A stretch of DNA of 43,449 bases from Candidatus Zhuqueibacterota bacterium (GCA_029262005.1 JAJDAG010000195.1:1-43449); one strand, 5' to 3'; counted from the stretch's first letter, positions 1 through 43,449 are shown. Notes: generated from the sequence alone by a model not told the origin. Numbers and translations are program-made.

Positions 1-59
1 TGTGTTACAAAGAAGCGCTAACCCAGTGAGGACGACTGCAAAACTCAAATTTGATGTGG

Positions 60-1289
60 TTATTTCTCCGAGGCCTGAGCGGCTTGATTTCTTAAGGACA
101 CTGTTTTGCCGTCACTCTGAGGCGGTAGCGAAGGCTGCGTGGGAAGATTCAATCCGGGAACGCCTTTGGAAGCGCCCTTCCATTTATCATAAAAAGAGGC
201 CCAGTCACCGAAAATAATACCGGAATCCGCTATAATATTTTTATCACTATTGAGCGCTGTGCTTAAATTTTGCAGTGTGTCGATTATGGCCGCATGTTGT
301 TTTCCAGTAGCGGGTGTCGGCTGAAACTCAACCACACGATTATCGACATTGAGGGGGATGCATTGCGCGGTATACAAGCCTTCTTCGCGAAGGTAAATTT
401 TTAAAATAATACTGTCAGTGGAATATTGACTATAGGAGCCAAAGGCATAATTACCAAGACTGTAAGCAATGAGGCGATTCTTGTAAATTTCCAGGCCCTG
501 CAACACATGCGGGTGATGTCCGATTACAAGATCAGCGCCACTATCGATTGCAAGATGGGCAAAATGGATCTGGTATTCTTTAGGGGTCTGGCGCTTTTCA
601 GCACCCCAGTGAAAAGATGCCACGACAAAATCAACAGAATCTTTCCAGGTACTTATCATGGCAGACATAAAATCCGGTTCCGGGTAGGCCGTGCCGCCAC
701 TGTCAGCCTTGGCGTAAAATTCAGTCGGGTAAGTCATGGAGTATCCGAAAAAAGCGATTTTCACACCCCGTACACTAACCAGCGCAGGCCGATGTGCAGC
801 CTTGTGATTCATGCCGGCACCGCTGTAGTGAATACCAGCTTCACGCAGTGTATTCAGGGTTGAAAGTAGGCCGGTCAGCCCATAGTCGAGCATGTGATTG
901 TTGGCAAGATTCACTAAATTAATGCCGTTCTTGAGTAGCGCACCCGCGAAACGCGGCGGTACTTTAAAATTGTACTTCTTTTCAAATGGTTCCCCGTTAA
1001 GCGTAAACGGCGCTTCCAGGTTGGCGATGGCCACATCAGCAGATTGCAAATACCCCCGGGTAGCCTGAAAAGGATAATCAGCACCTTGCTCCACAAGCAG
1101 AGGTGTAACCCAAGACCCCAGCATGAGATCGCCAACTGCGACAATAGATATCTCCTTTTCAATAGGCGATTTTTCTTGCCTCCAGTTCGCCGTGTTCTGT
1201 GCAACAAGAGCACTCGACAAGGCTACGCTAAAGCAAAGAAAAAACAAAAAACATATCAACTTCGGGGGTGTTAAAACTCGTATATGCAT
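60..1289 (-). CDS. CapA-family (PGA_cap) metallophosphatase-like secreted protein
   Basis: A 409-residue protein of the CapA/PGA_cap family, which has a calcineurin-like metallophosphatase fold and is named after the poly-gamma-glutamate capsule protein CapA. A hydrophobic segment at residues 10-30 should act as a signal peptide or anchor. The catalytic-type motifs are in order: VGDLMLG (52-58), NLEAPFT (90-96), LANNHMLDYG (128-137), SFHWGAEKR (225-233), IGHHPHVLQG (256-265) and YSLGNYAFG (276-284). The last 60 residues are proline/serine/glutamine-rich and look like a disordered tail. There is no capB/capC-type ligase nearby, so a role in capsule polymer synthesis is not supported; an exported phosphoesterase is the safer statement. 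No good ribosome binding site precedes the ATG. Confidence 0.9.
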   Translation of the reverse strand: MHIRVLTPPKLICFLFFLCFSVALSSALVAQNTANWRQEKSPIEKEISIVAVGDLMLGSWVTPLLVEQGADYPFQATRGYLQSADVAIANLEAPFTLNGEPFEKKYNFKVPPRFAGALLKNGINLVNLANNHMLDYGLTGLLSTLNTLREAGIHYSGAGMNHKAAHRPALVSVRGVKIAFFGYSMTYPTEFYAKADSGGTAYPEPDFMSAMISTWKDSVDFVVASFHWGAEKRQTPKEYQIHFAHLAIDSGADLVIGHHPHVLQGLEIYKNRLIAYSLGNYAFGSYSQYSTDSIILKIYLREEGLYTAQCIPLNVDNRVVEFQPTPATGKQHAAIIDTLQNLSTALNSDKNIIADSGIIFGDWASFYDKWKGASKGVPGLNLPTQPSLPPQSDGKTVSLRNQAAQASEK

Positions 1290-1381
1290 TGAATGGTATG
1301 GGCCAACTCTACTTAAAATTTTCAGTTTTTTTAATTGCGGTGGACTATCTACCTAAGAGAAGAGACATTTTCATTTGACAA

Positions 1382-1419
1382 AGTCTGCGTTGAACTCATT
1401 TATGAGCGCAACGCAGACT
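1382..1419 (-). terminator. Strong hairpin, probable terminator of the coiled-coil protein gene
   Basis: A perfect 10-base inverted repeat (AGTCTGCGTT / AACGCAGACT) encloses a second short stem (CTCAT / ATGAG) separated by TT. It lies 52 bases beyond the stop codon of the leftward gene at 1471-1806 and before the start of the CapA-like gene, so a terminator is likely. The T-tract on the leftward strand is short. Confidence 0.6.
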
Positions 1420-1470
1420 CCGCAAATGGGCACAGATTAGTTTAAGTTGCTGAAGCGCCATACACACAAT

Positions 1471-1806
1471 CTAGGCAACTATCTCGGGCTTTTCCTCCTC
1501 AGCCGCTTTCTTATGTTTAACATTTTCCATCTCGGTGTTTTTTTCATCGAGCTTCACCTCGAGTACCTTAATTTTTTCCAGCAAATCCTTTACTTCGTTA
1601 TTGGAAGCAATTTGATTGGTATCTTCCTCAACGATCAAGTGATACACTTTTCCGCCCAGCTCGGCAAAATTCTTCTCAACATTACGCTTTACGTTGATAA
1701 TATCAACTTTAATCTTGCCCATCTTGGTTAATTCCTCTGTCTTTTCAACAACCGTATCAACGCCCTCACGAATTGTTTTTGCGATATCATCCATCAAAGT
1801 AGACAT
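1471..1806 (-). CDS. Small cytoplasmic coiled-coil protein
   Basis: A 111-residue charged, mostly alpha-helical protein with no signal peptide or membrane segment. An N-terminal helix (about 1-35) is followed by a segment around ELGGKVYHLI (49-58), and residues 68-100 form a heptad-like coiled coil ending in a lysine/glutamate-rich tail. The pattern recalls short conserved proteins of unknown function in Bacteroidota-like genomes, but I cannot name a family. The start is well supported by AAGGATAAGGG just upstream of the ATG. It has its own promoter-like sequence and a downstream hairpin, so it is probably monocistronic. Confidence 0.7.
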   Translation of the reverse strand: MSTLMDDIAKTIREGVDTVVEKTEELTKMGKIKVDIINVKRNVEKNFAELGGKVYHLIVEEDTNQIASNNEVKDLLEKIKVLEVKLDEKNTEMENVKHKKAAEEEKPEIVA

Positions 1807-1856
1807 AACCCTTATCCTTTCATTTATAGATTTAATTATTTGAAAATTATTTTTTA

Positions 1857-1884
1857 ATTATACAGGTGAAACCACAAATCTCAA
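1857..1884 (-). promoter_or_regulatory. Sigma70-like promoter of the coiled-coil protein gene
   Basis: Read leftward, TTGAGA (1884-1879) is followed after 16 bases by a perfect TATAAT (1862-1857), about 50 bases before the ATG at 1806. This is a sequence match only. Confidence 0.45.
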
Positions 1885-1970
1885 ATTAAAACAACCACCA
1901 TCCTATTTTCTACTCTTTGTTCATCGACCAAGCCAAAGCCCAAAAACAAACATACTCATACTACTTCATT

Positions 1971-3722
1971 TCAATCGGCTTTGTTTCTCACATTTGCAAA
2001 TTCGTCATCAGGGTTCCATGCAGGCGACTCATCCGCATTGGCAACGCCAAGGGTAGCCTCAAATACAACCTGCACATGGCGTTGCATATGGTTATAATTC
2101 AGCCAGAACAAATTAATGTCATCGGAAGGTTTGTGGTAAAACTTCTCAAATTCCACCATGCCCTCTTTTTTGATTCCAAAACTCGGAAAAACAACAGGAA
2201 TGCCCTTCAAGGCGAAATTGTAGTGATCGCTTCTGTAAAACACACGCTGCTCCGGCATATCATCCGGATAGATAGTTACGCCTATTTTTTCTGCGGCACT
2301 TCTGATATTATTTCCCAAAGTATTTCTATCGATGCCGTAAACAACCATTGCCGTTGTGTCGCCTATCCCGATCATATCAAGATTAAAATTTGCTACAGTC
2401 TTCTCAAGTGGATATATCGGATGCTCAACATAATATCGTGAACCCAGCAGTCCTTTTTCTTCCGCCGTAACGGCAAGAAATAGAAGCGACCGGCGTGGCG
2501 GTTCCGGCAAAGAGGCAAAAGCCTCCGCCAGTTCAAGCAGACCGGCAACACCAGAGGCATTGTCTGCTGCGCCATTATACAAAGAATCTCCAGCAACCGG
2601 GGTACCAAGGCCAATATGATCATAGTGCGCAGTAATAACAATTATTTCAGACTTAAGAATTGGATCGGAGCCCTCCAGAAATCCGGCAACATTGTTATCC
2701 GTAAATGCTTCATCGAGGAAATCAATGCTCAGTTCGACTTTTTTCTTCATTGCAAATGATTGAACAGCGCCGTCAGAAGCCTGCTGCGACACATCGGAGA
2801 AAGCCTGGTTTTCATCGACAAAAAGAAGTTCAGCTGCGTCAGGCTGGAGAAAAACAGAAGGAAAGTTGTTGCTTTTAGACTTGCTACCTGAATCACGAAG
2901 TGTGACCTGCGGTTTAAGCAGGTAACTTTGCAAATCTCCCCACGAAAAACGTGCTAACTGTTCTTCCCGGAAAATGCAAATCGCCGCACCTGCACCTGCT
3001 GCACGCGCAACTCGACTTTTGGCCCGGCTGCTGGCATGACGTGTTCGTTTCTTACCATCAAAATATGTCTCATCATCTGACTTGGGTTCGCCGCTGACAT
3101 AGACAACCGCTTTTCCAGTGACATCAAGGTCGCGATAATCATCATAATCATATTTTTCAGCCTGAATTCCGAAACCAGCAAACAGGCTTTCAAATTCAAG
3201 CTTCTCGCCCGAAACATCCGGTTGCCCGGCAATTAGAAAATCTTTTCCATAAACCAGTGGTACCATTTCCCCGTTAATTTCAACCTTCATTTGAGAGGAG
3301 GCCTGCACGCGCTTTCTTTTCAGGTGAACAGCCTGAAAAAAAGAACCGTTGTCGCCGCCTGCTGCCAGACCCAATCGTTGAAAATGGGTAGCAATGTAAT
3401 TGGCCGCGATACGAGCGCCACGACTGCCTGTGTCTCGTCCTTCAAGAAGATCATCGGCGAGGAACTCCAGATGCGCGCGGAGATCCACGGGGCGGATCGT
3501 CTGCCTGGCTTTGCTTTTGCTCATCATTTTATCACTTTCAACAACCGGCACCATTTCCGGGCTGACAGGTGGGACATGTGCCGCTTCCAAAACATGGGAC
3601 GCAAGCTGTGAACTGTTTTCTTGCTGCTGTGGACTATCTTTGCCAAGTTTGCTTTGCAATGCCATGAGCCCGATGCTGCCGGCCAAAACAAAAACGAGAA
3701 TGAGAGGAAATCGAAAATACAT
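1971..3722 (-). CDS. Secreted M28-family zinc aminopeptidase with PA domain
   Basis: A 583-residue exported metallopeptidase. Residues 5-22 are a hydrophobic signal peptide or anchor. Residues 75-140 match the N-terminal part of M28 peptidases (HLEFLADDLLEGRDTGSRG). A protease-associated insert lies at about 160-300. The catalytic domain (about 340-565) carries the di-zinc ligands: H366 in TAHYDH, D387 in AADNAS, E421/E422 in TAEEKG, D449 in NLDMIG and H530 in FYHKPSDD. The full ligand set means it is probably active, removing N-terminal amino acids outside the cytoplasm. It ends 30 bases from the downstream end of a uracil-DNA glycosylase gene in the same orientation, so co-transcription is possible without an obvious functional link. 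Confidence 0.93.
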   Translation of the reverse strand: MYFRFPLILVFVLAGSIGLMALQSKLGKDSPQQQENSSQLASHVLEAAHVPPVSPEMVPVVESDKMMSKSKARQTIRPVDLRAHLEFLADDLLEGRDTGSRGARIAANYIATHFQRLGLAAGGDNGSFFQAVHLKRKRVQASSQMKVEINGEMVPLVYGKDFLIAGQPDVSGEKLEFESLFAGFGIQAEKYDYDDYRDLDVTGKAVVYVSGEPKSDDETYFDGKKRTRHASSRAKSRVARAAGAGAAICIFREEQLARFSWGDLQSYLLKPQVTLRDSGSKSKSNNFPSVFLQPDAAELLFVDENQAFSDVSQQASDGAVQSFAMKKKVELSIDFLDEAFTDNNVAGFLEGSDPILKSEIIVITAHYDHIGLGTPVAGDSLYNGAADNASGVAGLLELAEAFASLPEPPRRSLLFLAVTAEEKGLLGSRYYVEHPIYPLEKTVANFNLDMIGIGDTTAMVVYGIDRNTLGNNIRSAAEKIGVTIYPDDMPEQRVFYRSDHYNFALKGIPVVFPSFGIKKEGMVEFEKFYHKPSDDINLFWLNYNHMQRHVQVVFEATLGVANADESPAWNPDDEFANVRNKAD

Positions 3723-3752
3723 GTGGGTTAAACCTCCAAAATCGAAAGGTAA

Positions 3753-4451
3753 TTAGTTGCTCACAATGAGTTGTCGTACCCTTGAAAAAACAGCGTCAAA
3801 CATCGGCTCCGTCAACCTGCCGGTAAATGTGTTTTGTTGACTCGGGTGGTAAGATGCAATCAGGTAAATCCTGCCACCGAGCACAGCCTCAGCGCCATGT
3901 CCAAAACGAGGCTTTTCCGAAGGCGTTAAGCCCAATTCATAAAACGCCTTCAAAGTAGAATCAAACCCTATCTTGCCCAGCGCAACCACGACTCGCATCG
4001 ATTGAAAAAGAGCAAATTCTTGCAACAAAAAGGAAGCACAGTTATGTTTTTCCTCAGATGTTGGCTTGTTTTGTGGTGGTGCACAATGTACCGCCGCAGT
4101 GATGTAACAATCTCGCAAAGCCAATCCATCTGCGCGCGAAACGGACTCCGCTTGATTGGCAAAACCAAATTTGTGCAAGCTGCGGTAAAGCCAATCGCCA
4201 CTGCGATCGCCGGTAAACATACGACCGGTCCGGTTTGCTCCGTGCGCGGCTGGTGCAAGCCCGACAATCAGAAGCCTGGCGCGTTCATCCCCAAACCCGG
4301 GAATGGGTTTACCCCAGTAATCTTCACCAACGAAGCGTTTGACTTTTTTTTGCGCCACATCCTCACGCCAGGCGACCAGGCGTTTGCAGCGTCTACAGGC
4401 GATTACTTCTGCTTGCAAAGCATGCAGGGATTGCGCAACCCGCTCACTCAA
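3753..4451 (-). CDS. udgB: Uracil-DNA glycosylase, family 5 (UdgB type)
   Basis: A 232-residue base-excision-repair enzyme that removes uracil and related deaminated bases from DNA. The family 5 signature motif 1 is present as GLAPAAHGANRTG (64-76), followed by MFTGDRSGD (78-86). Motif 3 is the SYHPSQQNTFTG stretch around H202. Four cysteines suited to a 4Fe-4S cluster are present: C19 and C22 (CRRC), C123 and C138. Motif 1 lacks the acidic or asparagine residue typical of family 4, which favours family 5. Length and order are normal and no damage is seen. Confidence 0.92.
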   Translation of the reverse strand: MSERVAQSLHALQAEVIACRRCKRLVAWREDVAQKKVKRFVGEDYWGKPIPGFGDERARLLIVGLAPAAHGANRTGRMFTGDRSGDWLYRSLHKFGFANQAESVSRADGLALRDCYITAAVHCAPPQNKPTSEEKHNCASFLLQEFALFQSMRVVVALGKIGFDSTLKAFYELGLTPSEKPRFGHGAEAVLGGRIYLIASYHPSQQNTFTGRLTEPMFDAVFSRVRQLIVSN

Positions 4452-4565
4452 TCCAGTTTCTCCTTCTGAAATAGTTTCATGATAACTTCAAAACCTTAAC
4501 CTGAATTTGCATTTACAAATTTAAGACTGAAAAAACGGTTGGCGCGCTGAATAGTTTCAATAGAA

Positions 4566-5270
4566 TTAACAAAGCCTTGCGTTTGCACGGTACCACTTTG
4601 CCATCCTTTCAGTAGAAATGCCAAGCCAGTAACAAATGTGCAACGCCGCCATCAACAAATAGGTACAGGCAACGCCACCCTGCAAAAATCGACGTGCTGA
4701 AGTTTGTAAGGGCGGTGAAATCAAACCAACCCTGCCAAATCGTTTTAACCTTTTGCCAAATTCAACATCCTCAAACAAAGGCATTGCTCGATAGCCACCG
4801 GTACGCAGGTAATTTTCGCGATTGATAAACAGACCGTGATCGCCGTAAACAATTCTGCTTAAACGAAAGCGCACGCGGTTAAGGACTTCCGCTGCCTGCA
4901 AAATAGGATGGTCGTTATCAAACTGCAACAAAAATCCACCTGCAAACAAATTTCCATCCTCCACAGTCCGAACTGCAGCCTCGCAGTGCGCCTGACTCAG
5001 GCGGCAATCGGCATGGATAAATAAAAGCACATCACCTGAAGCGGCCTGCGCACCTGTGGCCAACTGGCATCCTCTACCGCGTGCACTTTCGATAACTGTA
5101 ACACGATTCCGGCGACAAATTTGAACGGTGCTGTCTTCAGAGCCGCCATCAACCACAATGCACTCAATGGCAAAACTTAATTCGGCACGCCATCCACGAA
5201 TATCGTTTAGCAGGATTGGCAAGCACTCAGCTTCATTCAGAGTCGGAATTATGATGCTTAGTTTTAACAA
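4566..5270 (-). CDS. Family 2 glycosyltransferase, TIGR04283-like
   Basis: A 234-residue GT-A glycosyltransferase. The N-terminus reads LSIIIPTLNEAE, followed by VDGGSEDST (nucleotide-sugar site), SARGRGCQLATGA, and FIHADCRLS carrying the DxD-like site in a HAD context. The C-terminal part has PLFEDVEFGKRLKRFG. This combination fits the TIGR04283 group, whose members often sit beside radical-SAM or selenium-associated genes; none is visible here. The only start codon that keeps the N-terminal strand is TTG at 5270, with AGGA about 12 bases upstream. Acceptor and product are unknown. Confidence 0.85.
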   Translation of the reverse strand: MLKLSIIIPTLNEAECLPILLNDIRGWRAELSFAIECIVVDGGSEDSTVQICRRNRVTVIESARGRGCQLATGAQAASGDVLLFIHADCRLSQAHCEAAVRTVEDGNLFAGGFLLQFDNDHPILQAAEVLNRVRFRLSRIVYGDHGLFINRENYLRTGGYRAMPLFEDVEFGKRLKRFGRVGLISPPLQTSARRFLQGGVACTYLLMAALHICYWLGISTERMAKWYRANARLC

Positions 5271-5527
5271 AGCCGGGCGGGGTTCCTAATGCCGGTTCAC
5301 CTTAGTACCAATTCATTGCAGACATAGGTTAAAGTTAAGATAATCAGTTGAAATGTCAACCAAATAGATCTAAAGTCATGGCATTTTTGTTTGTTTATTT
5401 GCCACTATTTTATTATGTTGAACGTTTTCAATGGCATTCGCAACCGAGAGTAAGAGTTAAAACGAGCAACATCAATTTTAAACACAATTGTTCCACGCTC
5501 CACCTCTCATATTTCCGGAGGTAATAA

Positions 5528-6091
5528 ATGGCTTCAGTTTCAGATTTTCGTAACGGCCTGGCTATCCGTCATAACGGAGACATTTGGCTTGTCAATGAGT
5601 TTCAGCACGTAAAACCGGGCAAAGGCCACGCGTTTATCCGGACAAAGCTGAAACAGTTGAAAACAGGAAAAGTCGTAGAATTTACTTTCCGCCAGCATGA
5701 CAACATTGAACCTGTCAGATTGGAAACCAAGGAAATGCAGTATCTCTACGATGCCGGTGAAGATATTTGCGTTATGGATGGTGAGACCTACGACCAGATC
5801 AATGTCTCAAAAGAACTGATTGGCGATCAGATTAAATTTCTGAAAGAAAGCGCCAACGTCAACGTCTTGTTTCTGGAAGGAAATGTGGTGGATGTAACCT
5901 TGCCCATGTTTGTCGAACTGGAAGTTGTAGAAGCATCCCCGGGCGTGAAAGGAGACACTGTCTCCAACCTGCAAAAGCCTGTCACTCTGGAAACAGGCGC
6001 TGAGTTACAAGTGCCGCTGTTTATCAAAGAGGGCGAGGTGCTCAAAATCGATACACGTGATGGCCGTTATATTGAAAGGGTAAATCGCTAA
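5528..6091 (+). CDS. efp: Translation elongation factor P
   Basis: A 187-residue EF-P, which binds ribosomes stalled at polyproline stretches and stimulates peptide bond formation. The three-domain length is typical. The tip loop of domain I reads HVKPGKGHAF, with K32 at the position modified by lysyl-type enzymes in other bacteria. The C-terminus has the family-specific KIDTRDGRYIERV. The start is fixed by TTCCGGAGG seven bases before the ATG. No modification enzyme (EpmA/EpmB or EarP) is encoded in the window. Confidence 0.98.
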   Translation: MASVSDFRNGLAIRHNGDIWLVNEFQHVKPGKGHAFIRTKLKQLKTGKVVEFTFRQHDNIEPVRLETKEMQYLYDAGEDICVMDGETYDQINVSKELIGDQIKFLKESANVNVLFLEGNVVDVTLPMFVELEVVEASPGVKGDTVSNLQKPVTLETGAELQVPLFIKEGEVLKIDTRDGRYIERVNR

Positions 6092-6104
6092 AGAAAATCA
6101 GGAA

Positions 6105-6142
6105 GCCGGCGGTAACCCCGGAGTTGCAGAGCAACCGCCGGC
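6105..6142. terminator. Hairpin between convergent efp and TPR genes
   Basis: GCCGGCGGT (6105-6113) pairs perfectly with ACCGCCGGC (6134-6142). It occupies the 57-base gap between two convergent genes, so it probably ends transcription from both sides. There is no long T-tract. Confidence 0.55.
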
Positions 6143-6148
6143 CACTGC

Positions 6149-7609
6149 TTATTTCATTGATGTTATTTTATGCATTTTCTGATGAACAAAGGCTTGATTG
6201 AGATTGTTAAGCGCATTAAAATTTGCTGCTTTTTCAAACCATTGTTCCGCCTTTTCCTGTGCTCCCTGCCCGGCATACGCCACAGCCAATCTGTACAAAT
6301 TGTACGGATTCTGAACATTGGCTTGCAGCAACTCGGCAAGTGCTGTTTCATATTTTTTCTCTAACAAAGCAATTCTGCCGAGCATTTCGTGTACCTGACG
6401 AATTTGGAAAACATTACCCAAAGCTTCTGCCTTTTCTTTGTAAGGCGTCAGATGGTTTTTGGCCAAAGCAACATCCCCCTTGCTTTCCGCCACATTGAAC
6501 AGGTTGAAATGCTGGAACTGTCCGGCCAACTGTTTTTGCTGCTCGGACTGTTGCGAATCATGCACCATTTTTATGGAAGCTTCATATTTGTTCAGCGCTT
6601 CGTCGGGTTTCCCAAACTCGATCAAGATGTTAGCCATGGTTACAAGATCCCCTGACATGGCAGCAGTGTCGTTGATTTTTTTAGCCAATTCGAACATTTT
6701 CTCCTGCTCTTTCAGCGCTTGTTGCCAATTTCCTTCAAAAATATAAGAGATGGTTCTGGCGAAAAGCGCGGCCCGACGCTGCCCATCGTTTCCGGCCCTC
6801 TCGACCATTTCATCGAGATTTTTTCTGGCTGCCATCGGCTCACCTTTTAAATTATAGCACGTGGCTATGCCTGTGAAAGATGGCAAAAATGCCGGATTAA
6901 TGGCCAGAGCCTTTTTATAATTCTCAATAGACTCATCATACTTACCCATTTTCAATAGCAGCTCTGCGTATGAATCAAGCGGATTCGGATCATTGGGAAG
7001 TACCGCAATGTATTGCTTGAAGGCCGTTGCCGCATCTTCAAACTGCCCCATAAAACGGTATGCATATCCAAGTTGATTATAAGGTTGTGAAAAGTCCGGT
7101 GCAATTGCAATAGCCCGATTATATTCTTTAATGGCGCTGTCCCAGTCTTGCTGGCCAAAATAGAAGCCGCCGAGCGTATTGAGTGCGCGCTCATCATTGA
7201 CAAACATAGCTGCCAACTTTTTGTACATTTCCCCTTGTTTTACCGGATTGCCATTTACGCCCGCCTGAAAACCTTGAATTAGCAAACGTTCACCGACAGA
7301 CGCTTTTTCTGATAATGAAACCGCTTTGTTCAAGTATTTGAAGAAAGCCTTGGCACTGGGTGCAGTTACAGCATATCCAAAATAACCCAGTGCAAAATCA
7401 GCATCTTCTTCAATCGCTTGTTTGAAAAAAGGTAACGCTTCGTTGCCACGTAATTTCTCCTGCAGGTCGCGACCCTGCAAATATAAATCCCGCGCTTTTT
7501 CAGATTGTGTGGTAATGGGAATCTTCCCATCGCCGGCCTGAGTCAGAACGACTCCGGGCAAGATGGAGCTCAACACACACACAGTTAATAATGATTTAAA
7601 CCAGTTCAT
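6149..7609 (-). CDS. Exported tetratricopeptide-repeat protein
   Basis: A 486-residue protein with a signal peptide (about 1-23, ending near LTQAGDG) and TPR-type helix pairs over most of its length. Clear repeats include DWDSAIKEYNRAIAIAPD, QFEDAATAFKQYIAVLPN and KYDESIENYKKALAINPA, at about 34-residue spacing. The later part has longer, irregular repeats. It is probably a periplasmic scaffold; the sequence shows no catalytic domain. The start is well supported by AAGGAGG before the ATG. It converges on efp. Confidence 0.85.
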   Translation of the reverse strand: MNWFKSLLTVCVLSSILPGVVLTQAGDGKIPITTQSEKARDLYLQGRDLQEKLRGNEALPFFKQAIEEDADFALGYFGYAVTAPSAKAFFKYLNKAVSLSEKASVGERLLIQGFQAGVNGNPVKQGEMYKKLAAMFVNDERALNTLGGFYFGQQDWDSAIKEYNRAIAIAPDFSQPYNQLGYAYRFMGQFEDAATAFKQYIAVLPNDPNPLDSYAELLLKMGKYDESIENYKKALAINPAFLPSFTGIATCYNLKGEPMAARKNLDEMVERAGNDGQRRAALFARTISYIFEGNWQQALKEQEKMFELAKKINDTAAMSGDLVTMANILIEFGKPDEALNKYEASIKMVHDSQQSEQQKQLAGQFQHFNLFNVAESKGDVALAKNHLTPYKEKAEALGNVFQIRQVHEMLGRIALLEKKYETALAELLQANVQNPYNLYRLAVAYAGQGAQEKAEQWFEKAANFNALNNLNQAFVHQKMHKITSMK

Positions 7610-8136
7610 TGTGATCCTCCTTTTAGTTTAAAATATTTACCTGAATACAGAACAAGTACCGGCTTCTGTTAATAAAATTCCGCACATAGTAATGAAAACC
7701 ATAAACACCAGTCTATTTGAAAATGTTGAACGGGCAACAAACCCGGACATAAAAAAACAAAGACTCTCTTCATAAAGATCATTTTATTTGCATATTCAGG
7801 ATGCTCTAGTGATTCACTTGCTCCAATTCACAAAGACAAAGTTTCCGGGTTTATTCTGCCACATAAAACGCCGTCCCAGCCAGGGAAATAAAAACATGCG
7901 TCCTGACACTGGCCGACTGCGGACCTCAACCCTTCTTTCTTTGCTGGGTTCCCGGGTGAACATGGCAGCCAGACCGTTTCCCTTGACTTTGTTACACTCA
8001 AGTCGTAGATTTAACATGTTACCTTTTCAAAGTTTCCCAATCTATCTTTTCCGTACTTGCGATTGGTGGCAAACAATAGTTCCTGTTGCAGGTATTTTGA
8101 AGTCATTGTAAATACAAGATTCCACTCTGGGAGTTC
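7610..8136. other. 527-base intergenic region between divergent TPR and kinase genes
   Basis: AT-rich region with no convincing coding sequence on either strand. The left end holds the ribosome binding site of the leftward TPR gene; the right part holds a sigma70-like promoter for the kinase. Short open frames here lack ribosome binding sites and coding character. Confidence 0.6.
7983..8011 (+). promoter_or_regulatory. Sigma70-like promoter upstream of the Ser/Thr kinase
   Basis: TTGACT (7983-7988) and TAGATT (8006-8011) are separated by 17 bases. A start of transcription near 8018 would leave a leader of about 125 bases. Confidence 0.4.
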
Positions 8137-8142
8137 TTGGCG

Positions 8143-9939
8143 ATGATTGCCCAGGTAATCGACAAATATCATATTGAAGAAAAGTTGGGTGAGGGTGGTA
8201 TGGGTGTGGTTTACAAGGCCAATGATACTGTTTTAGAGAGAGCAGTGGCTTTGAAAGTTCTGCACCCAGGTCTGGCGCGGGATGAACGGTTTTTAAAGAG
8301 GTTTCGGGCGGAGGCACGCGCACTGGCCAGGCTGGAAGATCCGAGCATCGTTGCGGTTTTCGATCTGTTGGAAACGGATCTGGGCTTATTCATTGTAATG
8401 CAATTTGTCGAGGGGGAAACCCTCTCCGACAGGCTGAAAAAACACGGGGCACTTCCTCTTGAGACAGCCCTCGCCATTGTCAAGCAAGTATTAAACGCGC
8501 TCGTTCATGCACACCAGGCCGGCGTGACGCATCGTGATCTCAAGCCAGCTAATTTGATGCTCACCTCGCTGGATACCATAAAAATCACGGATTTTGGTCT
8601 CGCCAAAATTCACGCCGATCAGACATTCACCCATTCGTCTTCTACAGGGGGAACGCTCTGCTACATGCCGCCTGAACAAATTCAGAATCTGTCCAATGTT
8701 GATCAGCGCAGCGATATTTATTCAATTGGTATGACGCTTTATGAAATGCTGGCAGGTAGACTACCGCTTGAAAAGAGCGAAAATATATACACACTGTCGA
8801 AGCAAATTGTTGAGGAGGAGTTTCTTCCTCCACACAACTATCGCCCGGCAGTGGCCAAAGCGCTTTCATCCATCGTATTGAAGGCCATTGCCAAAAGTGC
8901 GGATGAGCGTTACCAAACCGCTGAGGAACTGTTGGCGGCAATTACTGAATTTGAGGAAACTCAACAGCCGCGCAAATACAAAAGCGTGATGAAGCGGCCA
9001 ATAATTCAGTATGTTTTTTTTGCAGCGGTTGTGATGATTCTTGCCACCTTGGGAGCCTATTATTTTTTTTCCGAAAAACCACAAACAAATTCGGTTTTGT
9101 TGCTGCCACCCCCAGACAGTCAGGGTCTCAATGCAAACGAAGACTCTCTCGCTGCCGCCTCTTCTCAAACTGAGCAGGCAGATGAGGAGCAAATATTTTC
9201 GCCGGAAGTGGTTGACAATAAGTTGGTCAGTTCTTACGCTGCAAGGACTGAAAGTAAGCCAGGGAGAGAAGTGTTGAATGGCGCTGTTTCAAGGTTTGGG
9301 GCTTTGAATATCAACGTCCAACCTTCTGGTGGCGTAGAGGTTTTTCTCAACGGACAATCATTTGGAGAAGAAGTTTCTACTATAAATCGTCTTTCGCCTG
9401 GTGCGTACACGCTTTCATTAAAAAAGCTCGGGTATCAGGATTATTCAACTTCACTTGATATTGCAGCCGGCCAAATGAGGAACCTCAATGTGAGTTTGGC
9501 TTTGGTCGCCGGAAAGCTGAATATTCTGGCAATACCTTCTGGTTCTATTTTTGTGGACGGGAAGCTAAGAAAAGAAGACTGGTCTTCCCTGTTTGAAACC
9601 GACTTGCCGCCTGGGTCCCACTTGGTGAAAGTTGAGCACCCAACCTTGGGCGTGTGGGAAAAAATTATGGAAATCAAGCAGGATAGCCTGCATGTTCTGC
9701 AGGTTGACTTTAATACGGAGGTTACGGTGACAGTGGCTGTTGCCGCTGGTTGGGGGGAAATTTTTGTGGATGGCGTAGCTACCGGCCGTGACACACCTGC
9801 ACAGATAAAATTACGAATAGGCACTCATAAAATTGAAGTCCGGCGTGAGGGATTTATTGTTGAAGGTGGCCCCAGAGAGGTTAATCTCGTGCACAATCTT
9901 GATGAACCCCTCGTGTTTTCATTAAAAAAACGCCCTTGA
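8143..9939 (+). CDS. Transmembrane Ser/Thr protein kinase with three PEGA domains
   Basis: A 598-residue Hanks-type kinase. The cytoplasmic kinase domain (about 9-270) has the glycine loop GEGGMGVVYKA, catalytic lysine in VALKVLH (K38), HRDLKPANLM, TDFGLAK and GTLCYMPPEQ, so it should be active. One membrane helix at about 288-309 is followed by a linker and three PEGA-type beta domains (about 388-453, 458-525 and 530-598) predicted to lie outside the cytoplasm as sensor or surface-layer-binding modules. I prefer the ATG at 8143 over TTG at 8137 because GGGAG (8129-8133) is 9 bases from the ATG but only 3 from the TTG. It heads a rightward block with a small TPR protein, an exported FG-GAP protein and a sigma54 activator, which may be a phosphorylation or signalling partner (inference). 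Confidence 0.93.
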   Translation: MIAQVIDKYHIEEKLGEGGMGVVYKANDTVLERAVALKVLHPGLARDERFLKRFRAEARALARLEDPSIVAVFDLLETDLGLFIVMQFVEGETLSDRLKKHGALPLETALAIVKQVLNALVHAHQAGVTHRDLKPANLMLTSLDTIKITDFGLAKIHADQTFTHSSSTGGTLCYMPPEQIQNLSNVDQRSDIYSIGMTLYEMLAGRLPLEKSENIYTLSKQIVEEEFLPPHNYRPAVAKALSSIVLKAIAKSADERYQTAEELLAAITEFEETQQPRKYKSVMKRPIIQYVFFAAVVMILATLGAYYFFSEKPQTNSVLLLPPPDSQGLNANEDSLAAASSQTEQADEEQIFSPEVVDNKLVSSYAARTESKPGREVLNGAVSRFGALNINVQPSGGVEVFLNGQSFGEEVSTINRLSPGAYTLSLKKLGYQDYSTSLDIAAGQMRNLNVSLALVAGKLNILAIPSGSIFVDGKLRKEDWSSLFETDLPPGSHLVKVEHPTLGVWEKIMEIKQDSLHVLQVDFNTEVTVTVAVAAGWGEIFVDGVATGRDTPAQIKLRIGTHKIEVRREGFIVEGGPREVNLVHNLDEPLVFSLKKRP

Positions 9940-9953
9940 AAGCCAGGGTCGCA

Positions 9954-9985
9954 GATACCACCAGAGTGGTTTGCGTGCCATCGTT
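9954..9985 (+). promoter_or_regulatory. Probable activator-binding site (third, weaker copy)
   Basis: AGTGGTTTGCGTGCCATC (9965-9982) matches 14 of 18 positions of the palindrome GGTGGTTCGCATGCCACC at 21708-21725. It is preceded by GATACCACC (9954-9962), a string also found beside the first copy at 15468-15476. It lies upstream of the operon that encodes the sigma54 activator, suggesting autoregulation. Confidence 0.45.
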
Positions 9986-10076
9986 AGTTTGAAAAATAAA
10001 TATGAAAAAAGTTGTTAAGTTAAATAAAAACAGCATCGTTGTGAAATTTGACAAACTTGCTTGAGTTTGGAATGAG

Positions 10077-10092
10077 TGGAATGATTCTTGAT
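10077..10092 (+). promoter_or_regulatory. Weak sigma54-like -24/-12 element of the TPR/FG-GAP/activator operon
   Basis: TGGAATGATTCTTGAT has the same TGG-ATGA-TTGA skeleton and spacing as the two stronger elements at 15600-15615 and 21868-21883. It starts 71 bases before the ATG at 10148 and 112 bases after the palindrome. It departs further from the sigma54 consensus (TGGCAC-N5-TTGCA) than the other two. Confidence 0.3.
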
Positions 10093-10147
10093 AAAGAACA
10101 ACGAAATATTACATCCCGCTGCATCCAATACTAATCGTGAGGACATT

Positions 10148-10726
10148 ATGAAAAGGAACGACTCTGTAAATCCGGCAGTTCGATATTTCCAATTTTTTGT
10201 TCTGATATTTTTTGCTCTTACTTTGTTTGTTTCAACGACGCTGGCCCAGGAGGAATGCGAAAAAATACTTGCAGAGGCCGAAGTCAAATACCAGCTTGGA
10301 CGTTTAGATGAAGTGATAGAGCAAGTGAATCTGTGCCTCAAAAAAAACACGCTGAAAATCACAGAGCGAGAGAAGTGTTATTTATTGCTTGGCAAGGCCT
10401 TCCAGGCAAAAAGCCTGTTGGATAGTGCCCGAAAATATATACGGCAATTGCTGGTAATGATTCCAAGCTGGCGTCCTGATCCCGAAAAAGAGACACCATC
10501 CTTCCAAAAGTTGGCGAGAGAAGTTATTGAGAATTTTGAGGAGGAAAGAAAGCTGCACCCGCAACCATCAGAGCTAAAAAGAGGTACGGCAAAAAGCCGG
10601 AAAAAAAAGTGGTTCTGGATTGCCGGTGGGGCCACGCTTATGGCCGGGACTGTGGCTATTATCATTTCAAGGGGCGACGGAGGTAGTGAACGTCTTCCTG
10701 ATCCACCAGACTTGCCCGGGAAATAA
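10148..10726 (+). CDS. Small exported TPR-like protein with C-terminal membrane helix
   Basis: A 192-residue protein of unknown function. A signal peptide (about 11-33, ending LAQ) precedes about 100 residues of paired helices that read like TPRs (EAEVKYQLGRLDEVIEQVN, then YLLLGKAFQAKSLLDSARKY). A basic stretch (RKKK, 151-154) leads into a hydrophobic helix at 155-174 and a short acidic proline-rich tail. The start is set by GTGAGGAC a few bases before the ATG; an upstream TTG at 10088 lacks support. It is the first gene of a probable three-gene operon, 21 bases before the FG-GAP gene. It may be a periplasmic adaptor for the kinase sensor or for the exported product (speculative). Confidence 0.75.
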   Translation: MKRNDSVNPAVRYFQFFVLIFFALTLFVSTTLAQEECEKILAEAEVKYQLGRLDEVIEQVNLCLKKNTLKITEREKCYLLLGKAFQAKSLLDSARKYIRQLLVMIPSWRPDPEKETPSFQKLAREVIENFEEERKLHPQPSELKRGTAKSRKKKWFWIAGGATLMAGTVAIIISRGDGGSERLPDPPDLPGK

Positions 10727-10747
10727 ACTAATTTAGAGGGATATCGC

Positions 10748-13700
10748 ATGTTGCTTCCATGCTTTGAACCACACAAGCAAAAAATGGCCATGATTTATAC
10801 GTTCTGTTTGGCATCCTTCGGGGTATCGGCATTTGTAAGTTTGCATGCTCAGGATTCCCTGTTCACCCGTGTCACAGGGATCAATGTTGTGACAGATCGT
10901 GGAAATTCTGTCGGCAGTTGCTGGGCTGATTTTGACAACGGTGGCGGGCTGGACCTGTTTGTGGCTAATGCAACCGAGGAGAACAATTTTTTGTATCTTA
11001 GCGATGGTGAGGGAGCATTTGCCGGAATAGACAACGGTGAGATTGTCAACGATGGCGGTAACTCTTTTAGCGGCGCCAGTTGCGGTGACTATGACAATGA
11101 TGGCGATTTAGACCTGTTTGTGCCAAACAGAAATGGAGAAAATAATTTTCTATATCAAAATAACGGTGGTGCAACTTTCTTAAGGATCACAACAGGTGAC
11201 ATTGCCAACGATGGCGGAAATTCCCGCAGCGGTAGTTGGGGTGATTACGATAACGATGGCTTTCTCGATCTGTTTGTGACGAATGTTACTCCCGAGAACA
11301 ATTTTTTGTATCACAACAACGGCGACGGCAGTTTTACCAAAGATACAACAAGTGCTGTTGCCAACGATGGCAGAAATTCAAGGACAGGTAGCTGGGTTGA
11401 TTATGACAATGATGGTGATTTGGACTTATTCCTTGTCAATTATCAACAAAACAACATACTTTATCAGAACGATGGTAGCGGTGCATTTGTTAAAATCGGT
11501 GGCGCTGACTTTGTTCCTGAGCAAGGGTGGTCGCTAAGCGCAAGCTGGGGCGATTATGATAATGACCAGGATTTGGACTTGTTTATTGCTAATGGCAATG
11601 GGAGAAACAATTTTTTGTACGAAAATAATGGCGATGGCACTTTTAAGAGAATTACGGAAAGTGACGTTGCTACTGATGGTGGAAACTCCTGGGACGGTAG
11701 TTGGGGTGATGTTGATAATGATGGCGATTTGGATTTATTTGTAGCTAACGGCGGTGGAGAAAACAATTTTTTGTATCTGAACGCCGGCGACGGAAATTTG
11801 AGAAAAATGACGGTGGGCAATGTGATGAATCAGGGTGGCACTTCCAGAAGTTGCAGTTTTGGCGACTATAACCGGGATGGCAATCTGGATTTGTTTGTAT
11901 CGAATTTCACAAAAAATATAAACAGTTTTTTATACAAGAATGTTGGTAACAACCACCATTGGCTCAATGTTTTATGTGTTGGCATTATTTCAAACAAAGC
12001 GGCCATTGGCTCTAAAGTTAGGGTTAATGCCACTGTTGACGGAATATCTACGTGGCAATTAAACGAAATTTCCGGACAAACCGGTTATGGCAGCCAGAAC
12101 AGTTTAAATGCTGAGTTTGGCCTGGGTGATGCAACTGTTGTCGATTCCATTGTAATTGAATGGCCATCAGGCGTTGTGCAAATCTTAGCAGACGTTGCAG
12201 CAGATCAGTTTCTTGTCATTGAAGAAAAGGACATGCAAGCGCCACAAATACTTTCCGTTAATGCGGTTGCGACGATTGAGTTTAACACAACTATTTCTGT
12301 GTCGGCGTCGGTAAGCGATGACTTTGCAATTCAGGAGGTGCGGTTACTTTACCGTGAAGGTGGTCAAAGTGCCTTCCAGTCAATTGTCATGACTGAAGAT
12401 AACAGCGTGTATTCCGGCGCCATACCTGCGCTTGTTGTAAATACCGGCGGTGTTGAGTTCTTCGTTCAGGCAATAGACCGTTTCGATAATCTGAGTCAAT
12501 CTGACCTGCAGCCTGTTCGTGTTCATGTTGAAAATCTGATCAAAACAACCGCACAACCCAGTGGCGATTTGCAAAAATCATATCGCCTTTTCTCAGTCCC
12601 TTTGGACTTGGATGATAAAAATCCCAGTGCCGTGTTTGAAGATGATCTTGGCCCTTATAATGACACCCGCTGGCGCTTTGCTGAGTTGAGTAGCGATCAG
12701 ACTTATGTCGAGATTCCTAACACGTCGGCAATGCGTCCTGGAAGTGCTTTCTGGTTGCTGGTCGGAGAAAGTGGCAAACGCATTGGAGCAGGAGCCGGCT
12801 TGTCTGTTGCTACAAATCAAGCGTTTACAATTTCTCTCCATCCCGGATGGAATTTTGTTGGCAGTCCGTTCAATTTTATCATTCCGACAGATAAGTTGAG
12901 TCTGCAAAGTGGGAATCCTGTTGAATTGCGTTCTTATGCCGGCACATGGAGTCAACCGGATGCTTCTCCGGTGTCAAGCATCGTTCCTTTCGAAGGGTAT
13001 GCCATTTTCAACTCATTATCTTCTTCCGATAAATTGATTGTGGATCCCGATCTTTCAGTAAGCTCAAACAAGCAACAGGTACTATTCTGGAGAGGTCAAG
13101 AGGAATGGTCCATTCGTATTCTGGCCCGATGTCGGCGCGCTCGCGATGAGGATAACGTTGCGCTTATCATCACCGACGCTTCCAGCGGATTTGATCGGTG
13201 GGATCGCGCTGAACCGCCTCTTGTCGGCGAACATGTTTCCGTCAGTTTCCCGCACCGCGATTGGCAACCGCTCACTTCAGGTTATTGCATTGATGCGAGA
13301 TCAACGCCTGAGATGGGTGAAATCTGGGAATTTACAGTTGCAACAAACATCCGTGACAAGGTGCATTTAACTTTTGCAGGTCTGGACAAAGTGCCTGCTG
13401 AATTCGAGATTTGGCTTATTGATGAAGCTTTACAGCTGTCACAAGATTTACGCAAGCAAAATCATTTTACACTTGCTGCCGCAACGTCAAAACATCCAAA
13501 GCCCCTGAAATTGCTTGTTGGGCGGAGTGATTTTATTTCACAATCTTTGACTGAAGTTGACATTGTTCCATCTACTTTTGAATTATACCAGAATTTTCCT
13601 AACCCTTTCAATCCAACCACAACAATTCGTTACGGGTTGCCACGCGAAGATAGAGTCACGCTTTCAATTTATAACCTTCTTGGGCAAGAAATTGTGACTT

Positions 13701-13852
13701 TAACCAAAAATGAACTGAAAGCTGCTGGTCACCACGTGGCTATTTGGGGTGGCCGAGATCAGAACGCGAGGGCAGTACCCAGTGGTTTATATGTTTACCG
13801 GCTTCAGATCGGCACATTTGTTTCAATCAAAAAAATGGCACTGATCAAATAA
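10748..13852 (+). CDS. T9SS-exported FG-GAP/ASPIC (CRTAC1-like) protein
   Basis: A 1034-residue secreted protein. A signal peptide spans about 13-35 (ending LHAQ). Seven calcium-binding-type FG-GAP/VCBS repeats follow, each around a WGDYDNDGDLDLFVAN-like core; the first is degenerate (DFDNGGGLDLFV). An ASPIC/UnbV domain (about 418-495) contains GSKVRVNATVDG and EWPSG. The middle (500-940) is beta-rich without a named domain. The last 90 residues are a sorting domain: YQNFPNPFNPTTTIRYGLP, then IYNLLGQEI and PSGLYVYRL, ending KKMALIK. Such domains direct export by type IX secretion in FCB bacteria. It is a paralogue, in its first half, of the giant protein at 36061. The next gene starts 4 bases after its stop. 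Confidence 0.92.
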   Translation: MLLPCFEPHKQKMAMIYTFCLASFGVSAFVSLHAQDSLFTRVTGINVVTDRGNSVGSCWADFDNGGGLDLFVANATEENNFLYLSDGEGAFAGIDNGEIVNDGGNSFSGASCGDYDNDGDLDLFVPNRNGENNFLYQNNGGATFLRITTGDIANDGGNSRSGSWGDYDNDGFLDLFVTNVTPENNFLYHNNGDGSFTKDTTSAVANDGRNSRTGSWVDYDNDGDLDLFLVNYQQNNILYQNDGSGAFVKIGGADFVPEQGWSLSASWGDYDNDQDLDLFIANGNGRNNFLYENNGDGTFKRITESDVATDGGNSWDGSWGDVDNDGDLDLFVANGGGENNFLYLNAGDGNLRKMTVGNVMNQGGTSRSCSFGDYNRDGNLDLFVSNFTKNINSFLYKNVGNNHHWLNVLCVGIISNKAAIGSKVRVNATVDGISTWQLNEISGQTGYGSQNSLNAEFGLGDATVVDSIVIEWPSGVVQILADVAADQFLVIEEKDMQAPQILSVNAVATIEFNTTISVSASVSDDFAIQEVRLLYREGGQSAFQSIVMTEDNSVYSGAIPALVVNTGGVEFFVQAIDRFDNLSQSDLQPVRVHVENLIKTTAQPSGDLQKSYRLFSVPLDLDDKNPSAVFEDDLGPYNDTRWRFAELSSDQTYVEIPNTSAMRPGSAFWLLVGESGKRIGAGAGLSVATNQAFTISLHPGWNFVGSPFNFIIPTDKLSLQSGNPVELRSYAGTWSQPDASPVSSIVPFEGYAIFNSLSSSDKLIVDPDLSVSSNKQQVLFWRGQEEWSIRILARCRRARDEDNVALIITDASSGFDRWDRAEPPLVGEHVSVSFPHRDWQPLTSGYCIDARSTPEMGEIWEFTVATNIRDKVHLTFAGLDKVPAEFEIWLIDEALQLSQDLRKQNHFTLAAATSKHPKPLKLLVGRSDFISQSLTEVDIVPSTFELYQNFPNPFNPTTTIRYGLPREDRVTLSIYNLLGQEIVTLTKNELKAAGHHVAIWGGRDQNARAVPSGLYVYRLQIGTFVSIKKMALIK

Positions 13853-13856
13853 CCTT

Positions 13857-15368
13857 ATGTCAAATTACCAAACACTTTTTGAGATCGGCAAATTGCTGGT
13901 TGCCGAAACCGATATTGAAAAATTGCTGCCACTGGCAATGGATAAAGTCATCACCCAGACGAAGGCGCAGCGCGGCATGATTACAATTCTCGGGCGCGAC
14001 AAAGAGTTGTTGTTTGAAGTCGCTCGAAATTTCAGAAAAGAACAAATAGAAAATCCTGAATTCGAGATAAGCCGGACTATCGTCAATTCTGTGCTCGAAA
14101 CCGGCCGGCCCGTCGTCATTCAAAACGCTCTGGAAGAACCGGAGTTATCCGGCAGCCTAAGTATTGGAAGGCTGCGCGTGCTTTCCGTCGCTTCTGCGCC
14201 TCTGCAGTCGGAGAGTGGTGTGGTTTTCGGCGCTATCTACATAGATAACCGTGACCTGACAGCCGTATTTGATGAGCAAACTGGAAGTATGCTTAGTGAA
14301 TTTGCCGGTCTGATTTCTGTGGCCACTAAAAATGCACTCGACCGCCGTCAACTTGTAGAGAAGCAGCAAAAACTGCGCGTGGCTTTGGATGAAAAAATGG
14401 GTTACGGCGAAATGATCGGTAGCAGTCCGGCCATGCAGGAAATGTACAATCTCATTGAAAAAGTTGCCGGCAAAGACATCACCGTGCTAATCACAGGCCA
14501 GACCGGCACCGGAAAAGAGCTTGTTACCAGGGAATTGCAGCGACGCAGTCCGCGCAGCAAACAAGAGTTTGTCGTGTTTAGCTGTGCTAATCTCTCCGAA
14601 CAGTTGCTCGAATCCGAGTTGTTTGGTCATGAAAAAGGCGCCTTCACCGGCGCCGACCGACGCAAGCGCGGGCTGTTTGAAATGGCAAATTGCGGCACTG
14701 TTTTTCTCGATGAAATCGGCGAGATGAACCCGGCAGTCCAGGCCAAGCTGCTGCGCTTTTTACAATCCGGCGAGTTTAAGCCGCTCGGCTCCGAGATAAC
14801 CAGAAAGGCAGATGTTCGCATTATTGCAGCGACTCACCGCGATTTAACCGAGATGATAAAGCAGGGCGAATTTCGTGAGGATTTGTACTACCGTTTAAAT
14901 GTTATCGAAATCAGGCTGCCGTCGTTGAAAGAGCGCGGCGAAGATGTTTTGACTATTGCCGACTACTTTCTCAAACGCTTTGCCCGGCAATTTAAAGTGC
15001 AGGTTTCCGAGTTTGATTCGGATGCTCGCGAGTTGTTGTTGCAATATCACTATCCGGGTAATGTGCGCGAGTTGGAAAACATCGTCCAGCGCGCAGTTGC
15101 TTTAGCTGACGATGATTCCATCACTTCTGATGACCTCGAGAACCTGAAATATTCTGCGGAAAGCGATTCCCCTGCTGCTGGTTCAGGCTCCGGTTTTAGC
15201 CGTTCCAAACGTGAGGTGATTGCAAATTTTGAGCGTGAGTATATTAGTGTCCGGCTAAAAGAAAGCAGCGGCAATATCTCCGAAGCCGCCCGCTGCGCAG
15301 GAATGCACAAAAAGAATTTCATTGAAAAAATGAAAATCTATGATATTAGCCGGGAGGATTTTTTATAA
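13857..15368 (+). CDS. GAF-type sigma54-dependent transcriptional activator
   Basis: A 503-residue enhancer-binding protein that drives open-complex formation by sigma54 RNA polymerase using ATP. Residues 20-165 are a GAF sensor domain, not a receiver domain, so it is not a classical response regulator. The AAA+ core (about 184-415) has Walker A GQTGTGKE (214-221), the sigma54-contacting GAFTGA loop (261-266), Walker B TVFLDEIGEM (281-290) and FREDLYYRLN with the arginine fingers. A Fis-type helix-turn-helix lies at about 470-497 (NISEAARCAGMHKKNFIEK). The ATG is 4 bases from the preceding stop without its own binding site, so translational coupling is likely. Its likely targets are the sites upstream of the beta-helix lipoprotein genes. 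Confidence 0.95.
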   Translation: MSNYQTLFEIGKLLVAETDIEKLLPLAMDKVITQTKAQRGMITILGRDKELLFEVARNFRKEQIENPEFEISRTIVNSVLETGRPVVIQNALEEPELSGSLSIGRLRVLSVASAPLQSESGVVFGAIYIDNRDLTAVFDEQTGSMLSEFAGLISVATKNALDRRQLVEKQQKLRVALDEKMGYGEMIGSSPAMQEMYNLIEKVAGKDITVLITGQTGTGKELVTRELQRRSPRSKQEFVVFSCANLSEQLLESELFGHEKGAFTGADRRKRGLFEMANCGTVFLDEIGEMNPAVQAKLLRFLQSGEFKPLGSEITRKADVRIIAATHRDLTEMIKQGEFREDLYYRLNVIEIRLPSLKERGEDVLTIADYFLKRFARQFKVQVSEFDSDARELLLQYHYPGNVRELENIVQRAVALADDDSITSDDLENLKYSAESDSPAAGSGSGFSRSKREVIANFEREYISVRLKESSGNISEAARCAGMHKKNFIEKMKIYDISREDFL

Positions 15369-15438
15369 CAAACGTCTGAACACATCCCACTCGCAACTCC
15401 TCTTCCATGCACTTTTACTTCCGTTTCGAATAAATATT

Positions 15439-15476
15439 GGTGGTTGGCCTGCCACCGTTTCACTTCGGATACCACC
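15439..15476 (+). promoter_or_regulatory. Probable upstream activator site of beta-helix lipoprotein A
   Basis: The palindrome GGTGGTTGGCCTGCCACC (15439-15456) is followed by a further CCACC at 15472-15476. The copy at 21708-21745 matches 16 of 18 palindrome bases and has exactly the same 33-base spacing to the extra CCACC. It starts 161 bases before a sigma54-like element, a normal enhancer distance. The activator gene ends 70 bases upstream. Confidence 0.65.
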
Positions 15477-15599
15477 AATTTCATGTTTCCAGTTTCTCTT
15501 GTTTTTAGTTAAATCCAATTTTATTGACTATTCATTAACGTTGAATAAACAATTAGTTAAATCAATGCAAAATTAGCCGTTAAATCAGCAAAAATCAAT

Positions 15600-15615
15600 T
15601 GGCATGATGGTTGAC
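15600..15615 (+). promoter_or_regulatory. Sigma54-like -24/-12 promoter of lipoprotein A
   Basis: TGGCATGATGGTTGAC differs at one position from the element at 21868-21883. It fits the sigma54 layout TGGCAY-N5-TTG; the last bases are AC rather than the usual CA, so the -12 half is imperfect. Transcription would start near 15625, about 50 bases before the ATG. Confidence 0.5.
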
Positions 15616-15675
15616 CTAAGTGGGTTAGAAATGATTGCAAAGCAATTATTAATCACAAACCCATGGAGGTTTATC

Positions 15676-16395
15676 ATGAAACGATTCATGTTTTTCTTAG
15701 CTGTTTTAATGCTGATGGCCGGGTTTGGCTGCGACAACATACAAAACCCTGCATCGGGTAGAGCGCTAAAACATGAGGATGGAAGCCACAAGCTAAATAC
15801 AGAAACGATAAATGCCGGGCAAAGGGCGTCCTCTGCACATACAAATCATTTTGCAGGTGGAATAATCAGAGTGCCGGAACATTTTGACTCCATCCAGGGG
15901 GCTGTCGCTGCTTCTCAGCCCGGGGATAGTATCATCGTAAATTCCTCGGGCAGTCCTTATAATGAGAACGTGACCATTGATACCACTAAACGCCGCCTTT
16001 ATATTGAAACTGATGGTTCGGTGATAATCAATGGCAGCATAAAGATTCTTGCGGATAGTGTTACAATCGACAGTTTCACTGTCAATGTAACATCTGCCAA
16101 TAGTGGAGGAATTCACATTCAAAATGCCTCGGGTGTGAGGATTTTGAACAACCGGGTTAAAGGGGGAGGTTCCGGAGGGGATGGTATTGTGCTCAGTGGG
16201 TCAAATTGCCTGGTAAAAAATAATGTTTGTGCTGACCTAACATACGGCATTTATTTGCTTTATGAATCGAACAACAACGTTGTGACTGAGAACATTGTTT
16301 ATTGCAACACTGTTTCCAACATCATTGACCTGGGCACCGATAACATTATTTTCGAAAATGATACCGGGCCTATTTATGGTAGCGACTGTTTGTAA
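15676..16395 (+). CDS. Beta-helix lipoprotein A (NosD/pectate-lyase-like fold)
   Basis: A 239-residue predicted outer-membrane or periplasmic lipoprotein. The N-terminus has a lysine/arginine start, a hydrophobic stretch and the lipobox AGFGC. From about residue 68 it reads as a right-handed parallel beta-helix: IRVPEHFDSIQGAVAAS, then turns rich in N/G/S such as GIHIQNASGVRILNN, GIVLSGSNCLVKNN and GIYLLYESNNNVVTEN. No catalytic site is obvious. It is a paralogue of the protein at 21937; both end with a beta-helix rung IFEN and a terminal Cys-containing SDC or PDC. ATGGAGGTTT before the ATG is a strong binding site, also conserved in the paralogue. Confidence 0.82.
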   Translation: MKRFMFFLAVLMLMAGFGCDNIQNPASGRALKHEDGSHKLNTETINAGQRASSAHTNHFAGGIIRVPEHFDSIQGAVAASQPGDSIIVNSSGSPYNENVTIDTTKRRLYIETDGSVIINGSIKILADSVTIDSFTVNVTSANSGGIHIQNASGVRILNNRVKGGGSGGDGIVLSGSNCLVKNNVCADLTYGIYLLYESNNNVVTENIVYCNTVSNIIDLGTDNIIFENDTGPIYGSDCL

Positions 16396-16453
16396 GGCAT
16401 CAGAAAGCATAACCCGTACAGACTCGATTGTAAGTTAATTCTAAAAACATAGA

Positions 16454-16500
16454 CGTCGGGACTCGCAGAGGTATTAATTCTCTGCGCTCCCGGCGTTTTT
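16454..16500 (+). terminator. Rho-independent terminator after lipoprotein A
   Basis: A GC-rich stem (16454-16470 pairing with 16480-16495, one small bulge) with a 9-base loop is followed by five Ts. It separates lipoprotein A from the CHAT gene. Confidence 0.85.
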
Positions 16501-16562
16501 GCTTTATATCGTATCAATTATTTTTAATTGTAAATTTCCTGAAATGCCTCTCAAAAAAAACA

Positions 16563-16591
16563 TTGACAGTTGAAAATATGGCAGTTATATT
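16563..16591 (+). promoter_or_regulatory. Strong sigma70-like promoter of the CHAT gene
   Basis: TTGACA (16563-16568) and TATATT (16586-16591) are 17 bases apart. Transcription would start near 16598, leaving a leader of about 95 bases. The CHAT gene therefore seems independently transcribed from the sigma54-type lipoprotein gene. Confidence 0.6.
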
Positions 16592-16692
16592 AAATATTCA
16601 ATCTCCCGGGAAATTCCATTAATAGCGCAGTTAACTTTTGTAGCGCATGGCATGGGAAAGCAGTATTTGAATTTATCAATAAGGAAACGGGG

Positions 16693-19600
16693 ATGAATCG
16701 TGTTCATTTTTTTGCTCTGATTTTATTTGGTCTAGTCCGGTTTTCTCTTGCTCAAGCGCATATGCAAAACTCATTGGCTGATCAATATTTTTCCAGAGGT
16801 GAGGCATTGGCTAAAGAAGCGCAGCATGACAGTGCAATAGTTTATTTTCAAAAAGCCGGTGTTTTATATAAAAAGAATGAGAATTGGCAAAAGTATGTAA
16901 ACTGTTACAACAAGATGGGGAATTCTGCCTGGCGAACAGGCGCACCTGACCAGGCAAAGGAATGGCTGGAACTCGCTTTGCAAATTGGTAAAAACAAGTT
17001 GGACGGTCAACATCAGGCTGTAGCAAAAAGTTATCACAATATTGGCAATGTTAATCTCGTTACGGGAGATTATGATAGGGCGCTGGAATTTTACCAAGAA
17101 TCTGTTAAAATCAATTTTGCTGTTCTTGGCAAAAGACATCCCGAGCTGGCAAACACATTCAATAATATTGGCATAATTTATCGTAAGAAAGGGGAATATG
17201 GCGAAGCATTAAAGTTTTATCAAAAGTCTTTAAAAATTAGATTAACCAGCTTGGGTGAGCGACATCCCAGGACAGCAGATAGCTACAACAATATCGGTGA
17301 TGTTTATTTTGAGTGGGGGGATTTTGACCGGGCACTGGAATTTTTTAACAAATCTCTGAGTATCCAAATAAAAACATTGGGAGACAAACATCCTGCCGTT
17401 GCTACCGGCTATCACAACCTGGGACGGGTTTATTGGGCCAAAGGAGATTATGATCGTGCGCTGGCAGCCAATCAAAGATCTCTCAAAATAAGAGTAAAAG
17501 TTTTGGGTGAACAACATCGGGATGTTGCGGAAAGTTACTTAAATATTGGCTCGGTTTATTGGAGCAAAGGAGATTACGACCGCGGGCTGGAATTTTACAA
17601 AAAATCACTGGATATAAAGAAAACTGTTTACGGTCCGCAACACCCGGAACTGGCGTCGACTTATAACAACATTGGCAGCGCCAACATGAACAAGAAGGAA
17701 TATGACCGGGCGCTGGAATATTTTACAAAATCACTTAATATTCGATTGCAAACCTTGAAAAAACAGCATCCTTTGTTGGCACATAACTACACCAATATTG
17801 GCCAGGTATATTGGCGGAAAGCAAACTACGAACAAGCGCTGAATTATTTCAACAAAGCGTTAAATGTCAGCTTGAATACGTTGGGCGCGCAAAATTCCGG
17901 AGTTGCAATAATTTATAATGACATTGGCCTGGTTTTTGGGAAAAAAGATGATTCCGAGAGGGCGCTTGATTTCCACCAAAAAGCTCTAAATATTCAATTA
18001 GCTGCTCTGGGCACACACCATCCTGATTTGGCGGCAACTTACAATCATTTTGGTAATATCTATTTTGAACGTGGAGATTTTGCTCGTGCTCTCAAACATT
18101 ATCACAAAGCTTTGCAAGCGAATGCGCCGGCATTCACTAATTCGGATTTAAAACGTAATCCTTCACTGGCTCACATTCTTTCCAAAGAACTGTTGTTGGA
18201 AACTCTTCAGTTGAAAGCCCGGGCCTTAGTTCACAACCATGCCGTTTCCGGGAATCTCAGCGCTCTTAAAGCAGCTTTTTCAGCTTACCGGCTCATCGTT
18301 CAGTTGATCGATCAAATGCGCAGTGGTTACTCGGCAGAGGGTTCAAAATTGTTTTTAGCAGAAAAAACAAACCCGCTTTACGAAAAAGCGATTCAAACCG
18401 CTCTGAACTTGTCAAGGGTCACAGGCGAAACACAGTATGAAACCCAGGCATTTTTATTTGCGGAAAAAGCCAAAGCTGCAGTTTTGTGGGAAGCGCTGCA
18501 AGATTCCCGCGCCAAACAGTTTGCCGGAATTCCCGATTCTCTATTGTCAAGAGAAAAAGATTTGAGAATCGATTTGGCTTTTTATGACACCCGCATTCAA
18601 GAGGAGAATCTGAAAAAGAAGAATCGTGACAGCTTGCTGATCGCTGATTTTGAAAACCGCTATTTTGATTTGAACCGGCGTTATGAGCAATTAATCAAAC
18701 GGTTTGAAAGCGACTTCCCGCAATATTACGCATTGAAATATCAGACCGGGATTGTGGCGGTTGCGGAACATCAGCAGAAATTAGATGAGCAAACAACCAT
18801 TCTGGAATATTTTGTCGGTGATGGCACGGTCACTATTTTTACAATATCTAAATTCAATTTTATGGTGACAGTGGCGCCGCGGGATATTTTGCTGCAAGAC
18901 CGGATTGAGCAGTTGCGTTTGGGCATTACAAAAAATCATGGCGAAGGAAATTATCAGCTTTACGCCCGCAGCGCTTTCCAACTCTACAAAACACTAATTC
19001 AACCGGTCGAGGCGCAACTGCAAACGTCTGAAATTATTATCATTCCGGACGGTATCTTGAACAAAATCCCTTTTGAATGCCTTTTGACAGCAGACTTCGC
19101 AGCGGCTAAAACCATCGATTACCGAAACCCGCCTTACTTGATGAACAAATTTACCATCAGCTATGCTTACTCAGCTAACCTTCTGGATGCCACGACCGGA
19201 CAACCGCACCAGCAGACGCCAAATGATTTCCTGGCATTTGCCCCGGTTTTTGTCGATGGCCCGACTAGTGATTCGAGGAAGGTAGGTCTGTTACAAAACA
19301 CTCATGCTCCGGATACCAGTTGGTCAACCGACAAGATTCACCTGCCGGCGAGTAAACAGGAAGTGCTGGGCATTCAACAACTGTTCCAGAATAGCTATGG
19401 TCTGGCTGCAAAATTAAGCAGGTTGTTTTTAGATAACAAGACCCGTGTTTACCTGGAGAACGCAGCAAACGAGGATAATTTTAAAAAAGAGCAGTTATCG
19501 AATTATCGTTACCTGCACTTGGCCACTCATGGTTTTGCCAACAAAAATAGCCCGGATCTCTCTGGGCTGTCACTAGCCCGACAAAGCAATTCCGCAGAAG

Positions 19601-19941
19601 ATGGTGTGCTCCATCTGCGTGAAATTTACAACCTGCAGTTAAATGCAGACCTGGTGGTGGTGAGTGCCTGCGAAAGCGGCGCCGGAAAGCTGGCAAAAGG
19701 CGAAGGGCTGATTGGCCTGACTCGTGGCTTTATTTATGCCGGCGCCAGGAATCTGGTGGTTTCTCTTTGGAAAGTCAATGACTGGAGCACAGCGGATTTA
19801 ATGCAAGATTTTTATGCGCAAATACTCGAGGGTAAAAATAAAGCGCAGGCGCTTGGTGAAGCCAAAAAGCAGTTAATACTCAGCAATCCCGATTATGCGA
19901 AACCTTATTATTGGGCGCTTTTTATTTTAATTGGTAAGTAG
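16693..19941 (+). CDS. Exported TPR-CHAT caspase-like protease
   Basis: A 1082-residue protein with a signal peptide (about 1-22, ending LAQA), about ten 42-residue kinesin-light-chain-like TPRs (roughly 35-480; for example NNIGDVYFEWGDFDRALEF), a helical middle (500-720) and a C-terminal CHAT domain (about 790-1080). CHAT domains are caspase-fold cysteine proteases. The dyad is intact: H946 in YLHLATHGFA and C993 in VVVSACESGAG, followed by LTRGFIYAGARNLVVSLW. TPRs usually recognise the substrate or control the protease. RBS AAGGAAACGGGG precedes the ATG. Its 3' end overlaps by 20 bases the convergent anti-sigma gene. No CRISPR or gasdermin gene was recognised. The substrate is unknown; the anti-sigma factor is a reasonable candidate (inference). 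Confidence 0.9.
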   Translation: MNRVHFFALILFGLVRFSLAQAHMQNSLADQYFSRGEALAKEAQHDSAIVYFQKAGVLYKKNENWQKYVNCYNKMGNSAWRTGAPDQAKEWLELALQIGKNKLDGQHQAVAKSYHNIGNVNLVTGDYDRALEFYQESVKINFAVLGKRHPELANTFNNIGIIYRKKGEYGEALKFYQKSLKIRLTSLGERHPRTADSYNNIGDVYFEWGDFDRALEFFNKSLSIQIKTLGDKHPAVATGYHNLGRVYWAKGDYDRALAANQRSLKIRVKVLGEQHRDVAESYLNIGSVYWSKGDYDRGLEFYKKSLDIKKTVYGPQHPELASTYNNIGSANMNKKEYDRALEYFTKSLNIRLQTLKKQHPLLAHNYTNIGQVYWRKANYEQALNYFNKALNVSLNTLGAQNSGVAIIYNDIGLVFGKKDDSERALDFHQKALNIQLAALGTHHPDLAATYNHFGNIYFERGDFARALKHYHKALQANAPAFTNSDLKRNPSLAHILSKELLLETLQLKARALVHNHAVSGNLSALKAAFSAYRLIVQLIDQMRSGYSAEGSKLFLAEKTNPLYEKAIQTALNLSRVTGETQYETQAFLFAEKAKAAVLWEALQDSRAKQFAGIPDSLLSREKDLRIDLAFYDTRIQEENLKKKNRDSLLIADFENRYFDLNRRYEQLIKRFESDFPQYYALKYQTGIVAVAEHQQKLDEQTTILEYFVGDGTVTIFTISKFNFMVTVAPRDILLQDRIEQLRLGITKNHGEGNYQLYARSAFQLYKTLIQPVEAQLQTSEIIIIPDGILNKIPFECLLTADFAAAKTIDYRNPPYLMNKFTISYAYSANLLDATTGQPHQQTPNDFLAFAPVFVDGPTSDSRKVGLLQNTHAPDTSWSTDKIHLPASKQEVLGIQQLFQNSYGLAAKLSRLFLDNKTRVYLENAANEDNFKKEQLSNYRYLHLATHGFANKNSPDLSGLSLARQSNSAEDGVLHLREIYNLQLNADLVVVSACESGAGKLAKGEGLIGLTRGFIYAGARNLVVSLWKVNDWSTADLMQDFYAQILEGKNKAQALGEAKKQLILSNPDYAKPYYWALFILIGK

Positions 19942-20722
19942 AAGGTAGTTGCTCCAGCAGTTTTGTTGCTTCCTCCCGGTAAGCAACCGCCTCAGACGCC
20001 AGCGCCTTGTTCAACCACTGACGGGCAGCAGACACATCCTCCTGCATGAGAAAAGCCTTTGCCAGAAAGAAAGCAATTTTGTTGCGATTAACCGGATCTT
20101 CGGTTTTCACAAAAGCATTGTGCAAATGGGTTATGGCCTGTTCAACTTGTTGTGGTTCGAAATAAGGAAAAATTCCCCATTTGGTTTGCCGGGCAGATAA
20201 CAGCGCTTCAGTCCCACGTGCAAATTCACCTTTGGTAGCAGCTGGCTCACCTCTGGTTTCGTGTCTGAGATTCTTTTGCTGCCACTGATTTAATTCAGCA
20301 AGTCCGATGTACTCCGGCAGGCTCAGCCGATACCCTCCGTAAAAAGCCATGATAAAGATGACTGCGGCAACGCCGACATAGCGCCAAAGTGTTGGAAAAA
20401 ACGATGCAAGCGACAATGTTTGTTGTCGTGGATATTTTTTAAGTCGTGGTGTCTCTGCTGTCTCAATTTTCCTGGAAACATTTTGCCAGGCAGTTTCCAC
20501 ATTCAGTGTATTTCGAGGCCGTTGTGAACGGGCAGCGTTGTGGATTTTTTTTGTATCATTAAAGAATTTCTGATTTTCCTCGGACTCGTTCAGCCACTGT
20601 TGCACTGTTTTCTGCTCTGCTTCAGTGGCATCTTCTTCGAGTGTTCGGAATATCAATTCGAGATAGGAGAACTTGTTCATCGTTTTTTTAGGGTATTTGA
20701 ATTTTTCCGGTTGATAATTCAT
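19922..20722 (-). CDS. Membrane anti-sigma factor with C-terminal TPR-like domain
   Basis: A 266-residue protein. The N-terminus (about 15-65; YLELIFRTLEEDATEAEQ, then QQWLNESEENQKFF) matches the sigma-binding domain of FecR-type anti-sigma factors. One membrane helix spans about 112-131. The C-terminal part lacks the FecR beta domain and instead has paired helices (QAITHLHNAFVKTEDP, KAFLMQEDVSAARQWLNKAL) like TPRs, predicted periplasmic. It lies 191 bases downstream of the ECF sigma gene in the same orientation. Neither candidate start has a good ribosome binding site; the second methionine (20680) fits the family N-terminus better. Predicted to hold the sigma factor inactive until an extracytoplasmic signal arrives. 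Confidence 0.82.
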   Translation of the reverse strand: MNYQPEKFKYPKKTMNKFSYLELIFRTLEEDATEAEQKTVQQWLNESEENQKFFNDTKKIHNAARSQRPRNTLNVETAWQNVSRKIETAETPRLKKYPRQQTLSLASFFPTLWRYVGVAAVIFIMAFYGGYRLSLPEYIGLAELNQWQQKNLRHETRGEPAATKGEFARGTEALLSARQTKWGIFPYFEPQQVEQAITHLHNAFVKTEDPVNRNKIAFFLAKAFLMQEDVSAARQWLNKALASEAVAYREEATKLLEQLPSTYQLK

Positions 20723-20913
20723 TTTTCAATATTCGTGATCCCGACCTGTTCTAAATACGCATCAGGAGCCAAAACCCCTACCATGAATTTAATTGCAATT
20801 TTTCGGGCAAACAGTTTAATACGCATCAGTTGCAAAAATCCCTACCGTAAAAAAAATATATTTGAATAATCAATCTCGTATCCACGCAGAAAGTGGGTAC
20901 GAGAATAGGAAAA

Positions 20914-21459
20914 TTAAGTATCCAAGAAAGGTTGTAAACGCTGCCGAATGATATTAAAGGCTTTGGTTTTGCGTTTATCCACAGTTGCAATTGACACACT
21001 TAAAAGGTCGGCAATTTCCTTGTCCTTAAAACCACGCAAGCGCATATTAATAATCACCCGTAAAGGCTCCTCAATATCCTTAATTGCTGTGTGCAATTTT
21101 TGAGTTAATTCCTCATTCTCTTCCTCTGCACCCTCAACAGGAAAATCATGCTCTTCCAGGGAAAGATGGCGGTTTCTGGGCATGCGCAGCCAACTCAGCG
21201 CCTGATTGCGGGCAATGACTTGTAGAAACGCTTTTGCGGATTTCTCCGGATCAAGCGATTTGCGGATTTCCCAAATCTTTATAAAGGTGTTTTGGCAAAG
21301 GTCATTTGCCGCTTCATCGTTGTGGATGAGTTGCCAGATAAGATAATGGATGCTTTCAAAATGCCGGCGAAAGAACACCTCATAAGCGGCCTGATTGGAA
21401 TTCCTGATGGCTTTTACCAATTCTTTGTCAGCTGCGTTATTGAGATTATCATCGGGCAT
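20914..21459 (-). CDS. ECF-family RNA polymerase sigma factor
   Basis: A 181-residue sigma70-family factor with only regions 2 and 4, typical of the ECF group. Region 2 reads FFRRHFESIHYLIWQLIHND, then NTFIKIWEIRKSLDP and AFLQVIARNQALSWLR. Region 4 has the helix-turn-helix LRGFKDKEIADLLSVSIATV. The open frame extends upstream to 21606, but AAGGAGGGAGAGG just before the ATG at 21459 fixes the start. The gene precedes the anti-sigma gene, and its own promoter region faces that of lipoprotein B. It probably controls an envelope response; target genes are not identifiable here. Confidence 0.93.
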   Translation of the reverse strand: MPDDNLNNAADKELVKAIRNSNQAAYEVFFRRHFESIHYLIWQLIHNDEAANDLCQNTFIKIWEIRKSLDPEKSAKAFLQVIARNQALSWLRMPRNRHLSLEEHDFPVEGAEEENEELTQKLHTAIKDIEEPLRVIINMRLRGFKDKEIADLLSVSIATVDKRKTKAFNIIRQRLQPFLDT

Positions 21460-21707
21460 AGATTTATTCCTCTCCCTCCTTTTATACAATAAATGAAGTA
21501 AATATGCAAGTAGTTCGTGTTCAATGTTGCCATTTGGAGGACAAGGCGAGGTATGGGGATTTCTCTTTGATGCGTAAGATAGCCAAACGCAAATAGTGGA
21601 AATCATTTTAGAGATTTTACAGGAAAAGTTGAAATCATGAATTGCACAAATTATTTTTTAACTCCATTTAAACCACTGCTACTTGCCAAACAGAGGCGTC
21701 AAAATTC

Positions 21708-21745
21708 GGTGGTTCGCATGCCACCGTTTAACTTGGGTTGCCACC
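21708..21745 (+). promoter_or_regulatory. Probable upstream activator site of beta-helix lipoprotein B
   Basis: The palindrome GGTGGTTCGCATGCCACC (21708-21725) is followed by CCACC at 21741-21745 and then ATTTCATGT, as in the copy at 15439-15486. It starts 160 bases before the sigma54-like element (161 in the other copy). A shared AATAAACAATTA sits about 104 bases in (21812-21823; 15544-15555 in copy A). Confidence 0.65.
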
Positions 21746-21867
21746 GATTTCATGTAGTTGATTTGATTAAACTCAGCTTATTCAGGGTGATTGTAGTGGT
21801 TGTTACTCTTTAATAAACAATTACATAATGCTTAAGTTGTTTGAAGGTTTTATGGCAAACACATTTG

Positions 21868-21883
21868 TGGCATGAAGGTTGAC
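21868..21883 (+). promoter_or_regulatory. Sigma54-like -24/-12 promoter of lipoprotein B
   Basis: TGGCATGAAGGTTGAC, one base different from the element before lipoprotein A. It starts 69 bases before the ATG. The -12 half ends AC rather than CA, the same departure as in the other copy. Confidence 0.5.
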
Positions 21884-21936
21884 TTTAGGGGTGATAATTC
21901 AAATGTATTTATAACTAATTACGATGGAGGTTTCTT

Positions 21937-22944
21937 ATGAAACGAAGAATGTTTTTACTGGTTGCTTTGACGATTATGACCGGGTTCGGTTGTAATCAGG
22001 ACAACAACCCGAGTTCACCGAAAGTGGAACAACAAACAACTACGATGGAAGAGTTGGCACAACTTTATCAACAGCGTGAAGTTGAGTTTCTTGCTTCAAT
22101 AGCAAAAGACTCCAAGTTGTCCCATACAGTAAATAGTAATTGCGATGCGGAGGAAATCCATGTGCCTGAAGATTATTCAACGATTCGGGCGGCAGTCAAC
22201 GCAGCCTGCGCAGGATCAAGTATTTTTGTGCACGTGGAGGGTAGTCCATATAATGAAACGGTCACAGTTTCGCAAAATGACCTGAAGATTATTGCCAAGG
22301 GAGATGTTACCCTGAATGGGAATTTCATTGTGCAAAGTCATGGTGTTCGCATTGAGCAATTTAATTTCATCATTCCCTATTCTCCTAATATTGGTGTTTG
22401 GGCCCTCAGCACTGCGTCAAGTCTGCAAATCCTCAATAACAATTTTAGTGGTACATCCGCCAGAGTTGGCGTTGTGTTGAACGTTGGGAGCAAAGATTGT
22501 TTGGTTGAAAACAATCAGGCCAGTGGTCTTATGGCGGGAATCTTAGTATCTAGTGACAGGCATGCCATTCGTCATAATACATGTTCCAATAGTCTGCGTA
22601 GTGGAATCCAGGTTTTTGGTAACAATTGCAAACTTACCAACAATATTACAAATTCGAACACTAGTGATGGAATTTCCATAAATGGCATCAACAATGTTCT
22701 TGAAGGCAACATTTGCAATGGAAATAGTCTCGAAGGAATGGATGTCCAGTCGGCTCAGAACACGATCGGTCCGGGAAATGTATGCAATTTCAACCAGGGT
22801 TACGGTATATCACTAACTTCCAGAAATGGTGGTAATACTGTAACCGGTAATCGATTTCAATGCAATAGAAATGGCGCCATATACAACCTAAGCTCTAGCA
22901 ATAACATTTTTGAGAATATAACCAGTTCACCTGACTGTGATTAA
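21937..22944 (+). CDS. Beta-helix lipoprotein B (NosD-like)
   Basis: A 335-residue lipoprotein with signal sequence and lipobox TGFGC, then a linker of about 45 polar residues, then a right-handed beta-helix beginning IHVPEDYSTIRAAVNAACAG. Rungs include GVWALSTASSLQILNN, GVVLNVGSKDCLVENN, GIQVFGNNCKLTNN and GISLTSRNGGNTVTGN, about four more rungs than paralogue A. It ends IFENITSSPDCD, close to the A ending. No catalytic residues are evident. It is preceded by the same ATGGAGGTTT binding site. Probable surface or periplasmic binding protein produced under sigma54 control together with A. Confidence 0.85.
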   Translation: MKRRMFLLVALTIMTGFGCNQDNNPSSPKVEQQTTTMEELAQLYQQREVEFLASIAKDSKLSHTVNSNCDAEEIHVPEDYSTIRAAVNAACAGSSIFVHVEGSPYNETVTVSQNDLKIIAKGDVTLNGNFIVQSHGVRIEQFNFIIPYSPNIGVWALSTASSLQILNNNFSGTSARVGVVLNVGSKDCLVENNQASGLMAGILVSSDRHAIRHNTCSNSLRSGIQVFGNNCKLTNNITNSNTSDGISINGINNVLEGNICNGNSLEGMDVQSAQNTIGPGNVCNFNQGYGISLTSRNGGNTVTGNRFQCNRNGAIYNLSSSNNIFENITSSPDCD

Positions 22945-23010
22945 ATAACAACCTGATTTGTTTCCTTAATGTGCTAGAAATAATATAAAATTGAATAAAG
23001 GAGAACAATC

Positions 23011-23421
23011 ATGTTAAATAAATCCAAAACCCGAAAAAGACTCGCCTGGTACCTGATGTTGAGTTTGCTGTTTTCATACTCTGTTTCGTACAGCGACGGC
23101 GAACACATCACTCCGGTAGAGGTGACAAATAGCACCGAATACGATCTTGATGTTACTTTGAATGGCGATGAATACGTTGTTAAACCCAAAAGTTCGGTTA
23201 AGACCGAAGTGAAAAGTGATAAAGTCCTCGTTCTGGCAGCATATTCCCCGGGACAGAATGTCTCCGGTGATTATGCTGAAAGTTTCGAGACTTCCGGTGA
23301 CAAGGGTAAAAGGAAGACAACTTGCAGTGGAGACTGCACAACCGAGCCGACAAAAAGTTCCGACAAGAAATCGAAATCATCGAAGGTTGCAGTTGATATC
23401 GGGTCGAAGCAAATGCGTTAA
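23011..23421 (+). CDS. Small secreted protein of unknown function
   Basis: A 136-residue protein I do not recognise. A positively charged start and hydrophobic stretch (12-28) form a signal peptide ending near SYSDG. The mature part has a short beta-rich segment (VEVTNSTEYDLDVTLNGDEY) and then a serine/lysine/threonine-rich tail with one close cysteine pair (CSGDC). AAAGGAGAAC precedes the ATG. It lies 66 bases after lipoprotein B with no terminator between, so co-expression is possible. Confidence 0.7.
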   Translation: MLNKSKTRKRLAWYLMLSLLFSYSVSYSDGEHITPVEVTNSTEYDLDVTLNGDEYVVKPKSSVKTEVKSDKVLVLAAYSPGQNVSGDYAESFETSGDKGKRKTTCSGDCTTEPTKSSDKKSKSSKVAVDIGSKQMR

Positions 23422-23455
23422 ATTTCGGCTTTGTTCTTTAAGGTCAGAATTCAAA

Positions 23456-23484
23456 GAGGCCGGCAAACATGATTTGTCGGCCTC
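23456..23484 (+). terminator. Hairpin after the small secreted protein gene
   Basis: GAGGCCGGCAAA pairs with TTTGTCGGCCTC (one wobble) around a 5-base loop. There is no clear T-tract, so termination may be incomplete. Confidence 0.5.
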
Positions 23485-23534
23485 GGTTCTATACTGTCCA
23501 TTTTGGTATAATTATTAAATAAGGAGTGAGTGTC

Positions 23535-26500
23535 ATGAAAGCATTGTGCAGATTTTTGATTTCAGTTAGTAGGATGGGCGTGGGTCTACTTTTTTTTATC
23601 GTTTTTTTACCAATTACTGCTATCGCCCAGACTGACTTCTGGCAGCAGGCGAATGGACCATCTGGAGCTACTGTAACCGCGGTGGCTATCAATCCGGTCA
23701 ATGGTTTCATTTTCATTGCCGTCAGTGGTGAAGGGGTTTTTCGCTCTACGGATGGTGGCACAAATTGGAGTTCAGCCGATGTTGGTTTAAGCAACAATAA
23801 TATTTCTGCATTCGCTGTGCATCCGAATGGCGACATTTTCGCCAGTACTAACAACGGTATTTTTCGCTCTGTGGATAATGCGGCGAACTGGATGCAAGTT
23901 TACGTCGGTTCTGTAAAAACCAAAAATGTTCAATCTCTAGTGATCGATTCACAAAATGGAGATGTTTTTGCGGTAACTTCCTTCACAAAAGCCGGTACAG
24001 TTTTGCGTTCCACTGATAGTGGCACATCCTGGCAGGAATTTGAAACTGGCCTTGAGGAAACTTGGGGTATTCCTGATGTGGCAGTTAGCCCTGTCAGTGG
24101 TGTCCTATTTCTGGCCAGTGATAGAGTTGGTGTTCTTCGTTCGGATGACCGAGGCGAAACCTGGTATTCGGCAAATAACGGCATTACTACGCTTGACATC
24201 GGGACAGTGGCCGTACATACCAACGGTACTGTTTTTGTCGGAACCGACAAGGATTCTACCTCCGGCGTTTCTGATCGCTACATCTATAGTTCCAGCGACG
24301 ATGGGCAAAGCTGGACGCAGGTGTTTACTAGCAGCCTGGCGGCGCAGCTTTTTGCTTTCAACTCCGCTGGAGACGTCTTTGCGAGCATCGGCGGTTCAGG
24401 GTTAATCCGTTCAAAAGATATTGGTGCAACCTGGATAGCCGTCAATAATGGCTTGCGCAGTTTGTATGTATTGGGGCTTGCGTTCGACTCAAATGACCAG
24501 GCATTTGCGGGCACTCACTGTGCCGGCGTTTTTCGGTCAAACGATAATGGGGCCAACTGGGTGACAGCCAATGGGGATTTGAAATATACCACAATTCTTG
24601 CTCTTGTAGTAAAGCCTGGCAATGGTCATGTTTTTGCCGGCACACACTGCGGCGGGGTTTTTCGCTCCAACGACAGCGGGGGGACTTGGCCATGGGTGGG
24701 TTTGCAAGGCAAAGGCATTAATGCTCTAACGGTCAATGCCCAGGGAGCTATTTTCGCCGGCACCGGGGGTTTTACGGCTTTGGGATCAATGGGTGACATT
24801 TACCGCTCATCCGATGACGGAACCACTTGGCAAAATGTCAGCCCGGATAACGATTCCTTTAACTCGTTTGCAGTTAGCTCTACCGGGGATATTTATGCCG
24901 GCACAGGCTTTTTTCAACTTTGTGGATTTAGTTTTTGTGATTATGGAGATGTTTACCACTCGACTGATGGTGGTAGCAGTTGGACCAGAGTAGCTTCCAA
25001 GTTGGACGATCAGGTTTTCGCATTAGCGGTAAATGCTACGGGACGTGTTTTTGCCGGCACGCGTGAAGGCCTTTACCGTTCATTTGGTGATTTTTGGCAT
25101 AAAATACAGAGCGAAAGCGTAAAATCGCTTCTTGTCCACCCCAATACGGGAGACGTTTATGCAGGTACCGCAGATGCGATCATCCGCTCTTCCGATGAAG
25201 GAGAGAATTGGTCGGACGTCATCAGATTGCCAAAGAATTTTATCCGTGGCCTCTCTATTGCACCTGATGGGGATTTATTCGCCGGTTCGGAGAAAAATGG
25301 GGTTCTCCGCTCACAGGACGGGGGGGACAGTTGGGAAACACTTAATTCCGGTTTGACAATAACGGATGTTCGGTCGATAGGCATTAACCAGGCAAACGGA
25401 CAAATGTTCGCCGGCACTTGGGGGCATGGCGTGTTTATTCACAGTGGTGGCCCGACAGCACCTGCGGCGCCTGTGTTAACCTCTCCTGTTGCTGGTGCAA
25501 TTGGTCAACCGACAATGCTGACCTTGTCCTGGAATACTGCCGCCGGCGCCACAAGCTATTGGTTACAAGTTGCAACTACATCTGATTTTGCTGTGCCGGT
25601 TGTGGATGTCTCAAGTTTGACCGCAACCTCGAAAGAAGTTGGTCCCTTGGCACACGGCAGCACTTATTTTTGGCGGGTGAAGGCCACAAATGCCGGTGGC
25701 AGCAGTGCATGGTCCGGCATGTGGAGCTTTACTTCAGTTATTGCAGCGCCTACGGTTCCCACTCTGGCATCACCTACCGATGGCAGCGGAAACTTGCCAA
25801 CAACTGTGTCTTTAAGTTGGAACCAGGCCGCAGGCGCGGAAACTTACCGGCTGCAGGTAGCTTCCGCTCCTGATTTTGCCACGCCGGTTTTTGACGATTC
25901 CAGCCTGGCTGTGACTTCGAAAGAGGTTGGGCCGCTTGCTCATGGCAGCGTTTACTACTGGAGGGTGAAAACTAAAAATGCCGGTGGTAGCAGCGCCTGG
26001 TCCGGTGAGTGGAGCTTCTCCACCATCGTGCAATTACCTGCTCAGGTATCGTTAGTAACCCCGGCAGACGCTGCTGTTGTCGAATCGGATGAAGTGCAAT
26101 TTACCTGGCAACAAAGCAACCCGGAAATAGATCGATACTGGCTCGAACTGGCAACCGATTCAACGATGGCAAATGCCGAAATCGATTCTAACCTGGCGGG
26201 TGCCGATACTTTAAAACTTGTCACCGAGCTGCAGGACGGGCAATCCTACTGGTGGCGAGTGCGGGCAAGCAATGTTGCCGGCTGGGGGCCGTTCAGCCGG
26301 TTGCGCCGTTTTGAAGTCGATATTCCTACAGGTATTGCGGGTGCCGGAGAAATTCCCCTTGCATTTAACCTGAGCCAGAATTATCCCAATCCGTTCAACC
26401 CGGAAACCATGATAAACTATGCTATTCCGGCGCGTGAGTCAGGCACTCAACTTGTCAGCCTGCGAATTATCAACCTTCTGGGGCAAGTGGTGCGGACTCT

Positions 26501-26648
26501 GGTGAACGAACAAAAAGCGCCGGGCAGCTACCAGGTTGTGTGGGATGGCCGCAACGACCATAGGCGGCAAATGGCTTCCGGTGTTTATCTTTACTCCATT
26601 ACGGCCGGTGATTTCCGGGCGGTGAGGAAGATGACGGTTTTGAAGTAG
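23535..26648 (+). CDS. T9SS-exported Asp-box (BNR-type) propeller protein with Fn3-like domains
   Basis: A 1037-residue secreted protein. The signal peptide (to about 31) ends AIAQ. More than ten Asp-box units (FRSTDGGTNW, FRSNDNGANW, YRSSDDGTTW and others), each followed by GDIFAGT-like strands, make one or two beta-propellers (about 35-640). Three fibronectin-III-like domains follow (about 640-930); the first two are near duplicates. The C-terminal sorting domain reads LSQNYPNPFNPETMINYAIP, then VWDGRND, GVYLYSITAG and ends RKMTVLK. There is no sialidase catalytic set, so an enzyme role is unsupported. The ATG is preferred over GTG at 23526 because AAGGAG lies 9 bases before it. Confidence 0.9.
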   Translation: MKALCRFLISVSRMGVGLLFFIVFLPITAIAQTDFWQQANGPSGATVTAVAINPVNGFIFIAVSGEGVFRSTDGGTNWSSADVGLSNNNISAFAVHPNGDIFASTNNGIFRSVDNAANWMQVYVGSVKTKNVQSLVIDSQNGDVFAVTSFTKAGTVLRSTDSGTSWQEFETGLEETWGIPDVAVSPVSGVLFLASDRVGVLRSDDRGETWYSANNGITTLDIGTVAVHTNGTVFVGTDKDSTSGVSDRYIYSSSDDGQSWTQVFTSSLAAQLFAFNSAGDVFASIGGSGLIRSKDIGATWIAVNNGLRSLYVLGLAFDSNDQAFAGTHCAGVFRSNDNGANWVTANGDLKYTTILALVVKPGNGHVFAGTHCGGVFRSNDSGGTWPWVGLQGKGINALTVNAQGAIFAGTGGFTALGSMGDIYRSSDDGTTWQNVSPDNDSFNSFAVSSTGDIYAGTGFFQLCGFSFCDYGDVYHSTDGGSSWTRVASKLDDQVFALAVNATGRVFAGTREGLYRSFGDFWHKIQSESVKSLLVHPNTGDVYAGTADAIIRSSDEGENWSDVIRLPKNFIRGLSIAPDGDLFAGSEKNGVLRSQDGGDSWETLNSGLTITDVRSIGINQANGQMFAGTWGHGVFIHSGGPTAPAAPVLTSPVAGAIGQPTMLTLSWNTAAGATSYWLQVATTSDFAVPVVDVSSLTATSKEVGPLAHGSTYFWRVKATNAGGSSAWSGMWSFTSVIAAPTVPTLASPTDGSGNLPTTVSLSWNQAAGAETYRLQVASAPDFATPVFDDSSLAVTSKEVGPLAHGSVYYWRVKTKNAGGSSAWSGEWSFSTIVQLPAQVSLVTPADAAVVESDEVQFTWQQSNPEIDRYWLELATDSTMANAEIDSNLAGADTLKLVTELQDGQSYWWRVRASNVAGWGPFSRLRRFEVDIPTGIAGAGEIPLAFNLSQNYPNPFNPETMINYAIPARESGTQLVSLRIINLLGQVVRTLVNEQKAPGSYQVVWDGRNDHRRQMASGVYLYSITAGDFRAVRKMTVLK

Positions 26649-26659
26649 CGCTTGAGACA

Positions 26660-26690
26660 GACCTTCCGGGTTTTTGAAACCAGGAAGGTC
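26660..26690 (+). terminator. Long hairpin just after the Asp-box gene
   Basis: GACCTTCC (26660-26667) pairs with GGAAGGTC (26683-26690), and an inner GGTTT/AAACC extends the stem to about 13 pairs with one mismatch. It starts 11 bases after the stop codon. It has no T-tract. Confidence 0.5.
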
Positions 26691-26800
26691 AGGGAGGTTC
26701 GTAGTACACGCTTTAGCGTACCGGGGTGGTAGGGAACTTCACTAAAGGGTGCCTTTCAAACATTTCACACCCTTAGTCTATAAGCTCCCTTGTTATCAAT

Positions 26801-26909
26801 AATAATGGGGATATTTTTGCCGGTACTGATGGCTGCGGCGTGTTTTGCTCCAGCGGACAAAGGCAACATCTGGAGTCAAATCAATAACGGCCTGTTAGCC
26901 GTAATGTAA
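26801..26909 (+). pseudogene. Relic of an Asp-box propeller gene
   Basis: This stretch encodes NNGDIFAGTDGCGVFCSSG and, after a frame change near 26855, DKGNIWSQINNGL, which together rebuild one Asp-box repeat like those in the gene ending at 26648. No start, no full domain and no continuous frame remain. With the orphan tail at 27927-28073 it suggests a former second copy of the neighbouring gene. Confidence 0.75.
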
Positions 26910-26934
26910 AAACAATTAACTAAGGAGAATTGTC

Positions 26935-27888
26935 ATGAAAAAGACATATTGCATTTTTACGTTCTTGTTTATTTTTATGTTAAGCTGTTCCAGTGATTCA
27001 CCGCATGAAGTTGAATCGGAAAATAGCCTGTCAAATATTGACGAACCGATTTCCTTGGCAAAGAAGAGGGACCGACATAGAAGCAAGATCGCCTTCACAA
27101 GTGATCGCGATGGCAACTGGGAGATCTACGTTATGCACCCAGATGGCTCTCACCAAATCAACCTGACGAATAACCCATCTGATGACCTGATTCCGAGTTG
27201 GTCGCCAGATGGCAGAAGAGTCGCTTTCTCTAGCGACCGCGACGGCAATGACGAGATCTACGTTATGAACGATGATGGCTCGGAGCAAAGACGCCTGACG
27301 AATAATCAGGCTCATGATGGAGCTCCAAGTTGGTCGCCTGATGGCAGATTAATCGCCTTTGATAGCAACCGCGATGGCAGCATCGAGGTCTGGGTTATGA
27401 GCGCTGATGGATCGCACCAGGTCAACCTGACAAATAGCCCGGCCTCTAACGATAGTCGCGCTATATGGTCGCCTGATGGTAAAAGGATAGCCTTTATGAG
27501 CGACCGTGATGGGAATTGGGAAATCTATGTCATGCACGCCGATGGCTCTCACCAAATCAACTTGACAAATAATTCAGCCAGGGACCGTCTTTTCGGTGAC
27601 TGGTCGCCTGACGGGGAAATGTTCGTCTTTTACAGCAACCGTACCGGCGGTCAAGAAATCTACGTTATGAAAGCGGATGGCTCCCATCAAACACGTCTGA
27701 CGAATTCTGGCTTTGAAGTCTTTCCCAATTGGGCGCCTGATGGGAGAAGGATCGCGTACACAAGTTTCGGAAACAGTACTGTAGAGATCTACATCATGGG
27801 TGTAGATGGCTCGCACCAAACCAACTTAACGAATAACCCGGCTAGCGATTCTGCTCCCAACTGGGGACGTGTGCAACGGGTCAGATAA
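26935..27888 (+). CDS. TolB/PD40-type beta-propeller lipoprotein
   Basis: A 317-residue predicted lipoprotein (hydrophobic leader, then MLSCSS). From residue 42 it consists of about seven 40-42-residue PD40/TolB-like blades with the pattern WSPDGRRIAF-SDRDGN-EIYVM-DGSHQ-NLTNN. The periodicity is also visible in the DNA. TolB-type propellers usually mediate protein contacts; this one lacks the TolB N-terminal domain, so it is not TolB itself. CTAAGGAGAA precedes the ATG. It sits between two fragments of a broken Asp-box gene. Confidence 0.85.
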
Positions 27889-27926
27889 AATGAGAAACTG
27901 AAGGTTCTGGTCCATGGCATACGAAA

Positions 27927-28073
27927 GTGAACGAGCAAAAAGCCCCCGGCAGCTACCAGGTTATCTGGGATGGCCGCAATGACAGCGGGCGGCAAATGGC
28001 TTCCGGTGTTTATCTGTACACGATTTCGGCAGATGAATTCAGGGCGGTGAGGAAGATGACTGTTTTAAAGTAA
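27927..28073 (+). pseudogene. Orphan T9SS sorting-domain tail
   Basis: The frame encodes 48 residues (VNEQKAPGSYQVIWDGRND, then GRQMASGVYLYTIS, ending FRAVRKMTVLK and a stop). They match the last 48 residues of the Asp-box protein ending at 26648 nearly residue for residue, and the DNA is also very similar. No start codon or upstream gene remains in frame. Confidence 0.85.
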
Positions 28074-28143
28074 TAAAGTACGCCAGTTGCGAGCGCAAAT
28101 TAAATTGACAAATGCCTAATTCTCATAAAGGAGGGACAAAACA

Positions 28144-28701
28144 ATGAAAGCCACAATTTCGATGATTCTGATTGCCGTTCTTTTGTTTGCGGGTTGCACT
28201 TCCCACCATTCTGTGCAGGCAGAAAAAGCGGATGATTATACTTCTTTGAATAAACGCGCTAAAGGAAACAAAGCAAAAGTAACGTTCCTGGATGGTCAAT
28301 GGGTGCTCGCGAAGAATTTGCAATTCGCTCCGGACTCAACGAGTTGGATTGACCCCGGTACGGGTGAAACCCAAAAAGTGAGCTCAACAGAAATTGCAGA
28401 TATCCGGTTCCTGCGTCATGGCAAAGGAGCAGTTGCGGGTTTAGGCGTTGGCTTGGCAGTAGGTGCGTTAACTGGGGTTCTAATTGGGGCTGTCGCTGGC
28501 GGCGATGACCCGGACCAATTCTTGGCGTTTTCAGCGGGTGAGAAAGCAGCCATGGGGGGAGTTCTCTTAGGCGGCCTGGGCGGTTTGCTGGGCATTCCAA
28601 TTGGGGCAGCAAAAGGCAGTGAGGAGATTTACCATATCGAGCCTGAAAATTCAACAGATGTGACTCAAAAGCTTAATGACAGCGCGCAAATAATCAAGTA
28701 A
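28144..28701 (+). CDS. Lipoprotein of unknown function with glycine-rich hydrophobic segments
   Basis: A 185-residue predicted lipoprotein (leader ending LLFAGCTS). Residues 45-90 form a small beta-rich segment (KAKVTFLDGQWVLAKNLQF, then VSSTEIADIRFL). Two glycine-rich hydrophobic stretches follow: GAVAGLGVGLAVGALTGVLI (about 97-116) and GGVLLGGLGGLLGIPIGAA (about 138-156), of glycine-zipper type. Such segments occur in outer-membrane-inserting lipoproteins, but no exact family is recognised. AAAGGAGGG sits before the ATG. Confidence 0.78.
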   Translation: MKATISMILIAVLLFAGCTSHHSVQAEKADDYTSLNKRAKGNKAKVTFLDGQWVLAKNLQFAPDSTSWIDPGTGETQKVSSTEIADIRFLRHGKGAVAGLGVGLAVGALTGVLIGAVAGGDDPDQFLAFSAGEKAAMGGVLLGGLGGLLGIPIGAAKGSEEIYHIEPENSTDVTQKLNDSAQIIK

Positions 28702-28719
28702 TCAATTCCTGTTTGATAA

Positions 28720-28752
28720 AACCTGTCAGAGGTTGGATATCTCTGACAGGTT
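28720..28752. terminator. Perfect 12-pair hairpin
   Basis: AACCTGTCAGAG pairs perfectly with CTCTGACAGGTT around a 9-base loop, 18 bases after the lipoprotein stop codon. It is followed by AATTT only, so it may act as a weak terminator. Confidence 0.6.
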
Positions 28753-28823
28753 AATTTGCCAGGCTAAACAATTGGCCCGTTCCGCCCTTGCTTCTCCCGG
28801 AATAATTCTGTAAATTTTCAGTT

Positions 28824-29072
28824 ATGAAATATTGCAATCAATGCGGGCAAAAAGTTCAATTCGGCCCTGTGCCTGATGATGAAAGGGAACGATATTTTTG
28901 CCCTGAGTGCAAAACGATTCATTACCAGAACCCGAATGTAATCGTTGGTTGTATTCCGCGGTGGCAAGAGATTTTAATGTGCAAACGCGCCATAGAGCCA
29001 CGTTACGGCAAATGGACCCTGCCGGCAGTTTTTTTTGAAATCGGCGAGAAAGTAGAGGCCGGCGCCGCCCGC
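28824..29072 (+). pseudogene. 5' half of a Nudix hydrolase gene with zinc ribbon, truncated
   Basis: The first 83 codons encode a zinc ribbon (C4, C7, C26, C29; YCNQCG and FCPECK) and the beginning of a Nudix domain (NPNVIVGCIPRWQEILMCKRAIEPRYGKWTLP). The Nudix box begins (FFEIGEKVEAGAAR), but its leading glycine is valine and the REUxEE metal-binding half is missing. After about 29072 the frame continues only as the reverse complement of a different gene. The frame stays open to 29306, but that extension is chimeric. It cannot be an active Nudix enzyme. Confidence 0.85.
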
Positions 29073-29339
29073 CCAGCCGTTGTTGGCGTCAACAAAAAAA
29101 ACCGTTTCAAACCAGGCGCGAGTCGGGTTCTCCTGGATATCCCAGGTATCACCGCCATCTTTTGTATGCAGAATCATGCCGCCAGAGCCAACCAGCCAAC
29201 CAGTATTAGCATCTACGAAATAGATATCTCGCAAAGTGTTTCCTTGTGGCTGTGGGTTAAGCCATTGCCAGCCCTGAGCCAATACTGGTCTGCAGATCAG
29301 TATTAGTATGAATATCAAGGTGGTCCTTAACTTTTCCAT
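29058..29339 (-). pseudogene. 5' fragment of a YCF48/Asp-box secreted protein gene
   Basis: Read leftward from ATG 29339 (GGGAGAATT before it), it encodes a signal peptide (to about residue 21, PVLAQ) and the first propeller blades: LRDIYFVDANTGWLVGSGG, ILHTKDGGDTWDIQ, then VFFVDANNGWAGGAG. At that point it runs head-on into the truncated Nudix gene, so the rest of the protein is missing. The junction lies within about 29055-29075. Confidence 0.8.
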
Positions 29340-29526
29340 AATTCTCCCCGTCACTTTTTAAAGATACAATGTGTTAGTGAGTTCTGTCGCAAATATACGA
29401 ATTATGCGAACATTACTCACAAACAACCGGTACCAGACCTTGCACAAGCTGTACCGGGCGCCGCCCATGCAGGGATGGTCATCGCATGCTCGGCCTGGGT
29501 TTCTACCCGGGACGTCCAATAAAAAT

Positions 29527-29587
29527 AGGGCTTCCGCCCAATCTACCCTGAAAAAGTTTTCCATCCTCAATTTGGGGCAGAAGCCCT
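29527..29587. repeat. Inverted repeat in a structured non-coding stretch
   Basis: AGGGCTTCCGCCCA (29527-29540) pairs with TGGGGCAGAAGCCCT (29573-29587) with one wobble. About 40 bases earlier CCTGGGTTTCTACCCGGG can also fold. The region 29400-29590 may be a remnant of a palindromic repeat element; no second copy was found in the window. Confidence 0.4.
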
Positions 29588-29592
29588 TTCTA

Positions 29593-29721
29593 ATGACGGC
29601 CTGGGGGGAATCCAAGGGCGAGCGAACGTTAACCGCCCTGTATTCAGAAGCCAAAAAGCTGGTAAAAATTGAAATTGACCCGGCCATGTGGAAAGAATTC
29701 GGAATCACGGATAAGCGGTAA
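29593..29721 (+). CDS. Possible 42-residue protein or coding remnant
   Basis: The frame beginning MTAWGESKGERTLTALYSEA and ending WKEFGITDKR reads like coding sequence (charged, helical) and is followed at 29741 by a clear rightward terminator. The frame is open upstream to 29371, but that part runs through inverted repeats and looks non-coding. No binding site supports the ATG. It may be the 3' end of a lost gene. Confidence 0.3.
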   Translation: MTAWGESKGERTLTALYSEAKKLVKIEIDPAMWKEFGITDKR

Positions 29722-29740
29722 GCACAAGCCGAATCATTCA

Positions 29741-29776
29741 ACCCCGGCAGAATTTGCAACTCTGTCGGGGTTTTTT
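29741..29776 (+). terminator. Rho-independent terminator
   Basis: ACCCCGGCAGA pairs with TCTGTCGGGGT (one wobble) around a 9-base loop and runs into TTTTTT. It points rightward, implying that a gene once ended, or still ends, near 29721. Confidence 0.85.
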
Positions 29777-30833
29777 ATGGGCGCAGCGCCATGGCTTTTG
29801 GCAAAAATCCAACAGCGATCTCTTTTTCAACTTGTTTTGTCTTGATGTTGATAACTGAAACCTGGTTTCCGATCGGATGAGAGGCATAGATAAACTTCCC
29901 ATCCGCTGTTACAACCATATCATATGCAGGTGAATTGACTGCAAGGCTATCGGTTATCGTAAACGGGGAACTCAAATTTAGCACGGGAATGTGGTTTGTT
30001 GTGGCATCGCCAATATAGGCCTCCTGCCCATCCGGAGATAAAGTTATCATTGTTAAACTGCTTTCAACTTCAATATCCTGACGATCAAGGATGAGGCTTC
30101 TTGTTTCCGTGTCAAATGTATAGATCAACTCTTCTTCACCCCAAAAATTATCTCCAACTATATATAGAAATTTTTCGTCAGGAGAGAGCTTGTGAATTCT
30201 TGAGGATCCAAATGTGTTGTGGCTAATAATTTTCTCTGTTTGAGTATTAACAGTAAAGGGTCGTGAGCCTCCACCATGATCACAGACAATGTCCATATTA
30301 GCAGCAGTATACAATAGTCCCGACTGACTGTAGGCTAAAGACCTAAGACAACTACATGCGCCGGGAAAATATAGCGAATCCGCAAAAACCGCCTGAGCAT
30401 GTCTTAAACCGCCAATATATGCATCATTGGTGATAGTTGTATCCTGGTCCACTATAAGATACGCCATGCTGTCAGAACCCGCTACAATGTAAACCGGATG
30501 TCCCGGCAGAGCGATTGTTGTTTTGACCACATCTGTTTCTGTGTCAATAACCGAAATGCTCTTCGATAAAAAGTTTGCCACATAAGCGCACTTCCATTCA
30601 GAAGAGACTGCGATGGCCACTGGTTTTTGACCAACAGGAATTGTCTTTGTCACCACATTCTGAGAAACATCGATTACCGAAACCGTGCCATCGCCGGAAT
30701 TGGCCACATAAAGTTTGGCAGGCTGTTCGGGCGGGGGTTCGCCGTTGGTCGGGGAGCATTGTTTGCAATTAATAGCAAACAGAATAGAGATAACCAAAAC
30801 AAATCCACAAAATGCGAGATTATATCTCATCAT
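29775..30833 (-). CDS. YncE-like beta-propeller lipoprotein
   Basis: A 352-residue predicted lipoprotein (hydrophobic leader, cysteine in FAINCKQCS, then a proline-rich linker). The propeller begins KLYVANSGDGTVSVIDVSQN and repeats the YVAN-SVIDT-VGQKP pattern (SISVIDTETDVVKTTIALPG, QVSVINIKTKQVEKEIAVG). These seven-bladed proteins usually bind partners or surfaces and are not enzymes. The middle of the protein has several cysteines (CSCLRS, CDHGGG). The start at 30833 is chosen because GAGG lies 8 bases upstream; the frame continues to 30863. Confidence 0.85.
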   Translation of the reverse strand: MMRYNLAFCGFVLVISILFAINCKQCSPTNGEPPPEQPAKLYVANSGDGTVSVIDVSQNVVTKTIPVGQKPVAIAVSSEWKCAYVANFLSKSISVIDTETDVVKTTIALPGHPVYIVAGSDSMAYLIVDQDTTITNDAYIGGLRHAQAVFADSLYFPGACSCLRSLAYSQSGLLYTAANMDIVCDHGGGSRPFTVNTQTEKIISHNTFGSSRIHKLSPDEKFLYIVGDNFWGEEELIYTFDTETRSLILDRQDIEVESSLTMITLSPDGQEAYIGDATTNHIPVLNLSSPFTITDSLAVNSPAYDMVVTADGKFIYASHPIGNQVSVINIKTKQVEKEIAVGFLPKAMALRP

Positions 30834-31000
30834 AACAAAACCTCGTTCTGGATTGATGTGCAATGCTTTTCAGATTAGACAAAGAGACGTTTGCTTCTTT
30901 GAAAGACTATACAGCTCAAACAAAAAAAACATCCGTAAAAGGCAATAAAGTAACTTTGGAAAGAAAGTAATAAAATCACCAGCGGGAGGCATCTGGAAAA

Positions 31001-32056
31001 TCAATCTGCCAGCCGAAGTTTACGCACTTTCGGGTCCATCACTTTTCGCCAAACGGGTGGTACCAGAGCCAGCAGCATCATGCCGGCGTACCCGGTCGGG
31101 AGCTGCGGACTTTCATCGAAATGGCGCAGGGTCTGGTACTGCCGCACAGGATGAACGTGGTGGTCGGCGTGGCGCTGCAGTTTAAAAAGAAGGAAATTGG
31201 TGAGGCGGTGGTTGGCGTTCCAGGAGTGGGCCATGTTGACTTTTTCGTACTTGCCGGGAGAGGTCTCTTTTCGTTCCAGGCCGTAGTGCTCTAAATAATT
31301 CACCACTTCCAGCATGGAAAACGCCACCACGCTTTGCACAAAAAAGAACGGCACTGCCTGCCAACCGAAAAACCGGCCCAGCAGAACCGCAAACAAAACC
31401 GGCAAGCTCACAAACCAGAGCATTTGATTGCGCACGTGCCAAACCGAGTCCCCCAGCCGCTGCAACCGATTGGCCTCTGTCTGCCAGGCGCTTTTGAAAC
31501 TGCCGATCACAGTGCGGCGATAAAAAGTGTAAAACGATTCGCCGAAACGGGCAGTGGCCGGATCTTTTGGCGTGGCTACATTTACGTGGTGGCCGAGGTT
31601 GTGCTCAATGTAAAAATGCAGATAGCAGACCGTTAGCAGCAGGGTTTTACCGAGCGTACGGTCAAGAAAACGTTTTTTGTGTGCCAACTCATGGGCAATG
31701 GTAATGCCGAGTCCGCCCGTGGTCAGGCCGATGGAAACGGTCAAACCGGCCAGCTCAAAAAATGAGCGATCAGAATGCGTGATCGCGTAAGCGCCAAAGA
31801 AAATCAGTCCTAATTGCACCGGAACGAACAGGTAGAGCACCAGCCGAAAACTGAGTCGGTTTTCGAGTTGTTGCATTTCTTCGGGCGAGGGATTGTAGTC
31901 GTCGATTCCGAGGATGAAATCCAGCACGGGTATGACCACAAAGACGAAGAAGACGGTAAGGTACGAGTACATGCCGCCGATGAAATAGCCGACCAGAACG
32001 GTGAGCGGAATGACATAAGCGATGGTGTATTTCCAGGCTTGCATGAGAGGCTCCAT
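31001..32056 (-). CDS. alkB: Alkane 1-monooxygenase (AlkB family)
   Basis: A 351-residue integral-membrane di-iron hydroxylase predicted to oxidise medium-chain alkanes (or related terminal methyl groups) to alcohols, using rubredoxin as electron donor. About six membrane helices are visible. The histidine boxes are complete: HELAHKK (122-128), EHNLGHHVNVATPKDPATA (151-169), NYLEHYGL (253-260) and LQRHADHHVHP (293-303). Length is slightly short of the classic 400 residues because the N-terminus is short. No rubredoxin, alcohol dehydrogenase or AlkS-like regulator lies nearby. It is divergent from the 5'-nucleotidase gene across 166 bases. Confidence 0.95.
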   Translation of the reverse strand: MEPLMQAWKYTIAYVIPLTVLVGYFIGGMYSYLTVFFVFVVIPVLDFILGIDDYNPSPEEMQQLENRLSFRLVLYLFVPVQLGLIFFGAYAITHSDRSFFELAGLTVSIGLTTGGLGITIAHELAHKKRFLDRTLGKTLLLTVCYLHFYIEHNLGHHVNVATPKDPATARFGESFYTFYRRTVIGSFKSAWQTEANRLQRLGDSVWHVRNQMLWFVSLPVLFAVLLGRFFGWQAVPFFFVQSVVAFSMLEVVNYLEHYGLERKETSPGKYEKVNMAHSWNANHRLTNFLLFKLQRHADHHVHPVRQYQTLRHFDESPQLPTGYAGMMLLALVPPVWRKVMDPKVRKLRLAD

Positions 32057-32153
32057 GTATAGGTTGTCCTATTTTAAGAAGTTGGCAAGATATGACATTT
32101 TTTGCAAGGATTTTCTAAGCAAATGCGGTTTTCATTGCAGATGCCTTCTTTTA

Positions 32154-32181
32154 TTGACAAAGTGAAAAAACAGTTTATATT
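32154..32181 (+). promoter_or_regulatory. Sigma70-like promoter of the 5'-nucleotidase gene
   Basis: TTGACA (32154-32159) and TATATT (32176-32181) are separated by 16 bases. The upstream TTG codon at 32181 overlaps this -10 box, which supports the ATG at 32223 as the real start. Confidence 0.55.
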
Positions 32182-32222
32182 TGAAGAGATACTCACCTCA
32201 AATTAAAACGGAATTAATTAGC

Positions 32223-33998
32223 ATGCGTACAGCACAGACAATCAAACAGATTGGTCGTTCTTTAATAATAGTTACGCTTCTGCTTTCGCAGCAGGCCTTT
32301 TCGCAAACCGTTACACTGAAAATTATCGAAACGACAGATGAACATGGGGCCGTATTTCCTTACGATTTCATCCGGGACAAACCGGCGTCCGGGTCGCTGG
32401 CGCAGGTACAAACTTACGTGCAGCAACAGCGGCAAATAGCCGAACAAAACGTCATTCTACTTTCGGCGGGAGATCTTTTACAAGGGCAACCAACAGTTTA
32501 TTATTATAATTTTGAACAGCCGCAAGTCACGCATCTCTACGCCCGTGTCATGAATTACATGGGTTACGATGCCGGCGCAGTGGGAAATCACGACATCGAA
32601 GCCGGGCATGCTGTTTATGATAAATTCACGACAGAGCTAAAAATGCCCTGGCTGGCTGCCAATGCCGTCAAAAATGAAACCGGCGAGCCTTACTTTCAGC
32701 CTTACGCGATTCTGAACAAACAGGGTGTCAAAATTGCCGTGCTGGGCATGGTCACCCCTGGCATACCGAAATGGTTGCCACAAAAAATTTGGGCGGGCAT
32801 AACATTTCTTGATATGATAGAATCCGCGAGAAAATGGCTTGACATCATCCGTGAACAAGAAAAGCCGGATCTGGTTATTGGCCTGTTTCACTCGGGTGTG
32901 GATTTTAACTACGGCGGCAGCACGGCAGAAACACCGCGAAACGAAAATGCCTCCCGCCTGGTTGCAGAGCAAGTGCCGGGCTTTGACATCATCTTCGCCG
33001 GACACGATCACCAGGTATGGAATTTCACCTCCAACGACTCTTCCGGCAAGCCTGTACCAATTCTCGGCGCCGGCGCACATGCCCGCAACGTGGCCGTGGC
33101 AACGGTGACAATGACCTTGGATGAAAATTCAACTCACTGGCAAAAGGCCATTTCCAGCGAAATTGTTGACATGCGCGACTTTGAGCCGGACACGACTTTT
33201 CTAACGGAATTTTCCCAGGAGTTTCAAGCGATTAAACAGTATGTTTCCAGGCCCATCGGCGAATTCTCCAAAACAATTTCAACGCGGGAAGCTCTGTTTG
33301 GTGATGCGGCATTTGTCGATTTTGTGCATCAAATCCAGCTAGAACTGACAGGCGCAGATATTTCAGTCAGCGCTCCGCTTTCGCTTGATGCCACCATCGA
33401 AAAAGGGCCCTTGTTTGTTCGCGACATGTTTAAGCTTTATAAATATGAGAACCTGCTTTACACCATGCGTCTGACCGGCAAAGAGATTAAAGGTTTTTTG
33501 GAATTTTCCTATGGTAACTGGTTTAATCAAATGCATGGGCCGGAAGATCATTTGCTCATTTTCAAAAAAAAGGAAAACGGTGAAATTACTTCCGGCCTGG
33601 CAACGCCGCTCTTCAATTACGATTCCATGGCCGGCCTTGAATATGTAGTGGATGTGTCAAAACCAGCCGGAAACCGTGTCCACATTCTGGCCCTGGCTGA
33701 TGGCCGCTTATTCGATATGGCGGCACAATACAAAGTGGCTATTAATTCCTACCGCGGCACAGGTGGAGGCGGCCACCTGACACAAGGCGCCGGCATCAAC
33801 GAAAAAGATTTGGACAAACGCCTTATGGCATCAACAGACAAAGATCTGCGCTATTTTTTAATGAAATGGATTGAACGGAAAGGGCAGGTGACAGCAAAGC
33901 CGACGGGAAATTGGCAGGTGACACCCCAGGATTGGTGGCAAGCAGGGAAAGAACGCGACGAAGCTTTACTTTTCAAAAAAAGCGCAACGCAGGACTGA
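32223..33998 (+). CDS. Secreted 5'-nucleotidase / cyclic phosphodiesterase (CpdB/UshA-like)
   Basis: A 591-residue exported phosphoesterase. A signal peptide (about 10-28, ending AFSQ) precedes the metallophosphatase domain with TTDEHG (38-42), SAGDLLQGQ (81-89), GNHDIEAG (121-128), FHSGVDF and AGHDHQVW, a complete di-metal set. The C-terminal substrate domain (about 345-560) has SAPLSLDATIEKGP and RDMFKLYKYENLLYTMRLTG, typical of 5'-nucleotidases that clip extracellular nucleotides or 2',3'-cyclic nucleotides. Phosphate salvage is the likely role. It looks intact. Confidence 0.92.
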   Translation: MRTAQTIKQIGRSLIIVTLLLSQQAFSQTVTLKIIETTDEHGAVFPYDFIRDKPASGSLAQVQTYVQQQRQIAEQNVILLSAGDLLQGQPTVYYYNFEQPQVTHLYARVMNYMGYDAGAVGNHDIEAGHAVYDKFTTELKMPWLAANAVKNETGEPYFQPYAILNKQGVKIAVLGMVTPGIPKWLPQKIWAGITFLDMIESARKWLDIIREQEKPDLVIGLFHSGVDFNYGGSTAETPRNENASRLVAEQVPGFDIIFAGHDHQVWNFTSNDSSGKPVPILGAGAHARNVAVATVTMTLDENSTHWQKAISSEIVDMRDFEPDTTFLTEFSQEFQAIKQYVSRPIGEFSKTISTREALFGDAAFVDFVHQIQLELTGADISVSAPLSLDATIEKGPLFVRDMFKLYKYENLLYTMRLTGKEIKGFLEFSYGNWFNQMHGPEDHLLIFKKKENGEITSGLATPLFNYDSMAGLEYVVDVSKPAGNRVHILALADGRLFDMAAQYKVAINSYRGTGGGGHLTQGAGINEKDLDKRLMASTDKDLRYFLMKWIERKGQVTAKPTGNWQVTPQDWWQAGKERDEALLFKKSATQD

Positions 33999-34564
33999 AG
34001 AATAATCAGGCAACAATGAATCCTGCTCAGAGAATTTATTACCATTGTTGCCAAATAAAACGTACCATTCAGGCCTGCAACTGCTTTTGCAGTCTCAGTA
34101 GGCGTAACGATGTATGAGTTGCTCAGAAGCTGTTGGCCATTGGCAAAAAAATCAATGCGTTTGTTAATGCTTGACCCAAAAAGTTCGTTTTGGTCATTTC
34201 GACCGAGCCGAAGGAATCTGGAAGCACATCAACACCTTAACATCAGCAAAATTGCAGTCTAGGTAAATCACATCACAGCGAAACAAAACTTGCAGCTTAA
34301 GTCCGCAAAAATCGAAGGCCAACAGTTAATAGCCAACAACAAATAGCTGAACAGTTACAATAAAACAGGCCACGAAAGGCCCGAAAGACTTTTTTTATCT
34401 TTTTCGTGCTGTTCGTGGGTAGCCCTCTTAATAACAAAGGCTTTGGCAAACGGCACGAAAACAGCTCAAACGGAATAATTTATCGCAAATCTTGTATTTT
34501 CCAATGGATTCAAAAAAATTTATCGTTCTGAAAACCCGACGCACAAGACAATGGGAGAATTTCG
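33999..34564. other. 566-base intergenic region with a doubtful minus-strand relic
   Basis: No convincing gene. On the minus strand, roughly 34215 to 34010 reads in one frame as RIDFFANGQQLLSNSYIV and AVAGLNGTFYLATMVINS, which has some protein-like character but no start, binding site or known domain. Near 34370 there is a short CACGAA-rich and T-rich stretch. The right end carries the binding site of the next gene. Confidence 0.4.
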
Positions 34565-35644
34565 TTGAACAAAAAACTGCTATTTTTGATGTTTTTGACC
34601 TTACTCTCGGCCTGCTCAAGCAGTAATAATACACCAGACAACGTGCAGCAAACAAAACAACTCAAAATCCAATTGGAATCGCAGCTTGCGCTCAGCGGTA
34701 ATCTGACCGATGTTTGGGGTTACGTTGATCTTGCAACGGGCAAAGAATATGCTCTGGTCGGTTTTGGTTCCAGAAATGGCGGTGTGCACATTGTCGATGT
34801 CTCTAACGCGAAACAACCTGCACGGGTCGCCACGGTCAACAACATTGCCGGCTTTGATGTGAAAGTGTGGCAACACTATTTTTATACCGTGAACGGCGGC
34901 AGCAGTGGCACCGGCGCCATCGTGGACATTGCCGATCCAGCCAACCCTCAGGTTGTCGGCTCCTTTTCATCTGCTCACAACATCTTCATTACAGATAACG
35001 GAACGATGTTCATGGAATTCCCAGGCCTGAGAATTATGGATTTAAATGCCGACCCGTTGAATCCAAAGCAGATTTGGCGCGGTGGCAGCGAAGGCCACGA
35101 TGCGACGGTTGTCGGCAACAGGCTCTATGATTTTCATGGCAGCAGAGGAACGAATATATACGACATATCAAGCCCGTCCAGTCCGCAATTACGCGGCAGC
35201 ATCTCGGCGCCAACGGTAATCTACCACCACAGCGGCTGGCCCACGAAAGATGGTAACTATCTGCTTCTTTGTGACGAAGGCGCAAGGCACCCGACCAATG
35301 ACATCACCATGTGGGACATCCACGATCCCGGCAACCCCGAGCTGGTCGACAGTTATCAGGACAGCACCGCCATCGTGCACAATCTTTACATCATTGACGA
35401 ACTTGCTTTTGTTTCTTATTACAATTCGGGTTTCAGGCTGTTTGACGTTTCACAGCCAGGGGAAATGACCCTCATGGATGAGTTCGACACGACACCGGCA
35501 ACAGGCGAAGTTTTTGGTGGCGCTTTTGGCGTGTACCCCTTCGCGCCTTCAGGATTTATCTACGTTAGCGATAGCAAAGAAGGGCTGTTTATTTTCAGCA
35601 TTCAAGACGAGAACACAAATGCGAAAATGATTTTAGCCCCGTGA
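34565..35644 (+). CDS. LVIVD-repeat (choice-of-anchor B-like) beta-propeller lipoprotein
   Basis: A 359-residue predicted lipoprotein (LTLLSACSS). From about residue 43 it forms LVIVD-type propeller blades: GGVHIVDVSNAKQPARVATV, AIVDIADPANPQVVGSFSS, NIYDISSPSSPQLRGSISA, WDIHDPGNPELVDSYQDS and FRLFDVSQPGEMTLMDEFD. A histidine-rich patch includes SAHNIFIT, EGHDATVVG, YHHSGWPT and VHNLYI. These conserved histidines resemble choice-of-anchor B proteins of unknown role. The start is a TTG codon with GGGAG seven bases before it; no in-frame ATG keeps the leader. Confidence 0.85.
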   Translation: MNKKLLFLMFLTLLSACSSSNNTPDNVQQTKQLKIQLESQLALSGNLTDVWGYVDLATGKEYALVGFGSRNGGVHIVDVSNAKQPARVATVNNIAGFDVKVWQHYFYTVNGGSSGTGAIVDIADPANPQVVGSFSSAHNIFITDNGTMFMEFPGLRIMDLNADPLNPKQIWRGGSEGHDATVVGNRLYDFHGSRGTNIYDISSPSSPQLRGSISAPTVIYHHSGWPTKDGNYLLLCDEGARHPTNDITMWDIHDPGNPELVDSYQDSTAIVHNLYIIDELAFVSYYNSGFRLFDVSQPGEMTLMDEFDTTPATGEVFGGAFGVYPFAPSGFIYVSDSKEGLFIFSIQDENTNAKMILAP

Positions 35645-36060
35645 GTTCGAAACGCAAAAACATAAAAAAACTACTCAAGAATCCAAACCTGGCAAAAAAA
35701 CAAGAATAGCTAAACCGCGAACTTTTAAGCGCGCCCCTCCCATCGCCTTAAGCTGAAGCCAAAACAAGTCAAAAATAGCCGTTTTTATACTCTGTTTTTC
35801 TTACTCGTTTAGTGCTCATTGAATGTACACTATTTAGTATACATTATAATACTTCACACCAGCATTCGCAGCAGAGTACGCATCCGAGGGCAAGCAACAG
35901 GTTTTTCAGCACAAATATGTCAACATTTTGATGGACTCAATTCCATCAATACCCCTGATTCCCCTCTCATAAATCAACTCTGACTTGCTGGCTCAATTTG
36001 CGCAGGCTCTCTGTCTGTGCCAGGCAACATTGATTCAACATCTGGACATTGAGGGTAAAA
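35645..36060. other. 416-base intergenic region upstream of the giant protein
   Basis: No gene seen. It contains an imperfect 20-base palindrome and a TATAAT sequence that may be the control region of the gene at 36061, and GAGGG (36051-36055) just before its ATG. Confidence 0.55.
35824..35850 (+). promoter_or_regulatory. Operator-like palindrome next to a -10 box
   Basis: TGTACACTATTTAGTATACA (35824-35843) is an almost symmetrical inverted repeat, and TATAAT follows at 35845-35850. No good -35 box lies 16-18 bases before it, so an activator-dependent or repressible promoter is possible. It leaves a leader of about 200 bases. Confidence 0.35.
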
Positions 36061-39000
36061 ATGAGAAAAATCAAAAAAACACGTCAGTGCGTAAAATTCA
36101 TGACGGTTTGCTTGACATTGTGTGCAACAGGACTGTCGCTCGCACAAACCAACACATTTACACAAGTGACTACCGGAGATATCGTCACCAATGGCGGCAG
36201 CTCGCTCAGCGCCAGTTGGGGTGATTACAATGGTGATGGATTCCCGGACCTCTATGTAGCTAACAAAGGTTTCGAAAGTAACTTTCTTTATACCAACAAT
36301 GGCGACACAGCGTTTACCCGCGAAACTTTTGGCGACATAGTCAATGACTTCAACTCAGCAGAAGCGGCCACGTGGGGCGATTTCAATGGCGACGGGCACA
36401 TTGATTTGTTTGTCTGTTTTTTGGGTATTAATAATCGTTTGTACAAAAACAATGGCAACGGCACGTTTTCCCCACAAACAACAGGCGCTGTTGTTAACGA
36501 TGGCGGGGCCTCACGCAATGCTGCCTGGGGTGACTTCAATGCCGATGGTTATCTCGACCTTTTTGTTGCCAATGATTCTGGTCAGAACAACTTTCTTTAC
36601 AAAAATAATGGCAATGAAACATTTACAAAAATCACCACCGGCGCCATTGTAAGCGATGGCAAAGATGCCAGCGCAGGCGTTTGGGGAGACTTTAACAACG
36701 ATGGTCTCCTGGATCTATTTGTTGCCAACACCAACAACACAAACAACGGATTATTCCTAAATACCGGCAATGGTATCTTTACAGAAATTACCACAGGTTC
36801 TGTCGTCAACGACGGTAAGTCTTCGCAAAGCGCCAGTTGGGTTGACATAGATAACGATGGCGATCTTGATTTATTTGTAACAAATCTGGCCGAGAAGAGT
36901 GCGCTGCACATGAATAACGGCAACGGTTCGTTCACGCCTGTGACAAACGATACCCTGGTAAAAGTCTCGGGAAATTTCATCAGCGCCGCCTGGGCGGATA
37001 TAGAAAACGATGGCGATCTTGATGTTTTTCTGACAGTGGATAGCGGTGACAATGCACTTTTTATCAATGACGGCTCCGGTGGATTCACCCGCGACAATTC
37101 AACTGCTTTGACTTCCGGCGGTGGCGCCTCCAGGGGCGCAGCCTGGGCAGATGTTGATGCCGACGGCGATCAGGATCTCTTTGTTGCAAACGATGGCGGC
37201 AACAATTTTCTCTATGCAAACCAGGGCAACAGCAACAACTGGCTCAATGTAAAACTCATAGGTGTGCTCACAAACAGGGCCGGCATCGGTTCAAAAGTAC
37301 GCATCAATGCAAATATAAATGGTAACAATATTTGGCAAACTCGGGAAATCAGCAGCCAGACCAACCGCAACGGCCAGAACAGTTGCAACGCTTCATTCGG
37401 CCTGGGCGATGCAACCATCATTGATTCACTCATCGTTGAGTGGCCATCAGGAGAGTTGGAAAGCAAAATTAATGTTTCCGTAAACCAGTTTCTCTCTATT
37501 CAGGAAGATGTTGGCCTCAAGCGATTTTCCTTCCAGCCAATCGATGATGGACAAATCAAAGTTGGAGACGCAAACTCAGCCTTTGGCAACAAAGCAACTG
37601 GTAAAGTAGAAAAAAACCGTTTCAAGACATTTCTCAAATTTAAGATTCAAGGATTGAATGGCAGTGTGGTTTCGGCCAAACTCAAACTTGTGGTTTCCAG
37701 TGGACAGGATGACGGTAGCGACGATGGCGGTTCTCTTTATCGCGCCACAAACACAATATCGGGCAGCAATATAGCGTGGCAGGAAGAAACACTGACTGGC
37801 GGCAATGTACCGGATATTACCGGCGCGCCAATTGCCGGCGCAGGCGCAGTCAGCTTAGGCCAAACCGTAGAATTTGATGTCACCAATATCGTGGTTATTG
37901 ATAGCACTTATAGTTTTGCACTCGCCAGCAACTCCACCGATTATGTTAAATATTTGATGAAAGAAGGCCTTGTGTCGCCGCAGTTGGTTGTGGATGTGGT
38001 TTCTAATGGAGGAAACCTCCCTCCCATCGCTGAAGATGACCTTGTGGCAACGAGGTTGGACCAGACTCTTAACTTCAACGTAGCGATAAACGACCATGAC
38101 ATCGATGGCAGCGTTGACACAACCAGCGTGGATATCATTACACTTCCGGTTAACGGACAAGCCGTCCTGGCACCAAACGGCTGGATAAATTACACGCCAA
38201 ATTCAGGTTTCCTGGGCTCGGACTCACTGACCTACACAATAAAAGACGATGAAGGCGACACCTCTAATGTGGCCAAAGTGACTATCCTAGTCAGCCCGGC
38301 TAACCAACCGCCAATCGCTGTGAACGATCAGGATGTCATCAACAACGAAGAAATCTCAGTCATTGATGTAACCGACAATGATCAGGACTTAGATGGGGCT
38401 ATTGACAGAACAACTGTTGCCCTGGTCACACCGCCGGCGGATGGCACAACCGGCATTGATCCACAGACCGGTGCAATCACTTACACGCCAAACCCGAACT
38501 TTATCGGGACTGAAATTTTTTCGTACACGGTCAACGACAACGAAGGGCTGACTTCGAATCCAGCCAATGTTTTGATCAGTGTCAGCGATGCACCACGAAT
38601 CCAGACGTTAATTTTCCAGCCCAGCGCTGATGGCCAGGTTAAAGTCACCTCTCCGGGTGTTAACTATGGCAGCAAGTCAACTGCGAAAGTTGAGGCAAAT
38701 CTGTTCAGCACCTACTTAAAATTCAATGTTCAAGGGCTGCAAGGCCAGGTTCAGGCCTCGACTTTGCGGTTGCGTGTGGGCGACAACCCAGGTGATGGCG
38801 GCACCCAGGGCGGCCTGGTTTTTTCTGTCTCAAACAATTTTGCCGGAACAAGCACACCCTGGACCGAAATGGCGCTCAATTATACCAACTCGCCACCAAC
38901 CAACACAATATTTTTTCATCAAATTGGCGGTGTTTCTGCAAGTGAGCTGGTCGAAATCGACCTCACCACCATTATTCAATCTGACGGCGTCTACAGTTTT

Positions 39001-42000
39001 GCCATTGAAAGCAACCTCGCCGATCAAGTAAAATATTTGATGAAAGAGAGCATCGATCCGCCTGAACTCGAAATTACCGCGCTGTCAACACTCGGGAACA
39101 TTGCACCGATTGCCAACGATGACAGTGTGCGCACACGCATTGACACTCCGTTTACTTTCGATGTTTCGGCCAATGACATCGATGCCAACGGCACGGTTGA
39201 CCCAACCACGATCACTTTGTTAACGCAAACAACCCATGGCGTGCTTCAACTCAATCCCACAAATGGTTTGATTACCTACACACCTGATACCGGTTTCATC
39301 GGCCAGGATATTTTTTCTTATGATATTCTCGATGATGAAGGCGCCAAATCTAATCCTGCAAATGTGTTCATCACGGTGAACCCGCCGAATGTTGGGCCCA
39401 CTGCAGTGAATGATACAACGACCACGCCGCAAGATCAACTCGTTGATATTAACGTTGCAGCCAACGATGAAGACAGCGATGGCGTTTTGGTTCCCGGCAG
39501 CATCATCATTGCTGCCGCGCCAATTTCCGGCAGTGCTGTGCTTAACAACGGGCTGATTCGCTACACCCCGAATTCAGGTTTCAACGGTCTGGACACATTT
39601 CAATATGTGATTGATGACAACGATGGTGCGACTTCAAACCCAGCCACGGTATTGATCAATGTTGCAGAAAAAGCAACCATTAACACCGTGACTTTCAGCC
39701 CCACCGACGATGCACAGGTGAAACACACTTCCCCAAATGAAAATTATGGCGATAAAGCCACGAGCAGAGTTGTTGCCAACCGCTACAGCGCTTACTTAAA
39801 ATTTAACGTCATTGGCATTCAGGGTAACATCACAAACGCGCTTCTTCGGATCAAAACCGGCGACGCTCCCGATGATGGTGGTCCTGATGGCGGCACGCTT
39901 TACGAAGTATCAAATACCTATGACGGCAGCAACACCCCATGGGTAGAAGACGCTTTGCGTTTCAACAACGCGCCTGTGCCCGGTTTCCCATTCGCCGGCA
40001 TCGGGCCTGTGGATACCGCTGCATTTGTTGAAATCGATATCACACCAATTGTGCGGCAGGCAGGGGTGCTCAGTTTTGCGATTTACAGTGATTCCCCGGA
40101 CCAGGTAAAATATTTGATGCGGGAAAGCGGTACCGCGCCGCAGCTTGTGGTCACAACGGCCTACTTGCCGGTCAATCAGCCCCCGGTTGCTAACGATGAC
40201 AGCCTTAACACCCGTGTTGATCAGTTCGTAGATTTTAATGTAACCGCCAATGATTTTGACCCCGACGGCAGCATTGATAACAACAGTGTGGTAATTTTAA
40301 GCAATCCAAAGAACGGTATATTGCAATCAGGCATTACCAGCAATCTGCTCACCTACACACCAAACAATGGTTATATCGGCCAAGACAGCCTGACTTACCA
40401 GGTAAGCGATAACGACTTTGCCGTGTCAAACGTGGCCACCGTCAGCATTACAGTTAAGCCGCCAAATGCTGCGCCCATTGCTGTGGATGATGCTGCCGGT
40501 GCATTTGATAATGGCACCTCTGTAAATATTGCTGTGCTCGACAACGACACAGATGACGGCGCCATAAATGCCGGCAGCGTACAGATTGTACTGCCTCCGG
40601 TAAACGGCGCTGCCGGTGTTCAGGCAAACGGTGAAATTCAATACTCAGCTAATGTTGGTTATACCGGCCAGGACAGCTTGCGGTACACGGTCAACGATGC
40701 TGAAGGTGCGATTTCAAATGCTGCTACTGTAAGAATATCCGTGCAGAAGGCGCCGAATATTCAGACCTTGACTTTTTACCCGATCGAAGACGGCCAGGTG
40801 CGCAAGAGCTCTCCCGGCACTAATTACGGCTCCAAATCAACCGGAAAAGTGGAAACGAATAAATTCAGTGCTTATTTCAAATTTCAAGTGACCGGTCTGA
40901 CCGGTCAGATTGGCGATGTCAAATTGCGACTGCACGTGGGTGATGGGGCTAACGACGGCAGCAACAGCGGTGGCGAAATATACCCGGCGTCCAATCAATT
41001 CGGAAATCAGAATTCTCCCTGGAATGAAGATATTCTTAACTTTAGCAACCGCCCGGACATCATTGGCCCGGCTCTGGCAGCGGCTGGAGCCGTCTCTCCT
41101 GATACCGATGTTGAGTTTCTCTTACCGGGAATCATTACTGCTGACGGCATTTTCAGTTTTGTCATTCAAACCAGTTCAGCCGATCAGGTAAAGTATCTTA
41201 TGAAAGAAGGGGTGACGCCGCCGCAACTTATCATTGAAACCCTGGCCTTTTCAGGCAATCGGCCACCGGTGGCAAATGACGATCTCGTGCAAACAAATCT
41301 CAACCAACCTGTTTTTTTCAATCTGACACGCAACGACGTTGACCCGGACGGTTCGATCGACACAACCAGTGTTTCAACTCGTTCCCAGCCCATCAACGGC
41401 ACATTGCAAGCCGGCAGTGCTGCCAATCTGTTTATTTACACGCCCAATTCCGGCTATACCGGGCAGGATAGTTTCACCTACGACGTTCTGGATAATGAAG
41501 CCGAACCTTCAAATATTGCCACTGTGACAATTGATGTTTTTCCGCCCAATCAAACGCCGGTTGCTGTGGATGACAATGCCGCAACCACGCAAGGTGCTGC
41601 CGTGGAAATTGATGTGCTTGGTAATGATACCGACAGCGACGGCACCCTTGCTCCAGGGTCGGTTGCTCTGGTCGCTCAGCCGGCAAATGGTTCTGCTTCC
41701 ATTAACCCGACAAACGGTAAAATTACATACACACCAAACACAACCTTCGTTGGCCTTGGGCAATTTACTTACACTGTGCAGGACAATATCGGCGCTGTTT
41801 CAAACGCAGCAATCGTGCGCATTAACGTAGCACGAGCGCCAACAACAGAAACGTTCTCGTTCAAACCACTTGATGACGGCCAGGTGCGCCGCACTTCGCC
41901 AGGCTCCAATTATGGCAATCATGGCACAGCCAAAATTGAAAACAACAAATTCAGCGCTTTTCTCAAGTTTAGTGTAGAAGGCCTCACCGGGCAGGTCACA

Positions 42001-43449
42001 AACGCCAAGCTGCGCCTGACCGTAGCCGACAGCAGCAACGATGGTAGTAATAGCGGTGGTGAAGTTTTCCCCGCCTCCAACAACTTTGGCAACACAACAA
42101 CACCGTGGCGAGAGGGAACTCTTACTTTTGCCAATGCACCGAATTTCTTCCCGCCGGCCCTGGCTGGCAGCGGCGCTGTACTACCGAGTCAAACGGTTGA
42201 ATTTGATGTCACATCTGCTGTGTCAGGTAACGGCGACGTTAGTTTCGCGGTTACAAGCAACTCAGCAGATCGGGTTAAATATTTTATGAAAGAAGGCAAT
42301 ATTGCGCCGCGCCTGCTCGTTAGCACGCAAACGCTTACTCCGAATATTCCGCCGGTTGCAGTGGCCGATACTGTCATTACCATCAAAAACACGCCGGTAA
42401 ATATCGACGTTACAGTCAATGACAGCGACCCTGACGGCAGCATCGATCCAAGCAGCGTCACGGTTGTTTTGCCGGCGGCAAGCGGCACAACCAGTGTCAA
42501 CAATGTCACCGGTGAAGTCACTTACACGCCAAACACAGATTACGCAGGCAGCGATTTTTTTAACTACGTTATCAGGGATACGGAGGGCGCTCTTTCTAAC
42601 TCAGTCTCTGTGCTTATTCAGATTAATGGACAGAATCAGCCACCGGTCACACTACCGGACTCAGCCGGTGCCGGATTTGAAACCGCAGTAGCCATTGACG
42701 TGACTGCCAACGATTACGATCAGGAAGGCAGCGTCGATAAATCCACGGTAGTAATTGTACAGCAGCCGGACAGTGGCGCAGTCAGCGTGAGCAATCAAAC
42801 CGGCATTATTACTTACACGCCCGTCACTGGATTCTTTGGCAAAGACACCCTCACTTATTCTGTGGATGACAACCTCGGCGCAACTTCAGCTGAAACAGAA
42901 GTAGTAATAACGGTGCGTCCGCCCAATTCTGCTCCCGTGACCTTAAATGATACCGCTTTAACGCCTGAGGACACACCCGTTGTCATCGATGTGCTGGCGA
43001 ATGACACGGACGCCGACGGCAGCATCGCCACAAACACAGTGCAAATAACCACGCCGACGACAAACGGAAATACCGTCGTAAATCCTGCTTCCGGCCTCAT
43101 CACATACTCGCCTGACAACGGATTTATTGGCCTCGACACATTTTCCTACACCGTTGACGATAACGAAGGCGCAACATCCAGCCCGGCCACAGTCTCGGTT
43201 ACGGTTACGCGAGCGCCCCAGCTCACAACACTCAGTTTCCAACCTACTGAAGATGGACAGGTTCGGCACACATCGCCCGGATCAAACTATGGCAGTAAAG
43301 GCACAGGAAAAATTGAAAACAGGAAATTCAGCGCCTTTCTTAAATTTGATGTGGCCGGCTTGACAGATCCCGTTTTCAATGCCAAACTACAATTCAAAGT
43401 GGCTGACGGCCCGGACGATGGCAGCGACAGCGGTGGCGCTGTCTACCCC
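36061..43449 (+). CDS. Giant secreted FG-GAP/ASPIC protein with DNRLRE and Ig-like repeats (3' end outside window)
   Basis: One frame is followed from the ATG to the window edge, giving 2463 codons without a stop seen. A signal peptide (about 1-24, ending LSLAQ) leads to seven FG-GAP repeats (WGDYNGDGFPDLYVAN-type, about 40-390) and an ASPIC/UnbV domain (about 390-485), the same layout as the protein at 10748. A repeating block then follows: a DNRLRE/CBM96-like domain of about 160 residues (ending VKYLMKEG) plus tandem Ig/cadherin-like domains of about 95 residues (NQPPIAVNDQ, then ITYTPN-GF-G-D-F-Y-V-DNEG). DNRLRE copies begin near 37528, 38611, 39691, 40771, 41857 and 43234. Eleven Ig-like domains are visible. 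Probably a calcium-stiffened adhesin or cell-surface fibre. A C-terminal sorting domain is expected beyond the window. Confidence 0.93.
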   Translation, partial: MRKIKKTRQCVKFMTVCLTLCATGLSLAQTNTFTQVTTGDIVTNGGSSLSASWGDYNGDGFPDLYVANKGFESNFLYTNNGDTAFTRETFGDIVNDFNSAEAATWGDFNGDGHIDLFVCFLGINNRLYKNNGNGTFSPQTTGAVVNDGGASRNAAWGDFNADGYLDLFVANDSGQNNFLYKNNGNETFTKITTGAIVSDGKDASAGVWGDFNNDGLLDLFVANTNNTNNGLFLNTGNGIFTEITTGSVVNDGKSSQSASWVDIDNDGDLDLFVTNLAEKSALHMNNGNGSFTPVTNDTLVKVSGNFISAAWADIENDGDLDVFLTVDSGDNALFINDGSGGFTRDNSTALTSGGGASRGAAWADVDADGDQDLFVANDGGNNFLYANQGNSNNWLNVKLIGVLTNRAGIGSKVRINANINGNNIWQTREISSQTNRNGQNSCNASFGLGDATIIDSLIVEWPSGELESKINVSVNQFLSIQEDVGLKRFSFQPIDDGQIKVGDANSAFGNKATGKVEKNRFKTFLKFKIQGLNGSVVSAKLKLVVSSGQDDGSDDGGSLYRATNTISGSNIAWQEETLTGGNVPDITGAPIAGAGAVSLGQTVEFDVTNIVVIDSTYSFALASNSTDYVKYLMKEGLVSPQLVVDVVSNGGNLPPIAEDDLVATRLDQTLNFNVAINDHDIDGSVDTTSVDIITLPVNGQAVLAPNGWINYTPNSGFLGSDSLTYTIKDDEGDTSNVAKVTILVSPANQPPIAVNDQDVINNEEISVIDVTDNDQDLDGAIDRTTVALVTPPADGTTGIDPQTGAITYTPNPNFIGTEIFSYTVNDNEGLTSNPANVLISVSDAPRIQTLIFQPSADGQVKVTSPGVNYGSKSTAKVEANLFSTYLKFNVQGLQGQVQASTLRLRVGDNPGDGGTQGGLVFSVSNNFAGTSTPWTEMALNYTNSPPTNTIFFHQIGGVSASELVEIDLTTIIQSDGVYSFAIESNLADQVKYLMKESIDPPELEITALSTLGNIAPIANDDSVRTRIDTPFTFDVSANDIDANGTVDPTTITLLTQTTHGVLQLNPTNGLITYTPDTGFIGQDIFSYDILDDEGAKSNPANVFITVNPPNVGPTAVNDTTTTPQDQLVDINVAANDEDSDGVLVPGSIIIAAAPISGSAVLNNGLIRYTPNSGFNGLDTFQYVIDDNDGATSNPATVLINVAEKATINTVTFSPTDDAQVKHTSPNENYGDKATSRVVANRYSAYLKFNVIGIQGNITNALLRIKTGDAPDDGGPDGGTLYEVSNTYDGSNTPWVEDALRFNNAPVPGFPFAGIGPVDTAAFVEIDITPIVRQAGVLSFAIYSDSPDQVKYLMRESGTAPQLVVTTAYLPVNQPPVANDDSLNTRVDQFVDFNVTANDFDPDGSIDNNSVVILSNPKNGILQSGITSNLLTYTPNNGYIGQDSLTYQVSDNDFAVSNVATVSITVKPPNAAPIAVDDAAGAFDNGTSVNIAVLDNDTDDGAINAGSVQIVLPPVNGAAGVQANGEIQYSANVGYTGQDSLRYTVNDAEGAISNAATVRISVQKAPNIQTLTFYPIEDGQVRKSSPGTNYGSKSTGKVETNKFSAYFKFQVTGLTGQIGDVKLRLHVGDGANDGSNSGGEIYPASNQFGNQNSPWNEDILNFSNRPDIIGPALAAAGAVSPDTDVEFLLPGIITADGIFSFVIQTSSADQVKYLMKEGVTPPQLIIETLAFSGNRPPVANDDLVQTNLNQPVFFNLTRNDVDPDGSIDTTSVSTRSQPINGTLQAGSAANLFIYTPNSGYTGQDSFTYDVLDNEAEPSNIATVTIDVFPPNQTPVAVDDNAATTQGAAVEIDVLGNDTDSDGTLAPGSVALVAQPANGSASINPTNGKITYTPNTTFVGLGQFTYTVQDNIGAVSNAAIVRINVARAPTTETFSFKPLDDGQVRRTSPGSNYGNHGTAKIENNKFSAFLKFSVEGLTGQVTNAKLRLTVADSSNDGSNSGGEVFPASNNFGNTTTPWREGTLTFANAPNFFPPALAGSGAVLPSQTVEFDVTSAVSGNGDVSFAVTSNSADRVKYFMKEGNIAPRLLVSTQTLTPNIPPVAVADTVITIKNTPVNIDVTVNDSDPDGSIDPSSVTVVLPAASGTTSVNNVTGEVTYTPNTDYAGSDFFNYVIRDTEGALSNSVSVLIQINGQNQPPVTLPDSAGAGFETAVAIDVTANDYDQEGSVDKSTVVIVQQPDSGAVSVSNQTGIITYTPVTGFFGKDTLTYSVDDNLGATSAETEVVITVRPPNSAPVTLNDTALTPEDTPVVIDVLANDTDADGSIATNTVQITTPTTNGNTVVNPASGLITYSPDNGFIGLDTFSYTVDDNEGATSSPATVSVTVTRAPQLTTLSFQPTEDGQVRHTSPGSNYGSKGTGKIENRKFSAFLKFDVAGLTDPVFNAKLQFKVADGPDDGSDSGGAVYP
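37528..43449 (+). repeat. About 1.08-kb coding super-repeat, six DNRLRE starts
   Basis: Equivalent points of the DNRLRE domains are 1083, 1080, 1080, 1086 and 1377 bases apart. The longer fifth unit contains three rather than two Ig-like domains, an excess of 294 bases (98 codons). Similarity is also visible in the DNA, for example in repeated variants of GTAAAATATTTGATGAAAGA near each DNRLRE end. Confidence 0.85.

Follow-up and report, generated by a model that had tools for sequence, protein, structure and literature searches.

An exported TPR-CHAT protein encoded beside an ECF sigma factor and its anti-sigma factor raises the question of whether a protease controls transcription across the cell envelope, in a neighbourhood where CRISPR seems to play no part. 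The window (the whole stretch analysed, 43,449 nt) comes from Candidatus Zhuqueibacterota bacterium (GCA_029262005.1 JAJDAG010000195.1:1-43449), and the module in question lies at 16693-21459. The original prediction had placed three genes there and proposed that CHAT acts on the anti-sigma factor, by cleaving or sensing it. All three open reading frames were found at the predicted positions (Table 1), with the CHAT and anti-sigma genes convergent and sharing 20 nt at their 3′ ends (19922-19941), the overlap that had been foreseen.

The three proteins of the module

The CHAT protein has a TPR array to about residue 480 and then a C-terminal CHAT domain, with Pfam matches to TPR_12 (E 9e-108) and to CHAT PF12770 (E 4.6e-68). 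The latter scores 230 bits against a curated cut-off of 24 and, with a His/Cys dyad present, the protein belongs to that family. The dyad had been thought intact, and a sequence check placed H946 within ATHG and C993 within SACESG; the N-terminus (MNRVHFFALILFGLVRFSLAQA) is signal-peptide-like, both by sequence and in a scan for hydrophobic N-termini. An AlphaFold2 model (pLDDT 81, pTM 0.72) gave Foldseek matches to Csx29, separase and DdvA.

The neighbouring protein has one transmembrane segment, an adjacent ECF gene, an N-terminal part similar to FecR-type anti-sigma factors, and homologues that carry zf-HC2 (10/17) and TPR matches; these features class it with the one-TM anti-sigma factors, and it is predicted to bind the sigma factor. 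A profile scan gave no FecR-domain match, and weak matches to DUF4880 and TPR. In the structure model (pLDDT 82) helices at the N-terminus are followed by a single long helix of hydrophobic character and then by an ectodomain, also helical, which matches TPR folds in Foldseek (probability 1.00, TM by target up to 0.8, but all E > 0.03); the family profile matches TPR structures too. The protein thus falls outside the FecR family, and its predicted ectodomain is TPR-like in place of FecR, as had been proposed.

The ECF sigma gene does lie next to the anti-sigma gene, ending at 20914. Its open reading frame begins at 21606, and the ATG at 21459 (residue 50), which had been taken as the gene's boundary, is likely to be the true start because it is preceded by a strong Shine-Dalgarno sequence (AAGGAGGGAGAGG). 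The protein matches Sigma70_r2 (PF04542, E 5.7e-11, above cut-off), PF08281 (E 1e-4, below cut-off) and TIGR02985 (E 3e-26, under the cut-off of that model), and is classed on this basis with the ECF sigma factors, which are marked by Sigma70 r2 and r4 regions and no r3.

Table 1. Features of the sigma/anti-sigma/CHAT module, in window coordinates
Feature	Position	Strand	Evidence
Exported TPR-CHAT cysteine-protease-like protein, 1082 aa	16693..19941	+	Pfam TPR_12, CHAT; structure model; Foldseek
CHAT protein, signal-peptide-like N-terminus, residues 1-22	16693..16758	+	Sequence; hydrophobic N-terminus scan
CHAT domain, residues 760-1082	18970..19938	+	PF12770
Catalytic His946 codon (HLATHG)	19528..19530	+	Aligned residue His in 54/56 linked CHATs
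Catalytic Cys993 codon (SACESG)	19669..19671	+	Cys in 56/56 linked CHATs
Asp1030 codon (LWxVxD), candidate S1 acid for P1 Arg	19780..19782	+	Asp in 53/56 linked CHATs
One-TM anti-sigma factor with predicted TPR ectodomain, 266 aa	19922..20722	-	ORF, model, Foldseek, homologues
Cytoplasmic anti-sigma domain, residues 17-89	20456..20674	-	Model; similarity to FecR-type anti-sigma N-termini
Anti-sigma transmembrane helix, residues 110-134	20321..20395	-	Model and hydropathy
Arg157-Gly158 codons, juxtamembrane R-[GS], candidate cleavage site	20249..20254	-	Conservation; CHAT-linkage specificity weakened
Periplasmic TPR-like ectodomain, residues 139-258	19949..20308	-	Model, Foldseek, family profile vs TPR structures
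ECF sigma factor, start at residue 50 of longest ORF	20914..21459	-	ORF, profile matches, Shine-Dalgarno

Two related genes for beta-helix (NosD-like) lipoproteins flank the module, one on each side (15604-16395(+) and 21937-22944(+)). PADLOC matches beside the module were confined to broad families (kinase, RtcR/PspF-like and TPR), and we did not count them as defence.

Recurrence of the gene neighbourhood

The source genome has seven CHAT genes, and for four of them a sigma gene lies no more than 4 kb away (p 2e-4). A sigma gene paired with a one-TM anti-sigma gene occurs at four of its CHAT loci (the window, C145, C165 and C45), of which C145 has just the three genes in an operon (sigma, anti-sigma, CHAT), and C165 and C45 include an additional zf-HC2 gene. 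The remaining three CHAT genes are without such a pair and one of them is without the dyad.

Of 70 CHAT genes sampled from 40 related genomes, 37 have an ECF sigma gene within 6 kb, where about 7% would be expected from the sigma density of the source genome (p~3e-24); these neighbourhoods were picked among the matches listed, on family and E-value and irrespective of linkage. Around CHAT genes, sigma genes are 10 times denser at less than 4 kb than at a distance of 4-8 kb (p 5e-10). Over all loci there are 72 sigma-CHAT pairs, with an anti-sigma gene between the two in 57; 31 of these 57 form an operon and 26 are convergent, like the window. Operon, convergent and divergent layouts all recur over several phyla: named loci with the module, in operon and in window-like convergent form, come from Bacteroidota, Ignavibacteria, Calditrichia, Acidobacteriota, Aminicenantes and Gemmatimonadota, and the window's own gene layout is found among named strains, for example in Flagellimonas hymeniacidonis and Agaribacillus aureus. 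Distances between CHAT domains correlate with those between their sigma factors (r 0.48), a value reached in 0 of 2000 within-genome partner swaps.

The original prediction would have been weakened by CHAT genes in relatives lying apart from sigma pairs, and here the outcome is mixed: about half of the relatives' CHAT genes, including a group with a lost dyad, have no sigma link, yet the linkage is far above chance. The expectation that the three-gene neighbourhood is conserved was upheld, the genes behaving as a conserved, co-diverging unit. We are highly confident that the sigma/anti-sigma/CHAT module is real and widespread, and that its genes are functionally linked.

A search for the TPR-type anti-sigma family, with a profile built from CHAT-linked members, gave five new close homologues, of which four adjoin a CHAT gene and the fifth is at locus L195; more distant homologues are mostly without CHAT. 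At L195, a 62-aa open reading frame resembling the middle of TPR-CHAT proteins (7945-8133(-)) converges on an intact anti-sigma gene, and is probably a decayed CHAT gene. At two Aminicenantes loci (L126 and L130) CHAT genes lie on both sides of one sigma/anti-sigma pair.

Comparison with Craspase, DdvA and other systems

The type III-E CRISPR system had been named as the known parallel: there Csx29 cleaves Csx30, an inhibitor of an ECF sigma factor (PMC10028731). The parallel holds in that one locus brings together a protease of TPR-CHAT type, an ECF sigma factor and an inhibitor of sigma, and the CHAT model resembles Csx29 in fold (Foldseek TM by target up to 0.60), with a profile match of only E 0.09 or worse. 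Craspase, however, is cytoplasmic and its Csx29 is activated by Cas7-11 and target RNA, whereas the window CHAT is predicted to be exported and has no Cas protein in its neighbourhood. Csx29 also has Ser where window-type CHATs have Asp1030, and Csx30 has not been described as an anti-sigma factor with one TM segment and TPRs. Type III-E Craspase is defined by a Csx29 that partners Cas7-11 in a type III-E locus with Csx30, and the window module does not belong to it. No Cas gene was recognised among the window proteins scanned, and the RAMP genes of the source genome, which probably mark a type III CRISPR locus, lie on two contigs that have no CHAT gene (C62 and C44); the proposed independence from CRISPR is thus in keeping with what was found.

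Csx29/Csx30 is, however, not the sole closest parallel. DdvA of Myxococcus xanthus (PDB 8rot, 8rw5; Sci Adv 2024 eadp1053, cited in PMC12288465) is, by structure entry 8rot, a transmembrane anti-sigma factor fused to a CHAT domain; it holds the ECF sigma factor DdvS, the controller of a defence island (PMC12288465). Both systems have an ECF sigma factor, a one-TM anti-sigma factor and a CHAT domain, and in alignment the CHAT of DdvA retains His (ATHG), Cys (AACEGG) and the Asp motif after them. Sequence similarity is weak (E 0.006). In DdvA the anti-sigma domain, transmembrane segment and CHAT are in one polypeptide, while in the window the genes are separate and CHAT is a separate, exported protein, so that the anti-sigma factor is not of DdvA type. 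By these comparisons the window module resembles both DdvA and Craspase and belongs to neither.

More distant likenesses are to separase, which has a TPR-like helical array and a CHAT-like protease (Foldseek E 3.6e-14) but is eukaryotic, cytoplasmic or nuclear, cuts cohesin and involves no sigma factor; and to regulated intramembrane proteolysis of the DegS/RseA/RseP type, where a one-TM anti-sigma factor controls an ECF sigma factor and which the site-1 then site-2 cutting proposed below would follow. DegS is a PDZ serine protease, whereas the proposed site-1 enzyme here would be a clan CD cysteine protease. A search of the open literature, outside whose scope an ECF classification paper and two DdvA papers fall, found no paper describing a CRISPR-free CHAT/ECF pairing, and our claim of novelty is bounded accordingly.

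What CHAT may do in the module

The module would work as follows. The ECF sigma factor would be held by the one-TM anti-sigma factor, with its ectodomain towards the periplasm; the exported TPR-CHAT cysteine protease would occupy the same compartment and receive a signal through its TPR array. Once activated, CHAT would cut the anti-sigma ectodomain as a site-1-type protease. The likeliest place for this cut would be the linker next to the membrane on its outer side, with R157-G158 as the candidate site, and a general site-2 protease would then free the sigma factor. The three M50 proteases of the source genome could provide this last step. CHAT as input, its proteolysis of the anti-sigma factor, the cut site and the site-2 step are all what we infer, and we put at about even the chances that this is a three-component envelope signalling module with CHAT as a protease acting on the anti-sigma factor.

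Several features of the linked proteins bear on this. The dyad Cys is kept in 56/56 linked CHATs and the His in 54/56 (the two non-His cases look like one-column misalignments), which points to catalysis. A hydrophobic N-terminus is present in 47/52 full-length linked CHATs and a C-terminal TM anchor in 19. By the positive-inside rule the anti-sigma N-terminus is inside in 38/57 proteins, with 8 ties and 11 against, and the conserved anti-sigma domains are consistent with this orientation; CHAT and the anti-sigma ectodomain are thus predicted to be on the same outer side of the membrane, as first suggested.

Other TPR-CHAT proteins of this family have lost the His/Cys dyad (HLAVPG, SKSKR etc.; L011 6834-10139, L026, L028-L030, L032 and L033) and are candidate pseudo-proteases; the one at L011 adjoins cytochrome bc, rhomboid and amidase-like genes. 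Open frames of ~2800 codons with two CHAT domains also recur, usually one per genome (G017:C2, G027:C48, G030:C5 and others).

CHAT could instead be the output: the sigma factor would turn on an envelope CHAT protease with other targets (defence, remodelling or cell death), the anti-sigma factor itself sensing the signal. Gene order by itself does not separate input from output. CHAT is last in a sigma-anti-sigma-CHAT operon in 31 pairs, where an autoregulated sigma factor would raise CHAT, and DdvS controls antiphage genes (PMC12288465); on the other hand, in 26 pairs a convergent CHAT gene is outside the sigma operon, a promoter-like pair common to the upstream regions of sigma and CHAT was not found, and DdvA bears its CHAT on the anti-sigma factor itself. 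We consider CHAT as output unlikely, if a serious contender. The search for a shared sigma-type promoter covered 21 convergent modules, with a perfect 12/12 match in 5 against 2.1 expected from same-locus controls; these sequences are AT-rich and were judged uninformative.

It is improbable, in our estimation, that CHAT is a non-proteolytic co-sensor whose TPR array binds and shifts the anti-sigma ectodomain, like a separated DdvA ectodomain. CHAT is physically joined to the anti-sigma factor in DdvA (PDB 8rot), and both window partners have TPRs; selection for binding only would, however, not need the dyad, which linked CHATs from different phyla retain almost without exception. Moreover, the ectodomain is TPR in some modules and, in many others, beta-sandwich-like (GLYYWKLE...GKF; from sequence only). 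TPR-TPR docking, so far as such sequences tell, cannot be a general rule, because some linked ectodomains look beta-sandwich rather than TPR.

A reversed relation, in which the anti-sigma TPR ectodomain would inhibit or chaperone the CHAT protease and sigma control would set only its supply, seems decidedly improbable: pairing and co-divergence carry no direction, but the anti-sigma factors retain a TM segment and, on its cytoplasmic side, zf-HC2 or FecR-like domains, the design of a signal receptor. Finally, the view that the genes are neighbours by chance or at operon level only, with no link in function, might draw on the unlinked half of CHAT genes. It is very hard to reconcile with the tenfold sigma excess within 4 kb and with the three layouts (operon, convergent, divergent) that recur in several phyla.

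Returning to cleavage of the anti-sigma factor by CHAT, a conserved Arg followed by Gly/Ser occurs right after the TM helix of the anti-sigma factors (R157-G158 in the window). R[GS] is present 15-33 residues past the TM in 27/53 linked anti-sigma factors and in 1/20 controls, mainly FecR-type (p 3e-4; background 12%). Because it is also present in 7/15 TPR-type anti-sigma homologues without a nearby CHAT, we demoted it from a CHAT-specific signature to a candidate site, and it may be there for another protease or for structural reasons. It is missing from some linked anti-sigma factors, e.g. L094 (LMGG). On the enzyme side, separases cut after a P1 Arg bound by a conserved Asp (PMC10317155), and by analogy we infer that Asp1030 of CHAT (LWxVxD) corresponds to it; the residue is Asp in 53/56 linked CHATs, and unlinked CHATs keep it too. 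This S1 Asp was not seen to vary together with absence of the Arg from the anti-sigma factor: L094 keeps the Asp.

Tentatively, and with somewhat less assurance than for the module's own mechanism, we suggest a widespread CRISPR-independent envelope class in which ECF anti-sigma factors would have an exported caspase/separase-like CHAT as their site-1 protease, its cut falling after an Arg close to the membrane, with Csx29-Csx30-CASP-sigma and the fused DdvA as specialised relatives. The recurrent CHAT/sigma pairing suggests that the protease-controlled sigma switches of type III-E systems and of Myxococcus DdvA have a widespread relative that does without CRISPR; for this relative we propose anti-sigma cleavage. 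If this is true, the sigma-inhibitor protease of Craspase and the CHAT-bearing anti-sigma factor DdvA would fall into a single broad class of sigma switches linked to proteases, and caspase-family proteases would gain a role in bacterial envelope signalling.
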